Source: Frigidibacter mobilis (GTDB lineage Bacteria > Pseudomonadota > Alphaproteobacteria > Rhodobacterales > Rhodobacteraceae). Taken from it: DNA of 64,000 bases. Below the pieces are notes generated by a model that made no database searches, was not told the origin of the DNA, and was given only the letters and a program-made list of their open reading frames with translations. Made by a program: the position numbers and the translations under genes. The stretch lies in contig NZ_CP012661.1 in assembly GCF_001620265.1 (NCBI RefSeq), positions 3,100,001 through 3,164,000 of the forward strand. The letters run 5' to 3'. This document shows, piece by piece, positions 1 to 64,000 of this stretch (position 1 is its first letter; every line of letters starts with the position of its first letter).

Positions 1-1
1 C

Positions 2-415
2 GGGCCAAGGCCGGTGATCGCGGTCAACGTCATCGTGCTGGCGCTGGTGGCGCTTGGCATCATCTTCATCTCGCGCACATCGGTCTTCGGGATGCCGGTT
101 GGGTCGGACAGCGCCCTGCCCGACATCGTCTTCTATGCGATGGGCGCGTTGATCGGTGCGGCAGGGGGCGCGCTGCAATCGGCGAGCCGGACCATGCTGG
201 TGCGCCAGGCCGATCCGTCGCAAATGACCGAGGCGTTCGGGCTTTATGCGCTGGCGGGCAAGGCCACCTCGTTCATCGCGCCTCTGTCGATCGGTGCGGT
301 CACGCAATTGACCGGCAGCCAGCAGGCCGGGATTTCTCCCCTGATCGTGTTGTTCCTTCTGGGGCTGGTCCTGCTATCTTGGGTCAACCCCGATGGAGAG
401 GAGGGCCCGGCATGA
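2..415 (+). CDS. MFS transporter, UMF1 type (C-terminal part, cut by window start)
   Basis: The reading frame is open from base 2, so this is the tail of a gene that starts outside the window. About 138 residues remain. They show hydrophobic helices (around IVLALVALGIIFIS, FYAMGALIGAAGGALQ and LIVLFLLGLVLLSW) and the loop SASRTMLVRQADPSQMTEAF followed by GLYALAGKATSFIAPL, which is typical of the last helices of UMF1/Atg22-like major facilitator transporters. The substrate cannot be told. The stop codon overlaps the mepA start (ATGA), so the two genes are translationally coupled. Confidence 0.8.
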   Translation, partial: GPRPVIAVNVIVLALVALGIIFISRTSVFGMPVGSDSALPDIVFYAMGALIGAAGGALQSASRTMLVRQADPSQMTEAFGLYALAGKATSFIAPLSIGAVTQLTGSQQAGISPLIVLFLLGLVLLSWVNPDGEEGPA

Positions 416-1305
416 TCCGTTTCGCATTCGCACTGGCTGCGTTTGGCGCGTTGACGATGCCGGCCGCGGCCGAGCCGCTGGCGCGCAATCTGTTTGGCGC
501 CAAGCCCGCCCCCTCGGCACAGGCGCCCGCCGCCATCGGCAGCTATGCCAGGGGCTGCGCCGCCGGCCTGCAGGCTCTGCCCGAAACCGGGCCGACCTGG
601 CAGGCGATGCGGCTGTCGCGCAACCGCAACTGGGGCCATCCGCAGATGATCGGCTACCTGGTCGACCTGTCGCAGACGGCGCGCAAGCTGGGTTGGGCCG
701 GGCTCTACATCGGCGATATCAGCCAGCCGCGCGGCGGGCCGATGACCGGCGGGCATAACAGCCACCAGATGGGGCTGGATGCCGATATCTGGATGCTGCC
801 CGCCCTGCGGCTGAACCTGACCCGGCAAGAGCGCGAGAACCTGTCCTCGATCTCGGTCCGCACCGAGGATCAGACCCGCGTGAACGGCAACTGGACGCCG
901 CAGCACCAGGCGCTGCTGGCCGCCGCCGCCGCCGATCCGCGGGTGGACCGCATTTTCGTCGCCGCCGCGGTGAAGATCGAGATGTGCAAGACCGCCCGCC
1001 CGCGCGATACAAGCTGGCTGCAGAAGATCCGCCCGATCTATGGCCATAACACCCATTTCCATGTGCGCCTGAAATGCCCGCGCGACGATACCCTGTGCGA
1101 AACGCAGGCGCCGACGGTGGACGAGCTGTCCAAGGGCGGCAATGGCTGCGACGAGACGCTGACCTGGTGGGTGACCACCTACCTTGAAGAGCTGCGCAAC
1201 CCGCCCAAGCGGCCCAAGGAACCCGGCCCGCGGCCGAAAACCCCCAAGGAATTCACGATGGCCGACCTGCCCCGCCAATGCGCCGCCGTTCTCGCTTCGG
1301 ACTGA
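412..1305 (+). CDS. mepA: Penicillin-insensitive murein endopeptidase MepA
   Basis: A periplasmic zinc peptidase (M74/LAS group) that cuts the D-Ala-meso-DAP cross-link of peptidoglycan. The product has 297 residues and a signal peptide ending near AAAEPLA (residues 18-24). Zinc-site motifs are visible: GGHNSHQMGLDADIW (residues 113-127, with His and Asp ligands) and the later HNTHFHVRLKCP. Several cysteines fit the disulfide-rich mature enzyme. I chose the ATG at 412 because it overlaps the MFS stop and begins a clean signal peptide. The 3' end overlaps the next gene by 28 bp. Confidence 0.93.
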   Translation: MIRFAFALAAFGALTMPAAAEPLARNLFGAKPAPSAQAPAAIGSYARGCAAGLQALPETGPTWQAMRLSRNRNWGHPQMIGYLVDLSQTARKLGWAGLYIGDISQPRGGPMTGGHNSHQMGLDADIWMLPALRLNLTRQERENLSSISVRTEDQTRVNGNWTPQHQALLAAAAADPRVDRIFVAAAVKIEMCKTARPRDTSWLQKIRPIYGHNTHFHVRLKCPRDDTLCETQAPTVDELSKGGNGCDETLTWWVTTYLEELRNPPKRPKEPGPRPKTPKEFTMADLPRQCAAVLASD

Positions 1306-2189
1306 TCGCGGCGCTGGCCTGCCTGCCGCTGGCTTTTGGCCTCGGCGCCCGGCTGGGCGGCGCGGCACAGCCGCAGCTTGCACAGCATGTGGGAACCTGG
1401 GTCTGGCGCAGCAATGCCGCGCGGTTCGGCGGGTTTTCGGGGCTGGAGCTGTCGGCGGACGGGCTGAGCTTTGCCGCAGTGTCGGATCGCGGAACATTGG
1501 CGCAGGGGCGGTTGCAGCGCGATGCGGCAGGCCGCATCACCGGCGTGACGCATGCAACACTGCTGCCGTTGCAGAGCAGCAAGGGCCAAGCCCTGACCGG
1601 CCGCTTCACCGATGCCGAAGGGCTGGCACTGGCGCCCGATGGCAGCCTGTATGTCTCGTTCGAGGGTTATGCCCGGGTGGCCCGCTACCCGGACCCGGCC
1701 GGCCCCGCCGAGCGCCTGCCCCGCCCCGAGGCCTTTGACGCCCTGCAGAACAATTCGTCGCTGGAAGCGCTGGCCATCGGGCCGGATGGCGCGCTCTACA
1801 CCCTACCCGAACGCTCGGGTGCCAAGGACCGGCCCTTCCCGGTCTGGCGGTTCAAGGGTGGCCAGTGGGATCAGCCCTTCGCCCTGCCCCGGGATGGAAC
1901 CTGGCTGCCGGTAGGCGCCGATTTCGGGCCGGACGGGCAGTTCTACCTGCTGGAGCGCGATTTCTTCGGCATCGGCTTCCTGTCCCGCGTGCGGCGCTTT
2001 GCCATCGGCGGTGATACGGTGAGCGGAGGCGAGGTGCTGCTGCAGACCCGCACCGCCCTGCATGACAACCTGGAAGGCATCGCCGTCTGGCAGGATGCGG
2101 AGGGCGCGATCCGGCTGACGATGATCTCGGATGACAATTTCCTGTGGGTGCAGCGGACCGAGTTCGTGGATTACCGGCTGGAGCCCTGA
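1278..2189 (+). CDS. Esterase-like activity of phytase family protein (short form)
   Basis: A 303-residue exported protein with an N-terminal signal (MRRRSRFGLIAALACLPLA, then hydrophobic to about residue 30). The body repeats beta-propeller-like blades of the phytase-like esterase family: FSGLELSADGLSFAAVSDRG, DAEGLALAPDGSLYVSFEG, SLEALAIGPDGALYTLPE and DNLEGIAVW. The family is assigned phosphoesterase-like activity by similarity only, and the true substrate is unknown. It overlaps mepA by 28 bp and is probably co-transcribed with it. A much larger homologue lies at 7187-9355. Confidence 0.82.
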   Translation: MRRRSRFGLIAALACLPLAFGLGARLGGAAQPQLAQHVGTWVWRSNAARFGGFSGLELSADGLSFAAVSDRGTLAQGRLQRDAAGRITGVTHATLLPLQSSKGQALTGRFTDAEGLALAPDGSLYVSFEGYARVARYPDPAGPAERLPRPEAFDALQNNSSLEALAIGPDGALYTLPERSGAKDRPFPVWRFKGGQWDQPFALPRDGTWLPVGADFGPDGQFYLLERDFFGIGFLSRVRRFAIGGDTVSGGEVLLQTRTALHDNLEGIAVWQDAEGAIRLTMISDDNFLWVQRTEFVDYRLEP

Positions 2190-2295
2190 TCCTCCCGAGC
2201 GAAACCGCTTGACCCGGGGCCCGCTTCGGCTCTATCCCGCCGCGTCCCGCCGCGCGGGGCCAAGTGTCCGCAACCTTGTCAAAACGGATCAAAAC

Positions 2296-2925
2296 ATGAC
2301 CCGATACCTTCCCGGCATCCTTGCTATGGCCGCCATCGTCATGGCCTCGAACATCCTCGTGCAGTTCCTGCTGGGGGATTGGCTCACCTGGGGCGCCTTC
2401 ACCTATCCCTTCGCCTTCCTTGTCACCGACGTGATGAACCGCGTCTATGGTGCCGCCGCAGCCCGCCGCGTGGTGCTGGCGGGCTTTGTCACCGGCATCG
2501 CCTGCTCGCTGATCGGCACCCAGATCGTCGGAGAGTTCGGCACGCTGGTCACGCTGCGCATCGCGCTTGGCTCCGGCCTCGCCTTCCTCGTCGCGCAGAT
2601 GATGGATGTGGCGGTGTTCGACCGGATGCGCGCCGGTGCCTGGTGGCGCGCGCCGCTGGTCTCTACCCTGGTCGGCTCCTCGCTCGATACCGCGATCTTC
2701 TTCTCGGTCGCCTTCTCGGGCGCGCTGGTCTTCCTCGAACCCGGCAATGACGTGTCCTGGGCCGGCGAGATGCTGCCGCTTCTGGGCTTCGGCCCGCTGG
2801 CCCCGCTCTGGGTTTCGCTGGCCCTGGCGGACTGGCTGGTCAAGCTTTCGCTCGCTTTGGCAGCATTGGTGCCCTTCCGCCTGATCGTTTCAAGGCTGAC
2901 GGGAAACAGCGCACCTGTTGCGTAA
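2296..2925 (+). CDS. yhhQ: Queuosine precursor transporter (YhhQ/DUF165, VUT family)
   Basis: A 209-residue inner-membrane protein with about six helices, close to the usual length of YhhQ (about 220). The family imports preQ0/preQ1 for tRNA queuosine synthesis. Typical pieces are the early WGAFTYPFAFLVTDVMNRVYG, where TYP-F-VTDV is the family signature, then FVTGIACSLIGTQIVGEFG and LVGSSLDTAIFFSVAFSG. The start at 2296 begins the first helix (MTRYLPGILAMAAIVMASNI). An earlier in-frame start at 2131 would overlap the preceding gene and add non-conserved sequence. I looked for a preQ1 riboswitch in 2190-2295 and saw none. Confidence 0.9.
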   Translation: MTRYLPGILAMAAIVMASNILVQFLLGDWLTWGAFTYPFAFLVTDVMNRVYGAAAARRVVLAGFVTGIACSLIGTQIVGEFGTLVTLRIALGSGLAFLVAQMMDVAVFDRMRAGAWWRAPLVSTLVGSSLDTAIFFSVAFSGALVFLEPGNDVSWAGEMLPLLGFGPLAPLWVSLALADWLVKLSLALAALVPFRLIVSRLTGNSAPVA

Positions 2926-2995
2926 AAAAGTTTGACACACACAAAATCTGTGGCAACCTTGGCCTAACGGCAACGCATTGAAAGGAGGTGGTCCA

Positions 2996-3052
2996 GTGTC
3001 TAGAGTGATAGTGGAGAGAGGTGTCGGGACAGTCAGGGGGGCCGTGGCCTGA
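2996..3052 (+). CDS. Candidate 18-codon small ORF
   Basis: A GTG start preceded at 7 bp by a near-perfect Shine-Dalgarno (AAAGGAGG, 2981-2988). It encodes MSRVIVERGVGTVRGAVA and stops at TGA (3050-3052). The SD is stronger than that of most genes in the window, which argues for translation. The second half of the ORF lies inside the stems of the structured RNA described for 2932-3165, so ribosome movement would disturb that fold. It could be a leader peptide or a genuine microprotein. I know no function for it. Confidence 0.4.
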   Translation: MSRVIVERGVGTVRGAVA

Positions 3053-3134
3053 GGGCAGCCCCGAAGGCTTTTGATCCCTGACTGGGCCTCGTCGAGCTTC
3101 GACACCCTAACTGGCCCATCTCCGTAGATCTCGG

Positions 3135-3164
3135 GGGCCGTTTCCGGACAGGAAACGGCCCTTT
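3135..3164 (+). terminator. Rho-independent terminator of the small unit
   Basis: Perfect 11-bp stem GGGCCGTTTCC / GGAAACGGCCC (3135-3145, 3151-3161) with loop GGACA, followed by TTT. Confidence 0.8.
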
Positions 3165-3224
3165 CCGATTTCGGGGGACAAGAGACAAAGCCCGTCAGAT
3201 GGCATTGCCCAAGCTACAAAACCG

Positions 3225-3255
3225 AAAAGCCGCCCCAAGTCAGGGACGGCTTTTT
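3225..3255 (-). terminator. Terminator downstream of tRNA-Ala (bidirectional)
   Basis: Stem arms lie at 3228-3236 and 3243-3251. On the minus strand the nine pairs include one G-U and end in TTTT. The plus strand also carries TTTTT (3251-3255). It lies 20 bp past the tRNA 3' end. Confidence 0.75.
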
Positions 3256-3275
3256 CGTTGATAACGGGAGTTTTT

Positions 3276-3351
<76 letters not shown>

Positions 3352-3514
3352 ACCGGAGGTCCGGTCAGCTTGGCGATTGCCGTCGCTGCCCGTGTCGCGC
3401 CGTATAGGCAAGTGCAAAGGCGGGCGCAAGAGAAAATCGGGCGCCTGCCGCAGAAACCTTGGGGAGCTGTAGAGGCGCCGGCCGGCGCCTCAAACCCAGC
3501 CCCCGGGCCGGAAA

Positions 3515-3856
3515 TCAGACCTCGTCTTCGTTGCCGGCGACGTCGGCAATCTCGTCCAGAGAGACGTTGTCATCCTCGTCGTCTTCCAGAAGATCGTCAT
3601 CCAGATCGACATCGGCGGTTTCGTCTTCCAGCACTTCCTCGTCGACCAGATCGTCGCTTTCGGCGGCGCGCACGCGGTCACGGTCGCGCACGGCGGCCTT
3701 CTCGGCGATCATCGAGCGGCCACGACCGACGATCAGGCTGTCGGCGGTGAAGGTGTGGCCGCATTCGGGGCAGGTCATCGGGTCGCGCTGCAGGTCGTAG
3801 AACCGGCTGGCGCAGTGCGGGCACAGGCGCTTGACGCCCCATTCTTCCTTGGGCAT
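3515..3856 (-). CDS. TIGR02300 family (FYDLN acid) zinc-ribbon protein
   Basis: A 113-residue cytoplasmic protein of a small alphaproteobacterial family of unknown function. The N-terminus MPKEEWGVKRLCPHC and the segment SRFYDLQRDPMTCPECGHTF form a four-cysteine zinc ribbon with the FYDL-RDP signature. The C-terminal half is strongly acidic (runs such as DDDLLEDDEDD), as usual for the family. I chose the ATG at 3856, seven codons inside the longest frame, because family members begin just before EWG and an AAGGGA-type SD precedes it. Confidence 0.9.
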   Translation of the reverse strand: MPKEEWGVKRLCPHCASRFYDLQRDPMTCPECGHTFTADSLIVGRGRSMIAEKAAVRDRDRVRAAESDDLVDEEVLEDETADVDLDDDLLEDDEDDNVSLDEIADVAGNEDEV

Positions 3857-4153
3857 GAACGTCCCTTTCCGTGGCAAAAGCTGAGTGCAGAGTCGGCGTC
3901 AACTGCCACAAGTGCCCGGGGGTGTCAAAGCCTTTCCGCCCGCACCGCTGCCCCGTCGCCAAGGCTTGCTCGCCTCCTGCCGCACCTATGGTCAAAAGCA
4001 TATCGGCCTGCCGAAGGCCCGCATCGCCTGCGGGCCGGGAAGTCCATCCCCCTCCCCCCACCAACACCCTTGATCCGCAGCGCGCCGCAGTAGAACATCC
4101 GCGCCAGCCCGACCCGGGCCACTATCCTGCCCGAACGAAAGGAACTGCCCTTC

Positions 4154-5626
4154 ATGTCTCGCGCCCTGCCCTCCCTCCTTGCCCTCGCGCTCAGCGCCAG
4201 TGCGGCGCTTGCTGCGCCCCCGGACAGCCTCACCCTCGGCATGGTGCTGGAGCCGCCGAACCTCGACCCCACCGCCGGCGCCGCGGCGGCGATCGACGAG
4301 GTGGTCTATGCCAACCTCTTCGAGGGCCTCACCCGCTTCGGCCCCGATGGCACGATCCTGCCGGGCCTGGCGACAAGCTGGGACGTGGAGGACGACGGCA
4401 AGGTCTGGACCTTCCATCTGGCGCAGGGCGTGACCTTCCATGACGGCAGCACCTTCGACGCCGAGGATGTCGCCTTCAGCCTGAACCGCGCCCGCGCCGA
4501 AGGCAGCGCCAATGCGCAGAAGGCGCTGTTCGCCGCCATCGAAACCGTCGAGGTGCTGGACCCGGCCACGGTGCGCGTGACCCTCTCGGCCCCGAATGCC
4601 GGGTTCGATTTCAACATGGCCTGGGGCGATGCGGTGATCCTGGCGCCCGAAACCGCCGATGGCGCCGCCACCGCGCCCGTCGGCACCGGCCCGTTCAAGC
4701 TGGCCGAATGGGTGCAGGGCGACCATGTCACGCTGGAGGCGTTCGACGGCTACTGGGGCGAGAAGCCGGCCCTGACCCGCGCCACCTTCCGCTTCATCTC
4801 GGACCCGACCGCCGCCTTCGCGGCGATGATGGCCGGCGATATCGACGCCTTCCCGAACTTCCCCGCCCCCGAGACGCTGGCCCAGCTTGGCGCCGATCCG
4901 CGCTTCAAGGTGATCGTCGGCAGCACCGAGGGCGAGACCATCCTGGCGATGAACAACGCCAAGGCCCCGCTCGACAATCCCAAGGTCCGTGAAGCCATCG
5001 CCCATGCGATCAACCGGCAGGATATCATCGACGGCGCGATGTTCGGCTATGGCACCCCCATCGGTACCCATTTCGCCCCGCACAACCCCGACTATGTCGA
5101 TCTCATCGGCCTGTCGGACCATGACCCCGACCTGTCCCGCAAGCTGCTGGCCGAAGCCGGGGCCGAGGGCCTGACCCTGCGCCTCGCGCTGCCGCCGCCC
5201 ACCTATGCCCGCCGCGGCGGCGAGATCATCGCAGCACAGCTGCGCGACGTCGGGATTGCAACCGAGGTCAGCAACCTCGAATGGGCGCAATGGCTGGAAC
5301 AGGTGTTCAAGGGCCATGACTTCGACCTGACCATCATCAGCCATGTCGAACCGATGGACATCAACATCTACGCCCGGCCCGACTACTACTTCAGCTATGC
5401 TAGGCCGGAATTCGTGGCGATCATGGACAAGCTGGCGCTGACCACCGATGCCGCCGCAAGGTCGGACCTGCTGAAACAGGCCCAGACGATGATCGCCGAA
5501 GATCACGTCAACGCCTACCTGTTCCAGCTCGCCAAGACCGGCGTCGCCGATGCCCGGCTGGAAGGGCTGTGGGCGAACTCTCCCACCCCCGCCAACGACC
5601 TGACGGCGGTGCACTGGAGCCACTGA
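4154..5626 (+). CDS. ABC transporter substrate-binding protein, family 5 (peptide/nickel type)
   Basis: A 490-residue periplasmic binding protein with a signal peptide MSRALPSLLALALSASAALA. Family-5 features include LTLGMVLEPPNLDPTAGAAA, VVYANLFEGLTRFGPDG, the PLATSWDVEDDGKVWTF-type segment, FHDGSTFDAEDVAFSLNRA and PVGTGPFKLAEW. It presumably feeds the permeases and ATPase encoded 5-10 kb away on the other strand (10922-14245), since no permease adjoins it. The cupin gene 86 bp downstream has the same 44-bp operator as the permease operon. The substrate is unproven: a peptide is the family default, and a creatine-like compound is possible from the nearby creatinase gene. Confidence 0.9.
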   Translation: MSRALPSLLALALSASAALAAPPDSLTLGMVLEPPNLDPTAGAAAAIDEVVYANLFEGLTRFGPDGTILPGLATSWDVEDDGKVWTFHLAQGVTFHDGSTFDAEDVAFSLNRARAEGSANAQKALFAAIETVEVLDPATVRVTLSAPNAGFDFNMAWGDAVILAPETADGAATAPVGTGPFKLAEWVQGDHVTLEAFDGYWGEKPALTRATFRFISDPTAAFAAMMAGDIDAFPNFPAPETLAQLGADPRFKVIVGSTEGETILAMNNAKAPLDNPKVREAIAHAINRQDIIDGAMFGYGTPIGTHFAPHNPDYVDLIGLSDHDPDLSRKLLAEAGAEGLTLRLALPPPTYARRGGEIIAAQLRDVGIATEVSNLEWAQWLEQVFKGHDFDLTIISHVEPMDINIYARPDYYFSYARPEFVAIMDKLALTTDAAARSDLLKQAQTMIAEDHVNAYLFQLAKTGVADARLEGLWANSPTPANDLTAVHWSH

Positions 5627-5656
5627 GCGGGCCGCAAACCCCTCGTCAAATCGTAT

Positions 5657-5700
5657 GTATGGAAACCATATCGTTTCCATACGCTTTCCATATGCTTTCC
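5657..5700 (+). promoter_or_regulatory. Operator upstream of the cupin gene (copy 1 of a shared 44-bp element)
   Basis: A perfect inverted repeat GTATGGAAAC-N6-GTTTCCATAC (5657-5682) is followed by two further TTTCC half-sites. The three TTTCC units start at 5674, 5685 and 5696, exactly 11 bp apart. The element ends 12 bp before the cupin ATG. Read toward its gene, it matches the minus-strand element at 14267-14310 at 39 of 44 positions. The repressor or activator is not identified. Confidence 0.75.
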
Positions 5701-5711
5701 CGGAGCCCCGA

Positions 5712-6053
5712 ATGACCCATTTCCTGCGCCTCGACCGTGGCAGCGTCACCCCCGAGGTAGACCGTCCCGACCCCTCGCTGGTCCTCGCCGGCGACCCCGT
5801 CCACACCACCTGGCTGCACGAGGAGCGCGACACCCTCTATGCCGGGATGTGGCAGACCACCCCCGGCATCTGGAAGGTGGACTACTCGGAATGGGAATAT
5901 GTCCACATCCTCTCCGGCACCTCGATCCTCACGGAAGAGGGCGGCGCGCCGCAGACCCTGACCGCCGGCGACAGCTTCCTGATCCGCCCCGGCTTCAAGG
6001 GAACGTGGGAATGCGTGGAGACCACGCTGAAGGATTTCGTCATCCTGGAATGA
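5712..6053 (+). CDS. Cupin domain-containing protein (Cupin_3/DUF861 type)
   Basis: A 113-residue single-domain cupin. The cupin core is visible in MWQTTPGIWKVDYSEWEYVH, ILSGTSILTEEGG and LTAGDSFLIRPGFKGTWECV, resembling the EutQ-like/DUF861 group where a sugar, amine or ureido compound may bind. The catalytic or sensory role is unknown. I chose the ATG at 5712 because an upstream in-frame ATG at 5655 would translate through the operator. The position behind an operator shared with the peptide-type permease operon suggests a part in the same catabolic programme. Confidence 0.8.
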   Translation: MTHFLRLDRGSVTPEVDRPDPSLVLAGDPVHTTWLHEERDTLYAGMWQTTPGIWKVDYSEWEYVHILSGTSILTEEGGAPQTLTAGDSFLIRPGFKGTWECVETTLKDFVILE

Positions 6054-6080
6054 CCTCAAGGCATTGATACACAAAGAAAA

Positions 6081-6110
6081 AGGGCCGCCCTCACCGGGCG
6101 GCCCTTCTGT
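6081..6110. terminator. Bidirectional terminator between convergent cupin and L,D-transpeptidase genes
   Basis: Perfect 10-bp stem AGGGCCGCCC / GGGCGGCCCT (6081-6090, 6096-6105). It is followed by a T-rich tail on plus and preceded by an A-rich tract that gives T's on minus. Confidence 0.85.
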
Positions 6111-6130
6111 TTTCGCCGGCTTTGGGCCGG

Positions 6131-7006
6131 TCAGTTCGCGGCCACGATCCCCTGGGCTTCCAGCGCCTCGGCACTGCCAAGGCTGTTCTCGCCGCTGATC
6201 CCCGACTGCGCCACGAAGGGCGGCCAGGGCGTCATCCCGGCGCGGATCTGGTCCTGTACCTCGATGGGCAGCGAGTCCATGCGAAGCATCAGCCCGCTCG
6301 GCCCCTCGACCATCTCGCCTTCTTGCGCGATGGATTCCGCCAGCGAACGCACCTTCACCGGCGCGCCCAGGTCAACCCGCTGATACAGGTCAAGAATATC
6401 CTGGTTGAACAAGCGGATACAGCCCGCGGATGTCGCCCGGCCAATGGTCGACGAGTTGTTGGTTCCGTGGATCCGGTAATAGGTATCCTTGCCGCCCCGA
6501 TACAGATACAGCGCCCGTGCGCCCAAGGGGTTGTCGAGCCCGCCCGGCAGGCCGCCGGCATAGGGGCCGTAAACCTCGGGGTCGCGGCGGATCATGTTCG
6601 CGGTCGGCGTCCATCCCGGCCACTCGGCCTTGCGGCTGACCACGGCAGCGCCGGTAAAGCCCCGGCCTTCGCGGCCGACGGCGATGCCATAGCGGGTGGC
6701 GACGCCGCCCTCTTCCACATAATACAGCACCCGTGCATGCGGATCGACGACGATGGTCCCCGGCAGGTCCGGCCCGGAATAGGGCACGGTCTGGCGGGCA
6801 TTGCCCCCGGTCAGATAGCCGGGATCCACGGCGGGGATCACATAGTTGCCATCCTGCACCGATTGATACATCGCCACCACTTCGGGCGGCGGACCAGAGG
6901 GTGCGACAGCGACAGGGTCGGATCCCCCGGCGCAGGCCGCCAACACAAGCGCCGACAGCACGGCAAGGACAGAACGAAGGTGGCGGGCAGCGGGCAGCAA
7001 GATCAC
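6131..7006 (-). CDS. L,D-transpeptidase (YkuD family) lipoprotein
   Basis: A 291-residue envelope enzyme that forms 3-3 peptidoglycan cross-links or attaches proteins to peptidoglycan. The signal peptide ends in a lipobox (VLAAC, Cys25), so it is probably a lipoprotein. The YkuD catalytic motif is present: HGTNNSSTIGRATSAGCIRL, with the His and the active Cys in SAGCIRL. Other family pieces are GTIVVDPHARVLYYVEEGG, IAVGREGRGFTGAAVV and GLPGGLDNPLGARALYLY. The gene is monocistronic, with a terminator at its 3' end. Confidence 0.93.
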   Translation of the reverse strand: MILLPAARHLRSVLAVLSALVLAACAGGSDPVAVAPSGPPPEVVAMYQSVQDGNYVIPAVDPGYLTGGNARQTVPYSGPDLPGTIVVDPHARVLYYVEEGGVATRYGIAVGREGRGFTGAAVVSRKAEWPGWTPTANMIRRDPEVYGPYAGGLPGGLDNPLGARALYLYRGGKDTYYRIHGTNNSSTIGRATSAGCIRLFNQDILDLYQRVDLGAPVKVRSLAESIAQEGEMVEGPSGLMLRMDSLPIEVQDQIRAGMTPWPPFVAQSGISGENSLGSAEALEAQGIVAAN

Positions 7007-7133
7007 GCGCGGTTTCCTTTCAGATCGTCAAGCGTTCCCGGTGTACAGCAGGCTCCCCCGAACCCCTACCGGCAACGGCCCTATCAGCGCATCCCGTTCT
7101 GCCCCGTCAACCCCTTACGGCGCGCCCCAAACG

Positions 7134-7163
7134 AAAAAGGCCTCCGCGCGATGCACAGAGGCC
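7134..7163 (-). terminator. Terminator after the large phytase-like gene
   Basis: On the minus strand GGCCTC (complement of 7158-7163) pairs with GAGGCC (complement of 7139-7144), and five T's follow (7134-7138 are A's on plus). It lies about 24 bp past the stop codon. Confidence 0.7.
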
Positions 7164-7186
7164 CCCACCAAACCGTGATCGGCCGA

Positions 7187-9355
7187 TCAGTTCATGGTGC
7201 CGATCGACCAGAACAGCGTCTCGCCCGAATGGTCGTCCACGCCGTCATTGTCGGTCACCACCCAGCCGGTGCCGGCCGCGTCGATGGCAAGGCCCTCGAC
7301 CTTGTCCAGCACGAAACCGTTCAGCGCCTTCAGGTCGGGGATCAGGTCGCGCACCTCGTGCTTGGTCACCACCGGCAGCGTCTCGCCCAGCTTGGCCGGG
7401 ACCAGATCGGCCAGCGCCACGCGGAAGATCTTCTTCACCACCGCGGCCTCGCCCACCAGATTGTCACGCTCGACGATATAGGCCCAGTCGCCATGAACCG
7501 TCATCTCCGACAGGCCCATCCAGCCTTCGCCCTTCGGCTCCAGCGGGTAGGCGACGGCGCCCCATTCCTTGGTTTCCAGGTTATAGGCCACCAGTTTCAC
7601 CTGGCCCTCGGCATCATCGGCCCATTCGCGCTGCACCGGCATCCACAGCACGTCACCGACCAGTGCGATGCCCTCGAAGCCATAGCGGGTCTCATGCGCC
7701 AGCAGCTCGGCCGGCAGCGCGATTTCCTTCTTGATCTCGCCCTTGGCGTTCACGTTGTAGATCGCGTGCGGCACCAGGCGGTCGCTGCGGCCTTCCGAGG
7801 CAACCCAGAACCCGCCCTTGCCGTCGAGGGTGATCCCCTCCAGATCCAGCTTCTGCGCGGCATCGCCGCCACGGGTGACGATGGTCTTGGCCACGATCCG
7901 CGCCGGGGTCTGGCTCGCGTCGATCTCGTAGATCGCCGGCGCCATGCCATAGACACTGTCTGACACCGCATAGAGCTTGGCCGGGGTTTCGGCATCGGCC
8001 ACCAGGCCCGACAGCGCGCCCCAGCCGATCAGCTCTTCCGCCCCTTCCGAGGTAATCATCGGATAGCCCGCAGCGCCCTCGGTCATCTCGTAGACCATCA
8101 CATGGGCCCGGGCGAGGCCGTCCTCGACCAAGTCCACCTCGTTGGCAGTCGCCAGCAGGCCGCGGGCGGGGATCGCCACCATGCCCTCGGGGCTGATCCC
8201 CGAGGCGATCAGTTGCACCAGCACCGGGTTCGCCGGATCGGTGATGTCATAGGCCCCGATCATCGAGGACCGCTCTGCCGCGACGAACAGCATCGGCGTG
8301 CCGCCGAACTCGGCGAACTCGATCGATTCCAGTTCCGTGCCCTTGGATTTCGACCGATGCTCGGGGTAATGGCCGGTCGCCACAATGGCGCGCTCCAACT
8401 TGCCGGCGTCCTCATAGACCACGGTGCCGTCGCGGTTGAAGATCGTCCAGCCGCGCGAGCCGCCCTTGTAGTCACCCTCGTTGGCGGTAGCAAAATGGTC
8501 GGCGTCGATCCACTTGACGCCGTCGGGCTCACGCAGAACGCCTTTCTTGCTGCCGGTGAAGTCCAGCTTGCCGTCAGATTTGGTGTCGATCCCGTCCAGA
8601 TCTACGGTGCCGGCCGAGAAATGGCTGCTGATCGTGCCATCGGCGCCGATCACGACGATATGGTTGTTTTCCTGCATCGTCAGGACGATCTCACCCGCGG
8701 CGTTCACGTCGAGGAACTCGGGCTCGGGATCTTCCGGGGCAATCTCGGCAATGCCGGTCACGTCGATGGTCTGCAGGCCGGCGCAATCGGCCACGCCGTC
8801 CGCGATGGCGATCTTGACCACGAAGCCCGCCGGCATCTGCGGGATCTCGCCCTCGTTCAGCTCTTCATCGCGCTCGTTCTCTATGGCGATGGCGACAAAG
8901 GACCCGTCCTCGGCCTTGGCCACCGAATCCGGCTGCCCGCCGATCTCGCATTCCGCGACGATCTTGCGCGAGGCCAGATCCACCGTCACCAGCTTGCCCG
9001 AGGGCGCGGCATAGCTTTCCGAGGTGTTGACGCCGACAAAGGCCTTGCCGCCGATGATCTGGGCCGTGGTCGGCTCGCCGCCCATGTCGATATTGCCAAG
9101 CGGCTTCGGCGCCTTCGGATCGGTGATGTCCACCAACCCGATCACCCCCAGCGGGCTGTCGGTATAGACGAGCGTCATCCCGTCTTCCGAAGCCGAGATG
9201 ATCTCGGCCGAGGTGACGCGCGCGGTATCCTCGCCCGCCGCCATGTTCAACGGCGTGGGGAACGAGGCGGTGCGGGCAAAATGCGTCTCTGCCAGCGCCG
9301 GGAATGCCGTCGCAAGCGCCAGAACAGAGGTAAGGGCGGAAAGCCGGATCGGCAT
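7187..9355 (-). CDS. Large esterase-like activity of phytase family protein
   Basis: A 722-residue secreted protein with signal peptide MPIRLSALTSVLALATAFPA ending before ETHFART. The N-terminal part has propeller-like repeats of the choice-of-anchor type (VIGLVDITDPKAPKPLGNID; MIGAYDITDPANPVLVQLIA). The C-terminal part is the phytase-like esterase domain (LDLEGITLDGKGGFWVASEG, RYGFEGIALVGDVLWMPVQ, GLSEMTVHGDWAYIVERDN, VEGLAIDAAGTGWVVTDNDG). A phosphoesterase role in phosphate scavenging is inferred from the family only. The start at 9355 has a GGAGGA SD. A short homologue lies at 1278-2189. Confidence 0.85.
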   Translation of the reverse strand: MPIRLSALTSVLALATAFPALAETHFARTASFPTPLNMAAGEDTARVTSAEIISASEDGMTLVYTDSPLGVIGLVDITDPKAPKPLGNIDMGGEPTTAQIIGGKAFVGVNTSESYAAPSGKLVTVDLASRKIVAECEIGGQPDSVAKAEDGSFVAIAIENERDEELNEGEIPQMPAGFVVKIAIADGVADCAGLQTIDVTGIAEIAPEDPEPEFLDVNAAGEIVLTMQENNHIVVIGADGTISSHFSAGTVDLDGIDTKSDGKLDFTGSKKGVLREPDGVKWIDADHFATANEGDYKGGSRGWTIFNRDGTVVYEDAGKLERAIVATGHYPEHRSKSKGTELESIEFAEFGGTPMLFVAAERSSMIGAYDITDPANPVLVQLIASGISPEGMVAIPARGLLATANEVDLVEDGLARAHVMVYEMTEGAAGYPMITSEGAEELIGWGALSGLVADAETPAKLYAVSDSVYGMAPAIYEIDASQTPARIVAKTIVTRGGDAAQKLDLEGITLDGKGGFWVASEGRSDRLVPHAIYNVNAKGEIKKEIALPAELLAHETRYGFEGIALVGDVLWMPVQREWADDAEGQVKLVAYNLETKEWGAVAYPLEPKGEGWMGLSEMTVHGDWAYIVERDNLVGEAAVVKKIFRVALADLVPAKLGETLPVVTKHEVRDLIPDLKALNGFVLDKVEGLAIDAAGTGWVVTDNDGVDDHSGETLFWSIGTMN

Positions 9356-9483
9356 GGAAAGTCCTCCGAGGAATGATGAGAGAGCTTTCACGCCGCGTCG
9401 TAACACTTTTGCGATGACGCCGCGAACCTTCGGTAAAGTGCGCCCCTTGCCCTTCTTGCTGGAGAAATGTCCTCGGGGGGGGT

Positions 9484-9506
9484 GCGGGGGGCAGACGGCC
9501 CCCCGC
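9484..9506 (-). terminator. GC hairpin after the creatinase gene
   Basis: Arms GCGGGGGG (9484-9491) and CCCCCCGC (9499-9506) lie 21 bp past the creatinase stop. There is no T-run, so termination is uncertain. It may instead protect the mRNA end. Confidence 0.35.
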
Positions 9507-9526
9507 GGCCGGCCAAGGGCGCGCCC

Positions 9527-10738
9527 TCAGCCGACCACGTTGAACCCCGGCCCATAGGGATAGCCGGTGATGTTCTCGTTCCCGTCTTCGGTGATGACCA
9601 GGATGTCATGCTCGCGGTAACCGCCCGCGCCCGGCTGACCCGCCGCCAGCGTCAGCATCGGCTCCATCGAGATCACCATCCCCGGCTCCAGCACCGTGTC
9701 GATATCCTCGCGCAGCTCCAGCCCGGCCTCTCGGCCGTAGTAATGCGACAGGATCCCGAACGAGTGGCCATAGCCGAAGGTGCGGTATTGCAGCAGGTCA
9801 CGCTCTGCCAGGAAGGTGTTGATCTTCGCCGTCACCTCGGCGCAGCTTGCCCCCGGTTGCAGCAGGCCCATGCCGTATTCATGCGCCGCGACGTTCGCCT
9901 CCCAGATCTTCAGGCTGGCGGCATCCACCGCGCCCACGAACATGGTGCGCTCCAGTGCGGTGTAATAGCCCGAGATCATCGGGAAGCAGTTGAGGCTGAG
10001 GATATCGCCGTGCCGCAGCTTGCGGTTCGTCACCGGGTTATGCGCGCCATCGGTGTTCAGCCCCGACTGGAACCAGACCCAGGTATCGCGGTATTCGGCA
10101 TCCGGGAAACGGCGGGCAATCTCTGCCTCCATCGCATCGCGCCCGGCCATCGCAATCTCCAGCTCGGTCGCGCCCACCTTCACCGCGGCACGGATCGCGT
10201 GGCCGCCAAGGTCGGCCACCGCCGCGCCTTGGCGGATCAGCGCAATTTCCGCGTCGGACTTGGTCATCCGTTGCGCCATCGTCGCGGGAGCAATGTCCAT
10301 CCCGCGCTTGGGCTGCAGGAAGTGGTTCAGCTTTTCCGCCTGCACCATCGTCAGATGGTCGGCCTCGCAGCCCACCGCCTTGCCGGTGCCGGTGACCGAG
10401 ACGACGGCGCGCCAGAAATTGTCACGCTGCCAGTCGGTATAGGTGATGGTGTCGCCGATGCTGCGCCGCCAGGGCTGGCCCGCGTCGATGCCGGCGCTGA
10501 TGGTGGTGCACCCGGCCCGCGTCACCACGCAGGCATAGGGCCGCCCGAACGAGCAATAGAGAAAGCCCGAGTAATAGGCGACGTTATGCATCGAGGTCAG
10601 CACCACGGCATCGAGCCCGTGCAGCTCCATGATGTCATGCAGCCCGGCAAGGCGGGCCTCGTATTCCTCGGGCGCGAAGGGCAGCGCGGCTTTCTCGCCA
10701 TTGTGGAAGCGGTAGCTGTCGGGACGGTTCAGCGTCAT
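9527..10738 (-). CDS. Creatinase (creatine amidinohydrolase), M24 fold
   Basis: Hydrolyses creatine to sarcosine and urea (EC 3.5.3.3) as a cytoplasmic homodimer. The 403 residues match the length of Pseudomonas putida creatinase, and I recognise long shared stretches: FLYCSFGRPYA, GIDAGQPWRR, YTDWQRDN, TWVWFQSGLNTDGAHNPVT with the catalytic His (residue 233), GDILSLNCFPMISGYYTALE, LQYRTFGYGHSFG, LSHYYGREAGLELREDIDTV and PGAGGYREHDIL. As in creatinase, the metal ligands of other M24 enzymes are not conserved. It lies 183 bp downstream of the ABC ATPase gene on the same strand, which suggests the transporter may bring in creatine or a related guanidino compound (inference). Confidence 0.92.
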   Translation of the reverse strand: MTLNRPDSYRFHNGEKAALPFAPEEYEARLAGLHDIMELHGLDAVVLTSMHNVAYYSGFLYCSFGRPYACVVTRAGCTTISAGIDAGQPWRRSIGDTITYTDWQRDNFWRAVVSVTGTGKAVGCEADHLTMVQAEKLNHFLQPKRGMDIAPATMAQRMTKSDAEIALIRQGAAVADLGGHAIRAAVKVGATELEIAMAGRDAMEAEIARRFPDAEYRDTWVWFQSGLNTDGAHNPVTNRKLRHGDILSLNCFPMISGYYTALERTMFVGAVDAASLKIWEANVAAHEYGMGLLQPGASCAEVTAKINTFLAERDLLQYRTFGYGHSFGILSHYYGREAGLELREDIDTVLEPGMVISMEPMLTLAAGQPGAGGYREHDILVITEDGNENITGYPYGPGFNVVG

Positions 10739-10755
10739 GGTCAGACCTCTGGGGC

Positions 10756-10778
10756 GGGTCCGAAGCGGTGCCGGACCC
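10756..10778 (-). other. Hairpin in the creatinase 5' leader
   Basis: Perfect 7-bp stem GGGTCCG / CGGACCC with a 9-nt loop, 18-40 bp before the creatinase start codon, between it and the ABC ATPase gene. It could tune creatinase expression relative to the upstream transporter genes. No T-run follows, so it is not a clear terminator. Confidence 0.3.
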
Positions 10779-10921
10779 CGAAAGATCCCGGCGTTCAGGA
10801 CGGTGGCGGCTGCGCCGCAAGCAACGGGCTGGCCCTATAGGCCAAGCCCTGCGGCGACGCCATCGCCGCGGCTCGGGGGCCATCATGGCGGAATGGCGGC
10901 GCTGCGCAAGCCGGAAAAGCG

Positions 10922-12489
10922 CTATCCCGGCAGGCGCGGCGCCGCGGCCAGCAGGGTTCGCGTATAGGCATGTTCGGGCGCCGACAGCACCTGCTCCGTC
11001 GGCCCCGCCTCGACGATGCGCCCCGCCCGCATCACCATCACCCGGTCGGTGATCGCCCGCACCACGGCCAGGTCGTGGCTGACGAACAGGTAGGACAGGC
11101 CGTGGCTTTCCTGCAGCGCCGCCAGCAGGTCGAGCACCTGCGCGCGCACCCGCACATCCAGCGCGCTCACCGCCTCGTCCAGCACGATCAGCGCCGGGCG
11201 GGTAATCAGCGCGCGGGCAATGGCGATGCGCTGGCGCTGACCGCCGGAAAACTCGTGGATATGCCGACGCGCATCCTCGGGGCGCAGGCCCACCTCCACC
11301 AGCGCCGCCGCCACGCGCTCGCGCCAATCCGCAGGCCGCACGGGCAGCAGGTGGAAGGGTTCGGCTACCAGCCGTTCCACCCGCCAGCGCGGATCGAAAC
11401 TGCCATAGGGGTCTTGGAACACCGCCTGCAGTCCCGCCCGCATGGCGCGCGGCATTCCCGGCGAGACCGGCTGCCCCGCAAGGGTGATCGTGCCACCCTG
11501 CACCGGATCGAGGCCCAGAATTGCCCGCGTCAGCGTCGATTTCCCGCAGCCGGATTCGCCCACCAGCCCCAGGCTCTCGCCCCGGGACAGGGTGAAGCCG
11601 ACGCCGTCCACCGCCCGCAGCACCTTGTGCGGGGCAAGGGGTGCGGGCCGCGGCAGCAGATAGTCGCGCCGCACGTCCTGCAGCTTCAGCAGCGGCTCGG
11701 CCTGAGGTGCGGCACGGCGCTGCGGCACATGGGCCGAGGCGGCAAAGAGGGCGCGGGTATAGCCGGCCTCGGGGGCACGGAACAGTTGCCCCGTCGGCCC
11801 GGTCTCCACCACCTGCCCCGCCTGCATCACCGCAACCCGGGCGGTGCGCCCCGCCACCACTGCCAGATCATGGGTAATCAGCAGCAGCGCCATCCGCTCG
11901 TCCTCCACCAGATCCTGCAGCAGGTCGAGGATCTGCGCCTGTGTGGTCACGTCCAGCGCGGTCGTCGGCTCATCCGCGATCAGCAGCGTCGGGCGGAGCG
12001 CAATGGCCAGCGCGATGCAGACCCGCTGCCGCTGCCCGCCCGACAACTCATGCGGATAGAGCCCCAGCCCGAAGCGCTTCGCCGGCAGGCCGACCCGGTC
12101 CAGCCGCGCGCGGGCGATGTCCAGCGCCTCGGCGCGCGAGGCCGCGCCGTGGGTGGTCAGCGTCTCGGCCACCTGATCGCCGATGGTCTTCATCGGGTTC
12201 AGCGCCGTCATCGGCTCCTGAAAGATCATCCCGATCCGCGCGCCGCGGATGCGGCACAGCTCGCGCTCGCGCAGCGCCAGCAGGTCCTGCCCTCGAACGC
12301 TGCCCGGCCGCTCGCCATCGCCCCGGCCGGCAGCAGGCCCATCAGCGCCAGCGCGGTCATCGACTTGCCCGAGCCGCTTTCGCCCACCAGCCCCAGCGTC
12401 TCGCCCGGGTCAAGCTGCAGCGACACGTCCGACAGCACCGGCGCGGTGCCGATTCGGATCGAGAGATTGTCCACCCGCAGCAGCGTCAT
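10922..12489 (-). pseudogene. Dual-domain peptide ABC transporter ATPase, broken by one frameshift
   Basis: A fused DppD/DppF-type ATPase of about 522 residues if repaired. The first part (12489 down to about 12290) has MTLLRVDNLSIRIG and Walker A GLVGESGSGKS. The frame then breaks. The rest (from about 12286 down to 10922) resumes with IGMIFQEPMTALNPM, LSGGQRQRV and LLIADEP, then a second ATPase with GLVGESGCGKST, FSGGQRQRIAIARAL and LIVLDEAVSALD. Restoring one base in GGGCAGG near 12286-12291 (expected GGGCCAG) gives EGQDLLALRERELCRIRGAR across the join, so one base is missing. The start overlaps the permease stop (ATGA). If the base loss is real, the transporter is inactive. If it is a sequencing error, the gene is normal. 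Confidence 0.85.
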
Positions 12490-13301
12490 GCCCGCCGCCC
12501 CCGGCTGCGCGGGTCCAGCGCATCGCGCAGCCCGTCGCCCAGCAGGTTCAGCCCCAGCACCGTCAGCACGATTGCCAGCCCCGGGAACAGCGCCACATGC
12601 GGCGCCAGCGTCACCATCGTCTGCGCCTCGGCCAGCATCCGGCCCCAGCTGGCGGTGGGCGGCTGCGCGCCAAGGCCGACATAGGACAGCCCCGCCTCGG
12701 CCAGAATGCCAAGGCTGAACTGGATGGTTCCCTGCACGATCAAAATGTTGGCGATGTTGGGCAGGATATGCTCGGCCGAGATCCGCGCGGCGCCCTTGCC
12801 CGCCACCCGCGCCGCGCGGATGTAGTCCAGCGTCCAGAGCCCAAGCGCCCCGCCGCGCGCCACACGCGCAAAGACCGGGATGTTGAAGATGCCGATGGCG
12901 AGGATCGCGTTCAGCGCCGAAGGACCGAAGACCGCGGTAATCAGGATGGCGATCACCAGCGAGGGAAAGGCGAAGATCAGGTCATTGCCGCGCATGATGA
13001 CCTCCTCCAGCCAGCCCCCCGCCCGGGCGGCGGCGATCAGGCCAAGCGGCACCCCCACCGCCATGCCGATGCCGACCGCAACCAGCGCAACGGCAATCGA
13101 GGTGCGCGCGCCGGACATCAGCATCGAGCCGATGTCGCGCCCGAAGTGATCGGTGCCCAGCCAATGCGCGGCCGAGGGGCCCTGCAGCTTGGCGGCGATG
13201 TTCAGGGCGCCGATATCATAGGGTGTCCAGACCAGCGACAGGCCCGCGGCCAGCAGCGCGGCGAGGGCCAGCACGGCGCCGAGGATCAGTTGCGGCCTCA
13301 T
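12486..13301 (-). CDS. Peptide-type ABC transporter permease (DppC family)
   Basis: A 271-residue inner-membrane permease with about six helices. It has the N-terminal HWLGTDHFGRDIGSMLMSGA motif of DppC/OppC proteins and the EAA-loop region DYIRAARVAGKGAARISAEH ahead of ILPNIANILIVQGTIQFS. The start at 13301 overlaps the stop of the first permease (ATGA), and its own stop overlaps the ATPase start, so all three are translated as one coupled operon. The same frame is open far upstream through the first permease gene, but that part is out-of-frame read-through with no conserved sequence. Confidence 0.92.
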   Translation of the reverse strand: MRPQLILGAVLALAALLAAGLSLVWTPYDIGALNIAAKLQGPSAAHWLGTDHFGRDIGSMLMSGARTSIAVALVAVGIGMAVGVPLGLIAAARAGGWLEEVIMRGNDLIFAFPSLVIAILITAVFGPSALNAILAIGIFNIPVFARVARGGALGLWTLDYIRAARVAGKGAARISAEHILPNIANILIVQGTIQFSLGILAEAGLSYVGLGAQPPTASWGRMLAEAQTMVTLAPHVALFPGLAIVLTVLGLNLLGDGLRDALDPRSRGRRA

Positions 13302-14245
13302 CCGCGGCGCCTCAGACGCGGGTCGACGAGCGCATAGGCGATGTCGGTGGCGAAGGTGACGAGGATCACCGCGAAGACGAGGATCATCACCACGGATTCC
13401 ACCACGATCAGGTCGCGCTGCGTGATCGCCTGGAAGATTAGCCGGCCAAGCCCCGGTAAATAAAACACATTCTCGATGATGATCGCGCCGGCCAGCAGGA
13501 ACGAAAACTGCATCCCCAGGATGGTCAGCACCGGCACCAGCGCGTTGCGCAGGGCGTGGTGGGTCAAGGCGCGGCGCTGCGTGAGGCCCTTGGCGCGGGC
13601 GGTGCGGATATAATCCTGCTCCAGCGTCTCGATCAGGGCGGAGCGCAGGACGCGCGCCAGGATCGCCGCCTGCGGCAGCGCCAGCGCGATGGAGGGCAGA
13701 AGCAAGCCTTTGAAAGCAGGGACTATTCCTGCATTCCAGCCCGGGAATCCGCCGGCAGGGAGCCAGCGCAGGTTGACGGCGAAGACCAGCACCAGCAGCA
13801 TGGCGAACCAGAAGTTCGGGACCGCGATGCCCAGTTGCGTCAGCCCCATCACCACGGCGTCGCCGGGGCGACCGCGGCGGGCGGCGGCGTGGAGGCCGAC
13901 GGGCAGCGCGATGGCCGTCGACAGCGCCAGCGCCAGCAGCGCGAGCGGCAGGGATACCGCCATCCGGTCGGCGACCAGATCGGCAACGGGAACCTTGTAA
14001 GTGTATGATATCCCGAAATCTCCGGTCAGCATCCCGCCCACCCAGGACAGGTAGCGCGCCGGCAATGATCCGGTCAGCCCCAGCGTTTCGCGCAGCGCCG
14101 CCACCGTCTCGGGGCTGGCATTCAGGCCCAGCATGAAGGCGGCTGGATCGCCCGGAATGACCTCGATCACCGCGAAGACCACGAGACTGGCCACGATCAG
14201 GCTGAGGCAGAGCGCAAGCAGGCGGCGGGCGAGGAAGCGCAGCAT
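13298..14245 (-). CDS. Peptide-type ABC transporter permease (DppB family)
   Basis: A 315-residue inner-membrane permease that starts MLRFLARRLLALCLSLIVAS, as DppB proteins do. Family markers are IPGDPAAFMLG, the LGLTGSLPARYLSWVGGMLT segment, GDFGISYTYKVPV, the EAA loop DYIRTARAKGLTQRRALTHH followed by ALRNALVPVLTILGMQF, and FYLPGLGRLIFQAITQRDL. I chose the ATG at 14245, with AAAGG ahead of it, because longer starts would translate the operator at 14267-14310. It is the first gene of the permease-permease-ATPase operon. Confidence 0.93.
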   Translation of the reverse strand: MLRFLARRLLALCLSLIVASLVVFAVIEVIPGDPAAFMLGLNASPETVAALRETLGLTGSLPARYLSWVGGMLTGDFGISYTYKVPVADLVADRMAVSLPLALLALALSTAIALPVGLHAAARRGRPGDAVVMGLTQLGIAVPNFWFAMLLVLVFAVNLRWLPAGGFPGWNAGIVPAFKGLLLPSIALALPQAAILARVLRSALIETLEQDYIRTARAKGLTQRRALTHHALRNALVPVLTILGMQFSFLLAGAIIIENVFYLPGLGRLIFQAITQRDLIVVESVVMILVFAVILVTFATDIAYALVDPRLRRRG

Positions 14246-14266
14246 CGGGACCTTTCGACCGCGTCT

Positions 14267-14310
14267 GGAAGGCATATGGAATGCATATGGAAACCATATG
14301 GTTTTCATAC
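14267..14310 (-). promoter_or_regulatory. Operator of the permease operon (copy 2 of the shared 44-bp element)
   Basis: On the minus strand this is GTATGAAAAC-N6-GTTTCCATAT followed by two further TTCC half-sites toward the gene. The half-sites, seen on plus as GGAA at 14267, 14278 and 14289, are exactly 11 bp apart. It lies 22 bp upstream of the permease start and matches the cupin element (5657-5700) at 39 of 44 positions. Confidence 0.75.
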
Positions 14311-14388
14311 ATACGTTTTCCGGCAGGCTAGAGGCAGCAGGCGCGAGGGTCCAGTGGCTGTGATGCGGAAATCGGCTTGCACCAACGG

Positions 14389-14552
14389 AGGGCAGCGCCC
14401 GTCCGCCGGGTGGGCGAGCAACATCGGTTCTAGGCACTTTATGGTGCAACCTGCCTCCCCCGAATTTCTAGGCACGACGGTTGCGGAGCGCCCGCCCGAG
14501 GGGGCGGACGGGCGCTGCCCGGCGGCGCTAAAGCGCCTTGTTCCGGGCAAAG
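14389..14552 (+). repeat. Dispersed ~163-bp intergenic repeat, copy 1
   Basis: It begins with GGGCAGCGCCCGTCCGCC and carries the exact reverse complement about 115 bp later, so the ends can form an 18-bp stem. Inside are the conserved boxes GGGTGGGCGAGCAAC and TTCTAGGCACTTTATGGTGC, which contains a GCAC/GTGC hairpin. To the right is GGCGCTAAAGCGCC followed by TTGTTCCGGGC. It fills most of the divergent gap 14246-14627, together with the operator at 14267-14310. Confidence 0.9.
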
Positions 14553-14627
14553 AAGGGATGCCACAGCCCCGGTGGCGCTTCCTCCCGAAGACGCTAGGAT
14601 GACCATGAGCCAGCGGGAGGGGATGCG

Positions 14628-15620
14628 ATGCGGACGGGACCAAGGAATTTGATTACCGATGTGGCGGGGCTTCGGGTCGGCAATGCCGGTGATGCCCGGC
14701 TGCGCAGTGGCGCGACGGTGCTGGTGGGCGATCTGCCCTTCACCGCCGCGGTGCATGTGATGGGCGGCGCGCCCGGCACGCGCGAGACCGATCTGCTGGC
14801 CCCCGACAAGCTGGTGCAGCAGGTGGATGCGCTGGTGCTGTCCGGCGGGTCGGCCTTCGGCCTCGATGCCGCCTCCGGCGCGGCGGACGGGCTGCGGGCG
14901 ATGGGGCGCGGCTTCGTGGTGGGCAACCAGCGGGTGCCGATCGTGCCCGGCGCGATCCTGTTCGACCTGCTGAACGGCGGCGACAAGGGCTGGACCGAAA
15001 ACCCCTACAAGCCGCTGGGACGGGCGGCGCTGGCGGCAGCGGCGGAAGACTTCGCGCTTGGCACCGCCGGGGCCGGCACCGGGGCCACCTGCCACGGGCT
15101 GAAGGGCGGGCTTGGCTCGGCTTCCGTGGTGCTGGAGAGCGGGCTGACGGTGGGCGCGCTGGTGGCGGTCAATGCGCTCGGCTCCGTCACGGTCGGGGAC
15201 GGCCCGCAGTTCTGGGCGGCCCCCTGGGAACTGGGGGGCGAGTTCGGCGGCCTCGGCCTGCCCGGGCGCTTCCCCGCGGCGGAGGAGCCGGCGCTGGCCA
15301 AGCACCGGGGCGAGGCGACAACCATCGCCATAATCGCCACCGATGCGGCGCTGACCCAGGCCCAGGCGCAGCGGCTGGCGGTGGCGGCGCATGACGGGAT
15401 GGCGCGGGCCATCGTGCCCAGCCACACGCCGTTCGACGGCGATCTGGTCTTTGCCGCGGCTACCGGCGCGCGCGAGATGGCAGACCCGATTGCCGACCCG
15501 TTCCAGCTTGGCCATGCCGCGGCCTGCTGCCTGGCGCGGGCGATTGCGCGGGCGGTCTATCTGGCGACGCCGGAGCCGGGGGATACGCTGCCGGCCTGGT
15601 CGGCGCGGCATGGGCAGTAG
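14628..15620 (+). CDS. P1 family peptidase (DmpA/NylC-like autoprocessing hydrolase)
   Basis: A 330-residue N-terminal-nucleophile-type hydrolase. The start region RTGPRNLITDVAGLRVGNAG and the blocks LVLSGGSAFGLDAASGAA, PYKPLG, GTGATCHGLKGGLGSASV, VGALVAVNALGSV and TIAIIATDAALT are typical. In this family the precursor is cut before a Thr or Ser that becomes the nucleophile. Here the expected site reads GEATTIAIIATD, with Ala where relatives I know have Asn before the Thr. Known members act on beta- and D-aminopeptides or nylon oligomers. The gene is divergent from the permease operon, so a role in using imported peptides is plausible. Confidence 0.85.
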   Translation: MRTGPRNLITDVAGLRVGNAGDARLRSGATVLVGDLPFTAAVHVMGGAPGTRETDLLAPDKLVQQVDALVLSGGSAFGLDAASGAADGLRAMGRGFVVGNQRVPIVPGAILFDLLNGGDKGWTENPYKPLGRAALAAAAEDFALGTAGAGTGATCHGLKGGLGSASVVLESGLTVGALVAVNALGSVTVGDGPQFWAAPWELGGEFGGLGLPGRFPAAEEPALAKHRGEATTIAIIATDAALTQAQAQRLAVAAHDGMARAIVPSHTPFDGDLVFAAATGAREMADPIADPFQLGHAAACCLARAIARAVYLATPEPGDTLPAWSARHGQ

Positions 15621-15720
15621 GATGGTGCCGGATTTTCGGTTCGAGCGGCGGACCCGCGGACCAGGCCTGCCACTGGATCTGGATCTGGAAAAGGATTGAC
15701 CTGGCGCCCGAGAGCCACAT

Positions 15721-15741
15721 AAGTTGCATATTACAACTTAA
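15721..15741 (+). promoter_or_regulatory. Palindromic operator before the MarR-GNAT gene
   Basis: Seven-bp perfect arms TAAGTTG and CAACTTA flank CATATTA, 13 bp before the start codon. The AT-rich palindrome is of the size MarR proteins bind and suggests autoregulation. Confidence 0.6.
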
Positions 15742-15754
15742 TTCGAGCATCCCC

Positions 15755-16690
15755 ATGTCACCCACCCCATCCCCTGAAACCATAGACGCCATCCGCACCG
15801 CATCGCGTGAACTGGTGCGCCAGCTCGGTTTCATGGGAGGAAAATTTGCAGGGACCGACCTGCCCACTTCTGCGGTTCATGCTCTTATCGAGATCGAGTC
15901 CGGTGGAGTGACCGCGCGCGATCTGACCGAGCGCCTTCATCTGGAAAAGTCGAGCATCAGCCGGATGCTGCGCAAACTCGTCGAATCCGGCGAGGTGGTC
16001 GAGCAGCCCGGCGAAGATGGACGCGTCAAGATTCTGGCCCTCTCCGAGGCCGGGAAACGGCGGGTGCTTGCAATTCATGCCTTTGCCGCTGCGCAGGTAT
16101 CAGGTGCTCTTGATCGCCTGACACCTGACCAGGCGCACAGCGTCAAGGAGGGATTGATCCTGTACTCGGCCGCCCTGGCGGCGCAGACCTTGCATAGGCC
16201 GCCGGTCGGGGTAATCCCGGGCTATCAGACTGGGCTGATTGCCCGGATCACACAGATGCACGCGCTTTACTATGCCCGCCGTGCGGGGTTTGGGCAGCAG
16301 TTCGAAGCCGGGGTTGCGGGCGGACTTGCCGAGTTCTGCACCCGGCTGCACCATCCAGGAAACGCCATCTGGACAGCCATGCAAGGGCATGAAGTCGTCG
16401 GATCAATCGCCATCGACGGCGAGGATCTGGGCCAGAATATCGCCCATCTGCGCTGGTTCATCCTTGACGATCACGTTCGGGGAACCGGGGCCGGTCGAAG
16501 ACTGCTTTCCGCCGCGCTCGACTTCGCCGACGAGAAGGACTTCGCAGAAGTCCATCTGTGGACTTTCAGCGGCCTCGATGCAGCGCGGCACCTCTATGAA
16601 AGTCATGGGTTTGGGTTGGAAGAGGAACGGCCGGGCGCCCAATGGGGCAAGGAAGTCCTGGAGCAGAGATTCGTGCGGCGCCTGGCTTGA
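15755..16690 (+). CDS. MarR-type HTH / GNAT acetyltransferase fusion protein
   Basis: A 311-residue two-domain protein. Residues about 1-140 form a MarR-like winged helix (TSAVHALIEIESGGVTARDL, ERLHLEKSSISRMLRKLVES, then GRVKILALSEAGKRRV). Residues about 155-311 form a GNAT acetyltransferase (AHLRWFILDDHVRGTGAGRR, where RGTGAGRRLL is the acetyl-CoA loop, then HLYESHGFGLEEERPGAQWG). Such fusions are common in proteobacteria and their substrates are mostly unknown. A palindrome at 15721-15741 is a likely autoregulatory site. Confidence 0.9.
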   Translation: MSPTPSPETIDAIRTASRELVRQLGFMGGKFAGTDLPTSAVHALIEIESGGVTARDLTERLHLEKSSISRMLRKLVESGEVVEQPGEDGRVKILALSEAGKRRVLAIHAFAAAQVSGALDRLTPDQAHSVKEGLILYSAALAAQTLHRPPVGVIPGYQTGLIARITQMHALYYARRAGFGQQFEAGVAGGLAEFCTRLHHPGNAIWTAMQGHEVVGSIAIDGEDLGQNIAHLRWFILDDHVRGTGAGRRLLSAALDFADEKDFAEVHLWTFSGLDAARHLYESHGFGLEEERPGAQWGKEVLEQRFVRRLA

Positions 16691-16803
16691 AGGCCAGCCC
16701 TGGCTCGGCGCCAATTCCCCGACCGACGCGCCCCCTCCCCCGCTGGACACTCCCCACCCGAAATGGTCAAGATCGGGGCAACCCAAGATGACTGGAGGTT
16801 CCC

Positions 16804-18282
16804 ATGCTCGATTCCGTTACCGACCTGCGCGCGCTGCTGAAGGATCCCTCGCTGCTGGCGACCAAGGCCTATGTGGCCGGCCAGTGGATCGACGCCGATG
16901 ACGGCTCCACCTTCGAGGTGACCAACCCCGCCCGCGGCGACGTGATCTGCACCGTGCCGGACCTGGGCCGGGCCGAGACCGCGCGCGCCATTGCCGCCGC
17001 CGAGGCGGCGCAGAAGGACTGGGCCGCCCGCACCGGCAAGGAGCGCGCGCAGGTGATGCGCAAGTGGTTCGACCTGATGATGGCCAACCAGGACGATCTG
17101 GGCCGGATCCTGACCGCCGAGATGGGCAAGCCTCTGGCCGAGGCCAAGGGCGAGATCGCCTATGGCGCGGCCTTCATCGAATGGTTCGGCGAAGAGGCCA
17201 AGCGCATCTATGGCGAGACCATCCCCGGCCATATGCGCGACAAGCGGATCACCGTCATCAAGCAGCCGATCGGGGTTGTCGGCTCGATCACGCCCTGGAA
17301 CTTCCCCAATGCGATGATTACCCGCAAATGCGGGCCGGCGCTGGCGGCGGGCTGCGGCTTTGTGGCACGGCCGGCGGCGGAAACCCCGCTTTCGGCGCTG
17401 GCGCTGGCGGTGCTGGGGGAGCGGGCGGGGCTGCCGGGGGGGATCTTCTCGGTCATTACCTCGAAGAAATCCTCCGATATCGGCAAGGAGTTCTGCGAGA
17501 ACCACGCCGTGCGCAAGCTGACCTTCACCGGCAGTACCGAGGTCGGGCGCATCTTGCTGCGGCAGGCGGCCGATCAGGTGATGAAATGCTCGATGGAACT
17601 GGGCGGCAACGCGCCCTTCATCGTGTTCGACGATGCCGATCTCGATGCCGCGGTGCAGGGCGCGATGGCCTCGAAGTTCCGCAACAACGGCCAGACCTGC
17701 GTCTGCGCCAACCGCATCTATGTGCAGGCCGGGGTCTATGACGCCTTTGCCGCCAAGCTGGCGGCGGCGGTGGAGAAGCTCAAGGTCGGCGACGGGCTGG
17801 AAGAGGGCACGGAGGCCGGGCCGCTTATCAACGCGGGCGCGGTCGAGAAGGTCGAGGAGCATATCGCAGATGTGCTGAAGGGCGGCGGGCAGGTGGTGAC
17901 GGGCGGCAAGCGGCATGTGCTGGGTGGCACGTTCTTTGAACCGACCGTGGTGACGGGCGTGACGCAGGACATGAAGGTCTCGACCGAGGAGACCTTCGGC
18001 CCTCTGGCGCCGCTGTTCCGCTTCGAGACCGAAGAAGAGGTGATCGCCAAGGCCAATGCCACGATCTTCGGGCTGGCCAGCTATTTCTACGCCCGCGACA
18101 TCGGCCGCATCACTCGCGTGCAGGAGGGGCTGGAATACGGGATCGTCGGGGTCAATACTGGCATCATCTCGACCGAGGTTGCGCCCTTCGGCGGGGTCAA
18201 GCAATCGGGCCTGGGGCGCGAAGGCAGCCACCACGGGATCGAGGACTACCTGGAAATGAAATACATCTGCCTGTCTGTCTGA
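16804..18282 (+). CDS. gabD: NAD(P)-dependent succinate-semialdehyde dehydrogenase
   Basis: Oxidises succinate semialdehyde to succinate at the end of GABA catabolism. The 492 residues are the usual GabD length. Catalytic residues are in place: Glu265 in MELGGNAPF and Cys299 in NNGQTCVCANR, the double Cys being typical of GabD. The cofactor-side motif reads GFVARPAAETPLSALAL, with Arg189 where most aldehyde dehydrogenases have Lys. The SD is GGAGG, 6 bp before the ATG. A hairpin at 18293-18320 ends the gene. No gabT or transporter gene adjoins it, so it may serve other aldehydes as well. Confidence 0.93.
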   Translation: MLDSVTDLRALLKDPSLLATKAYVAGQWIDADDGSTFEVTNPARGDVICTVPDLGRAETARAIAAAEAAQKDWAARTGKERAQVMRKWFDLMMANQDDLGRILTAEMGKPLAEAKGEIAYGAAFIEWFGEEAKRIYGETIPGHMRDKRITVIKQPIGVVGSITPWNFPNAMITRKCGPALAAGCGFVARPAAETPLSALALAVLGERAGLPGGIFSVITSKKSSDIGKEFCENHAVRKLTFTGSTEVGRILLRQAADQVMKCSMELGGNAPFIVFDDADLDAAVQGAMASKFRNNGQTCVCANRIYVQAGVYDAFAAKLAAAVEKLKVGDGLEEGTEAGPLINAGAVEKVEEHIADVLKGGGQVVTGGKRHVLGGTFFEPTVVTGVTQDMKVSTEETFGPLAPLFRFETEEEVIAKANATIFGLASYFYARDIGRITRVQEGLEYGIVGVNTGIISTEVAPFGGVKQSGLGREGSHHGIEDYLEMKYICLSV

Positions 18283-18292
18283 CCGGACGCAA

Positions 18293-18320
18293 AAGGGGCG
18301 CGCCTTATGGCGCGCCCCTT
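18293..18320 (+). terminator. GC hairpin after gabD
   Basis: Perfect 12-bp arms AAGGGGCGCGCC / GGCGCGCCCCTT with loop TTAT and tail GTCAGACG. The same arms recur at 19054-19082, on the other side of the acetyltransferase gene. Confidence 0.65.
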
Positions 18321-18500
18321 GTCAGACGTGTTGAAGAACCACGCATGGCCCCGAGTGCGACACGTTTCTAAACAGGCTAATGCCCTCGCAGTAATCTGCG
18401 GGGGTTTCATCGTCCCGGATGTCAGCCGTGCGGACGGAGCCGCCGTTGCCAAACCGGGGGTATCTTGCATTTCAGTACAGGATCAGCTTCTGTCGCGCTT

Positions 18501-18968
18501 ATGTCTACACAGAGCAACGTGCCACAGGATGATTTTCGAATTGAAGCCGCTCTTGCAGCGGATTCTGACAGGCTTGCCACAATTCGCGTGGAAGCGATGC
18601 GCCCGAGTTTAGAAGCTGTCGGACGGTTTGATCCAGTGCGTGCCAGAGATCGATTCCTCGACACCTATTGTCACGCAGATACTAAGATTATTCTTACAAG
18701 GGACGGGGTTGCAGGTTTCTTTGTCGCTCGGAAACATGCCGGGCATCTTTATCTCGATCACCTCTATGTCTCGATCCCTTTTCAAGGAAGAGGGATCGGT
18801 CGACGAGTCATTAACCTCCTGAAGACCGAGGCGCGTTCATGTGCGTTGCCCATCCGTCTGATCGCCTTGAATGGAAGCCCAGCCAACGAATTCTACCAAT
18901 CTTGCGGTTTCGCATCCATCTCCAGAGATGCGTTGGACACCCTCTACGAATGGATGCCGGAGCGCTAA
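18501..18968 (+). CDS. GNAT family N-acetyltransferase (lower-GC gene)
   Basis: A 155-residue single-domain GNAT. It has an N-terminal segment FRIEAALAADSDRLATIRVE, the core HLYLDHLYVSIPFQGRGIGR with the acetyl-CoA loop QGRGIGRRVI, and a C-terminal NEFYQSCGFASISRD. The substrate is unknown. A TTG start 12 codons upstream (18465) is possible, but the ATG at 18501 is preferred. The gene and its 200-bp upstream region are visibly less GC-rich than the neighbours and sit between two hairpins with identical arms, which suggests acquisition by transfer. Confidence 0.85.
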   Translation: MSTQSNVPQDDFRIEAALAADSDRLATIRVEAMRPSLEAVGRFDPVRARDRFLDTYCHADTKIILTRDGVAGFFVARKHAGHLYLDHLYVSIPFQGRGIGRRVINLLKTEARSCALPIRLIALNGSPANEFYQSCGFASISRDALDTLYEWMPER

Positions 18969-19053
18969 TCATCGGTCCGCTGCGGGCTCGAAGCGGACGA
19001 ACCCCCTTTTGATGATCGCGACCGAGCTGGTCACGATCATCAGCACACCCGGT

Positions 19054-19082
19054 AAGGGGCGCGCCCGGATGGCGCGCCCCTT
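19054..19082. terminator. GC hairpin between the acetyltransferase gene and hsp20
   Basis: The arms AAGGGGCGCGCC / GGCGCGCCCCTT are identical to those at 18293-18320, with loop CGGAT. It lies between convergent genes and could serve both. Confidence 0.6.
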
Positions 19083-19097
19083 GTCGTTTCTGCGGGA

Positions 19098-19586
19098 TCA
19101 GGCTTGGGCGGCTTCCAGCGCCTTCGGCTCGACCGTGGTTTCAACGGCGGTCTGCGCCGGGCCGCTGCGCGCAATCTCGATCCGGCGGGGTTTCAGCGCC
19201 TCGGGGATCTCGCGCACGAGGTCGATATGCAGCATCCCGTCGCCATGCGCGGCGCCGGTGACGCGGACATGGTCGGCAAGCGCGAAGCGGCGTTCAAAGG
19301 CGCGGGTGGCGATGCCGCGGTGCAGGTAGGTGCGGCCGGTCTCTTCGGCGGCCTTCTTGGCGGCGACGATCAGCGCGCCGTCCTTGACCTCGACCGCCAG
19401 TTCATCGGCGGCGAAGCCGGCGACGGCAATCGAGATGCGATAGGCATTCTCGGCGGTCTTTTCGATATTGTAGGGGGGGTAGGTCGGCTGGGCGACATCG
19501 GCAGCCAGGACCCGGTCCATCAGGTCGGCGATCCGGTCGAAACCGACGGTTGCGCGGTAGAGCGGCGCCATATCAACGTTACGCAT
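19098..19586 (-). CDS. Hsp20/alpha-crystallin small heat shock protein (IbpA-like)
   Basis: A 162-residue ATP-independent holdase chaperone. The start MRNVDMAPLYRATVGFDRIA is typical of IbpA-like proteins, followed by PPYNIEKTAENAYRISIAVA and the crystallin core ending RRFALADHVRVTGAAHGDGM and LHIDLVREIPEALKPRRIEI. The C-terminus adds an Ala/Thr-rich tail. The start at 19586 is preferred over the ATG two codons upstream because GGAGG then sits 6 bp away. A sigma-32-like promoter lies at 19682-19710. Confidence 0.93.
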   Translation of the reverse strand: MRNVDMAPLYRATVGFDRIADLMDRVLAADVAQPTYPPYNIEKTAENAYRISIAVAGFAADELAVEVKDGALIVAAKKAAEETGRTYLHRGIATRAFERRFALADHVRVTGAAHGDGMLHIDLVREIPEALKPRRIEIARSGPAQTAVETTVEPKALEAAQA

Positions 19587-19681
19587 AGTCATCCTCCATC
19601 GAGCGATGCTGGGCCCCACCGCATCCGGCGGCAGGGACGGTTGCAGAGCCGGAACCCGATTGCGGCATTCCGACAGGGCAA

Positions 19682-19710
19682 AGGTGGGAAGGCCCTGGCC
19701 GGCGTTCAAG
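19682..19710 (-). promoter_or_regulatory. Possible heat-shock (sigma-32) promoter of hsp20
   Basis: On the minus strand CTTGAAC (19704-19710) is followed after 15 bp by CCCACCT (19682-19688), which fits the CTTGAAA / CCCCAT pattern. It falls between the protease stop and hsp20, leaving a leader of about 90 nt. Confidence 0.45.
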
Positions 19711-19723
19711 AGGGGGTACGCGC

Positions 19724-20554
19724 CTATGGCCGTACGAATTTCGCCCCGCCCGAGACGGCACCCTCGCCCGCGCCGCGGCGGAAGACCTGGCCCGAGACCG
19801 GCAGCACCGCCCCGGCCATCACCGCGCGCAATTGCGTCAGCGGACCGGCCAGCGCCGTGCCAAGCGCGACCGGGCGGCCCTCGACCTCGGCCTTGGCCGA
19901 CACGACCGAGACGATCCGCGCGACGCCGTCCCTGATGCTGAAGATCGGCGCGCCCGAGGCACCGAAATCGACCTCGCATCCCAGCACCAGCACCTCGCCC
20001 TGCCGGTCCAGCACCTTGCAGAACTCTTGCAGCGAGGGCGCCTCGGCGCGGTCGAGGGCATAGGATACTACCCCCACCTCGTCCCCCCGGCGGGGCTGCA
20101 GGTCGGTGGCGAAGGGCTGGATCGAGGGCAGGCGGATCGGCTGTTCCAGCTCCAGCAGGGCAAGGTCATGGCCGACGCGGTCCAGATCGGCGCCGCTTTG
20201 GTAGATGTAATCGGGGTGGGCAACCGCACGGCGCACCTTGCGATAGGCGGCGGCGCGGCCCTGGCGCCAGCCGGCGAGGAATTCCATTTCCGCCGCCTCG
20301 AACCGCTTGCCGGTGGTCTTGTCATACAGGCAATGCGCCGCGGTCAGCACCTGATCGGGCGCGATCAGCGCGCCGGTGCAAAAGCCGCGCCCGCCAAGGT
20401 CGATGCGGCCCACCGCCTCCCAGCCGCGGGTATCGTCGCTCGTGGTCAGCGCGCGCAGGCCGGAGTCCTGCGCCGAGGCCGGGCCAGACGGCAGAGCGGC
20501 CATCATCAGGAGGCACAGGGCTTGCAGGGACAGGCGGCGGGCGGTCTTGGGCAT
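19724..20554 (-). CDS. Trypsin-like serine protease, secreted
   Basis: A 276-residue S1-fold protease with signal peptide (MPKTARRLSLQALCLLMMAA up to ASAQDSG). The catalytic triad is visible: His in QVLTAAHCLYD, Asp in DRVGHDLALLELEQP and Ser in VDFGASGAPIF. The protein lacks PDZ domains, unlike DegP, and resembles the glutamyl-endopeptidase-like secreted proteases of Rhodobacteraceae. The start at 20554 gives a clean signal peptide. The gene is followed by hsp20, but a promoter-like sequence lies between them. Confidence 0.87.
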   Translation of the reverse strand: MPKTARRLSLQALCLLMMAALPSGPASAQDSGLRALTTSDDTRGWEAVGRIDLGGRGFCTGALIAPDQVLTAAHCLYDKTTGKRFEAAEMEFLAGWRQGRAAAYRKVRRAVAHPDYIYQSGADLDRVGHDLALLELEQPIRLPSIQPFATDLQPRRGDEVGVVSYALDRAEAPSLQEFCKVLDRQGEVLVLGCEVDFGASGAPIFSIRDGVARIVSVVSAKAEVEGRPVALGTALAGPLTQLRAVMAGAVLPVSGQVFRRGAGEGAVSGGAKFVRP

Positions 20555-20740
20555 GGGCGGCGGATCCGGTTGGCGAGATATCCGGTTACCGGCCCGGTGA
20601 GGCAAGATTATGACCGGTCTCCGGCCTGGTGGAGACCGCCGAAATGGTGCACCCGAGAGGTGCCTTAGCGTTTCAGTCGGGCGCGGGTGTCGCATGGGCG
20701 CGGCCGGGCGCGCAGGGTATCAGAGTGCCAAGCACAGCAA

Positions 20741-20982
20741 GCCAGCCATCGCCAGCCAGCAAGTGCCCCTCCCAGCACAGACAGTTCCTGCGACCCAGCC
20801 AGCCACCGGCCATCATGGCCCGGCAGCGCGCAAGACACGCCAGGCAGACCACCGCCGCAGCAGCCAGCTTTCGCCAGCCCCGCCAGCCCCAAGCCAGCAG
20901 CGCCCGCCCGCAGATCGCCAAAGCCAGCCCCCGCGCCAGCACAGCCAGCCTGCAGCCAGCCGATCGCCAGCCTTACGCCAGC
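20741..20982. repeat. GCCAGC-rich low-complexity tract
   Basis: The hexamer GCCAGC occurs about 14 times in roughly 240 bp with irregular spacing, within the 418-bp gap between the protease start (20554) and the glcF stop (20973). A weak minus-strand frame (20673-20942, GTG start, hydrophobic, Ala/Leu/Trp-rich, no family recognised) crosses it. I do not call this frame a gene. Nothing else is seen in the gap. Confidence 0.75.
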
Positions 20983-22256
20983 ACCCGTGGCCGTGGTCCC
21001 CCTGTCGCCCAATCCAGCAATTCCACCGTATGCACGACCGGGATGCCGGTAGCGGACCCGATCTGCATCATGCAGCCGATATTGCCCGCAGCGATCACGT
21101 CGGGGGCCTTCGCCTCCAGCGTCTGCACCTTGCGGCGCTGCAGCTCGCCCGAGATTTCGGGCTGCAGCAGGTTGTAGGTGCCGGCGGATCCGCAGCACAG
21201 GTGGCTGTCGGCAGGCTCCACCACCTCGAACCCCGCCGCCTTCAGCAGATCCTTGGGTGCGGTCTTCACCTGCTGGCCGTGCTGCAGCGAACAGGCGGCG
21301 TGATAGGCGACGCGCATCCCCTGCGGCGCCCCGGCAGGCAGCCCGATCCGCACCAGCAGTTCCGAGATGTCGCAGGCAAGACTGGAGACCTCGGCCGCCT
21401 GCGCCGCCAGCGGATCGTTGCGGAACATGTGGCCGTAATCCTTGACCGTGGTGCCGCAGCCCGAGGTGTTGATGACGATGGCATCGAGCCCGCCCGCCGC
21501 CTTTTCGCCCATCCAGGCATGGATATTGGCGGCGGCCTGGTGGTGGCTGTCATCCACCCGGCCCATGTGATGGGTCAGCGCCCCGCAGCAGCCCATGCCG
21601 CGGGCCACCACCACCTCGCAACCCAGCCGCCGCAGCAGGCGGATGGTGGCGTCGTTGATGTCGGTGTTCAGCGCCTTTTGCGCGCAGCCGGTCAGCAGCG
21701 CGACGCGCATCTTGCGCGCGCCGGTGGCCGGGAAGGTCTGCGGATCATCGTTGCGGCTGACGGGGGGCACCTGCCTTGGCGCCATCGCCACCATCGCGCG
21801 CAGGCGCGCATCGGGCAATGCCCAGGCGAAAGGCCGCGCCATCTTGGCCCCCAGCAGCGCAAGGCGGAAGCGCCCGGGATAGGGGATGACGAAGGCCAGC
21901 ACCCGGCGCAGCAGGCGGTCCATCAGCGGGCGGCGGTAGGTCGCCTCGATATGGGCGCGGGCATGGTCCACCAGATGCATGTAATGCACGCCCGAGGGGC
22001 AGGTGGTCATGCAGGCGAGGCAAGATAGGCAGCGGTCGACATGCTTGACGGTCTTCGCGTCGGCAGGGCGGCCCGATTCCAGCATCTCCTTGATGAGGTA
22101 GATGCGGCCGCGGGGGCTGTCGAGTTCATCCCCCAGCACCTGATAGCTGGGGCAGGTCGCGGTGCAGAACCCGCAATGCACGCAGGCGCGCAGGATCTGG
22201 TTGGCCCGGGCGATGCCGGGGTCTTGCAACTGCTCTGGCGTGAAATTCGTCTGCAT
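20973..22256 (-). CDS. glcF: Glycolate oxidase iron-sulfur subunit GlcF
   Basis: A 427-residue electron-transfer subunit that passes electrons from GlcD to the quinone pool. Two 4Fe-4S motifs are near the N-terminus: CVHCGFCTATCP and CLSCLACMTTCPSG. Two CCG-type domains follow (LLTGCAQKALNTDIN, GMGCCGALTHHMG; YHAACSLQHGQ, SHLCCGSAGTYN). I chose the ATG at 22256, since the longer frame upstream overlaps the small membrane protein gene. It is the last gene of the operon, and its end enters the GCCAGC tract. Confidence 0.95.
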   Translation of the reverse strand: MQTNFTPEQLQDPGIARANQILRACVHCGFCTATCPSYQVLGDELDSPRGRIYLIKEMLESGRPADAKTVKHVDRCLSCLACMTTCPSGVHYMHLVDHARAHIEATYRRPLMDRLLRRVLAFVIPYPGRFRLALLGAKMARPFAWALPDARLRAMVAMAPRQVPPVSRNDDPQTFPATGARKMRVALLTGCAQKALNTDINDATIRLLRRLGCEVVVARGMGCCGALTHHMGRVDDSHHQAAANIHAWMGEKAAGGLDAIVINTSGCGTTVKDYGHMFRNDPLAAQAAEVSSLACDISELLVRIGLPAGAPQGMRVAYHAACSLQHGQQVKTAPKDLLKAAGFEVVEPADSHLCCGSAGTYNLLQPEISGELQRRKVQTLEAKAPDVIAAGNIGCMMQIGSATGIPVVHTVELLDWATGGPRPRVLA

Positions 22257-22263
22257 CAGCCCC

Positions 22264-22581
22264 TCACAACGCCAGCAATGTCCGGGCCGGCACGGCAGCC
22301 GCCCCCAGCACCGAAAGCACCCCCAGCGGGTAGGCCCAAGCGGGGCGGCCCGCGGGCAGCAGGCGGCGGAGGCCCTGCACCAGCGCCGCCGCAAGGACGG
22401 CGGCGGTCAGCACGATCGCCAGCGCGCTGCCATATTCGCTGGTGTCGTCCTTCGCCACCCACCACAGCGCCGCCAGCGCCAGCAGCGCGATCCCGAAGCC
22501 TGCAAGGGCGCCGCGCATGGGCAGGGCGGCAAGCACCAGATAGACCGCCGCGGGCAGGCCCAGATAGATCGCCACCATCAT
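22264..22581 (-). CDS. Small membrane protein between glcE and glcF
   Basis: A 105-residue protein with about three hydrophobic segments (VAIYLGLPAAVYLVLAALP, ALAGFGIALLALAALWWVA, ALAIVLTAAVLAAALVQG), followed by a basic stretch and a last hydrophobic end. I recognise no family. Its start overlaps the glcE stop (ATGA) and it ends 7 bp before glcF, so it is certainly part of the operon. It could anchor the soluble GlcDEF complex to the membrane or move glycolate. Both ideas are inference. Confidence 0.8.
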   Translation of the reverse strand: MMVAIYLGLPAAVYLVLAALPMRGALAGFGIALLALAALWWVAKDDTSEYGSALAIVLTAAVLAAALVQGLRRLLPAGRPAWAYPLGVLSVLGAAAVPARTLLAL

Positions 22582-23672
22582 GCGCCTGCCCCGTTGCCGA
22601 AAATGCCGCGCGGGTCGAACTGCGCGCGCAGGGCTGCCGTCAGCGCCGCCACGGGGGCGGGTTCGGGCGCGAAGGCGGGCACATCGGGGGCCGATCCTCG
22701 GATGCGGGTCGCGTGGCCGGGAAGGCCGGTCAGCAGGGCGCGGGCGTCCATGCCCGCCGGGAACAGCGCCCAGACCAACCCACCGCCCCAGTCCATGACG
22801 ACCTCGCCGCCCAGCCGGGCCGCAACCTCGGGGCCGTCGGAGGGGCGCACGGAAATGCGCCAGACATCACCCGCGCGCCCGTGGAACGGCGCCACGTCGC
22901 GCACCTGCTGCCACAGGGCCGCAGCGGCACCCGGATCGCGCTCCACCACCGCCGGCCCGAAGGGGGCCAGCGCCACCAGCAGCCGGTCCACCCGGTAGGC
23001 GGTGGAGGCGGCCAGCCCCTCCAGCCGGATCAGGGTGCCGGTGCCCGGCAGATGCGCCGCCCCGGTCACGTCGAAGGGCGAGCCAAGCGCGGCCGACATC
23101 GCCGCGACCGCGCGGGCCGGCGTCAGGCCGGGCAGGATCAGCGTCGCGGTCGCGGGCGGGATCGGCTGCAGCTTGAACGCCAGCTCGGTCAGCACGCCAA
23201 GGCTGCCGTGGCTGCCGGCCAGCAGCTTGACCAGATCATAGCCGGTGACGTTCTTCATCACCCTTCCGCCGTTCTTGATGACGGTGCCGCGGCCATCGAC
23301 GAAGCGCAGGCCGATCAGGCTGTCGCGGCAGGCGCCCGCCTGCACCCGGCGCGGGCCCGAGGCGTTGGTGGCAACCACCCCGCCGATGGTGGAGGCGCCA
23401 GGCCGGCCCAGAAGCCCGCCCATCTCGCCCGGCTCGAACGGCAGGCGCTGGCCTTCGGCGGCCAGCGCCGCCTGCACCTCGGCCAGCGGGGTTCCGGCGC
23501 GGACCACCAGCGTCAGCGCGGCGGGTTCATAGAGCACGATGCCGGAGAGGCCGCCGGTCTCCAGCAGATCGCCCTGCCCCGCAGCGCTGCGCGTGCCGCC
23601 GCCCTGAACGCGCAAGGGGCCGGTGGCGCCGCGGACGAGGGCCGCCAGTTCGTCTTCGGTTGTGGGGCGCAC
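22578..23672 (-). CDS. glcE: Glycolate oxidase FAD-binding subunit GlcE
   Basis: A 364-residue subunit required for glycolate oxidation together with GlcD and GlcF. The FAD-binding (PCMH) fold is seen in PLRVQGGGTRSAAGQG, FEPGEMGGLLGRPGASTIGG, VVATNASGPRRVQAGACRDS and KNGGRVMKNVTGYDLVKLLA. It starts 12 bp after the glcD stop. Confidence 0.94.
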   Translation of the reverse strand: MRPTTEDELAALVRGATGPLRVQGGGTRSAAGQGDLLETGGLSGIVLYEPAALTLVVRAGTPLAEVQAALAAEGQRLPFEPGEMGGLLGRPGASTIGGVVATNASGPRRVQAGACRDSLIGLRFVDGRGTVIKNGGRVMKNVTGYDLVKLLAGSHGSLGVLTELAFKLQPIPPATATLILPGLTPARAVAAMSAALGSPFDVTGAAHLPGTGTLIRLEGLAASTAYRVDRLLVALAPFGPAVVERDPGAAAALWQQVRDVAPFHGRAGDVWRISVRPSDGPEVAARLGGEVVMDWGGGLVWALFPAGMDARALLTGLPGHATRIRGSAPDVPAFAPEPAPVAALTAALRAQFDPRGIFGNGAGA

Positions 23673-23684
23673 GGCGCTCTCCTG

Positions 23685-25118
23685 TCAGTTGCCGCGGCGG
23701 CCGGCGCTGGCCGCCAGCGGGAACACCTTGGCCGGGTTCAGCAGCCAGGCCGGGTCGAACACATCCTTGACGCGCATCTGCGCCTCAAGGTCGGCGGGGG
23801 TGAACTGCACCCCCATCAGGTCGCGCTTCTCGATGCCCACGCCATGCTCGCCGGTCAGGCAGCCGCCGACCTCGACGCACAGCGTCAGGATCTCGGCGCC
23901 CAGCTTCTCGCACAGCTCCAGCTGGCCCGGCGTGTTGGCGTGGTAGAGGATCAGCGGATGCATGTTGCCATCGCCGGCGTGGAAGACATTGGCCACCTCC
24001 AACCCGTATTCCGCCGACAGCTCGCCGATGCGGCGCAGCACCTGCGGCAGGGCCGACACCGGGATGGTGCCGTCAAGGCACATGTAATCGTTGATCTGCC
24101 CCATCGCGCCGAAGGCCGATTTGCGGCCCAGCCAGATGCGTTTGGCTTCCTCCTCGGACCGGCTTTCGCGGAACTCCACCGGGCTGTGGCGCTCGGCGAT
24201 GCTGCGGATCAGGCCCAGCTGCTCGTCGATCTCGGCCGGCGAACCCTCGACCTCGATAATCAGCAGCGCCTCGCAATCGGGGTAGCCGGCATGGGCGAAA
24301 TCCTCGGTAGCGCGGATGCAGGGGCGGTCCATGAACTCGATGGCGACGGGCAGAACCCCGGCGCGGATGATGTCGGCGACGCAGGCGCCCGCCACTTCCG
24401 AGGAGTCGAACCCGATCAGCACCGGCCGCGCGCCTTCTGGCTTGGCGAGGATGCGCAAGGTGGCTTCGGTTACCACGCCCAGCTGGCCCTCCGAGCCGCA
24501 GATCACGCCCAAGAGGTCCAGCCCCGGCGCATCGAGATGCGCACCGCCGATCTCCAGAACCTCGCCCGCCATCGTCACCAGCGTGACGCCCAGAAGGTTG
24601 TTGGTCGTGACCCCGTATTTCAGGCAATGCGCCCCGCCGGAGTTCATGGCGATATTTCCCGCGATGGCGCAGGCGAGCTGGCTGGAGGGATCGGGGGCAT
24701 AGAAGAAGCCGTCCTGCTCGATGGCCCCGGTCACCGACAGGTTGGTGCGCCCCGCCTCCACCCGGATGATGCGGTCGGCATAGTCCACCTCCAGCACCCG
24801 GGTCATCCGCGCGACGCCAAGGATCACGCTGTCCTCGGACGGCATGGCGCCGCCCGCAAGGCTGGTCCCGGCGCCGCGGGGGACCACCTTGACACCCTCG
24901 GCGTAGCAGACCTTCAGCGCGGCGGCGACCTCGGCTGTGCTGCGCGGCAGGATCGCGGCAAGGGGCGGGCAGCGATAGGCGGCGAGCGCATCGCATTCAT
25001 AGGCGCGCAATTCCACCGGATCGTCGATCACCGCATCGGCGGGCAGCACCTCGCGCAGGCGCGCGACGATGGCGGGCTTGCGGCCGAGGGTGCGGGCATC
25101 GGGGGCGGGCATCTGCAC
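23685..25118 (-). CDS. glcD: Glycolate oxidase subunit GlcD (FAD-linked oxidase)
   Basis: The catalytic subunit that oxidises glycolate (and often D-lactate) to glyoxylate. It has 477 residues. The FAD-binding loop VVPRGAGTSLAGGAMPSED, the motif DPSSQLACAIAGNIAMNSGG and the C-terminal oxidase signatures NVFHAGDGNMHPLILYHAN and GGCLTGEHGVGIEKRDLM are intact. It is the first gene of glcD-glcE-membrane protein-glcF. A GGTAATATTACC palindrome lies 51 bp upstream of its start. Confidence 0.95.
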   Translation of the reverse strand: MQMPAPDARTLGRKPAIVARLREVLPADAVIDDPVELRAYECDALAAYRCPPLAAILPRSTAEVAAALKVCYAEGVKVVPRGAGTSLAGGAMPSEDSVILGVARMTRVLEVDYADRIIRVEAGRTNLSVTGAIEQDGFFYAPDPSSQLACAIAGNIAMNSGGAHCLKYGVTTNNLLGVTLVTMAGEVLEIGGAHLDAPGLDLLGVICGSEGQLGVVTEATLRILAKPEGARPVLIGFDSSEVAGACVADIIRAGVLPVAIEFMDRPCIRATEDFAHAGYPDCEALLIIEVEGSPAEIDEQLGLIRSIAERHSPVEFRESRSEEEAKRIWLGRKSAFGAMGQINDYMCLDGTIPVSALPQVLRRIGELSAEYGLEVANVFHAGDGNMHPLILYHANTPGQLELCEKLGAEILTLCVEVGGCLTGEHGVGIEKRDLMGVQFTPADLEAQMRVKDVFDPAWLLNPAKVFPLAASAGRRGN

Positions 25119-25168
25119 GGGGCGACCTCCGGGGGCTGGCTTGGTCAGGCGGGCTGGATATCCGGTAA

Positions 25169-25180
25169 GGTAATATTACC
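25169..25180. promoter_or_regulatory. Palindrome between divergent glcD and DUF599 genes
   Basis: GGTAATATTACC is a perfect 12-bp palindrome with flanking A/T. FadR-subfamily GntR regulators such as GlcC bind GGT-N-ACC type sites, so this may be the glc operator. No such regulator gene lies in the window. Confidence 0.5.
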
Positions 25181-25226
25181 AATTTTGGGATTTGGCAAGC
25201 GATCCATCGCCCGCTAGGCTGCTGGG

Positions 25227-25934
25227 ATGATCCTGGACCATCTTTTCCATTTCGGCCCGCTGGATGCCGTCGCGCTGCTGTGGCTCTTTCTGGGCTGGTG
25301 GGCGGTCGGGCGCGTGATCGAGCGCCCGCCGACGGGCAAACCTTCCGTATCGGTGCTGATGCGCGATTTCCGCCGGGCCTGGATGGTGGAGTTCGTGACC
25401 CGCACCCCCCGCATCTTCGATGGCAACATCATCGGCAGCCTGCGCCAGGGCACCACCTTCTTCGTGTCGGCGACGATGCTGTCGATCGGCGGCGGCATCG
25501 CCCTGATCGGCAATGCCGACCAGCTTTCCGGGCTGGCCCGCGATCTGGCGCAGGCCGAGGCGCCGGCGGGGGTATGGGAGATCAAGATCCTGGTGATCCT
25601 GCTGTTCGTGGTCGATGCCTTCCTGAAATTCGTCTGGGCGCACCGGCTGTTCGGCTATTGCGCGATCCTGATGGCGGCGGTTCCCAACGACCCGCAACAC
25701 CCGGCGGCCCTGCCCCGCGCGGCACAGGCGGCAGAGGTGAACATCCAGGCCGCCAAGAACTTCAACGCCGGGCTGCGGTCGGTCTATTTCGCGCTTGGAG
25801 CGATGCCCTGGCTGCTGGGGGCGGCACCGCTGCTGCTGTCCTCGACCGCCACGATCTATGTGCTGTGGCGGCGCGAGTTCGCCTCGCAGTCGCGGATGGT
25901 GATGATGCGCAGCCTGCCGGAGCGCGAGGGTTAA
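25227..25934 (+). CDS. DUF599 family membrane protein
   Basis: A 235-residue integral membrane protein of unknown function with about four helices: the N-terminal DAVALLWLFLGWWAVGR, TTFFVSATMLSIGGGIALI, ILVILLFVVDAFLKFVWA and the C-terminal ALGAMPWLLGAAPLLLSS. Family pieces include GNIIGSLRQGTTFF and HRLFGYCAILMAAVP. Its stop overlaps the end of the convergent VWA-like gene by 4 bp. Confidence 0.85.
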   Translation: MILDHLFHFGPLDAVALLWLFLGWWAVGRVIERPPTGKPSVSVLMRDFRRAWMVEFVTRTPRIFDGNIIGSLRQGTTFFVSATMLSIGGGIALIGNADQLSGLARDLAQAEAPAGVWEIKILVILLFVVDAFLKFVWAHRLFGYCAILMAAVPNDPQHPAALPRAAQAAEVNIQAAKNFNAGLRSVYFALGAMPWLLGAAPLLLSSTATIYVLWRREFASQSRMVMMRSLPEREG

Positions 25935-28021
25935 CGCCGCCCCTCGCGCAGCCAGGCGCCGAGGATGAGACCGGAGGCCAGCAGCAGGAACACCCAAGGT
26001 GGCAGCAAGGGCGCGACGCTGAGGCCCACGGTCGCATGCGCCTCGCGCGGGGTGATGCCGATCCAGCCGCGGCCCGCAGCGGGGCGGCCCTCGCGCACGG
26101 TGCGGATATCGGGCATCCCGTCTTCCAGCCGCACGGCGCCGCCATTGCGGGGGGCCATCGCGGGCGCCAGCGGCTCGGCCGAGGCGATGGTGGATTCGAA
26201 CTCGCGCGGGGCCGAGGGGCCGACGGCGAAGACACGGCTTTGATCGCCCTCCTGCATCCGGTAGAGGCCGATTTCCGGCGCGGCGAATTCGGCCACATGG
26301 CGCCCCGGCCCGAGTTCCTGCATCGGCAGCACGGTTTCGGTGCCGTCCGGGTGGGTGATCGTCACCTCGCGCGGACCGCTGCCGAGGGTGCGTCGGGTGA
26401 TCGTCATCTGCTGCCCTTCGGCGGTGACAGTCAGCGCCTCTTCCTCCAGCTCGGGCTCCTTCATCATCCAGTGCGCCAGCCGGCGCAGCAGCTCCAGCTG
26501 CGGCCCGCCGCCTTCGAAGCCGCGCGACCACAGCCAGGCCTGGTCGGAGGCCAGAAGCGCGATCCGCCCCTCGCCGGCGCGGTCCAGCACCAGCAGCGGG
26601 CGGCCGTCCGCGCCCTCCATCACCGTCTCGCCGGTGGTCTCGGCCAGGTCCACCATCCGCATCCAGCGGCCCCAGGCGGGCTGGCCCGCGGCACGTTCCG
26701 GCGCGCCCCCGCCTTCGGGCCTGAACCCGTCCAGCCCCTCGGTCACCGGATGACGCTGGCCAAGCTCCGACACGGTGGGCAGGAAGCCGCGCTCCAGTAC
26801 CCGCGCGGTGGGGCGGGCGGGCAGGATTTCCGCCAGCGAGGAATGATAGACGCTTTCGACGCTGGCGAATTCCGGCCCGGCGCTGACCAGCACCGCACCG
26901 CCCCCCAGCACGTAATCGCGGATATTGTCGAAATAGCTCGGCGGCAGGATCCCGCGCTGGCTGTAGCGGTCGAAGATGATGAGGTCGAACTGGTCGATCT
27001 TCTCGACGAACAGTTCCTGCGTCGGGAAGGCGATCAGCGACAGCTCGGAGACCGGCACGCCGTCCTGCTTTTCGGGCGGGCGCAGGATGGTGAAATGCAC
27101 GAGGTCGACCGAGGCGTCGGATTTCAGCAGGTTGCGCCAGGTGCGCTCGCCGGCATGGGGCTCGCCCGAGACCAGCAGCACCCGCAGCCGGTCGCGCACG
27201 CCATTGATCTGCACCACGGCAGCGTTGTTGCGGTCGGTCAGCTCGCCCTCGGAGGCGGCGAGGTCGAACTGCACCACGTTCTGCCCGCCATGCTCCAGCG
27301 TCAGCGCCAGTTCCAGATCGGTTTCCACCGGCACCTGATAGGTTTCGGGCGCGCCGCCGTCGATGGCCAGCGTCACATCGACCGGGCGCCCGGCCTCGGC
27401 AGCGGGCATCGCGCCCATCTCCTCGATGCGCACCACCACCGACAAGGGCTCGCCGATGATGCCGAAGGCCGGCGCGGTCTTCACCACCAGCCGCCGGTCC
27501 CAGTCGACGGCGCGCCCGGTCTGCAGCAGTGTCAGCGGCGCGGGCATGTCGGGGGCGAGGGCAAGGTCATGCGCCTGCCCGTCGGAAATCAGGATCGCGC
27601 CGGCCACCCGGGCGCGCGGTTCTTCGGCCAGCGCCGCGGACAGCGCTGTCATCAGCAGGGAGCCGGCATCCTCGGCGCCGTCGCCCAGGTCGATGCGGCG
27701 CAGTTCGGTGTTGGGCAGCGCCGCGATCTCGGCCTCGACCCGCGCCACGGCGGCGGCGGTCTGTTCCGCGCGCCCGGGCAGGGACTGGCTGGCGCTGCCA
27801 TCCACCACCATCAGCACGATGTCGGACAGCGGCTGGCGGTCTTCCGTCTCCAGCGCCGGGCCGGCAAGCGCGGCCAAGAGCGCCATCGCGGCAAGCCCGC
27901 GCAGCCACCAGCCGGGCAGCCCGCGCCACAGCGCCAGCGCCACCATCAGCCCGGCCAGCACCGCGGCTGCCCAGATCAGCGGCGAGGGCAGAAGCGCGTC
28001 AAATACGATCCGCTGCACCAT
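25931..28021 (-). CDS. Membrane protein with VWA-like and GATase-like regions
   Basis: A 696-residue protein, last gene of the MoxR operon. Two N-terminal helices (residues about 13-57) and one near the C-terminus (PLLPPWVFLLLASGLILGAW) anchor it. Residues 67-85 contain a MIDAS-like DGSAS (LMVVDGSASQS), then AGAILISDGQAHD. The middle holds a glutamine-amidotransferase-like region (LIIFDRYSQRGILPP, DYVLGGGAVLVSAGPEFAS) without an obvious catalytic Cys. It probably works in a periplasmic or membrane complex assembled by the MoxR ATPase. The start at 28021 overlaps the preceding stop (TAATG). Confidence 0.8.
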   Translation of the reverse strand: MVQRIVFDALLPSPLIWAAAVLAGLMVALALWRGLPGWWLRGLAAMALLAALAGPALETEDRQPLSDIVLMVVDGSASQSLPGRAEQTAAAVARVEAEIAALPNTELRRIDLGDGAEDAGSLLMTALSAALAEEPRARVAGAILISDGQAHDLALAPDMPAPLTLLQTGRAVDWDRRLVVKTAPAFGIIGEPLSVVVRIEEMGAMPAAEAGRPVDVTLAIDGGAPETYQVPVETDLELALTLEHGGQNVVQFDLAASEGELTDRNNAAVVQINGVRDRLRVLLVSGEPHAGERTWRNLLKSDASVDLVHFTILRPPEKQDGVPVSELSLIAFPTQELFVEKIDQFDLIIFDRYSQRGILPPSYFDNIRDYVLGGGAVLVSAGPEFASVESVYHSSLAEILPARPTARVLERGFLPTVSELGQRHPVTEGLDGFRPEGGGAPERAAGQPAWGRWMRMVDLAETTGETVMEGADGRPLLVLDRAGEGRIALLASDQAWLWSRGFEGGGPQLELLRRLAHWMMKEPELEEEALTVTAEGQQMTITRRTLGSGPREVTITHPDGTETVLPMQELGPGRHVAEFAAPEIGLYRMQEGDQSRVFAVGPSAPREFESTIASAEPLAPAMAPRNGGAVRLEDGMPDIRTVREGRPAAGRGWIGITPREAHATVGLSVAPLLPPWVFLLLASGLILGAWLREGRR

Positions 28022-30796
28022 TATTGCCCCAGCCTTTCCAGCAGCGCCGGCACATGAACCTGATCGGATTTGTAATTCCCGGTCAGCACATGCATCACCA
28101 GATTGACGCCGAAGCGATAGGCGATCTCGCGCTGCCGTTCCCGGCGAAGCCGCGCCCCACCGGGAACATCGGCAGGCCCCGGTCGTCCACCGCCCAGGCC
28201 GCGGCCCAGTCATTGCCGCCGATCACCACCGGCGTGACGCCATCGTTGAGATTGCGGAACGGCATCCCCTCGGCCTGTTCGGCCCCCGCGGCCGAGGCCT
28301 CGACCCAGATCCCGCGGCCCTGATAGCGGCCGGGGAAATCCTGCAGCAGGTAAAAGGTGCGGGTCAGCACGTGATCCTCGGGGATCGGCTCCAGCGGCGG
28401 CACGTCCAGCGGCGCGGCCAGCGCCTGCAGCTTGCGGCCCGCGGGGCTGGCCGCGCCGAAGCCCGCCACATCCGCGTCGCGGGTGTCGAACAGGATCATG
28501 CCGCCGGTGTGCAGGAAGCGGTTGAGCTTGAGGTAGGCGTTCGGCGTAGGTGCGGGCTGATCGGGCGTCACCGGCCAGTAAAGGAACGAGAACACCGCCA
28601 GATCGTCGGTTTCCAGGTTCACCGCCATCGGCGCGCCAGGCTCCACCGAGGTGCGCCGGTAGAGCACATCGCCCAGCCCCTTCAGCCCCGCCGCGGCCAC
28701 CCGGTCCACCTGCGCATCGCCGGTCATCACATGGCCGAGCACCACTTCAGAAGAGGCGCGCAGGGCCAGCGTGTCTGCCGTCTCCTGCGCGCGCAGCCCT
28801 TGCGGCACGATCAGCAGCAGCGCCAGCGCAACAGAGACCGCCGCCCCGCCCCGCCGCAGCCGCGACAGCCGCCCCGCCAGCAGCAGCGAGGCGAGGATAT
28901 CGACCAGCAGCAGCGCCAGTGCCAGCGCCAGCAGCGGTCCTTGCAGCGGCAGTTCGGCCCGCGCCTCGCCGCCCTCCACCGCCACACTGGCAGGCCAGGT
29001 GGCCGGCACCAGCGCCCGGTCTGCCGCCACCGCATTCACCGCCAGCCGCCGGTCGCCCGAGGCATAGATGCCCGGCGGCAGGTCGGGCGCAAGCACCGGA
29101 TCGGCCATCCGCGCGCCCGGGATGCCGGGCAGGTCGCCCGCCTCCTGCAGCGCGCCGAAGGCATCGAGCCTGCGTTCGGCCACCCAGATGGTGCCCTCCA
29201 GGTCGGCCGCTTCGGGCGCGGCGGGGCGGGTGGCCAGCGCCAGCCGCTCCATCATCTGCACGAAGAGGCCCGAGAGCGGCAAGGACGACCATTCGGCATT
29301 GGCGGTGACGTGGAACAGGATCACCTGCCCCTGCCCCGATCTGCGCGCCGTGACCAGCGGCGTACCATCCTCCAGCGCGGCGATGGTGTTTTCGGTCAGC
29401 TGCGGGTCGGGTTCGGCCATCACCTGCGCGCGCACCGTCACGTCGCCGGGCAGCGGCAGCCCGTGGAAGGGCGAGCTTTCCGGGAAGGGTTGCAGCGCCT
29501 TCGGCTCTCCCCAGCTCATCGCACCGCCAACGCTGCGGCCACCGGCGCGCAGCCGCACCGGCAGCAGCGGGTCCATCACGCCGCGGCCCTCTTCGCTGGC
29601 CGCCAGCCGCGGGCCGGCAAAGCGGATCAGCAGGCCGCCATCGCTGATCCAGTCCAGCAGCGCATCGGATTCGGTTTCCGTCACCCTTGCCACATCGGCC
29701 ATGATGATCGCGTCGGGATCGGCCAGCAGGATATCGGCCAGCGTGCCGCCGATCAGGTCGGCCGAGGGTTCCAGCGCCTGCTGCAGGTAATGGGTCGGGG
29801 CCAACAGCTCCAGCCCCTCGCGCGCGGCGCCGCCGCCGTCGATCAGCGCAATCTCGCGCCGGCGGAGGGAGTCGCCAGCCAGCGAGACGGATCCGGCGGT
29901 GGACTCGCCGACGATCTGGAAGCGGGTGATGCGGTTGCGCAGTTCGGGCGGCAAGTCGAACTGCGCCTCGGCCCGCGCCTCGCCCGCAGGGAATGTCACC
30001 GTCTCGCGCGCCAGTTCCCGCGGAATGCCAAGCGGGTCGAGGCCCATCGCGGCGACATCGGCCTGCGCCTCGGCGCCCGTGGCGGCGCGCAGCACCGGCA
30101 CCCGCAGCGCGCCATCGGCGTAGGTGGCCGGGCCAGCGCCCGGATCAGGCGCGGGCTTTGCTGCACGGTCACGCTGCCGCGGCCCTGCAGGGCGTCCAGC
30201 AGTTCGGCACGGCCGTCACGGTCCAGCCCGTCCGACAGCCACAGCGTGTCGAACCGGCCCCCGGGTAGCGCCGCGGCAAGATCGGCCATCGCCGCGGCAG
30301 AAGGCTCCCACGCGCGCGGGGCAAGGCTGCCGACATGCGGGGCAGCGTCCCCGGCGGATTGAAACACCGGGATACCCGCCTCGGGCATCGACAGGTTCAC
30401 CAGCGCAACGGGGCGGCCCGCAGACTCGGCCGCATCCAGCGCGGCTTCGATCCGCGCCTCGGCGCGCGACCAGTCGCGGGCAGAGGCCCAGCTGGCATCG
30501 GCCACGATCAGCAGCGGCCCGCTGCCGCCAGAGGGCGCGGCGGGGTTCAGCACCGGCCCGGCAAAGCCCAGGATCGCGGCAGCCACCGCCAGCATCCGCA
30601 GCAGCAGCAACCACCACGGCGTGCGATCCGTCACCTGTTCATCATCGGTCAGCCCCAGCAGCAGCGCCACGCCCGGAAACCGCCGGCGGATCGGCGCGGG
30701 CGGCACCGCGCGCAGCAGGATCCACAGCAGCGGCAGCGCGACCAGCCCCAGCAAGAGCCAGGGCGCGGCAAATCCGATAGGGCCAAGGATCAGCAT
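28021..30796 (-). pseudogene. DUF4159 / BatA-type membrane protein gene, broken by two frameshifts
   Basis: About 925 residues if repaired. The N-terminus (from 30796: MLILGPIGFAAPWLLLGLVA) is a BatA-like membrane domain with PIRRRFPGVALLLGL. The frame breaks near 30135 at GGCCCGG, where one added base joins RLIRAL to PATYADGALRVPVLR. The long middle (to about 28160) runs through ELLAPTHYLQQALEPSADLI to the DUF4159 domain (NAYLKLNRFLHTGGMILFDT). A second break near 28155 (GCCGGGAACGG, one G missing) separates the tail ERQREIAYRFGVNLVMHVLT. The stop is at 28021-28023. Both breaks are single-base losses in G/C runs. Function is unknown. The operon suggests an envelope-linked complex. Confidence 0.8.
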
Positions 30797-31683
30797 CAGG
30801 CCAGTCGCTCCATCGCGTGAAACAGCCACAGCAGCGCGGCAGGGGCCGGGTCGCCGGTGTGGTGGCACGAATACTGCCAGCCGGTACGGGCAGCCAGCGT
30901 CGCCAGCCGGTCCTTGCGCTCTGCCAGACGCTCCAGATAGCGGTCCCGCAGATCGCCGGCCTTGCGGGTTTCATGGGCCAGCATCCCGCCCATGCTCTCG
31001 AAGATGGTGCGGCCCTGATAGGGGAAGGCCTCTTCCACCGGGTCCAGCACCTGCAGCAGCGCGCCGGTGACGCCGCGGTCTGCCGCCTCGGTCAGCGCGG
31101 TCTCCACCGCGACCGGGTCGCCCATGAAATCCGAGATGAAGACCGCCCGCGCATGGGGCAGCATCGCCCGGCCCTCGGGCGCGCCATAGTCGGCCTCGCC
31201 GCCGGGGCCGTCAGCCGCGCGGCCAGGCGCATCAGTTGCACCTCGCCCGCCCGTGGCGGGATGGCGGGATCGGCCAGCCCGACCCGCTCGCCCGAGCGGA
31301 TCAGCAGCACCGCCAGCGCCAGCGCCAGCAGGCGGGCGCGGTCGGATTTGGCGGGGCGGCTGTCATCGCCGCTGAACTCCATCGAGCGGGCGTCATCCAC
31401 CCACAGATGCACCGATTGCGCCGCCTGCCATTCGCGTTCGCGCACGAAATGCGCATCGGCGCGGGCCGAGCGGCGCCAGTCGATGGCGCGCGCCTCATCC
31501 CCTGATGCGCGGCGCGGTATTGCCAGAACTCGTCGCCAAGCCCGGCCCGGCGGCGACCATGCGCGCCGAGCTGCACCGTCGCCGCAAGCTGCCGCGCCGC
31601 GGCCAGCAATGGCGGCAGGATATGCGACATCTCCTCGGCGCGGCGGCGCAGGCCGGCCGAGGTGTGCTGGGGCGCAGCTGCGC

Positions 31684-31687
<4 letters not shown>
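30796..31687 (-). pseudogene. DUF58 family protein gene, broken by two frameshifts
   Basis: About 297 residues if repaired, the usual DUF58 length. The pieces are LAATVQLGAHGRRRAGLGDE with FWQYRAAHQG (31687 to about 31500), DEARAIDWRRSARADAHFVR with VREREWQAAQSVHLWVDDAR (to about 31205), and YGAPEGRAMLPHARAVFISD onward (to 30796). The breaks are a GGGG run at 31499-31502 that needs a fifth G, and a CCCC run at 31204-31207 that needs a fifth C. The start is GTG overlapping the MoxR stop, and the stop overlaps the DUF4159 start (ATGA). DUF58 proteins are partners of MoxR ATPases. Confidence 0.85.
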
Positions 31688-32705
<1,018 letters not shown>

Positions 32706-32765
32706 GACATCGCCTCCTTGATGGGTCATAGTCTGACCTTAGCGCAAATAGCCGGGCAGGCACCA

Positions 32766-33383
32766 ATGGCAAAAACACCTGACACAGAAGTGAACGCAGG
32801 CGCAGCATCCGGCCCCACCGCCGAGGGGCTGGCGGCGGCGGCGCGGAGCGCGGGCCAGAAGGGCCCGCCGCCGGTTCACCTGTGGAACCCGCCCTTCTGC
32901 GGCGATCTCGACATGGAAATCCGCCGCGACGGCACGTGGTTCTACCTTGGCACGCCCATCGGCCGGCCGGCGCTGGTCAAGCTGTTCTCGTCGATCCTGC
33001 GCAAGGATGGGGAGGCCTATTTCCTGGTCACGCCGGTGGAAAAGGTCGGGATCCGGGTCGAGGACGCGCCCTTCGTCGCCGTCGATGCCGAGGTGTCGGG
33101 CACGGGCCGCGCGCAGGATCTGACCTTCACCACCCATGTGGGCGACAGCGTCACCGCCGGGCCGGAGCATCCGATCCGGGTAGAGCGGGATGCCGCAACG
33201 GGCGAGCCCTCGCCCTATGTGCTGGTGCGCGCGAACCTGGAAGCGCTGATCGACCGCAAGACCTTCTACCGGCTGGTAGAGCGCGGGGTGCATGAAGACC
33301 AGGGCGGCACAAGCTGGTTCGGCCTGTGGTCGGGCGGCGCGTTCTTCAAGGTGATCCCCTCGGCGGAGCTGGGGGACGGCTGA
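32766..33383 (+). CDS. DUF1285 domain-containing protein
   Basis: A 205-residue cytoplasmic protein. DUF1285 pieces are PPVHLWNPPFCGDLDMEIRR, GTWFYLGTPIGRPALVKLFS, ILRKDGEAYFLVTPVEKVGI and YVLVRANLEALIDRKTFYRL. The function of the family is unknown. It is divergent from the moxR operon (60 bp apart) and its stop overlaps the start of the next gene (TGATG). Confidence 0.88.
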   Translation: MAKTPDTEVNAGAASGPTAEGLAAAARSAGQKGPPPVHLWNPPFCGDLDMEIRRDGTWFYLGTPIGRPALVKLFSSILRKDGEAYFLVTPVEKVGIRVEDAPFVAVDAEVSGTGRAQDLTFTTHVGDSVTAGPEHPIRVERDAATGEPSPYVLVRANLEALIDRKTFYRLVERGVHEDQGGTSWFGLWSGGAFFKVIPSAELGDG

Positions 33384-34144
33384 TGCCACGGTTCGCAGCG
33401 AACCTCACGTTCCTGTTCACCGAACTGCCGTTCCTGGAGCGGTTCGGGGCGGCGAAAGCGGCGGGGTTCGACGCGGTCGAGGTGCTGTTCCCCTATGACT
33501 TTGCCGCGCAGGAAATGCGGGCACGGCTGGTCGAGCACGATCTGGCCTTCGTGCTGCAGAACACGCCGCCGCCGAACTGGGCCGGGGGCGACCGGGGATT
33601 TGCCGCGGTGCCGGGGTCCGAGGCGCGGTTCCGCACCGATTTCGATCGCTGCCTGCGCTATGCGGGCGTGCTGAAGCCGCAGCATATCCATGTGATGGCG
33701 GGCCGGGCGCAGGGCGCGGTGGCGCGGGCGGCCTATCTGCGCAACCTGCGATGGGCCTGCGCCCGGGCGCCGGGCACCACCCTGACCATCGAGCCGCTGA
33801 ACGGGGGCGACATGCCGGGCTATTTCCTGAACGACTTCGCGCAGGCGGCCGAGATCCTGGACGAGGTGGGCGCGCCGAACCTGGGCCTGCAGTTCGACGC
33901 CTATCATGCGCAGATCCTCACCGAGGATGTTGCAGGGGCATGGGAGACCTACGGGCACCGCGCCGTGCATGTGCAGATCGCCGGGGTGCCGGGGCGGCAC
34001 GAACCAAGGGGCGGCGCGGTGGACTGGCCGGGCTTCTTCGCGGCAGTGGACAGGTCGGGCTATGCCGGATGGGTCAGCGCGGAATACAATCCGGAGGCCT
34101 CGACTACCGAGGGCCTCGGCTGGCTGGCCGCCGCGCGCGGTTAG
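33383..34144 (+). CDS. Hydroxypyruvate isomerase family protein (TIM barrel)
   Basis: A 253-residue protein of the Hyi/OtnI group, which interconverts hydroxypyruvate with tartronate semialdehyde or isomerises 2-oxo-tetronates. Typical features are the start MPRFAANLTFLFTELPFLER, AAKAAGFDAVEVLFPYDF, HIHVMAGRA, TLTIEPLNGGDMPGYFLN (catalytic Glu), LGLQFDAYHAQILTEDVA, VQIAGVPGRHEP and WVSAEYNPEA. Start and stop are coupled to the DUF1285 gene. A link to glycolate/glyoxylate metabolism (glcDEF, 10 kb away) is possible. Confidence 0.88.
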   Translation: MPRFAANLTFLFTELPFLERFGAAKAAGFDAVEVLFPYDFAAQEMRARLVEHDLAFVLQNTPPPNWAGGDRGFAAVPGSEARFRTDFDRCLRYAGVLKPQHIHVMAGRAQGAVARAAYLRNLRWACARAPGTTLTIEPLNGGDMPGYFLNDFAQAAEILDEVGAPNLGLQFDAYHAQILTEDVAGAWETYGHRAVHVQIAGVPGRHEPRGGAVDWPGFFAAVDRSGYAGWVSAEYNPEASTTEGLGWLAAARG

Positions 34145-34154
34145 GCGGGGGCGG

Positions 34155-35078
34155 TTAGGCGGGGGCGCAGCCGCCCGCGCAGCCCGATTGCCGGGTCTCG
34201 GCCTCCAGCGTGGCATGGGCCAGCCCGAACCTTGCGCGCAGCATCGCCTTGACGCGCCCCACCACCTCGGCAAAGTCGCGGCCCTCCGCCAGCACCAGAT
34301 GCGCCTCGACCGAACTGCGCCGCTCGTCGATTTGCCACAGATGCAGGTGATGCACCTCCTCGACCCCGTCCTCGGCGGCGATGGCGGCGGCGATTTCCGC
34401 CTGGCGCAGATCGGGCGGCGCACCCAGCATCAGGATCCGCAGCACCGGCGCCAAGTCTGACAGCACATGCCACAGGATATAGGCCGAGATCCCCAGCGTG
34501 ATGATCGGATCGACCAGCCACCAGTCATAGAGCAGGATCAGCGTACCGCCGATCATCACCGCCACCGACGAGCCGGCATCGGCCAGGTTGTGCAGGAATG
34601 CCGCGCGGATGTTGACGCTGTCCTTCGACAGCCGCCATGTCAGCGCCGCGGTGGCGATGTCGATGACCAGCGCCACGCCGGCAAGGATCACCACGATCCA
34701 GCCCAGAACCGGCTGCGGATCGAGCATCCGCATCACCGCCTCGTAGCCCAGCCACAGCGAGATCAGGATCAGCGTGGTGTAATTGACCAGCGCCGCCACC
34801 ACCTCGATCCGGGCATAGCCGAAGGTCATGGCCGCGTCTGCCGGGCGCCGGGCAATGCGGCGGGCGGCGAAGGCGATGACCAGCGAGACGGCATCGGACA
34901 GGTTGTGAACCGCATCGGCGATCAGCGCGACAGAGCCGGAGACGATGCCGCCAATGATCTGCGCGACGGTGAGCAACAGGTTCACGGCGACGGCGGCGCC
35001 GACCCTGCGGTCGCCGGCATCGGCAGAGAGATGGGAATGGCCATGCGAATGGCCGTGATGCGAATGGTCATGCGGCAT
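34155..35078 (-). CDS. Cation diffusion facilitator (zinc/cobalt-type efflux transporter)
   Basis: A 307-residue inner-membrane divalent-cation/proton antiporter with six helices. The N-terminus is His-rich (MPHDHSHHGHSHGHSH). Metal-site motifs are ALIADAVHNLSDAVSLVIAF in helix 2 and RAAFLHNLADAGSSVAVMIG in helix 5. The C-terminal cytoplasmic domain ends with a Cys pair (SGCAGGCAPA), which is unusual and may bind metal. Zinc is the likeliest substrate. The repeat at 35195-35359 lies just upstream. Confidence 0.93.
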   Translation of the reverse strand: MPHDHSHHGHSHGHSHLSADAGDRRVGAAVAVNLLLTVAQIIGGIVSGSVALIADAVHNLSDAVSLVIAFAARRIARRPADAAMTFGYARIEVVAALVNYTTLILISLWLGYEAVMRMLDPQPVLGWIVVILAGVALVIDIATAALTWRLSKDSVNIRAAFLHNLADAGSSVAVMIGGTLILLYDWWLVDPIITLGISAYILWHVLSDLAPVLRILMLGAPPDLRQAEIAAAIAAEDGVEEVHHLHLWQIDERRSSVEAHLVLAEGRDFAEVVGRVKAMLRARFGLAHATLEAETRQSGCAGGCAPA

Positions 35079-35194
35079 TGGGGGCGCTCCGGTCCTGCGG
35101 AAGCAGCCTCTGCCAGGGCGGCGGAGAGGTCAAGCGGTGCAAGGTCGCGGGTCTTTGGTCTGCCAAGCGAGCTGGTGCCCAACATCACCGCCCT

Positions 35195-35359
35195 AGGGCA
35201 GCGCCCGACCGCCGGGTGGGCGAGCAACGGCGGTTCTAGGCACTTTATGGTGCGGCATCTCCCCACCGTTGTTCTAAGCGCTGACGTTGAGGAGCGCCCG
35301 CCCTGTGGGGCGGACGGGCGCTGCCCGGCGGCGCTAAAGCGCCTTGTTCCGGGCGAAGA
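35195..35359 (+). repeat. Dispersed ~163-bp intergenic repeat, copy 2
   Basis: Same organisation as copy 1: left arm GGGCAGCGCCCGACCGCC (one mismatch to the right arm), box TTCTAGGCACTTTATGGTGC, right arm GGCGGACGGGCGCTGCCC, then GGCGCTAAAGCGCC and TTGTTCCGGGC. It fills most of the gap 35079-35388 between the CDF start and the polA stop. I see nothing else in that gap. Confidence 0.9.
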
Positions 35360-35388
35360 CAGTGAAGGCTGTTCGCCCCGCCGCCCCG

Positions 35389-38229
35389 CTAATGCGCCTC
35401 GGCCCAGTTCATCCCGTGACCGGCATCCACCACCAGCGGCACATCCAGCCGCACCGCAGGATCGGCCGCTGCCTCCATCACCTCGCGGGCGCGGGTGATG
35501 AGTGTGTCCACCGCATCCTCGGCCACCTCGAACAGCAATTCGTCATGCACCTGCAGCAGCATCTTGGCCGGCAGCCCCTCGATGGCCGCGGGCATCCTTA
35601 TCATCGCGCGGCGGATGATGTCGGCGGCCGCGCCCTGGATGGGCGCATTGATCGCGGCGCGGCGGGCAAAGCCGGCGGTCGGCCCGCGCGAGTTGATCTC
35701 GGGCGTGTGGATCTTGCGGCCGAACAGCGTTTGCACGAACCCGTGCTCTTTCGCATAGGCAACGGTCGCGTCCATGTATTCGCGGATGCCAGGAAAGCGC
35801 GCGAAATAGGTGTCGATGAAGGCCTGCGCCTCGGCCCGCGGAATGCGCAGGTTGCGGGCCAGGCCAAAGCCGGAAATGCCGTAGATCACCCCGAAGTTGA
35901 TCGCCTTGGCCTGCCGTCGCACCGAAGGGTCCATCCCCTCAAGCGGCACGTTGAACATCTGGCTGGCGGTCATCGCGTGAATGTCGATCCCCTCGCGGAA
36001 CGCCTCTTTCAGCGCCGGGATATCGGCCACATGCGCCAGGATCCGTAGCTCGATCTGGCTGTAGTCGAGGCTGACCAGCCGCTTGCCGGGAGCAGCCACA
36101 AAGGCCTCGCGGATGCGGCGGCCTTCCTCGGTGCGCACCGGGATGTTCTGCAGGTTCGGATCGGTCGAGGCGATGCGGCCCGTGTTGGCCCCGGTGATGG
36201 AATAGGAGGTGTGGACCCGCCCGGTTTCCGGGTGGATATGGGTCTGCAGCGCGTCGGTATAGGTGGATTTCAGCTTCGACAGCTGCCGCCAGTCCAGCAC
36301 CCGCGCCGGCAGTTCGGCGCCCTCGGCCGCCAGATCCTCCAGCACATCGGCGCCGGTCGCGTAGGCGCCGGTCTTGCCCTTCACGCCGCCGGGCAGGCCC
36401 AGCCGGTCGAACAGGATCTCGCCCAGCTGCTTGGGGGAGCCGACGTTGAACGACCCGCCCGCCAGCTCGTGAATCTCGGCCTCCAGCCCCGCCATCTTCT
36501 GCGCGAAGGCGTTGGACATGCGGCTGAGCGTGTCCCGGTCCACCAGAACGCCGGCCATCTCCATACGCGCCAGCACCGCCACCAGCGGCCGTTCCAGCGT
36601 CTCATATACGGTCGTCACCTGCACCTGATGCAGCTTCGGCTTGAACAGCTGCCACAGGCGCAGCGTCACATCGGCATCCTCGGCGGCGTATTTCACCGCT
36701 TCGTCGATCGGCACCCGGTCGAAGGTGGTGGCGCCCTTGCCCGACCCCAGCAGCGACTTGATCGGGATCGGCGTGTGGCCAAGGTAGCGGTCCGCAAGCT
36801 CGTCCATGCCGTGATTGTGCAGGCCCGAATACATCGCGTAGGACATCAGCATCGTGTCGTCATAGGGCTCAACGACAATGCCATCGGCATAGCCCTCGCC
36901 GCGCTGGCGGGCGAAGATCTTCGCGTCATACTTCATGTTCTGGCCGATCTTCAGGATCGCGGGATCCTCCAGCACCGGCTTCAGCATCGCCAGGGCCTGC
37001 TCGGCCGGCATCTGCCCGTCGCAGAGCTTGTCGGATGCGAAGAGGTCGCCGCCGCCCTCGCGGTGGCAGATCGGCAGGTAGGCGGCCCTGCCCGGCTCCA
37101 CGCACAGCGAGATGCCGACCAGATCGGCCTGCATCTCGTCCAGCGAGGTCGTCTCGGTATCCACCGCGACATGGCCGCGGGCCTGGATCGCGTCGATCCA
37201 GCGGGCCAGCGTTGCGGCATCACGGATGCACTCATACCGGGCATGGTCGAAGGGCAGCCGTTCCGGCTCGGGCGGGGTGCCACCGGGCGTATCCTCGGCA
37301 TGGGGCAGCGAGGCGATGGGCTCCACCGGCACCGGCGGCGCCACGCCAAGGCTGTCAGCCACCCGCTTGGTCAGGGTGCGGAATTCCATCAGGTTCAGGA
37401 AATGCATCAGCTTTTCGGGATCCGAGGGCTGGATCTCCAGCTCGTCCAGCGTCTCGGTCAGCGGCGTGTCGCAATCCAGTTCCACCAGCCGCTTCGACAT
37501 GCGGATCTGCTCGGAATGCTCCAGCAGCACCTGCCGGCGCTTGGGCTGGGGGATTTCGGACGCCCGCTCCAGCAAGGTTTCCAGATCGCCGAATTCGTTG
37601 ATGAGCAGCGCCGCGGTCTTGATGCCGATGCCGGGGGCGCCCGGCACGTTGTCGACGCTGTCCCCAGCCAGCGCCTGCACATCCACCACCCGCTCGGGAT
37701 AGACGCCGAACTTCTCGAGCACCTCGTCGCGGCCGATGCGCTTGTTCTTCATCGGGTCGAGCATCTCGACCCCGTCACCGACAAGCTGCATCAGGTCCTT
37801 GTCGGAGGAGATGATCGTCACCCGCCCCCCCGCCTCGCGCGCGCGGCAGGCATAGGAGGCGATGATGTCATCGGCCTCATAGCCGTCGGTCTCGATGCAG
37901 GCGATGTTGAAGGCCCGCGTCGCCTCGCGTGTCAGCGGGAACTGCGGCTTGAGGTCTTCGGGCAACTCGGGCCGGTTGGCCTTGTACTGGTCATAGATCT
38001 CGTTGCGGAAGGTCTTCGACGAAAAGTCGAAGATCACCGCCACATGGGTTGCCGCATCGGCGCCGCTGTTGTTGGCGACATAGCGGAACAGCATGTTGCA
38101 AAATCCCGCCACGGCGCCGACCGGGATCCCGTCGGACTTGCGCGTCAGCGGCGGCAGCGCGTGATAGGCCCGGAAGATGAAGGCCGACCCGTCGATCAGG
38201 TGCAGGTGGCACCCCTTGCTGAACGTCAT
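35389..38229 (-). CDS. polA: DNA polymerase I
   Basis: A 946-residue repair and Okazaki-fragment polymerase. The N-terminal 5'-3' exonuclease has HLHLIDGSAFIFRAYHALPP and TDGYEADDIIASYA. The middle 3'-5' exonuclease keeps its acidic motif (VAVDTETTSLDE), so proofreading is probably active. The polymerase has motif A RLVSLDYSQIELRILAHVAD, motif B RRQAKAINFGVIYGISGFGL and motif C LLQVHDELLFEV. I chose the start at 38229 with a GGAGG ahead of it. A longer frame to 38298 lacks conserved sequence. Confidence 0.97.
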   Translation of the reverse strand: MTFSKGCHLHLIDGSAFIFRAYHALPPLTRKSDGIPVGAVAGFCNMLFRYVANNSGADAATHVAVIFDFSSKTFRNEIYDQYKANRPELPEDLKPQFPLTREATRAFNIACIETDGYEADDIIASYACRAREAGGRVTIISSDKDLMQLVGDGVEMLDPMKNKRIGRDEVLEKFGVYPERVVDVQALAGDSVDNVPGAPGIGIKTAALLINEFGDLETLLERASEIPQPKRRQVLLEHSEQIRMSKRLVELDCDTPLTETLDELEIQPSDPEKLMHFLNLMEFRTLTKRVADSLGVAPPVPVEPIASLPHAEDTPGGTPPEPERLPFDHARYECIRDAATLARWIDAIQARGHVAVDTETTSLDEMQADLVGISLCVEPGRAAYLPICHREGGGDLFASDKLCDGQMPAEQALAMLKPVLEDPAILKIGQNMKYDAKIFARQRGEGYADGIVVEPYDDTMLMSYAMYSGLHNHGMDELADRYLGHTPIPIKSLLGSGKGATTFDRVPIDEAVKYAAEDADVTLRLWQLFKPKLHQVQVTTVYETLERPLVAVLARMEMAGVLVDRDTLSRMSNAFAQKMAGLEAEIHELAGGSFNVGSPKQLGEILFDRLGLPGGVKGKTGAYATGADVLEDLAAEGAELPARVLDWRQLSKLKSTYTDALQTHIHPETGRVHTSYSITGANTGRIASTDPNLQNIPVRTEEGRRIREAFVAAPGKRLVSLDYSQIELRILAHVADIPALKEAFREGIDIHAMTASQMFNVPLEGMDPSVRRQAKAINFGVIYGISGFGLARNLRIPRAEAQAFIDTYFARFPGIREYMDATVAYAKEHGFVQTLFGRKIHTPEINSRGPTAGFARRAAINAPIQGAAADIIRRAMIRMPAAIEGLPAKMLLQVHDELLFEVAEDAVDTLITRAREVMEAAADPAVRLDVPLVVDAGHGMNWAEAH

Positions 38230-38332
38230 CGCGGTGCCTCCATGTGGTTCTCGACCCGCGGCGCGGGCGGTCGTCATCGCACGGGACGGGCCCGGCATTC
38301 AACCGCTTGCGCGCGCGCCGGTTATCGCCCGC

Positions 38333-38518
38333 TCAGTGGTCGTCGTGGGCATGCTCGCGGTCGATCACGAACTTCTTGTCGCAATAGCCGCATTCGACAT
38401 AGCCGGTGTCATGGGGAATCGTCAGCCAGACGCGCGGATGGCCAAGCGCGCCCTCGCCGCCGTCGCAGGCGACTTTCCAAGTGGTGACGATCTGTGTTTC
38501 CGGGGCGTCGATGGTCAT
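38333..38518 (-). CDS. Zinc-finger (CHCC) protein, NDUFS6-like
   Basis: A 61-residue protein with the CHCC zinc-binding pattern: [20 protein letters not shown] (Cys, His) and [14 protein letters not shown] (two Cys). It is related to the small complex I subunit NDUFS6/NuoR type of alphaproteobacteria, and many genomes carry it as a free-standing gene. Its role here is inferred only. The gene is short but intact, about 100 bp ahead of polA. Confidence 0.88.
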
Positions 38519-38637
38519 CTTCCGGTCCGTTCCTTGGCTGGGCGCGCGGCGCGCGCGTAACTTGCGCCGCAGAATAGCGATTGGCGGGCCGCGGGCAAGA
38601 CGCGACGGTGGTTGGGCGCACTAACCCGCACTGTCAG

Positions 38638-38799
38638 AGGGCAGCGCCCGTCCGCCGGGTGGGCGAGCAACAGAAGTTCTAGGCGCTTTATGGTGCGGCT
38701 CACCTCCACCGTCATTCTGCGCGGAACGGTTGGCAGCGCCCGCCCGAGGGGGCGGACGGGCGCTGCCCGGCGGCGCTGAAGCGCCTTGTCCCGGGCAAA
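38638..38799 (+). repeat. Dispersed ~163-bp intergenic repeat, copy 3
   Basis: Left arm GGGCAGCGCCCGTCCGCC, box TTCTAGGCGCTTTATGGTGC, and a middle arm GGCAGCGCCCGCCC that can also pair with the right arm GGCGGACGGGCGCTGCCC. It ends GGCGCTGAAGCGCC and TTGTCCCGGGC. It fills most of the divergent gap 38519-38901 before the FAH gene, ending about 100 bp from its start. Nothing else is seen in that gap. Confidence 0.9.
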
Positions 38800-38901
38800 A
38801 GGAAGGAGCAGGTCATGCAACATTACCTGCCCCCCATCCGGTTGACTCCCCCCCGCCCTTCCCCGCAACTGGCCCCGACCATTTGCCCGCAGGAGACCGA
38901 C

Positions 38902-39597
38902 ATGGCCGACACCCCTCGCTTCCTCTTCGCGCCCCCGGCCCAAACAACCCTCCCGGTCACCGGAAGCGACCTCCTCTTCCCCGTCCGTCGCGTCTACTGC
39001 GTCGGCCGCAACTATGCCGAGCATGCGCGTGAGATGGGGCATGACCCGGACGCCGAGCCGCCGTTCTTCTTCCAGAAGAACCCGGACAACCTGGCCACGG
39101 ACGGCCGCTTCCCCTACCCGACCCTCACCGCCGATCTGCATTTCGAGGTGGAGCTGGCCGTCGCCCTGCACAGCGGCGGCGACGATATCCCCGCCGAAAC
39201 CGCCCTCGACTGCGTCTTCGGCTATGCCGCCGCGCTGGACATGACCCGGCGCGACCTGCAGGCGCAGGCCAAGAAGGCCGGCCGCCCGTGGGAGGCTGCG
39301 AAAGCCGCCGAACACTCCGCCCCCATCGGCCCGCTGAGCCCGGTGGCCGCCGTCGGCCATCTGGACGGCGCCGCGATCAGCCTCGACGTGAACGGGGCGC
39401 GTCGACAGCAGGCCGCGCTGGCCGAGATGATCTGGCCGGTGGCGGGCATCATCGCGCATCTGTCGCGGCTCTTCACCCTCGCGCCCGGCGATGTGATCCT
39501 GACCGGCACCCCCGCCGGGGTGGGCGCGGTGCAGCGCGGCGACGTGATGGAGGCTCGGGTGGATGGCCTCGCGCCGCTGCGAGTCGAAGTCGTTTAA
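38902..39597 (+). CDS. Fumarylacetoacetate hydrolase family protein
   Basis: A 231-residue metal-dependent hydrolase or isomerase. Features are VYCVGRNYAEHAREMG, PFFFQKNPDNLA, LHFEVELAVALHSGG (acidic metal ligands), FGYAAALDMTRRDLQAQAKK and DVILTGTPAGVGAVQRGDVM. It fits the short fumarylpyruvate/acylpyruvate hydrolase branch. The start at 38902 has AGGAG 7 bp ahead of it. The RraA-like gene follows after 19 bp, which points to an aromatic-acid or oxo-acid catabolic pair. Confidence 0.9.
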   Translation: MADTPRFLFAPPAQTTLPVTGSDLLFPVRRVYCVGRNYAEHAREMGHDPDAEPPFFFQKNPDNLATDGRFPYPTLTADLHFEVELAVALHSGGDDIPAETALDCVFGYAAALDMTRRDLQAQAKKAGRPWEAAKAAEHSAPIGPLSPVAAVGHLDGAAISLDVNGARRQQAALAEMIWPVAGIIAHLSRLFTLAPGDVILTGTPAGVGAVQRGDVMEARVDGLAPLRVEVV

Positions 39598-39616
39598 CCC
39601 TGCGAAGGAGCCCCCG

Positions 39617-40321
39617 ATGGCACTCGACCCGAAGACCGTGGACATCCTCAAGGGCGTCTCCACCGCCACCCTCACCACCGTGCTGCTGAAGAAGGGCCTG
39701 CGCAACGTCTGGATGCGCGGCACCAGGCCGATCCGCCCCGGCCAGCCGCGGATGGTGGGCGAGGCCTTCACCCTGCGCTTCGTGCCGGCGCGCGAGGATC
39801 TGGCGACCCCGGCCAGCTGGGCCTCGCCGATCTCCACCCGCGCCGCCATCGAGGCGATGCCCGAGGGCTGCATCGCGGTCGCCGATGCGATGGGCGTGCT
39901 CGACGCCGGCATCTTCGGCGACATCCTTTGCGCGCGGATGGCCAAGCGGGGCGTGGCCGCGCTGGTGACAGACGGGGTGATGCGCGACGCGGTGGGCGTG
40001 CTGGGAACCGGGCTGCCGGTCTGGTGCGACGGCATCGCCGCGCCGCCCTCGGTCGCCGGGCTCACCTTCGTCGGCTGGCAGGAACCCATCGCCTGTGGCG
40101 GCGTCGCGGTGTTCCCTGGGGACACGGTGGTGGTCGATGAGGATGGCGCGGTGCTGATCCCGGCCGCCTATCTGGACGCGGTTCTGGTCGAGGCGCCGGA
40201 GCAGGAGCAGATGGAGGCCTGGATCATGACGGAGGTGGACCGCGGCGTGGAACTGCCCGGCCTCTACCCGATGAACGACGCCACCAAGACCCGCTATCAG
40301 GCCTGGAAGGACGCGCAGTAA
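39617..40321 (+). CDS. RraA-like family protein (aldolase / RNase-regulator fold)
   Basis: A 234-residue protein of the RraA-like fold, which includes 4-carboxy-4-hydroxy-2-oxoadipate aldolases and oxaloacetate decarboxylases. Family pieces are GVSTATLTTVLLKKGLRNVW, GEAFTLRFVPAREDL, DAMGVLDAGIFGDILCARMA, GVAALVTDGVMRD (catalytic Arg-Asp region) and VFPGDTVVVDEDGAVLIPAA. A metabolic aldolase or decarboxylase role is more likely than RNase E control, because the FAH gene precedes it by 19 bp. The start at 39617 has GAAGGAG ahead of it. Confidence 0.87.
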   Translation: MALDPKTVDILKGVSTATLTTVLLKKGLRNVWMRGTRPIRPGQPRMVGEAFTLRFVPAREDLATPASWASPISTRAAIEAMPEGCIAVADAMGVLDAGIFGDILCARMAKRGVAALVTDGVMRDAVGVLGTGLPVWCDGIAAPPSVAGLTFVGWQEPIACGGVAVFPGDTVVVDEDGAVLIPAAYLDAVLVEAPEQEQMEAWIMTEVDRGVELPGLYPMNDATKTRYQAWKDAQ

Positions 40322-40322
40322 C

Positions 40323-42761
40323 TCAGGCCTGCTTCTCACGCAGCGCCTCCAGCCGGGCCAGCACCGGCTCCCCCAGCGTGGCATCGGCGGGCAGGGTCAG
40401 GTCCGACCATGCCCGCTCCTGCGCCGCCTTCAGGCCGAAGCCGTTCGCACGGCGCAGCCTGGCCAGTTCGTCCCAGCTGACCGGCACCGCCACCGGCGCA
40501 CCGGGGCGGGCGCGCACCGAGAAGGGGGCAATCGCCGTCGCCCCGCGTTCGTTGCGCAGCCAGTCGATGAAGATCCGCCCCTTGCGCGCCGCCTTGGCCA
40601 TCGTTGCGGTGTAGCGGTCGGGCTGGCCGCTCGCCAGCAGCGTGGCGAAGAGCTGCGCGAACAGCTTGACCGTGTCCCAGCCCGCCGTACGGCGCAGCGG
40701 CACGATCACATGCACGCCCTTGCCGCCCGACACCATCGGCCAGGAACCAAGCCCCAACTCCTCCAGCTTGCCCCGCAGATCGAACGCCGCGCGACGCACG
40801 GCGGCAAATCCCAACCCCTCGTCGGGGTCCAGATCGAACACCAGCCGTTCGGGCCGGTCGAGCCGGTCACGGCGCGCGCCCCAGGGGTGGAACTCCACCG
40901 TGCCCATCTGCGCCGCGGCCACCAGCCCCTCGGCATCGGCGATGTAGATGTATTGCTCGGTCCCGCCATCCTTCTCCTCGATGGGCAGGCTGCGGATCGC
41001 CTTCGGAAAGCCCTTGCCCGCGTGTTTCTGGAAGAACCGCTCGCCCTCCAGCCCGCTTGGCAGCCGCAGCAGCGAGGCGGGCCGATCCGCCAGCGTCGGC
41101 AGGATCCGGTCCGCCATCGCGTCATAGTAGCGGGCAAGGTCGAGCTTGGTCGTCTTCGGCTTGGGAAAGATCACCCGGTCCGGGCTGCTGATCGGGGTGC
41201 CGCGCACAAGGGTGCGGTCGCCCGCGGGGATTTCGGTTTCCATCTGCACCTCCACTGCCGGTTTGTCTTCACGCAGCGCGATGAACCGCGCGTGGCGCAG
41301 GCGGCCTTCGGGTGTCACCTCGGCATAGACCACCTCTGCCACCAGTTCGGGCCGAACCCACTTCGCGCCCCGCCCCTCGGCCGGTACCTTCTCCAGCGGG
41401 GTTTTCGGCCGGGCCAGCGCCGCCAGCCGCTCCGCGATCTCCTGTTGCGCCGCATCGTCGAAGCCGGTGCCGACCTTGCCGCGATAGACCAGTGTGTCGC
41501 CTTCCCGCGTCGCCAGCAACAGCGAGGCAAAGGCCCGACCCCGCTTGTCGCTGGGTTGATAGCCGCAGATCACGAACTCTGCCCGGCGGCTGCACTTCAC
41601 CTTCAGCCAGGCGGTGGATCGCCCCCCGCGCCACGGCGCATGGGCGAGTTTGGAGATGATCCCCTCGCCGCCCGCCTCGCAGATCGCCGCCAGCACCGGC
41701 GCGGCCTCGCCCTCGATGGCCGGCGACAGTTGCACGAGGCCGCGGGCGGGCACGTCCTCCAGCAACTTCTCCAGCGCAGCGCGGCGCTCGGTTTGCGGCA
41801 GCGGCGCAAGGTCGGCGCCATTCAGATGCAACAGGTCGAAGACATAGAAGCGGAACGGCCCGCCCTCCTGAATGGCAGCCTGCAGCGCGGCAAAGCCCTG
41901 CAACCCCGCACCCGCGACGATCTCGCCGTCGATCAGCGCGGTCCCGGCGGGCAGTTCGGCCAGCACCGGCAGCAGCGGCGAGAAGCGGTCGGACCAGTCG
42001 AGCCCGCTGCGGGTGAAGATCCGCGCGCCGCCCCGTCCGATCGCCACCTGCGCGCGGTAGCCGTCATGCTTGACCTCATGCAGCCAGGCCGCGCCCTCGG
42101 GCAGGTCCTTCACCGCGGTGGCCAATTGCGGCGCGCGGAACCGCGGCATCGCGCCCTTGCGATCTGGCCCAAAGGCAACGGCGGGGGCGCCGGCCGCGAC
42201 CCCCGCCAGATCGCGCCCGGTGGCAACGCTGGTCAGGTGCCGCTCCACCAGCCCCTCCTGCGCGTCTTCGGCGGCGGCATCGCGGTCCTTGACCATCAGC
42301 CAGGTCTCGCGGCCCTTGTCACCCGCCCGCCGCCCCTTCATCCGCACCAGCGACCAGTTGCCGGTGTTGCGCCGGCCGTGCAGCGCGAAATGCAGATGGC
42401 CTTCGGCCAGGCCGTCGGCCACATCGTGGAAAGGCTGCCAATGGCCGATATCCCACAGCATTACCGTCCCCGCGCCGTAATTGTCCTTCGGGATCACTCC
42501 TTCGAAGGTCAGGTAGCTCAGCGGGTGGTCCTCCGTCCGCACCGCCAGCCGCTTGCTGGACGGATCGGCAGAGGGGCCGCGGGTGACAGCCCAACTCAGC
42601 AGAACGCCCTGCCATTCCAGCCGCAGATCCCAATGCAGGCGGGTCGCGTCATGCTTCTGCATCGAATAGCGCAGGGCGGTCGCACTGGACTGGCCGGGGT
42701 CGGCCGGTTCCGGCGTCTGCCCGAAATCGCGCTTGCCGTGATATGTGTCCAGCAGGCCCAT
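40323..42761 (-). CDS. ligD: Multidomain ATP-dependent DNA ligase LigD
   Basis: A bacterial non-homologous end-joining enzyme of 812 residues. Domain order is a 3'-phosphoesterase (residues about 20-190: LRYSMQKHDATRLHWDLRLE), an ATP-dependent ligase (about 220-520, nucleophile Lys in HEVKHDGYRAQV, DGEIVAG, AWLKVKC) and an AEP polymerase/primase (about 540-812: ISSPDRVIFPKPKTTKLDLA, LVFDLDPDEGLGF with catalytic Asp residues, VSGGKGVHVIVPL, GRIFIDWLRNERGATAIAPF). The ATG at 42761 is preferred over the GTG one codon upstream. It starts 5 bp after the ku stop. Confidence 0.95.
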   Translation of the reverse strand: MGLLDTYHGKRDFGQTPEPADPGQSSATALRYSMQKHDATRLHWDLRLEWQGVLLSWAVTRGPSADPSSKRLAVRTEDHPLSYLTFEGVIPKDNYGAGTVMLWDIGHWQPFHDVADGLAEGHLHFALHGRRNTGNWSLVRMKGRRAGDKGRETWLMVKDRDAAAEDAQEGLVERHLTSVATGRDLAGVAAGAPAVAFGPDRKGAMPRFRAPQLATAVKDLPEGAAWLHEVKHDGYRAQVAIGRGGARIFTRSGLDWSDRFSPLLPVLAELPAGTALIDGEIVAGAGLQGFAALQAAIQEGGPFRFYVFDLLHLNGADLAPLPQTERRAALEKLLEDVPARGLVQLSPAIEGEAAPVLAAICEAGGEGIISKLAHAPWRGGRSTAWLKVKCSRRAEFVICGYQPSDKRGRAFASLLLATREGDTLVYRGKVGTGFDDAAQQEIAERLAALARPKTPLEKVPAEGRGAKWVRPELVAEVVYAEVTPEGRLRHARFIALREDKPAVEVQMETEIPAGDRTLVRGTPISSPDRVIFPKPKTTKLDLARYYDAMADRILPTLADRPASLLRLPSGLEGERFFQKHAGKGFPKAIRSLPIEEKDGGTEQYIYIADAEGLVAAAQMGTVEFHPWGARRDRLDRPERLVFDLDPDEGLGFAAVRRAAFDLRGKLEELGLGSWPMVSGGKGVHVIVPLRRTAGWDTVKLFAQLFATLLASGQPDRYTATMAKAARKGRIFIDWLRNERGATAIAPFSVRARPGAPVAVPVSWDELARLRRANGFGLKAAQERAWSDLTLPADATLGEPVLARLEALREKQA

Positions 42762-42766
42762 CACCG

Positions 42767-43645
42767 TCAGGCCGACTTGGGTTTGCGCGCGGGCTTGGCG
42801 GTGGGTTTGCGGGCCGTTCTGGCCTTGGCGGGGGCCTTGCCCGCGTCCTTGCCACCGCTGGCCTTCAGGCTCTGCCGCAGCGCCTCCATCAGATCCACCA
42901 CATTCTCGCCATTCGGCCGCGCCGCATCCTCGCCCGCCGCCGAGCGCGGTGTCTTGCGGTTCTTGCGCTTGGCCTCGATCAGCGCGCGCAGGGCGATGTC
43001 GTAATGGTCCTTGAAGACCTTGGCATCGAAGGGTGCGGTCTTGCGGTCGATCAACTGTGTGGCGACCGCCAGCAGGTCGGCATCTGCCGGCGCATCCTCG
43101 ATCTGCGAGAACAGCGGCTCTGCGGACCGGATCTCATCGGCGTAATACAGCGTCTCCATCAGCAACCCGTCGCCGCAAGGCCGCACGGCGCACAGCGCTT
43201 CCTTGCCGCGCATGGTCAGTTGGCCCAGCCCGACCTTGCCCGCCTTGCGCAGTGCGTCGCGCACCACGCGATAGGCATCCTCGGCCAGCTCATCCGTCGG
43301 CACGACGTAATAGGGCTTGTCGTAATACAGCGGCGGGATCTCGCCCTCGCCCACGAACTGCACCAGCTCGAGGGTCTTCTTCGTCTCCAGCTTGATCGCG
43401 TCGATTTCCTCGGGCTGCAGCAGCAGATATTCGTCCCCTGGCAGCTCGTAGCCCTTCAGGATATCGCCGGTGCTGATCGGCCCGATCCCCGGCACGGTCT
43501 TTTCATAGCGCACCGCCTTGCCCGATGGCCCGTGGATCTGACGGAAGCTGACCCGCGCCCCGGACTGGGTGGCGCTGTGAATCTCGACCGCGATCGACAC
43601 CAGCGACAGCCGCAACTGGCCCTTCCACACTGCGCGCGATGCCAT
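42767..43645 (-). CDS. ku: Non-homologous end-joining protein Ku
   Basis: A 292-residue DNA-end-binding homodimer that recruits LigD. Ku core pieces are MASRAVWKGQLRLSLVSIAV, SFRQIHGPSGKAVRYEKTVP, TGDILKGYELPGDEYLLLQP and the middle LGQLTMRGKEALCAVRPCGD. The C-terminus is a Lys/Ala/Pro-rich tail (KASGGKDAGKAPAKARTARK), as in other bacterial Ku proteins. The SD is CGGAGG, 5 bp before the ATG at 43645. It forms a two-gene operon with ligD. Confidence 0.95.
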   Translation of the reverse strand: MASRAVWKGQLRLSLVSIAVEIHSATQSGARVSFRQIHGPSGKAVRYEKTVPGIGPISTGDILKGYELPGDEYLLLQPEEIDAIKLETKKTLELVQFVGEGEIPPLYYDKPYYVVPTDELAEDAYRVVRDALRKAGKVGLGQLTMRGKEALCAVRPCGDGLLMETLYYADEIRSAEPLFSQIEDAPADADLLAVATQLIDRKTAPFDAKVFKDHYDIALRALIEAKRKNRKTPRSAAGEDAARPNGENVVDLMEALRQSLKASGGKDAGKAPAKARTARKPTAKPARKPKSA

Positions 43646-43721
43646 ACCATCCTCCGGAAGCAAGATCGGTCCCAACGCAGGGGCCCGGTCCCCGGGTCCA
43701 CCGCGGGCGCATATTCCCGCC

Positions 43722-43758
43722 GCCGGCAAAAGATGACGCTACGTCATCTTTTGCCGGC
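43722..43758. other. Perfect 17-bp-arm palindrome between ku and the RND genes
   Basis: GCCGGCAAAAGATGACG (43722-43738) and its exact reverse complement (43742-43758) flank CTA. It lies 77 bp upstream of ku and 131 bp upstream of the adaptor gene, so it cannot be a simple 3' terminator for either. A dyad operator, a mobile hairpin repeat or an antisense terminator are the options. Confidence 0.8.
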
Positions 43759-43888
43759 AATGCCACTTGCAGAAGAAGGCTTGCACAGTGCGGCGCCGTG
43801 ACAATCATTCCGGCTGACTATCCGGCTGCCTCCGCTATATGATGTCTGCTGCTGTCGTTGCCCGACCTCTGTTGCTCAGGAATCCCCC

Positions 43889-45061
43889 ATGCCGCGACTG
43901 CCCCTGCTCATCCTCGCTCTCCTGCCGCTCGGCCTTGCGCTGCCGCTATCGCCAGGCGCGCAAGAGACCACCCCCGAGATTGCCTTGCCGGCAATCTCTG
44001 TCACGACGGTGGGCAAGGCCGTGCTGCGCGACCGGGTGATCGCCTCGGGCCTCGTGACGCCGTTCGAGACCGTTCAGGTGCAGCCGCTGATCGAGGGGCA
44101 GCCGATAGAGGCGCTGCTGGTCGACATCGGCGACGGGGTGGAACAGGGCCAGCCGCTGGCCCGGCTGTCCGATACCGCGCTGACGCTGCGCAAGGGCCAG
44201 TTGGTGGCCAGCCGCGCCGCCGCGCTGGCCGCGATCGCCCAGGCCGAGGCGCAGCGGGTCGAGGCGCAGGCCAGCGCGGATGAGGCGGTGCGGGTCCGCG
44301 CCCGGGCCGAGCAGCTGCGCGCGCAGGGCAGCGGAACCCAGGCGCTGGCCGACCAGGCCGACGCGCAGGCCGCATCTGCGCTGGCGCGGGTGACGGCGGC
44401 GGAACAAGGCGCGCTGGCGGCCGAGGCGCAGCGCGACCAGATCGTCGCCCAGATCGCCGATATCGACCTGCAGCTGCAGCGTACGCTGGTCATCGCCCCG
44501 GTGGCGGGGCTGGTCACCGCACGCAATGCGCAGGTGGGCGCCATCGCCAGTGCCGCCGGCCAACCGATGTTCACTCTGATCCGCGATGGCCTGCTGGAAC
44601 TGCATGCCGATGTGGCAGAACGCGACCTGCTGCGGCTTGCGCCCGGCCAGCCCGTCCGCCTGCGCGCCGCGGGCCTGGCAGAGCCGCTGCCCGGCCATGT
44701 GCGGCTGGTCGAGCCCTCGGTCGACACCGCCTCGCGCCTTGGCCGGGTGCGCATTGCCATCGACGCGCCGGACCAGGTGCGCAGCGGCATGTTTGCCGAG
44801 GCCGAGATCCTGGTGGCCGAGCGCGAGACGCTGGCGGTGCCGGTCTCCGCACTGGGGGGCGCCGAGGTGCTGCGCGTCACCGCAGGCGGCACGGTCGAGC
44901 TGGCCCCCGTCACCACCGGCATCCGCGATGGCGGGCTGATCGAGATCACCTCGGGCCTGTTCGCGGGCGAGGTCGTCGTGGCCCGCGCCAGGGCCTTCGT
45001 GCGGCCGGGCGACCGGATCAACCCCGTGCCGGTCGATGCTCCGGCCAGTGCCACGCAATAG
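43889..45061 (+). CDS. RND efflux periplasmic adaptor (membrane fusion protein)
   Basis: A 390-residue HlyD-like adaptor with signal peptide (MPRLPLLILALLPLGLALPL). The lipoyl halves are VQPLIEGQPIEALLVDIGDG and APVAGLVTARNAQVGAIASA. Between them is a long Ala/Glu/Gln-rich coiled coil (residues about 105-185). The beta-barrel follows (LELHADVAERDLLRLAPGQP). It links the inner-membrane pump to an outer-membrane channel that is not encoded nearby. It ends 9 bp before the pump gene. Confidence 0.93.
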   Translation: MPRLPLLILALLPLGLALPLSPGAQETTPEIALPAISVTTVGKAVLRDRVIASGLVTPFETVQVQPLIEGQPIEALLVDIGDGVEQGQPLARLSDTALTLRKGQLVASRAAALAAIAQAEAQRVEAQASADEAVRVRARAEQLRAQGSGTQALADQADAQAASALARVTAAEQGALAAEAQRDQIVAQIADIDLQLQRTLVIAPVAGLVTARNAQVGAIASAAGQPMFTLIRDGLLELHADVAERDLLRLAPGQPVRLRAAGLAEPLPGHVRLVEPSVDTASRLGRVRIAIDAPDQVRSGMFAEAEILVAERETLAVPVSALGGAEVLRVTAGGTVELAPVTTGIRDGGLIEITSGLFAGEVVVARARAFVRPGDRINPVPVDAPASATQ

Positions 45062-45070
45062 GGCCCCGCG

Positions 45071-48000
45071 ATGAACTTCTCCGCCTGGTCGATCCGCAAC
45101 CCAATCGCGCCGCTGCTGGTCTTCGTGCTGCTGATGGTGCTTGGCTGGCAGTCCTTCAACGCGCTGCCGATCACCCGCTTCCCGAATATCGACGTGCCGC
45201 TGGTCGCCATCACAGTCTCGCAGGCAGGGGCGGCGCCGGCGGAACTGGAGACCCAGATCACCAAGGAGATCGAGGATGCCGTGGCCGGCATCACCGGGGT
45301 GAAGAACATCCTGTCCACCGTGTCCGATGGCGTCTCCACCACCTCGGTGGAGTTCCGCATGGAGGTGCCGACCGACAAGGCGGTGCAGGACACCAAGGAC
45401 GCCATCGACCAGATCCTGGGCGATCTGCCCGGCGATGTGGACGCGCCCATCGTCAGCCGGATCGACGTGGAGGGTCAGGCGATCATGACCTTCGCCGTCG
45501 CCTCGCCGGGAATGACCATCGAGGAATTGTCCTGGTTCGTCGATGACCGCGTCAAGCGCACCTTGCAGGGCCAGATCGGCGTCGGCCGCATCGACCGCTA
45601 TGGCGGCGCCGACCGCGAGATCCGGCTGGAGCTGGATCCGGCGCGGCTCAACAGTCTTGGCATCACCGCGGCGACCATCAGCCAGCAACTGCGCGCCACC
45701 AATGCCGATCTGGGCGCCGGGCGCACCGAGATCGGCGGCGGCGAGCAGGCGATCCGCCTGTTGGGCGATGCGCAGGCCGCGGCGGCGCTGGCAGACACCA
45801 CCATCGCCCTGCCCTCGGGCCGGTTCGTGAAGCTGTCGGATCTGGGCGAGGTGGTGGATACCTATGAGGAGCTGCGCTCGTTCAGCCGGTTCAACGGCGA
45901 ACAGGTGGTGACCTTCGCGGTGTTCCGCGCCAAGGGGGCCTCCGAGGTCAGTGTCGCGGAAACCGTCGAGCGCAACCTTGCAGAGCTGCGCGCCGAGAAT
46001 CCCGGCATCCAGATCACCCCGGTCGATGACACCGTCCATTACACCTATGGCAATTACGAATCCGCCCTGCACACGCTGATCGAGGGTGCGATCCTGGCCG
46101 TGCTGGTGGTGCTGGCCTTCCTGCGCAACTGGCGCGCCACGCTGATTGCCGCGATGGCACTGCCGCTGTCGGCGGTGCCGACCTTCTGGGTGATGGACAT
46201 GCTGGGGTTCTCGCTGAACCTGGTCAGCTTCCTGGCGATCACGCTGGCAACCGGGATCCTTGTCGATGACGCCATCGTCGAGATCGAGAACATCGCCCGC
46301 CATATCCAGATGGGCAAGACCCCCTACCGCGCCGCCATCGAGGCCGCCGACGAGATCGGGCTGGCGGTGATCGCAACCACGCTGACCATCGTTGCCGTAT
46401 TCGTGCCGGTATCGTTCATGCCGGGGATTCCGGGCCAGTATTTCAGCCAGTTCGGGATGACGGTCGCCATTTCGGTGCTGTTCTCGCTGCTTGTCGCACG
46501 GCTTATCACGCCGATGATGGCCGCCTATCTGATGCGCCCCTCCGATGCGCACCACGGGGATGACCACGAGAGCGCGGTGATGCGCGGCTATACCGCTGTG
46601 GTGAAGGCGACGATGCGGATGCGCTATCTGACGCTGCTGGCAGCGCTTGGCGTGCTGGCCGTGTCGATCTTCTTCATGGTGCGGATCCCCGGCAGCTTCA
46701 TGCCGCCCGAGGATGTCAGCCGGATTTCCATCAGCGTGGAACTGCCGCCCGGATCGTCCCTGGAGGAGACCGACCGCAGCACAGAGGCGATACGCGCCGC
46801 GATTGCAGATGTGGAAGGCGTGCGCGACGTGTTCGTGCTTGGCGGCTCCTCTCCCACCGGCGAGATGGACATTCGCCGCGCCGCGGTCAGCGTGCTGCTG
46901 GACCGGCTGGACCATTCGCTGCTGCACCGGCTGGCCGAGATCGGCCGCGGCATCCCCGGCATTGGCAAGATGCTGCCGCAGCAGCAGTCGGACGGGCGCA
47001 CCCGCCCGCAGCACGCCATCGAGACCGAAATCTTTGCCCGGCTGGCCAGCATTCCGGATCTGCGTATCTACAAGCTGAACGACCGTGGCGAGCGCGACCT
47101 GACCTTCTCGGTGCTGGCCAGCACCGAGGCCGACCTGAACACCGCCGTGGCCCGGCTGGAAACCGCGCTGCGCGGTGATCCCTTGCTGGCGAACGTCGCG
47201 GCCACCGGCGCGCTGCCGCGGCCCGAGGTGCAGATCCGCCCGCGCAGTGGCGAGGCGGCGCGGCTTGGCATTTCCACCGCAGCCATCGCCGAGACGGTGC
47301 GGGTGGCGACGATTGGCGACTATGACGCGGCGCTGGCCAAGGTGGCGGTCGATAACCGGCTGATCCCGGTACGGGTGCAGTTGACCGGCCGGGTCAAGGA
47401 CGATCTGGCCAGCATTGGCGCGTTGCGGGTACCCACCGCCGCGGGGGGCAGCGTGCCCCTTTCCGCGGTGGCCGACATCATCGTGTCGCAGGGGCCAAGC
47501 GCCATCAACCGCCTGAACCGCGAGCGGCGCGCCACCATCGGCGCCAACTTGCCCGAGGGCGTGGCGCTGGACACGGCAAGCGCCCGCTTCCGCGAGATCG
47601 CCGACGGGGTGGAGCTTCCTCCCGGGGCGCGGATCGCGGAATCGGGCGATGCCGAGGTGCAGCAGGAACTGGTCACAAGTTTCGGCAACGCGATGGTGCT
47701 GGGGCTGATGCTGGTGTTGACGGTGCTGATCCTGCTGTTCCGCAGCGTGATCCAGCCCTTCACCATCCTGTTCTCCTTGCCGCTGGCCATCGGCGGCGTG
47801 GCGGCGGCGCTGATCGTCACCGGCAGCCCGGTGTCGATGCCGGTGCTGATCGGCATCCTGATGCTGATGGGGATCGTGACCAAGAACGCCATCCTGCTGG
47901 TGGATTTCGCCATCGAGATGCGCGACCAGGGCCTGAGCCGCTTTGACGCGATGGTCGAGGCGGGCCGCAAGCGTGCGCAACCGATCGTCATGACCTCGAT

Positions 48001-48334
48001 CGCCATGTCGGCCGGGATGCTGCCCTCGGCGCTTGGCGTGGGCGAGGGCGGCTCGTTCCGCGCGCCGATGGCGACGGCGGTGATCGGCGGCATCATCGTG
48101 TCCACCGTGCTCAGCCTGGTGATCGTGCCCTCGTTCTTTCTCATCATGGATGACCTGTCGCGGTTTTTGGGCCGCATCTTCGGCGGGCTGGTCGGCGAGA
48201 AGGAAGACGAGCCCGAAGCCCCCGATCCGGCCCGCACCGATGCCGAGCTGAAGGCGCTGGCGGCGCGGCTGGACAGGCTGGAGACCGGCGGCGCGCCCGC
48301 CAAGGGCGACGATCTGCGCCACGCGGCCGAATAG
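45071..48334 (+). CDS. RND efflux transporter permease (AcrB/HAE1 family)
   Basis: A 1087-residue proton-driven inner-membrane pump. It begins NFSAWSIRNPIAPLLVFVLL, and the periplasmic PN1 region includes VPLVAITVSQAGAAPAELET. The proton-relay Asp pair is in TLATGILVDDAIVEIENIAR (helix 4), with the following TTLTIVAVFVPVSFMPGIPG. The second half has FSLPLAIGGVAAALIV and MGIVTKNAILLVDFAIEMRD. The extended C-terminus (KEDEPEAPDPARTDAELKAL) is charged and coiled-coil-like. Substrates are unknown. The operon is divergent from ku/ligD. Confidence 0.95.
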   Translation: MNFSAWSIRNPIAPLLVFVLLMVLGWQSFNALPITRFPNIDVPLVAITVSQAGAAPAELETQITKEIEDAVAGITGVKNILSTVSDGVSTTSVEFRMEVPTDKAVQDTKDAIDQILGDLPGDVDAPIVSRIDVEGQAIMTFAVASPGMTIEELSWFVDDRVKRTLQGQIGVGRIDRYGGADREIRLELDPARLNSLGITAATISQQLRATNADLGAGRTEIGGGEQAIRLLGDAQAAAALADTTIALPSGRFVKLSDLGEVVDTYEELRSFSRFNGEQVVTFAVFRAKGASEVSVAETVERNLAELRAENPGIQITPVDDTVHYTYGNYESALHTLIEGAILAVLVVLAFLRNWRATLIAAMALPLSAVPTFWVMDMLGFSLNLVSFLAITLATGILVDDAIVEIENIARHIQMGKTPYRAAIEAADEIGLAVIATTLTIVAVFVPVSFMPGIPGQYFSQFGMTVAISVLFSLLVARLITPMMAAYLMRPSDAHHGDDHESAVMRGYTAVVKATMRMRYLTLLAALGVLAVSIFFMVRIPGSFMPPEDVSRISISVELPPGSSLEETDRSTEAIRAAIADVEGVRDVFVLGGSSPTGEMDIRRAAVSVLLDRLDHSLLHRLAEIGRGIPGIGKMLPQQQSDGRTRPQHAIETEIFARLASIPDLRIYKLNDRGERDLTFSVLASTEADLNTAVARLETALRGDPLLANVAATGALPRPEVQIRPRSGEAARLGISTAAIAETVRVATIGDYDAALAKVAVDNRLIPVRVQLTGRVKDDLASIGALRVPTAAGGSVPLSAVADIIVSQGPSAINRLNRERRATIGANLPEGVALDTASARFREIADGVELPPGARIAESGDAEVQQELVTSFGNAMVLGLMLVLTVLILLFRSVIQPFTILFSLPLAIGGVAAALIVTGSPVSMPVLIGILMLMGIVTKNAILLVDFAIEMRDQGLSRFDAMVEAGRKRAQPIVMTSIAMSAGMLPSALGVGEGGSFRAPMATAVIGGIIVSTVLSLVIVPSFFLIMDDLSRFLGRIFGGLVGEKEDEPEAPDPARTDAELKALAARLDRLETGGAPAKGDDLRHAAE

Positions 48335-48613
48335 CCGCCCGCCCGGTTCCCGCCGCCGCGGTCACTTTTCGCGGAACGATCCTGCGACTGCCACGTTGGC
48401 CCCGTGAAGCAAGCGGGAGCCCGCAGGATGCAGCACGCGACAGCATGTGTCGTACCGCCGGGTTGCGGTGCGCGCCAGCCCGGCCAGGCACAGGCGCCGG
48501 CGCTGCTCTTCCCCGCCCTGCCCTTCCTCGATCCAGGATGATCCGCGCTGCCGCAGCAGCGCCCGGGAACTGCCGTTCCCCAGACAGCCACGGACAAGAT
48601 CGAGGACCCACAG

Positions 48614-49309
48614 ATGCCATTGCCAGACTGGAAGACAACCCGCCGCGGATTTCTTGGAGGGGGCGCCGGGGCCGCCGCGCTGACAGCGATGGCGGTGCCG
48701 CTTGACGCGCAATCGCCCGAGCCGGAACCGCTGGAGGCCTATGCCCCCGAGTACTTCACCGCCGAGGAATGGCGGTTCGTTCTGGCCGCCACCGCGCTGC
48801 TGATCCCCTCGGGCCCGACGCCCGGCGCCCTCGAAACCCGGGTGCCGGTGTTCATCGACCTGCAGCTGGCCGGCGAATTCGGCACTGGGGACGACTGGTA
48901 CATGGCCGGCCCCCACGCTCCCGATGCCGACCCCCTGCTGGGCTATCAGACCCCGCTGACCCCCGCCGAGGTCTACCGCGAGGGTATCGCCGCGGTGAAT
49001 GCCTGGTGCGAGCAGACCCACGGCGCGCCCTTTGCCGAACTGCTGCCGCAGGCTCAGCAGGAAGTGCTGGTGGCGCTGGACGACGGCGAGGTACCGCTGC
49101 CGCCGGAACTGCGCGACCTCTTCGACCTGCTGCTGCAGAACACGAAGGAGGGCTTCTTCGCCGACCCCAAATACGGCGGCAACCACCGTATGGCGGGCTG
49201 GACCCATATTGGCTTCCCGGGCGCGCGGGCGAGTTTCCTCGAATGGGTCGACAAGCACAACGTGCCCTACCCGCTGGGGCCGGTGGCGATCTCGGGCGAG
49301 AGGGGCTGA
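48614..49309 (+). CDS. Gluconate 2-dehydrogenase subunit 3 family protein
   Basis: A 231-residue small subunit of a membrane-bound FAD sugar/alcohol dehydrogenase. A Tat signal (TTRRGFLGGGAGAAALTAMA) means that it exports folded, and it usually carries the large flavoprotein across with it. The body has FTAEEWRFVLAATALLIPSG, DLLLQNTKEGFFADPKYGGN and MAGWTHIGFPGARASFLEWV. It is the first gene of a three-gene operon with the GMC flavoprotein and the triheme cytochrome. The 279-bp gap before it shows no clear element. Confidence 0.93.
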   Translation: MPLPDWKTTRRGFLGGGAGAAALTAMAVPLDAQSPEPEPLEAYAPEYFTAEEWRFVLAATALLIPSGPTPGALETRVPVFIDLQLAGEFGTGDDWYMAGPHAPDADPLLGYQTPLTPAEVYREGIAAVNAWCEQTHGAPFAELLPQAQQEVLVALDDGEVPLPPELRDLFDLLLQNTKEGFFADPKYGGNHRMAGWTHIGFPGARASFLEWVDKHNVPYPLGPVAISGERG

Positions 49310-49311
49310 GC

Positions 49312-51081
49312 ATGGCACGGACAGAGGCAAGGAAGGACGTGGTCATCGTCGGCCTGGGCTGGACCGGCGCGATCATGGGCATGGAGCTTGCGCAAGAGGG
49401 GCTGGAGGTCCTGGCGCTGGAACGCGGCCCCGACCGCTATACGGTGCCCGATTTCCGCTATCCCGACGTGATCGACGAACTGAAATACGGCATCCGCATG
49501 GGCTTCATGCAAAAGCCCCGCAACTCCACCGTCACCATCCGCCGCAGCCTGCAGGAAACCGCGCTGCCCTATCGCAAGCTTGGCTCGTTCCTGCCCGGCG
49601 ACGGCGTCGGCGGCGCCGGCATCCACTGGAACGGCCAGAACTGGCGCGCGATGGAGAACGAGTTCACCCTGCGCAGCTATGTCGAGGACAATTTCGGCGC
49701 CGAGATCATCCCCGAGGACATGACCATCCAGGACTGGGGCGTGACCTATGCCGAGCTGGAACCGCATTTCGACCGTTTCGAACATGTCCTCGGCATCTCG
49801 GGCCAGGCCGGCAACGTGAATGGCCAGATCATCGAGGGCGGCAACCCGTTCGAGGCGCCGCGCAGCCGCGACTTCCCGCTGCCGCCGCTGCCCAACACCT
49901 ACGATTCCGTGCTGTTTGCCGAGGCTGCCCGCGCGATGGGCTATCACCCGTTTCCGCGCCCCGCCGCCAATGCCTCCGCCGCCTGGACCAACGAATACGG
50001 GATGCAGCTTGGCCCCTGCAACTTCTGCGGCTTCTGCGAGCGCTATGGCTGCCTGAACTACTCCAAGGCCTCGCCGCAGACCTGCATCCTCGATGCGCTG
50101 CGCCGGATGCCGAACTTCAGCTACCGCACCAACTCCGAGGTGCTGCGCGTCGATCTGGCCGAAGACCGACAGACGGCAACCGGCGTCACATACTGGGACG
50201 AGGACGCGCAAGAAGAGGTGTTCCAGCCCGCCGACATCGTGCTGCTCTGCGCCTATCAGCTGCACAACGTGCACCTGATGCTGCTGTCGGGCATCGGCGA
50301 GCCCTACAACCCCGCCACCGGCGAGGGCGTCACCGGCAAGAACTATGCCTATCAGATGAACGGCGGCACCACGCTGTTCTTCAAGGACAAGATCTTCAAC
50401 CCCTTCGTCGCATCCGGTGCCAACGGCCTGTCGATGGATGACTTCGCCATCAACCAGATCGACTTCGCGGCCGAGGGCTTCATCGGCGGCAGCTACATCA
50501 CCGCCGGCGTTGCCAATGGCCAGCCGATCCGCGGCATCGGCCTGCCCTCGGGCACCGCAAGCTGGGGTGAGGAATGGAAGACGGCGATCGGCGACTGGTA
50601 TGGCCGGTCAATGTCGATCGGCTCGCACGGCTCGAACATGTCCTACCGCGATTGCTACCTCGACCTTGACCCGACCTATACCGACCGGCATGGCCGCCCG
50701 CTGATGCGGATGACCTTCAACTGGAAGCCGAACGACATCCGCATGACCCAGTTCATGCGCAGCAAGATCGAACCGATTGCCGAGTCGATGAACCCCGACC
50801 TGTGGCAATCCTCCTACAAGCGCGAGGGCGCGCAATATGACGTGCGGCCCTACCAGACCACGCATAACGTGGGCGGGGCGATCATGGGCGACGATCCGAA
50901 CACCTCTGCGGTGAACCGCTATCTGCAGGCCTGGGGCCAGCACAACGTGTTCTCCATCGGCGCCAGCGCCTTCCCGCAGAATATCCAGTACAACCCGACC
51001 GGGGTGGTAGGGGCGCTGGCCTATTGGGCCGCCGACGCGATCCGCAAGGATTACCTGCCCAATCCCCGGCCCCTGGTCTGA
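49312..51081 (+). CDS. GMC family oxidoreductase, large FAD subunit of the membrane dehydrogenase
   Basis: A 589-residue flavoprotein that oxidises a sugar or alcohol in the periplasm. The dinucleotide-binding motif is DVVIVGLGWTGAIMGMELAQ (residues about 9-28), and the N-terminal GDGVGGAGIHWNGQNWR is the FAD-loop signature of the gluconate 2-dehydrogenase group. A Cys cluster, CNFCGFCERYGCLNY, is the iron-sulfur site seen in this group. The C-terminal GASAFPQNIQYNPTGVVGAL holds the catalytic His/Asn region. It has no signal of its own and relies on the Tat small subunit. It starts 2 bp after that gene. Confidence 0.93.
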   Translation: MARTEARKDVVIVGLGWTGAIMGMELAQEGLEVLALERGPDRYTVPDFRYPDVIDELKYGIRMGFMQKPRNSTVTIRRSLQETALPYRKLGSFLPGDGVGGAGIHWNGQNWRAMENEFTLRSYVEDNFGAEIIPEDMTIQDWGVTYAELEPHFDRFEHVLGISGQAGNVNGQIIEGGNPFEAPRSRDFPLPPLPNTYDSVLFAEAARAMGYHPFPRPAANASAAWTNEYGMQLGPCNFCGFCERYGCLNYSKASPQTCILDALRRMPNFSYRTNSEVLRVDLAEDRQTATGVTYWDEDAQEEVFQPADIVLLCAYQLHNVHLMLLSGIGEPYNPATGEGVTGKNYAYQMNGGTTLFFKDKIFNPFVASGANGLSMDDFAINQIDFAAEGFIGGSYITAGVANGQPIRGIGLPSGTASWGEEWKTAIGDWYGRSMSIGSHGSNMSYRDCYLDLDPTYTDRHGRPLMRMTFNWKPNDIRMTQFMRSKIEPIAESMNPDLWQSSYKREGAQYDVRPYQTTHNVGGAIMGDDPNTSAVNRYLQAWGQHNVFSIGASAFPQNIQYNPTGVVGALAYWAADAIRKDYLPNPRPLV

Positions 51082-51093
51082 GGAGGCACATTC

Positions 51094-52446
51094 ATGATTA
51101 CCTTCCTGCGCATCCTCACCGGCCTTGCCATCCTCGGCCTTGTCGTGCTGGCGGCCATCCTGTTCGTGCCGGTGCGCACCACCCCGGCGCTGGCCGCGCT
51201 GCCCGAAGGCTATGCGCCGCCCGAAGGGGCGGGCGAATACACCATGCGCCTTGCCGATTGCGAGGCCTGCCACACCGCCGAGGGCGGCACGCCCTTCGCG
51301 GGCGGGCGCAAGATCGAAAGCCCGCTTGGCACGATCTATTCCACCAACATCACCCCCGACCCCGAAACCGGGATCGGCCATTACAGCCTCGATGAGTTCC
51401 GCGCCGCGCTTTATGACGGAATCCGCCAGGACGGCGCGCATCTCTACCCCGCCATGCCCTATGCGAACTATCGCAAGCTGACGGAAGAGGATGTCCGCGC
51501 GCTCTATGCCTTCTTCATGGAGGAGGTGGAGCCGGTCAGCAATGCCGGGCCGGAAACCGCCCTGCCCTTCCCCTTCAACCAGCGCTGGGGCATCCGTACC
51601 TGGAAATGGGCGGCGCTTGGCGAGGCGGGCAAGGTCTCGGCCACCGGCGATCCTCTCTATGATCGCGGCGCCTATCTGGTCGAGGCACCGGGCCATTGCG
51701 GTGCCTGCCACTCTCCGCGCAACCTGGTGATGGCCGAGGCCGGCTATACCGCGACGGACGGCGATTTCCTGATGGGCGGCGAGATCGACGGCTGGACCGC
51801 ACCACCCCTGCGCGGGCCGCAAAGCGCGATCCGCCACTGGTCGGCCGAAGATCTGAAGCTCTACCTCGCCTCGGGGCGCAACAACCATGCCGGCGTCAAT
51901 GGCGAAATGCAGCTGGTGATCCGCGACTCGCTGCAGTTCTACTCGGACGAGGATCTGGATGCCGTCGTTGCCTATCTGCGCACCCTCGGCGGCGCAGAGG
52001 CGGGGGATGACGGCGCGCCGCTGCAACCCCGGCCGGCGGACCGGCCGATCCCCGAGATCGGCGGCACCGAGGCTGTGCTGACCGCCGCCGAACCCGGCAT
52101 GGCGCTTGGCCCGCGGCTCTACCTCGACAACTGCAACGCCTGCCATTTCGTCGACGGGCGCGGCGCCGATCAGGTATTCCCCGAGTTGGACGGCAACCCG
52201 CTTGTCACCGCCCCCTCGGCCGCCGGGCTGATCGACACCATCCTGCACGGCGCCGAACTGCCCTCGACCAGCCTGCGGCCCTACCGGCTGCGGATGCCGG
52301 GCTTTGCCGAACGGCTGTCGGATGCAGAGGTGGCGGAACTGGCAACCTTCCTGCGCAGTGCCTGGACCAACAGCGCCCCCGCCGTCAGCACCGCCGACGT
52401 GATCGCGCGGCGCGAAACGGCAGCGGAGCGTGCCGCGGCCGAGTGA
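51094..52446 (+). CDS. Triheme membrane-anchored cytochrome c subunit
   Basis: A 450-residue periplasmic cytochrome that carries electrons from the GMC dehydrogenase to the quinone pool or an oxidase. The N-terminal helix TFLRILTGLAILGLVVLAAI acts as signal or anchor. Three CxxCH heme sites are present: CEACH (56-60), CGACH (202-206) and CNACH (347-351), each with a downstream Met ligand region. This is the standard cytochrome subunit of membrane-bound alcohol and gluconate dehydrogenases. It starts 12 bp after the flavoprotein gene. Confidence 0.95.
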   Translation: MITFLRILTGLAILGLVVLAAILFVPVRTTPALAALPEGYAPPEGAGEYTMRLADCEACHTAEGGTPFAGGRKIESPLGTIYSTNITPDPETGIGHYSLDEFRAALYDGIRQDGAHLYPAMPYANYRKLTEEDVRALYAFFMEEVEPVSNAGPETALPFPFNQRWGIRTWKWAALGEAGKVSATGDPLYDRGAYLVEAPGHCGACHSPRNLVMAEAGYTATDGDFLMGGEIDGWTAPPLRGPQSAIRHWSAEDLKLYLASGRNNHAGVNGEMQLVIRDSLQFYSDEDLDAVVAYLRTLGGAEAGDDGAPLQPRPADRPIPEIGGTEAVLTAAEPGMALGPRLYLDNCNACHFVDGRGADQVFPELDGNPLVTAPSAAGLIDTILHGAELPSTSLRPYRLRMPGFAERLSDAEVAELATFLRSAWTNSAPAVSTADVIARRETAAERAAAE

Positions 52447-52478
52447 CCTTGACCTGACCCAGATCAAGGAAAAATGCA

Positions 52479-52509
52479 CCTCCCTGCGGCATCTTTGCCC
52501 GCAGGGAGG
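52479..52509 (+). promoter_or_regulatory. Hairpin that buries the soxT ribosome-binding site
   Basis: CCTCCCTGCGG (52479-52489) pairs perfectly with CCGCAGGGAGG (52499-52509), leaving a 9-nt loop. The right arm ends in GGGAGG, the only SD for the ATG at 52515. An FnrL-like sequence (CTGA-N6-TCAA, inside 52454-52467) lies just upstream. Confidence 0.7.
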
Positions 52510-52514
52510 CGCGC

Positions 52515-53576
52515 ATGGACATCATACCCCTTATCGACCGGATCGGCGAAGGCCCGACCGCGGCCCTGTTCGGCCTGCTGACCGGCGCCGTGTTCGGCAT
52601 CGCTGCGCAGCGATCCTCGTTCTGCCTGCGCGCCGCGGCGGTGGAGTTTGCCCGCGGCAGCCTCGGCCCCAAGGTCACCGTCTGGTTCCTGACCTTCGCC
52701 ACCGCGATGGCTTGGGTACAGGGCGCGCAGCTTCTGGGACTGTTCCGCGCGACCGACGCGCGGATGATGGCCGTCGCCGGCTCCTGGTCCGGCGCCATCA
52801 TCGGCGGCCTCATGTTTGGCGTCGGCATGGTGATGGCGCGCGGCTGTTCGGGCCGGCTGCTGGTGATGGCCGCCACCGGCAACCTGCGCTCCGTCGTCTC
52901 GGGCCTGATCTTCGCCGTGGTCGCGCAGATGAGCCTGCATGGCTGGCTGGCCCCGGTGCGCGAGTATCTGGCCGGGCTCGCCGTCACCCCGGGCGGGCGC
53001 AATGTCGATCTGCTGGCGCTGCTGGGGCTGCCGGGCGGGGCAGGCTTCGCGCTTGGCCTGCTGCTCTCGGCCTTCGCGCTGGCGCTGTCCTGGCGCAACA
53101 GGATCGGGCTGCGGCGCATGATCTTCGCCTCGGGCGTCGGCTTCGCGGTGGCGCTTGGCTGGGTGCTGACCTGGACCCTGGCGCAATCCAGCTTCGAGCC
53201 GATGGCCGTGACCTCGGCCACCTTCACCGGCCCTTCGGCCAATACGCTGATGTTCTTCCTGATCCCCGCCCCGGCGCTGGAGTTCGATGTCGGCCTGGTG
53301 CCCGGCGTGTTCCTCGGCGCCTTCCTCTCGGCGGCGCTGAAGGGCGAGATGCGGCTTCAGGGCTTTGACGATGCCGCCACCATGCGCCGCTCGATGGCCG
53401 GCGCGGTGCTGATGGGCTTTGGCGGGATGCTGGCGGGCGGCTGTGCCATCGGCGCCGGCGTCACCGGCGGGTCGATCTTCGTCGCCACCGCCTGGCTGGC
53501 GCTGCTGTGCATGTGGATCGGCGCGATGGCGACCGACCTCGTGCTCGACCAGCGCGGCGCCGGGGTCGCCGCCTGA
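52515..53576 (+). CDS. soxT: YeeE/YedE family sulfur-compound transporter (SoxT-like)
   Basis: A 353-residue membrane protein with about nine helices and two sulfur-transport repeats. Family YeeE proteins import thiosulfate by relaying it along conserved cysteines, and three are in place here: Cys37 (QRSSFCLRAA), Cys111 (MARGCSGRLLVMA) and Cys310 (MLAGGCAIGAGVTGG). It is convergent with soxH, 2 bp apart, and so probably supplies or exports sulfur compounds for the Sox system. The name soxT rests on this context and is not certain. Confidence 0.88.
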   Translation: MDIIPLIDRIGEGPTAALFGLLTGAVFGIAAQRSSFCLRAAAVEFARGSLGPKVTVWFLTFATAMAWVQGAQLLGLFRATDARMMAVAGSWSGAIIGGLMFGVGMVMARGCSGRLLVMAATGNLRSVVSGLIFAVVAQMSLHGWLAPVREYLAGLAVTPGGRNVDLLALLGLPGGAGFALGLLLSAFALALSWRNRIGLRRMIFASGVGFAVALGWVLTWTLAQSSFEPMAVTSATFTGPSANTLMFFLIPAPALEFDVGLVPGVFLGAFLSAALKGEMRLQGFDDAATMRRSMAGAVLMGFGGMLAGGCAIGAGVTGGSIFVATAWLALLCMWIGAMATDLVLDQRGAGVAA

Positions 53577-53578
53577 GG

Positions 53579-54523
53579 CTACTCGAACTCCATCTCGGCA
53601 AAGACCACGCCGGCATTCTTGGTCGCCAGCTCCTCGAACGTGTCGAGATAGGCCCATTGCGACTGATCGACGTAATAGGCCACGGCCAGATCGCCCCCCG
53701 CCTCCAGATGCGCGCCGATCTTGCTGCGCAGGTCCAGCAGATAATCGCGCGTGTTGTGGGTCACCGTCGCAAGGTCGGTCGGGTGCCCGTGCCCCGGGAT
53801 CACCAGCGCCGGGGCCAGCGGCATGAACGCCGTCTCCCAGGTCTCGATCCAGCACGATGTGCAGGTGCCCTCGAAGATCGGCGGCATCCGTTCGTGAAAG
53901 GCGATGTCGCCGGCGATCATCACGCCCTGATCCGGCAGCCAGACCTGCGTGTCGCCCGGGCTGTGCGCGGGACCAAGGTGCAGCACCTCGATGCGCAGTC
54001 CGCCCATCACGATCTCGCGCCGGTCCTCGAAGGTCTCGGTCGGGGCCGTTGGCACCGTGCCTTCCGCATTCTCGCGCGCATAGGATTGCAGCGCGGCCAG
54101 GTCCTGCCCGCTGCCATCGGCGAACTCTGCCGCCGCCTCGGCATGGGCCAGCACCGGCACGCCCTGCGCCACCCAATAGCCATTGCCCAGCATCGCATGG
54201 CCCTGGCCGTTCTCCACGATCACCAGCCGCACCGGCTGATCGGTCACGGCGCGGATTTCCTCGTGCAGCGCCTTGGCCAGCAGGTAGGACGCGCCGGAAT
54301 TGACCACCACCACCCCGTCGCCCGTGACGATGAAGCTGAGGTTGTTGTTATGCCCGGCATTGTCATAGGTCGGCGGCGCCGTGGCGCCGATGGCCGAGAA
54401 CACGCCCGGCGCCACCTCCACCGGCTTGGCGTAAAGCACCGATCCGGGGTATTGGTCGGGGATATCCTCCGACGCGTGGGCGGGCCCGGCAAACAGGGCG
54501 ATCAGGGCAAGGCGGCGCATCAT
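53579..54523 (-). CDS. soxH: SoxH, metallo-beta-lactamase-fold protein
   Basis: A 314-residue periplasmic protein with signal peptide (MMRRLALIALFAGPAHASED), last gene of the sox operon. In Paracoccus SoxH is dispensable for thiosulfate oxidation in vitro. The fold is clear (VVVVNSGASYLLAKALHEEI, AHSPGDTQVWLPDQGVMIAG, LVIPGHGHPTDLATV). The usual HxHxDH zinc motif is replaced by ENGQGH (residues 104-109), so only its last His remains. A Cys pair, GTCTSCWIETWE, might take over metal or sulfur binding. The start overlaps the soxG stop. An ATG one codon later is equally possible. Confidence 0.9.
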   Translation of the reverse strand: MMRRLALIALFAGPAHASEDIPDQYPGSVLYAKPVEVAPGVFSAIGATAPPTYDNAGHNNNLSFIVTGDGVVVVNSGASYLLAKALHEEIRAVTDQPVRLVIVENGQGHAMLGNGYWVAQGVPVLAHAEAAAEFADGSGQDLAALQSYARENAEGTVPTAPTETFEDRREIVMGGLRIEVLHLGPAHSPGDTQVWLPDQGVMIAGDIAFHERMPPIFEGTCTSCWIETWETAFMPLAPALVIPGHGHPTDLATVTHNTRDYLLDLRSKIGAHLEAGGDLAVAYYVDQSQWAYLDTFEELATKNAGVVFAEMEFE

Positions 54524-55440
54524 GCCTGCTCCTCCACGAAACGGTAGCCGCCCGCCTGCCGTTCGGCATGGCCGATGCCGCCGCCGGGCAGGTGATAGCC
54601 GATCAGCCGCATCTGCGCTGCCGCGATCTGGTCCAGCAGCCGGCCGCGGGTGGCAGCGGCGGTCTCCGCGTCCTGATCGGAGCCGGAGGGCCAGCCCGGC
54701 TGCTCGAAGGCGACATGATGGTTGCCAAGCGCGTCGCCCACCACCATCACCGCCTCCGACCCGCCGCGCAGTTCGAACGCCATATGGCCCGGCGTATGGC
54801 CGGGGGTCAGCCGTGCGGCGATGCCGGGCAGGATCTCCTCGCCATCATTGAACAGGGTGATGCTGTCCGCCAGCACCGCCAGCCGCCGCGCGGCGCCCAG
54901 GGCAAAGGCCGTGCGCTCGGCCCCGATGCTGTCCACGGTGGCGGGGTCGGTCCAATACTCGAACTCCGCCTGCCCCATCATGTAGGTGGCATTCGGGAAC
55001 ACCGGCTCGTCGAACTCGTCCAGCAGCCCCCAAAGGTGATCGGGGTGGCCGTGGGTGAAGGCGACATGCGTCACCTCTTCCGTGGTCAGTCCAAACACAT
55101 CCAGCGCCTCGGCCAGCTTGCCGGCGGTGGGCATGAAATCGGGGCCGGCGCCCACGTCGAACAGCACGGTATGGGTGCCGTCCCGCAGCAGCGTCACGTT
55201 GCAGGGCGGCTCCAGCCGGTCGGTCGGCAGGGCATAGCGGCTCAGGATGTCCTGCATCTCGGCCTGCGGCATCCCGCCCAGAATGAAATCGCCGGGCAGC
55301 ACCAGATGCCCGTCCGACAGCGTGTCGATCTGCATGGGGCCGAGCGCCAGCGTCGATCCGGCCCAGATCCGGCGCGGCAGCAGCGGCAAGAGGCCGGCAG
55401 CGGTGGCCGAGGTCAGCAGGGTGCGGCGGGTGATGGTCAT
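54520..55440 (-). CDS. soxG: SoxG, Tat-exported metallo-hydrolase
   Basis: A 306-residue metallo-beta-lactamase-fold protein with Tat signal MTITRRTLLTSATAAGLLPL. Unlike SoxH it keeps the zinc motif THGHPDH (His130, His132, Asp134, His135), with further ligands in RLTPGHTPGHMAFEL and VVGDALGNHHVAF. Its role in sulfur oxidation is not settled. It may act on a thiol or persulfide intermediate. It begins 62 bp after soxF and its stop overlaps soxH. Confidence 0.9.
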   Translation of the reverse strand: MTITRRTLLTSATAAGLLPLLPRRIWAGSTLALGPMQIDTLSDGHLVLPGDFILGGMPQAEMQDILSRYALPTDRLEPPCNVTLLRDGTHTVLFDVGAGPDFMPTAGKLAEALDVFGLTTEEVTHVAFTHGHPDHLWGLLDEFDEPVFPNATYMMGQAEFEYWTDPATVDSIGAERTAFALGAARRLAVLADSITLFNDGEEILPGIAARLTPGHTPGHMAFELRGGSEAVMVVGDALGNHHVAFEQPGWPSGSDQDAETAAATRGRLLDQIAAAQMRLIGYHLPGGGIGHAERQAGGYRFVEEQA

Positions 55441-55502
55441 GTGTCTCTCCCTTGGGAAAGGGCCGGGGCACGGCGGCCCCGGCCCGCTTAGGTCAGGTGC
55501 AG

Positions 55503-56762
55503 TCAGCCGAAGATGTCGGCGGTGATGCCTTCGTACCAGCCAAGGCTTTCCTCATAGGTCGCCTTGCGCAGGGCCGCATCCTCGCCGGTCTGGCTGATGA
55601 AGCTTTCAACGCTGGCGATCTTCTCGGGCGTCGGCTCATAAGAGGCGCCGACCTTCACCCCATCCTCCGGCGCGATCAGCGACCAGCAGGTGTTGGAGTA
55701 TTTGGCCGGGAACTGCTTCGACCCGGTCAGCTCTGCCCGGATCGCCATCGCCGCGACCTTGGCCTGGCTGTTGGCGGAAAAGGCCGATTTCGGCATGTCG
55801 CCCTGCGCGCTGGCATCACCCAGAACCCAGATGTTCGGATCGGCCCTTGCCTGCATGCTCGCCGGATCGACCGGCGCCCAACCCGAGGCGTCGGTGACGC
55901 CGGCCGCAGCGGCAATGGCGCCCGCCATCTGGCCGGGGATGACGTTGCAGACATCGACCTTCTGCGCCTCGCCGTCGATCAGCACCTCCATGCTCTCGGG
56001 GCGCACCTCGACAGCATTTCCGCCCATGTCGGGGCCGATCCACTCGATCATGCCCGAATAGTGCTTCTGCCAGCCCTCCTCGAAGAGGGCCTGCTTGGAG
56101 TACTTGTCCTTGGGGTCCAGCACCAGGATCTTGGCCGTGGGGTTCATCTGCGTCAGCATATGCGCGACCATCGACACCCGCTCATAGGGCCCCGGCGGGC
56201 AGCGATAGGGGTTGGGCGGCGCGACCATGCAGAAGAGGCCACCCTCGGGCATCGCCTCGATCTGCGCCTTCAGCAGCTGGGTCTGCGGGCCGGCCTTGTA
56301 GGCATGGGGCATGATTTCGGCCGCCTCGAGGCTCCAGCCCGGCACGCTGCCGGGGGCGAAGTCGATGCCGGGCGAGATCACCAGCCGGTCATAGGGCAGC
56401 ACCCCGCCACCCGCCAGCGTGACGGTGCGGGCCGCGGGGTCGACCCCCGCCGCCCGGTCCGGCACCACGGTGACGCCCGCGGCGGCGATGGCGTCATAGC
56501 CGTGGGCGAGGCTCTCGAATTCACGGAAGCCGCCGAGGTAGAGGTTCGAGAAGAAGCAGGTGTAATAGGTGGCGTTGGGCTCGATCAGGGTCACGTCCAG
56601 CGCGCCCTTGGCATCCTTGGCAAGGTAGCGGGCGACGGTCGCGCCCCCCGCCCCGCCGCCGATCACCACCACCCGCGGCCTGGTCTGGCCCAGGACCCGG
56701 GGCGCCGACAGGGCTGCGGTGACGGCAACGGCAGAATGGATGAAGATCCGTCTGTTAAGCAT
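55503..56762 (-). CDS. soxF: SoxF, FAD-binding sulfide dehydrogenase subunit
   Basis: A 419-residue flavoprotein that forms a flavocytochrome c with SoxE and oxidises sulfide in vitro. A Tat-like signal (MLNRRIFIHSAVAVTAALSA) is followed by the FAD motif VVVIGGGAGGATVARYLAKD. The redox Cys pair of FccB proteins is present in NPYRCPPGPYERVSM and YSNTCWSLIAPEDG. Other family blocks are NATYYTCFFSNLYLGGFREF, YDRLVISPGIDFAPGSVPGW and IWVLGDASAQGDMPKSAFSA. It lies 63 bp after soxE. Confidence 0.95.
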   Translation of the reverse strand: MLNRRIFIHSAVAVTAALSAPRVLGQTRPRVVVIGGGAGGATVARYLAKDAKGALDVTLIEPNATYYTCFFSNLYLGGFREFESLAHGYDAIAAAGVTVVPDRAAGVDPAARTVTLAGGGVLPYDRLVISPGIDFAPGSVPGWSLEAAEIMPHAYKAGPQTQLLKAQIEAMPEGGLFCMVAPPNPYRCPPGPYERVSMVAHMLTQMNPTAKILVLDPKDKYSKQALFEEGWQKHYSGMIEWIGPDMGGNAVEVRPESMEVLIDGEAQKVDVCNVIPGQMAGAIAAAAGVTDASGWAPVDPASMQARADPNIWVLGDASAQGDMPKSAFSANSQAKVAAMAIRAELTGSKQFPAKYSNTCWSLIAPEDGVKVGASYEPTPEKIASVESFISQTGEDAALRKATYEESLGWYEGITADIFG

Positions 56763-56825
56763 TGTAATTCCTCCCTTTCAATCGTTACGCGGCGCGTCTT
56801 GCGGCACCGCTTCGGCCTTGCCCCG

Positions 56826-57545
56826 CTACTCCTCCAGCGTGGCGAAATACGCGGCGAGCGCCGCGATCTCTTCGTTCGACAGGCGGCCGGCCATCATCTG
56901 CATCACCGGGTGCGGCCTTAACTTCGCCTTGTAAGCGTGCATGGCTATTACGAAATCTTCCTCCGGCCAGAGCGTGATCGACGGGATCCCCCGGTCGGTA
57001 CCGTCACGCTGATGGCAGGTGGAGCATTCGCTGGAAAGGTAGGCGCCATATTCGGCATCACCCTCGATCGCCAGGATCTCGGGTGCGAGATCGGGCAGGG
57101 TCTTGCGCGCGGTCGGTTCCGCCTCGGGGATGTCGCGGGGACGGTCGGAATGCTCGCGCAGGAAGGCCAGAAGGTCGGCGCGCTGGCCATCGTCCTTCAG
57201 GCCCTTGTAGGCCATGCGAGTGCCGGAGACGAGCGCCTTGGGGTTTTCCACGTAGGCATCAAGGGTTTCCAGCGTCCAGGTCAGCCCGTCATTGCCCATG
57301 CGGGCCATGCTTCTGGAATAGGTGAAGCCCGGCGACGTTCCGGCCCGGCGCCCGAACAGGCCGTTCAGCTGCGGGCCGACGCGGTTGGTGGCATCGGGCC
57401 CGATCCGGTGGCAGGCAGAGCACTGGCGCTGGAACAACGCGGCGCCGCGATCCGCGTCGCCGATCAGGTCCGCCGCCGCCGCGGGGAAGGAGACCGCGGC
57501 GGCGAGGAGGGCAAGGGGCGCAAGCAGAGATCCTGCCCGGCCCAT
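56826..57545 (-). CDS. soxE: SoxE, diheme cytochrome c
   Basis: A 239-residue periplasmic cytochrome, partner of SoxF. The signal peptide ends at FPAAAADL. Heme sites are CSACH (42-46) and CSTCH (174-178). Met-ligand regions include RMAYKGLKDDGQRADLLAFL and AMHAYKAKLRPHPVMQMMAG. It starts 1 bp after the soxD stop, so the two are probably co-translated. Confidence 0.94.
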   Translation of the reverse strand: MGRAGSLLAPLALLAAAVSFPAAAADLIGDADRGAALFQRQCSACHRIGPDATNRVGPQLNGLFGRRAGTSPGFTYSRSMARMGNDGLTWTLETLDAYVENPKALVSGTRMAYKGLKDDGQRADLLAFLREHSDRPRDIPEAEPTARKTLPDLAPEILAIEGDAEYGAYLSSECSTCHQRDGTDRGIPSITLWPEEDFVIAMHAYKAKLRPHPVMQMMAGRLSNEEIAALAAYFATLEE

Positions 57546-57546
57546 G

Positions 57547-58668
57547 TCATTGCCCTAGGGTCGAGAGGTAGGCGATCACCGCCTCAAGGTCGCTGTCCTT
57601 CTTCAGGCCGGCGAAGGACATCTTGTTCTTGGGCAGATAGGTCTTGGGATCGGCCAGGTAGCCCGACAGCTCTTCGGGCGTCCAGACAAGACCCCCGGCC
57701 CCGGCGTCCTGCATAGGCTTGGAGTACTTGAACCCCTCGACCGTGCCTGCCGTGCGGCCGACGATGCCGTTCAGCACCGGGCCCACTGCGTTCTTGGCGC
57801 CCTCGCCGACCTTGTGGCAGGCGGCGCATTTCTTGAACACCTTCTCACCCGCGGCAACCAGTTCGGGATCGGCGGCGGCGGTCTGGGCCGGAGCCTCGGC
57901 AGCGACTTCCACGGCAGCTTCTGGCGCAGCTTCTGGCGCGGCCTCGGCCACGGCAACTTCCGGCGCGGGGTCTTCGGCGGTCGCCGCCTCTGCCGCCCCG
58001 GCCGCGGGCGCGTCATCGGTGGTGTCGTTCGGCGTCACGTCCAGCACGGTGGCATGCGCGGTGATCTCCACCGTTTCCTTGCAGTCGGTCATGCAGGGCT
58101 CGCGGATGAACAGCGGCAGTTCGGTGGTGTCGCGGTCGTCGATGATGAAGCCGCCGGCATTGGGCAGCTCGACCTCGGTGAAGTTTTCCTTCGACAGCAC
58201 GAAATCGTCGTCCACGAGGTCGTTGGAATAGAGGATGTAGGCAACGATGGCATAGACATCGTCATCGCTGAGCGACTGCGCATTGCCGAAGGGCATCGAG
58301 CGGTGGACATAATCCCAGGTGGTGGACAGATAGGGCCAGTACGAGCCCACGGTCTTGAGCGGGTCGTCACGGTCCAGCGTGCCCATGCCGCCGGCGAGCT
58401 TGGGCCAGTTGTCCACCCCTTCGGCGAATTCGCCGTGGCAGACGGCGCAGTGTTCCGAGAACAACTCTTCGCCGGTCAGCACGTCGCCCGAGCCTTCGGG
58501 CAGGCCAAGGCCATCGGGGCGCACGTCATGGTCCCAGGCGGCCAGCTCTTCGGGCAGGGCCGCGCGGCCAAGCCCCAGCTTTTCGGCCAGTGCCGGGGTC
58601 GCCAGCAGCGACGAGGCAAGGCCCGAGGCAAGGAGGGTGCCGATCACCCGTTCACGAAATTTCGACAT
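57547..58668 (-). CDS. soxD: SoxD, diheme cytochrome c of sulfane dehydrogenase
   Basis: A 373-residue subunit of the SoxCD sulfane dehydrogenase, which removes six electrons from the sulfane sulfur on SoxY. The signal peptide ends at ATPALAEK. The first heme site is CAVCH (74-78) and the second CAACH (281-285). Between them residues about 220-268 are an Ala/Pro/Glu-rich flexible linker. The C-terminal domain is a class I cytochrome c (GPVLNGIVGRTAGTVEGFKY, KMSFAGLKK with the Met ligand). The start overlaps the soxC end by 17 bp. Confidence 0.96.
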   Translation of the reverse strand: MSKFRERVIGTLLASGLASSLLATPALAEKLGLGRAALPEELAAWDHDVRPDGLGLPEGSGDVLTGEELFSEHCAVCHGEFAEGVDNWPKLAGGMGTLDRDDPLKTVGSYWPYLSTTWDYVHRSMPFGNAQSLSDDDVYAIVAYILYSNDLVDDDFVLSKENFTEVELPNAGGFIIDDRDTTELPLFIREPCMTDCKETVEITAHATVLDVTPNDTTDDAPAAGAAEAATAEDPAPEVAVAEAAPEAAPEAAVEVAAEAPAQTAAADPELVAAGEKVFKKCAACHKVGEGAKNAVGPVLNGIVGRTAGTVEGFKYSKPMQDAGAGGLVWTPEELSGYLADPKTYLPKNKMSFAGLKKDSDLEAVIAYLSTLGQ

Positions 58669-59947
58669 TCTCCGCCTCCCCGTTCGCCTTCACCCACCAG
58701 GTCTGGATGCAGTTGTTGTGGTAGATCGAGTTCAGGCCGCGAATGTCTCGCAGCTCGGTCTTGGTCGGCTGCACATAGCCGGTGGAATCGATGGCGCGCG
58801 ATTGCACCAGCATTTCCGACCCGTCCCAGACATGGTCGAGGTAGAAGCGGCTGACCGCCATCTCTTGCCCCGGCGCGGCGAGGCGCGCGGGCATCCAGCT
58901 CTTGCCGCCATCGACGGTGACATCGACGCGGGTGATCGCGCCGCGGCCCGACCAGGCCAGGCCGGTGATGACCAGCGGGCCGGGGCCGTGCTTGATCGGC
59001 ATCTGCGGGCTGGGGCTGGTGACGACGGACTTGGCATCCATCACCCAGGTCCATTTGCGCGAGGTGCCATCTGCCAGCGTGTCGGTGTATTTCGAGGTTT
59101 CCTCGCGCTGCTCCCACGGCTGGTCTCCAACCTCGATGCGGCGCAGCCATTTGATCCACATGTTGCCCTCCCAGCCCGGCACGCAGAGCCGGACGGGATA
59201 GCCATGTTCCTTGCGCAGCGCCTCGCCATTGGCCTTGAAGGCCACGAGGCAGTCGTCCATCGCCTTTTCCAGCGGGATCGAGCGGCCGTTGGACGAGGCA
59301 TCGGCGCCTTCGACCAGCACCCACTTGCCCTCGGGCTTGACGCCGGCCTCTTCCAGCAGCAGCCGCAGCGGCACGCCGGTATATTCCATGTTGTGGATCA
59401 TGCCGTGGGTGAACTGCGCGCCGTTCAGCTGGCTGCCGGCCCATTCCATGCCGGTATTGGCGGCGCATTCCAGGAAGAAGGTGCGGGTTTCGCGCGGGAA
59501 GCGTTCAAGATCGGCATAGGTGAAGATCAGCGGAGTCTCGACCAGCCCGTTTATCATCAGGCGGTAATCCTCCTTCGCCAGCTCGATGGCGCCCGAATGG
59601 TGCCGCTCGAACGCGCAGCCCTGCGGGGTGATGGTGCCATCCAGCGCATGGATCGGGGTAAAGTTGATCGACGAGATGGTGTCGGCGGTCAGCCAGCCGA
59701 CATTGCGGCGCACCACGTCGCCTTCAAAGCGGATCGGCAGGCCGTAGGGCGTGGCATCGACCCCGTCGCCCAGGCCCTGCGCCCAGGGCTGGATCTCGGT
59801 AATCAGCGGGTCCGGCCCGGCGGCACGGGCGGCGCCGGCCCCAAGCAGCGCCCCGCCGGCCGCGACGCCGGCGCCGAGGAAACCCCGGCGCGTGGTGGCG
59901 ATCTGCGGCACGGACGCGGCCTTGGTGGTTTCGGGTTCGTCAGTCAT
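58652..59947 (-). CDS. soxC: SoxC, molybdenum sulfane dehydrogenase subunit
   Basis: A 431-residue sulfite-oxidase-fold molybdoprotein and catalytic half of SoxCD. The Tat signal is TTRRGFLGAGVAAGGALLGA. The molybdenum ligand is Cys161 (RTFFLECAANTGMEW). The dimerisation domain includes VITGLAWSGRGAITRVDVTV and the tail NSIYHNNCIQTWWVKANGEA. I chose the start at 59947. Its presence means the system can oxidise thiosulfate fully to sulfate, without storing sulfur. Confidence 0.96.
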   Translation of the reverse strand: MTDEPETTKAASVPQIATTRRGFLGAGVAAGGALLGAGAARAAGPDPLITEIQPWAQGLGDGVDATPYGLPIRFEGDVVRRNVGWLTADTISSINFTPIHALDGTITPQGCAFERHHSGAIELAKEDYRLMINGLVETPLIFTYADLERFPRETRTFFLECAANTGMEWAGSQLNGAQFTHGMIHNMEYTGVPLRLLLEEAGVKPEGKWVLVEGADASSNGRSIPLEKAMDDCLVAFKANGEALRKEHGYPVRLCVPGWEGNMWIKWLRRIEVGDQPWEQREETSKYTDTLADGTSRKWTWVMDAKSVVTSPSPQMPIKHGPGPLVITGLAWSGRGAITRVDVTVDGGKSWMPARLAAPGQEMAVSRFYLDHVWDGSEMLVQSRAIDSTGYVQPTKTELRDIRGLNSIYHNNCIQTWWVKANGEAENVEIS

Positions 59948-60039
59948 GACAAACTCTCCTTGCTGTCTCCGGCCCCTGTGGCAGGCCGGGTTGCGGAACA
60001 CGCCGGCCGCCCGCGGGGCGGCGGCGCCAAACTCGGGCC

Positions 60040-61731
60040 TCAGACGCCGGTGACGGTGACAGAGGTGTTGGGGGTCAGTTTCACGGTGCCGATCTTGCGC
60101 AGATGCGCTTCGATCACGTCCCAGATCTGCGGGCCTTCGGTGCCCTCGTTGACGCTGGCCCAGCCGGCGACGGTGTAGGATTTCGATGTCTCGATGGCCT
60201 CGCCGGTATCCACCAGGGTCATGTTGGAAATCCGGCTGCCGATCGGCTTGGACACGTCGATGTGGTAGCCAAGGCCGCCGACGCGGACCATGTCGCCGCC
60301 CTGCTGGTAGTAGGGATCGGTGTTGAAGATGTTGTCGGCGACGTCTTCGAGGATGGTCAGGATGGTCTCGCCGGTCATCTCGGTCCGGTAGCAGGCCCCA
60401 TAGCTCATCGAGGTGGCGTTGTGGATATCCTCGCGGGTGATCGGGTCGCCCGGCAGCAGCGTTGTGCCCCAGCGGACGCCCGGCGACATGGCGATCTGGG
60501 TGTCGCGCTCAGACCGGATCGCATCGCAGATCAGGTCATCCCAGGTGCCGTTGAAGTTGCCGCGGCGGTAGAGCAGGCTTTCGGTCTGGCCGACCACCTC
60601 TTCGAGCTGGTCCTTGAAGGGCGCGCGGCCGGTGTCGATCAGCGCCGCCATCTCGGGATCGGGCTGGATCACGTCCGAGAAGATCGGGATCAGCTTGTGG
60701 CGGAAGCCCATCATGCGGCCGTCCCGCACGTCGAGATCGACGCGGCTGACGAACTTGCCGTTGGAGCCCGAGGCGATGAGGATCGTCTCGCCCACCAGCA
60801 CGGGTTCGGGGATGGCGTCATGGGTGTGGCCGGTCAGGATTACGTCGATGCCCTTCACGCGGCCCGCCATCTTGCGGTCCACGTCGAAGCCGTTATGCGA
60901 GAGGCAGACCACCAGATCGACACCGAGGGCGCGGACCTCATCCACCACCGCCTGCATCCGCTCCTCGCGGATGCCGAAGCTGTAATCGGGGAACATCCAT
61001 CCGGGGTTGGCGATGGGCATGTAGGGGAAGGCCTGGCCGATGACGGCGACCTGCAGGCCGGCCTTCTCGAAGATGTGGTAGGGTTCGAAGGCCGGTTCGT
61101 CCCATTCCGCGTCGAAGATGTTCGCGCCGAGGAAGGGGAAGGGCAGGCCCTCGACGATCTCTTTCACCCGGTCCTGGCCGAGGGTCCATTCCCAGTGCGA
61201 GGTCATCGCCTCGGTGCCAAGCGCGTTCATGACGTCGACCATGTCCTGGCCCTTGGTGGCCAGCGAGGTCATCGAGCCGTGCCAGGTATCGCCGCCGTCC
61301 AGAAGGATCGAGTCCGGGCGCGCGGCGCGGATCGCCTTCACCACCGTCGCCACCCGGTCCATGCCGCCCATCCGGCCATAACTGCGGGCCAGGGCGGTGA
61401 AATCGTCATGGGTCAGGGCATAGGCATCAGGCGAGCCGGGCTGAATGCCGAACATCTGCAGGAAGTCCTTGCCGGTGACATGCGGCGGCTTGCCCCTGGC
61501 CTCGCCGACGCCGAGGTTGATCTCGGGTTCGCGGAACCAGATCGGCTTCAGCTGGGCGTGGATGTCGGTGATGTGGATCAGCGTCAGGTTGCCGAAATCA
61601 TCGAACTGCAGCAGCTGGTCCTGGGTCAGCACCTGCTGCGCCGCCAGCTTCGACCAGTTGCCAAAGCCTGACGAGCCCCAGAGGGCAGAGGCGGCCATGC
61701 TGGCCTGAAGGAACTCGCGGCGGGAAATCAT
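60040..61731 (-). CDS. soxB: SoxB, dimanganese thiosulfohydrolase
   Basis: A 563-residue periplasmic enzyme that hydrolyses the sulfonate group off SoxYZ-bound thiosulfate. The Tat signal is MISRREFLQASMAASALWGS. Metal motifs are LIHITDIHAQLKPIWF, ILLDGGDTWHGSMTS, CLSHNGFDVDRKMAG and VILTGHTHDAIPEPV, in the 5'-nucleotidase-like fold, and the C-terminal domain has GNFNGTWDDLICDAIRSERD. A 160-bp gap with two GC hairpins separates it from soxA. Confidence 0.97.
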   Translation of the reverse strand: MISRREFLQASMAASALWGSSGFGNWSKLAAQQVLTQDQLLQFDDFGNLTLIHITDIHAQLKPIWFREPEINLGVGEARGKPPHVTGKDFLQMFGIQPGSPDAYALTHDDFTALARSYGRMGGMDRVATVVKAIRAARPDSILLDGGDTWHGSMTSLATKGQDMVDVMNALGTEAMTSHWEWTLGQDRVKEIVEGLPFPFLGANIFDAEWDEPAFEPYHIFEKAGLQVAVIGQAFPYMPIANPGWMFPDYSFGIREERMQAVVDEVRALGVDLVVCLSHNGFDVDRKMAGRVKGIDVILTGHTHDAIPEPVLVGETILIASGSNGKFVSRVDLDVRDGRMMGFRHKLIPIFSDVIQPDPEMAALIDTGRAPFKDQLEEVVGQTESLLYRRGNFNGTWDDLICDAIRSERDTQIAMSPGVRWGTTLLPGDPITREDIHNATSMSYGACYRTEMTGETILTILEDVADNIFNTDPYYQQGGDMVRVGGLGYHIDVSKPIGSRISNMTLVDTGEAIETSKSYTVAGWASVNEGTEGPQIWDVIEAHLRKIGTVKLTPNTSVTVTGV

Positions 61732-61891
61732 CTGTGTGGTGCTCCATCATCGTCGGCAAGCCGGTTCCGGCCGCGCCAAAGGGCACGCCGGGCGGATCGC
61801 CCAGGGGTCGCAAGGCAGGCGGGGGCGGCGCTGCGGCGCGCCGCCGGTTGTCAGCTACGCCCGGCAGCGCGCTGCCGCCGGGCGCCGGGGA

Positions 61892-62764
61892 TCACGGACG
61901 CACCGAGACGCCCTCGATCGAAAGCCCCTCGCCGCGCGAGGCGACGTAAAGCTCCAGCGCGCGGAACTCTTCCGAGCCTGCGGCGAAGGTTTCGGCACGG
62001 GTATCGCGCACGCAGCCCACGAAGCGCTGGTGGATCGACACCACGCCGGCATCCTTCAGCCGGTAGGTCGGGAAGCCGTTGATCTGGCCCTGGCTGAGGT
62101 GGTCGGCCCGGATCATGTTGCCGGCATTGTCCTCGTGGCAGTTGGCGCAGGCGAGTTCGAGCTGGCCGTAGCGGGTGTAGTAGATTTCCTTGCCCCGCTC
62201 CCACCAGTCGGCCGCGGCGCCTTCGACGGACACCTTCATCGGCTCGCCGCGCGATTGCAGCGAGATGGCCGAGGTCAGGTTCTTCATGTCGTCGCTGTTC
62301 CACTTCCAGGCTTCGGCGCCCATGCGGTTGGTCCGGCAATCGTTCACGAAGTTCTCGAGCGACCACAGGTCGGTCGCCGCGCCGTTCATCTTCGGCATCG
62401 AGCTGCGCACACCCTTCATGCTTTCGATGCCCTCGTGGCACGAGGCACAGCTTTTGCCCTCTGTGCCATCGACCTTGTCCCAAAGGTCGAGGCCCTTGTC
62501 GACGAACACCATCGCCGGATTGTCGAAATCGTCCATCTGCATCACGCGGGTCTCTGCCTCGCGGTAGAGCCAGCCGGAATAGACTTCGGACAGCACACCG
62601 GCCACGGCGGGCCCGGGTGCGACGCGCGTCACCAGCGTGAGGTCCTCGTTCACGACCAGTTCCGCATCCGGGCTCGGGTCGGCCAGTGCGACACCGGCGG
62701 CCAGAACGGCCAGCACGGAGGCGGCGGCAAGTTTGCTGCGGTAAGGCAGTCGCATCTTTCTCAT
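61892..62764 (-). CDS. soxA: SoxA, diheme L-cysteine S-thiosulfotransferase subunit
   Basis: A 290-residue subunit that, with SoxX, couples thiosulfate to the SoxY cysteine. The signal peptide ends near GVALADPS. Heme sites are CASCH (106-110) and CANCH (206-210), making it the diheme type. The active-site cysteine that ligates heme 2 is Cys251 in HQRFVGCVRDTRAE. A start three codons later (MRLPYRS) is also possible. A CCGCGCC/GGCGCGG hairpin (62784-62800) lies in the 80-bp gap after soxZ. Confidence 0.97.
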   Translation of the reverse strand: MRKMRLPYRSKLAAASVLAVLAAGVALADPSPDAELVVNEDLTLVTRVAPGPAVAGVLSEVYSGWLYREAETRVMQMDDFDNPAMVFVDKGLDLWDKVDGTEGKSCASCHEGIESMKGVRSSMPKMNGAATDLWSLENFVNDCRTNRMGAEAWKWNSDDMKNLTSAISLQSRGEPMKVSVEGAAADWWERGKEIYYTRYGQLELACANCHEDNAGNMIRADHLSQGQINGFPTYRLKDAGVVSIHQRFVGCVRDTRAETFAAGSEEFRALELYVASRGEGLSIEGVSVRP

Positions 62765-62844
62765 CCTCCCTGGGTGGGACCGCCCGCGCCCCCGGCGCGG
62801 ATGGCCTGTCCTCGGTCGCGCGCTCCCTCGCGCTGCGGGCCGTT

Positions 62845-63174
62845 TCAGGCCAGCTCGATCGGCTTCACATCCTCGTAGACAGAGCCGTCATCGTCATACC
62901 AGGTGAACTTGAACTCGCCCGCCGCATCGACCTTGGCATCGAATTCGAAATACGGGTTGGTCGAAACCGCCGGGTCGATGGCGATGTCGATCACGTTCAC
63001 GCCGTTGAACTCGCAGGTGAAGCGGTTGATGATCGAGCGCGGGATCACGGTGCCGTCGGCGTTCTTGCGCTGACCGGATTCCATCGGGTGGCTGATAAGG
63101 GTCTTGAGCGTCACCACCTCGCCGGCGGCGGCCGATTTCGGCACCTTGACGCGGGGTTTTACATCGTTTGCCAT
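62845..63174 (-). CDS. soxZ: SoxZ, carrier complex subunit
   Basis: A 109-residue soluble partner of SoxY with no signal peptide of its own, exported with SoxY through Tat. Family features are VKPRVKVPKSAAAGEVVTLK, TLISHPMESGQRKNADGTVI with IPRSIINRFTCEFNG, and the C-terminal FKFTWYDDDGSVYEDVKPIE. I chose the start at 63174. It follows soxY after 21 bp. Confidence 0.97.
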   Translation of the reverse strand: MANDVKPRVKVPKSAAAGEVVTLKTLISHPMESGQRKNADGTVIPRSIINRFTCEFNGVNVIDIAIDPAVSTNPYFEFDAKVDAAGEFKFTWYDDDGSVYEDVKPIELA

Positions 63175-63195
63175 TGTTCTCTCCAATAACCGGGA

Positions 63196-63615
63196 TCAGC
63201 CGCCGCAGCCGCCGATGGTAACCTTCACGGTGGATTGCGCCTGCACGAAACTGCCATCGGGCATCTTGGCGATGGCGATCACGTCCTGCGTCTTGGCAAG
63301 GCGGATCCGGGTCGAAGCCATCTGCGAGCCTGCGGCGGGGCCGAAGGTGAAGGTCGCCACTTCCGGCTCGGGGTTGCCGGCCGCCAGCACCAGGATCGAC
63401 ACGGCGCCGGGGGCATCCACGGCCACCGGCACGGTGTTGCCGTTCTCGGCAATCTCGGGCGCGGTCAGGGTGATGCCGCCGGTGCCGGGCGTGGCCCCGC
63501 CGGTAAAGGCCGCCACCGCATCCTCGACCGCGGCGCGCGCGGGCAGCGGCAGCGCCGCGACGACAAGGCCGCCAAGGCCAAGCGCGAGGGCGTTGCGTCT
63601 GGTAATGTTCATCAT
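63196..63615 (-). CDS. soxY: SoxY, sulfur carrier protein
   Basis: A 139-residue carrier on which the sulfur intermediates are covalently held. The Tat signal is ITRRNALALGLGGLVVAALP. The mature protein has the Ig-like fold and ends in the flexible swinging arm GGCGG, with the carrier Cys137 as the third-last residue. The start may be either of two adjacent ATGs. Confidence 0.97.
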   Translation of the reverse strand: MMNITRRNALALGLGGLVVAALPLPARAAVEDAVAAFTGGATPGTGGITLTAPEIAENGNTVPVAVDAPGAVSILVLAAGNPEPEVATFTFGPAAGSQMASTRIRLAKTQDVIAIAKMPDGSFVQAQSTVKVTIGGCGG

Positions 63616-63646
63616 GTCCTCCTCGAACTGGTTCGGCCTGCCCCTG

Positions 63647-64000
63647 TCACTCTTTGAGTGTCAGGAGATAGGCCACGACATCCTCGACCTGCTGTGCGGT
63701 CAGGACGGGTGAAAGCTCGGCCGTGGGTGCCTTGCCGGTGTAACCGTCGCCGGGACGGATGAAGCCGTCGGTCTTGTAGAAGGCCGGCATCATCGTTCCG
63801 TCAAAGGTCATCTTGGCGTTGACGACCAGGCCGCGCAGCTCTGCCTCGGTCCAGCGGTCGGCAGCGCCGTCCAGAACCGGGCCGATATTCCCCTGGAACT
63901 GCACATCCGGCATCGCGGCCAGTTCATGGCAGGCAACGCAGTTTCCCAAGGCATTCGTGGTCATGACCTTGGCTCCGGCGGCCGCATCACCCGGCACGCC
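63647..64000 (-). CDS. soxX: SoxX, monoheme cytochrome c (partial, cut by window end)
   Basis: The C-terminal part of SoxX, the small subunit of SoxAX. The frame is open to the window end, so its signal peptide and start lie outside. The heme site is CVACH (LGNCVACHELAAMPD). A Met-ligand region follows (MTFDGTMMPAFYKTDGFIRP), and the end is LTAQQVEDVVAYLLTLKE. It is the first visible gene of the sox operon. Regulators such as soxRSVW would lie beyond the edge. Confidence 0.95.
   Translation of the reverse strand, partial: GVPGDAAAGAKVMTTNALGNCVACHELAAMPDVQFQGNIGPVLDGAADRWTEAELRGLVVNAKMTFDGTMMPAFYKTDGFIRPGDGYTGKAPTAELSPVLTAQQVEDVVAYLLTLKE

Follow-up and report, generated by a model that had tools for sequence, protein, structure and literature searches.

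Dispersed arrays of 11-bp direct repeats in Rhodobacteraceae: candidate chromosome-wide binding platforms

Results

Two related arrays on the chromosome of Frigidibacter mobilis

The window, a stretch of 64,000 nucleotides of the F. mobilis chromosome (NZ_CP012661.1, positions 3,100,001 to 3,164,000), contains two similar non-coding elements, denoted here as arrays A and B. One lies between a solute-binding protein gene and a cupin gene, the other upstream of the permease genes of a transporter. The features of both sites are as follows (positions in the window).

4154 to 5626, plus strand: family 5 solute-binding protein gene (SBP_bac_5), ending 28 bp before array A
5655 to 5700, plus strand: array A, four 11-bp units followed by CC, between the stop of the solute-binding protein gene and the cupin start
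5655-5665, 5666-5676, 5677-5687 and 5688-5698, plus strand: units of array A, in this order the variant ATGTATGGAAA, CCATATCGTTT, CCATACGCTTT and CCATATGCTTT
5712 to 6053, plus strand: cupin gene (Cupin_3), starting 11 bp after array A
13298 to 14245, minus strand: first permease gene (BPD_transp_1) of a dipeptide-type ABC transporter, downstream of array B
14267 to 14312, minus strand: array B, four 11-bp units followed by CC, upstream of the first permease gene
14312-14302, 14301-14291, 14290-14280 and 14279-14269, minus strand: units of array B, in this order the variant ATGTATGAAAA, CCATATGGTTT, CCATATGCATT and CCATATGCCTT
14628 to 15620, plus strand: Peptidase_S58 (DmpA-type) gene, divergent from array B

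The first-pass annotation of this DNA had assigned one common 44-bp operator to the cupin gene and the permease operon. The similarity itself was confirmed: positions 5657-5700 (plus strand) and 14267-14310 (minus strand) are identical at 39 of 44 positions and the sequences that flank them are unrelated, although the match extends another 5 bp (CGTAT) before the start of 5657-5700. The binomial chance of at least 39 identities in 44 is 8e-17 per pair at this composition, which for about 4e9 pairs is far beyond chance, and the next-best ungapped matches in the window (30-31 of 44) are offset matches at A and B themselves. These offset matches accompany a tandem repeat with a period of 11 bp. 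In both arrays a variant first unit, ATGTATGRAAA, is followed by CCATAYSNNTT and twice by CCATAYGNNTT, so that the consensus of the units is CCATAYGNNTT with CATAY as its core. A leader peptide was considered at both sites and rejected, as the reading frames differ and, by eye, lack a convincing synonymous pattern.

Two observations concern the surroundings of array B. A fused MarR-GNAT gene (15755-16690 of the window, plus strand), 1.4 kb from the array, may regulate the peptide transporter cluster locally. In addition, a Peptidase_S58 relative is found in Puniceibacterium antarcticum (L141) close to an array that adjoins the same permeases.

A family of arrays beside unrelated genes

A 29-bp pattern built from A and B matched seven sites in the F. 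mobilis genome. A pattern of about two units, with at most two mismatches, gave 46 matches, which correspond to 32 merged loci confined to the main chromosome, whereas its reversed control gave none in this genome. The 32 loci can be aligned without gaps and share one common architecture. According to the gene caller 29 of them are intergenic and three lie inside called open reading frames. Their neighbours are unrelated in function and include serA, leuD, lpd, chorismate mutase, cobT, efp, dnaX, radC and hisF. The element is therefore not limited to the cupin gene and the permease operon, to which it had been assigned at first.

The names of the neighbours rest on 20 scanned proteins. NCBIfam matches above the cut-off were obtained for serC, serA, leuD, lpd, chorismate mutase, cobS, efp, dnaX, radC and hisF, for leuC, sarcosine oxidase beta and a HAD hydrolase (all in G149) and for a manganese pyrophosphatase. 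The proteins of cobT, livG, livH, the Lrp-like gene and gltB (the last in G201) scored below the cut-off or were cut by the end of the locus. The names of hisA, gltD and a MAPEG-like gene beside lpd were given by eye from the translations, and NCBIfam gave no match for the MAPEG-like gene.

Four units is the common length. Among 163 arrays, for which the named loci had been selected by a three-unit pattern, 88 have four units, 47 have three, 20 have five or six and eight have fewer. Some copies share letters beyond the units: GTATGTATG precedes the array in 11 of the 32 F. mobilis copies, in 6 of 15 copies in G149 and in 3 of 8 in G152, and in none in G049, G130 and G067. The longer AAATCGTATGTAT stands before seven of the 32 F. 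mobilis copies (e.g. L001, L009, L019, L036, L040, L041, L045). These shared letters could be a trace of copying, or form part of a longer site.

Arrays lie preferentially behind genes

The placement of the arrays was analyzed in two sets. The first comprised 140 arrays, with one Frigidibacter species represented and duplicates removed, of which 16 at locus edges were left unclassed. Convergent gaps are enriched in this set (28 of 124 arrays versus 28 of 239 background gaps, p=0.009), divergent gaps are depleted (17 of 124 versus 67 of 239, p=0.002), and in long tandem gaps the stop is closer than the start in 40 of 59 cases (p=0.009); the median distances are 38 bp to the stop and 104 bp to the next start. 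The second set held 76 arrays from 12 further genomes: 14 in convergent gaps, 7 in divergent gaps, 46 in tandem gaps, 6 at edges and 3 inside open reading frames. The depletion of divergent gaps (7 of 67 versus 21 of 52, p=0.0002) and the proximity to the stop (24 of 30, p=0.001; medians 24 bp to the stop and 93 bp to the next start) were found again, and the enrichment in convergent gaps was not significant (14 of 67 versus 6 of 52, p=0.22). Tandem-gap arrays run with transcription in 52 and against it in 27 cases in the first set, and in 27 and 19 cases in the second. Arrays are also located inside likely operons, such as leuC-leuD, cobS-cobT and hisA-hisF.

The preference for the stop and the depletion of divergent gaps imply that the arrays are mostly not where operators of the downstream gene are expected. 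What stands of the shared-operator reading is thus a specific, conserved, non-coding element, probably recognized by one putative protein. The operator of a split transport and catabolism regulon, the second part of that reading, is not supported, considering that the arrays lie beside unrelated genes, favour the stop side of genes, avoid divergent gaps and occur in both orientations.

A much wider regulon deserves more attention and is the main rival of the interpretation given below. In that case the arrays would be the operators of one global regulator (of the OmpR/PhoB type, Lrp-like or ribbon-helix-helix) that adjusts the genes beside them, many of which are related to amino acids or peptides. 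The Pho box is an operator of the OmpR/PhoB family, and direct repeats with an 11-bp period, as found in the arrays, are typical of OmpR-family regulators; the head-to-tail binding of such proteins is predicted for the arrays as well. Moreover, many neighbours in F. mobilis have, by eye, the appropriate function (serC/serA, leuC/leuD, sarcosine oxidase beta, chorismate mutase, a livG/livH-like pair, hisF, the Lrp-like gene and a peptide transporter), and the array runs with the genes in 52 of 79 and 27 of 46 tandem cases and keeps its orientation at most of the gaps shared between genera (see below). Nevertheless, the arrays avoid the divergent gaps where promoters reside and are closer to stops than to starts, they occur inside likely operons, in convergent gaps and in both orientations, and neighbours such as dnaX, efp and radC fit no pathway. 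The promoter position of OmpR/PhoB-type operators was not observed, as judged from codons and not from transcription starts. We therefore consider a large regulon unlikely, though deserving of serious thought, and the arrays may have a gene-regulatory role.

Distribution and genome-specific dialects

A strict pattern was found in 6 of 149 Rhodobacteraceae genomes when one mismatch was allowed, and without mismatches in 6 of 394. Within the genus it is present in three of five species (F. mobilis, G149 and G152), and a genome-wide scan with the strict pattern gave nothing in G150 and G151. A scan of named genomes yielded 117 stretches, all but 10 of which are titled Rhodobacteraceae or one of its genera; the 10 titled as other groups were taken as chance and excluded, as were L144 and L213, which are duplicates of G149. 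Array-bearing named taxa include Puniceibacterium, Octadecabacter, Maritimibacter, Rhodovulum steppense, Marinosulfonomonas and Amaricoccus. A relaxed pattern of four CATAY cores every 11 bp (at most one mismatch) matched in 30 of 394 genomes and at least three times in 21 of these (20 genera), where the counts include overlapping matches and the reversed-core control is invalid since YATAC overlaps CATAC. Fewer than three relaxed matches were present in 373 of 393 sampled Rhodobacteraceae genera, which indicates that the array system is dispensable. In 380 genomes of other alphaproteobacterial families, scanned without mismatches, one genome had one exact match. The arrays are thus near-restricted to the Rhodobacteraceae.

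Two genomes stand out in these scans. The lone exact four-unit CATAY match outside the family (L385, in G628) lies in a 0.8-Mb genome and is probably due to chance. Puniceibacterium sediminis (G067) has 105 relaxed matches, the most among the 394 genomes, overlaps in longer arrays included. An origin from phages or plasmids was considered and rejected: the four viral contigs with a match show no common context, and the plasmid and phage collections contain no array, just partial matches at E 0.7-0.8.

The core is shared between genomes and the spacer letters are not. Each of the compared genomes has a spacer consensus of its own, for instance CATATGCAgGT, CATACGCcAGC or CATAcGgtTTC (lower case denotes weaker letters). 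In 59 hand-chosen exact matches from nine genomes, most overlapping or repeated ones being omitted, spacer identity was 0.73 within genomes versus 0.42 between them. Between genera the spacers therefore change in concert across all arrays of a genome, which argues for one reader per genome.

The dialects also bear on the possibility that the arrays function as RNA, that is as hairpins in 3' or intercistronic mRNA that end transcription or protect mRNA ends. Such a role would agree with the position at gene ends, and the reverse strand of the TTC dialect indeed folds better than shuffled sequences (mean z of -2.6 to -3.6 in four genomes; -0.5 to -2.1 for the forward strand). Yet the non-palindromic dialects barely fold (z of 0.9/-0.2 in G071, 0.0/-1.0 in G344 and -1.1 to -1.8 in G145 and G201), pairing as RNA is not required for direct repeats spaced at 11 bp, and arrays are found in both orientations. 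In line with this, a search of the whole window with Rfam at gathering score gave no match at A or B, the sole match being a tRNA at 3279-3351. A function as RNA hairpin is very improbable on these grounds.

Recurrence at the same gaps, conservation and loss

When a gap was considered shared if both flanking genes are similar (at least 35% identity), and with duplicates kept, 274 arrays in 26 genus groups revealed 14 gaps that hold an array in at least two groups. The leuC-leuD gap does so in five groups, the lpd and chorismate mutase gaps in four each, four gaps in three and seven in two. The number of shared group pairs was 41, versus about 9 expected for random gaps even if all gaps were orthologous, a rough estimate as pairs are not independent and loci with identical cores were dropped. 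At 11 of the 14 shared gaps the orientation is the same in every cross-group comparison; the other three, among them gltB/gltD and serC/serA, show opposite orientations between some groups, and part of the sharing may therefore be independent gain. Such recurrence at single gaps fits gene-specific regulation and DNA architecture equally.

G049 and an Octadecabacter metagenome-assembled genome (MAG) have five array gaps in common (L067, L070, L073, L076, L077, L172, L197, L209, L221, L222). They may therefore be close relatives or belong to one genus, in which case their sharing weighs less; when G049 was merged with the Octadecabacter MAGs, 12 shared gaps and 30 group pairs were left.

Within the genus the core and the spacers of the arrays are better conserved than the flanking intergenic DNA. 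Identities to G149 (14 loci) are 296/322 in the core, 297/336 in the spacers and 937/1218 in the flanks, and those to G152 (7 loci) 145/161, 139/168 and 463/659, with the remark that most loci were recognized by the pattern in each of the two species, a choice that favours the core and, to a lesser degree, the spacers. Array B is conserved below the level of its flanks (14/23 and 15/23) and is one unit shorter in G149 and G152.

The first-pass annotation had made its operator depend on presence at the orthologous promoters of relatives, and both arrays are indeed kept in G149 and G152, and B also in G067, so that the outcome did not refute it: the relatives in the genus that possess the family have the element at these places. 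Specifically, in the best 11 cupin loci of the 13 genomes with a match, site A has an array in G149 (3 mismatches) and G152 (2 mismatches), none in G150, where the gap measures about 27 bp, and one that lies behind the cupin gene in G067; G151 has no cupin match. Site B, surveyed at the 20 of 22 permease loci that could be assessed (all but L307 and L319), has an array in G149, G152 and G067, and none in G150 and the other genomes assessed. In the same survey, which omitted the leuD locus L225, apparent degenerate remains were seen by eye between leuC and leuD in G150 and at site B of G151, and losses that leave relics are probable. Among 17 gaps compared, no other 11-bp array stood out at leuC-leuD in array-less genomes. 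Taken together, we regard the arrays as an old, dispersed family in the Rhodobacteraceae, kept by a minority of genera in locally changed versions.

An old dispersed family might also consist of self-spreading intergenic repeats of the REP or MITE kind, which insert behind genes and are homogenized per genome, without a function for the host. REP and REPIN elements with their RAYT transposases are dispersed, intergenic, located at gene ends and present in genome-specific versions. The arrays resemble them in their extragenic placement at gene ends, the dispersed copies, the dialects and the three flipped shared gaps, and the extra letters before the array in a third of the F. mobilis copies could be read likewise. 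However, the REP transposase domain (Y1_Tnp, PF01797) is absent in all 10 genomes tested from the genus and other array carriers, and its two matches across 31 genomes were in G055 and G094, both without array matches. Moreover, the units are direct repeats with an 11-bp period, most F. mobilis copies share little outside the unit consensus, cores and spacers are conserved above the flanks, array gaps recur across genera, and the plasmid and phage collections are devoid of arrays. Self-spreading repeats are therefore quite improbable and rank third among the explanations.

Chromosomal position

The position of the arrays relative to the origin was tested in two array-bearing genomes with a single-contig chromosome. 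The parS sites are at 4.486 Mb in F. mobilis (G000) and at 3.239 Mb in G049, and GC skew roughly agrees. The distances to the origin are non-uniform, with Kolmogorov-Smirnov p=0.012 for the 32 F. mobilis sites (0.028 for the 24 best), 0.032 for the 14 sites in G049 and 0.0005 combined, and the terminal 30% of the chromosome holds only 3 of the 32 and 1 of the 14 arrays. This bias could be due to core genes near the origin. In a weak and unplanned test, the arrays read toward the origin in 23 of 32 cases in F. mobilis (18 of the 24 best) and 9 of 14 in G049 (p=0.011 combined).

Discussion

Comparison with known systems

Among the closest parallels are the binding sites of the nucleoid-occlusion proteins Noc and SlmA. 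According to PMC4726725 these dispersed sites number around 70 (Noc) and 24-52 (SlmA) and are under-represented near the terminus. The arrays likewise comprise tens of dispersed sites for what is in their case a putative protein; few lie near the terminus in the two genomes examined, which may reflect the bias of core genes. The sites of Noc and SlmA are palindromes, recognized by division inhibitors of the ParB or TetR family, whereas the arrays consist of about four direct 11-bp units in genome-specific dialects and occur in Rhodobacteraceae.

DNA uptake sequences each consist of one word, repeated very often, unlike the arrays, which are multi-unit and number in the tens. Those of the Neisseriaceae share with the arrays that a short repeated signal exists in genome-specific dialects (PMC7371117). 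CenR of Rhodobacter sphaeroides is reported in PMC9275681 to read TGA-N8-TGA at sites in promoters. The TCATAC dialects carry the same TGA-N8-TGA on the other strand, whereas other dialects lack the TGA; in addition, the arrays have about four units and lie behind genes. The main text of a regulatory-network reconstruction for R. sphaeroides (PMC4344238) has no such array under the few terms searched, and the titles and first abstract lines of the top results in a largely open-access literature contain no description of these arrays.

A putative reader and its role

The anatomy, copy number, placement, recurrence at gaps, dialects and near-restriction to the Rhodobacteraceae of the arrays are established. 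On balance, we slightly favour the explanation that the arrays are predicted binding platforms for one dedicated protein, which would act chromosome-wide or at gene ends. Since the unit equals one helical turn, a sequence-specific protein would be arranged head to tail along the roughly four direct units, on one face of the DNA. The direct repeats, the lack of a general RNA fold and the occurrence of both orientations point to a head-to-tail oligomerising protein on double-stranded DNA, and one such protein per genome would read all arrays.

From the same features we infer the reader, its oligomeric state and the function of the arrays. The position behind genes and the avoidance of divergent gaps suggest a role that must not disturb promoters. 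Candidates are DNA architecture, the marking of DNA for segregation or division, and a gene-end barrier, rather than the role of an operator for a single pathway. A more specific version is a chromosome-wide DNA-marking system, in which four-unit arrays behind genes, dense near the origin and poor near the terminus, would be read by one putative protein with a specificity that shifts between genera. It might be an analogue of Noc and SlmA, or else serve chromosome architecture, with dialects that co-evolve fast. We put this version forward as a speculative one that is rather unlikely to hold in full.

A search for the reader on the premise of self-regulation retrieved one recognized regulator beside arrays in at least two groups, which is Lrp-like, where only part of the genes were family-named. 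An array accompanies the Lrp-like gene and an alanine dehydrogenase-like gene in Frigidibacter, Maritimibacter and Puniceibacterium (L033, L056, L176, L206), and in Frigidibacter the array is at the 3' end of the Lrp-like gene.

Arrays such as A and B call for caution against reading them as local operators. If the platform interpretation is true, members of a whole bacterial family would share genome-wide protein-binding arrays, and a short array used as bait would make the putative binding protein directly fishable. The fixed gaps with their jointly changing letters would then document, as few natural cases do, how a DNA-binding protein changed together with all of its sites.
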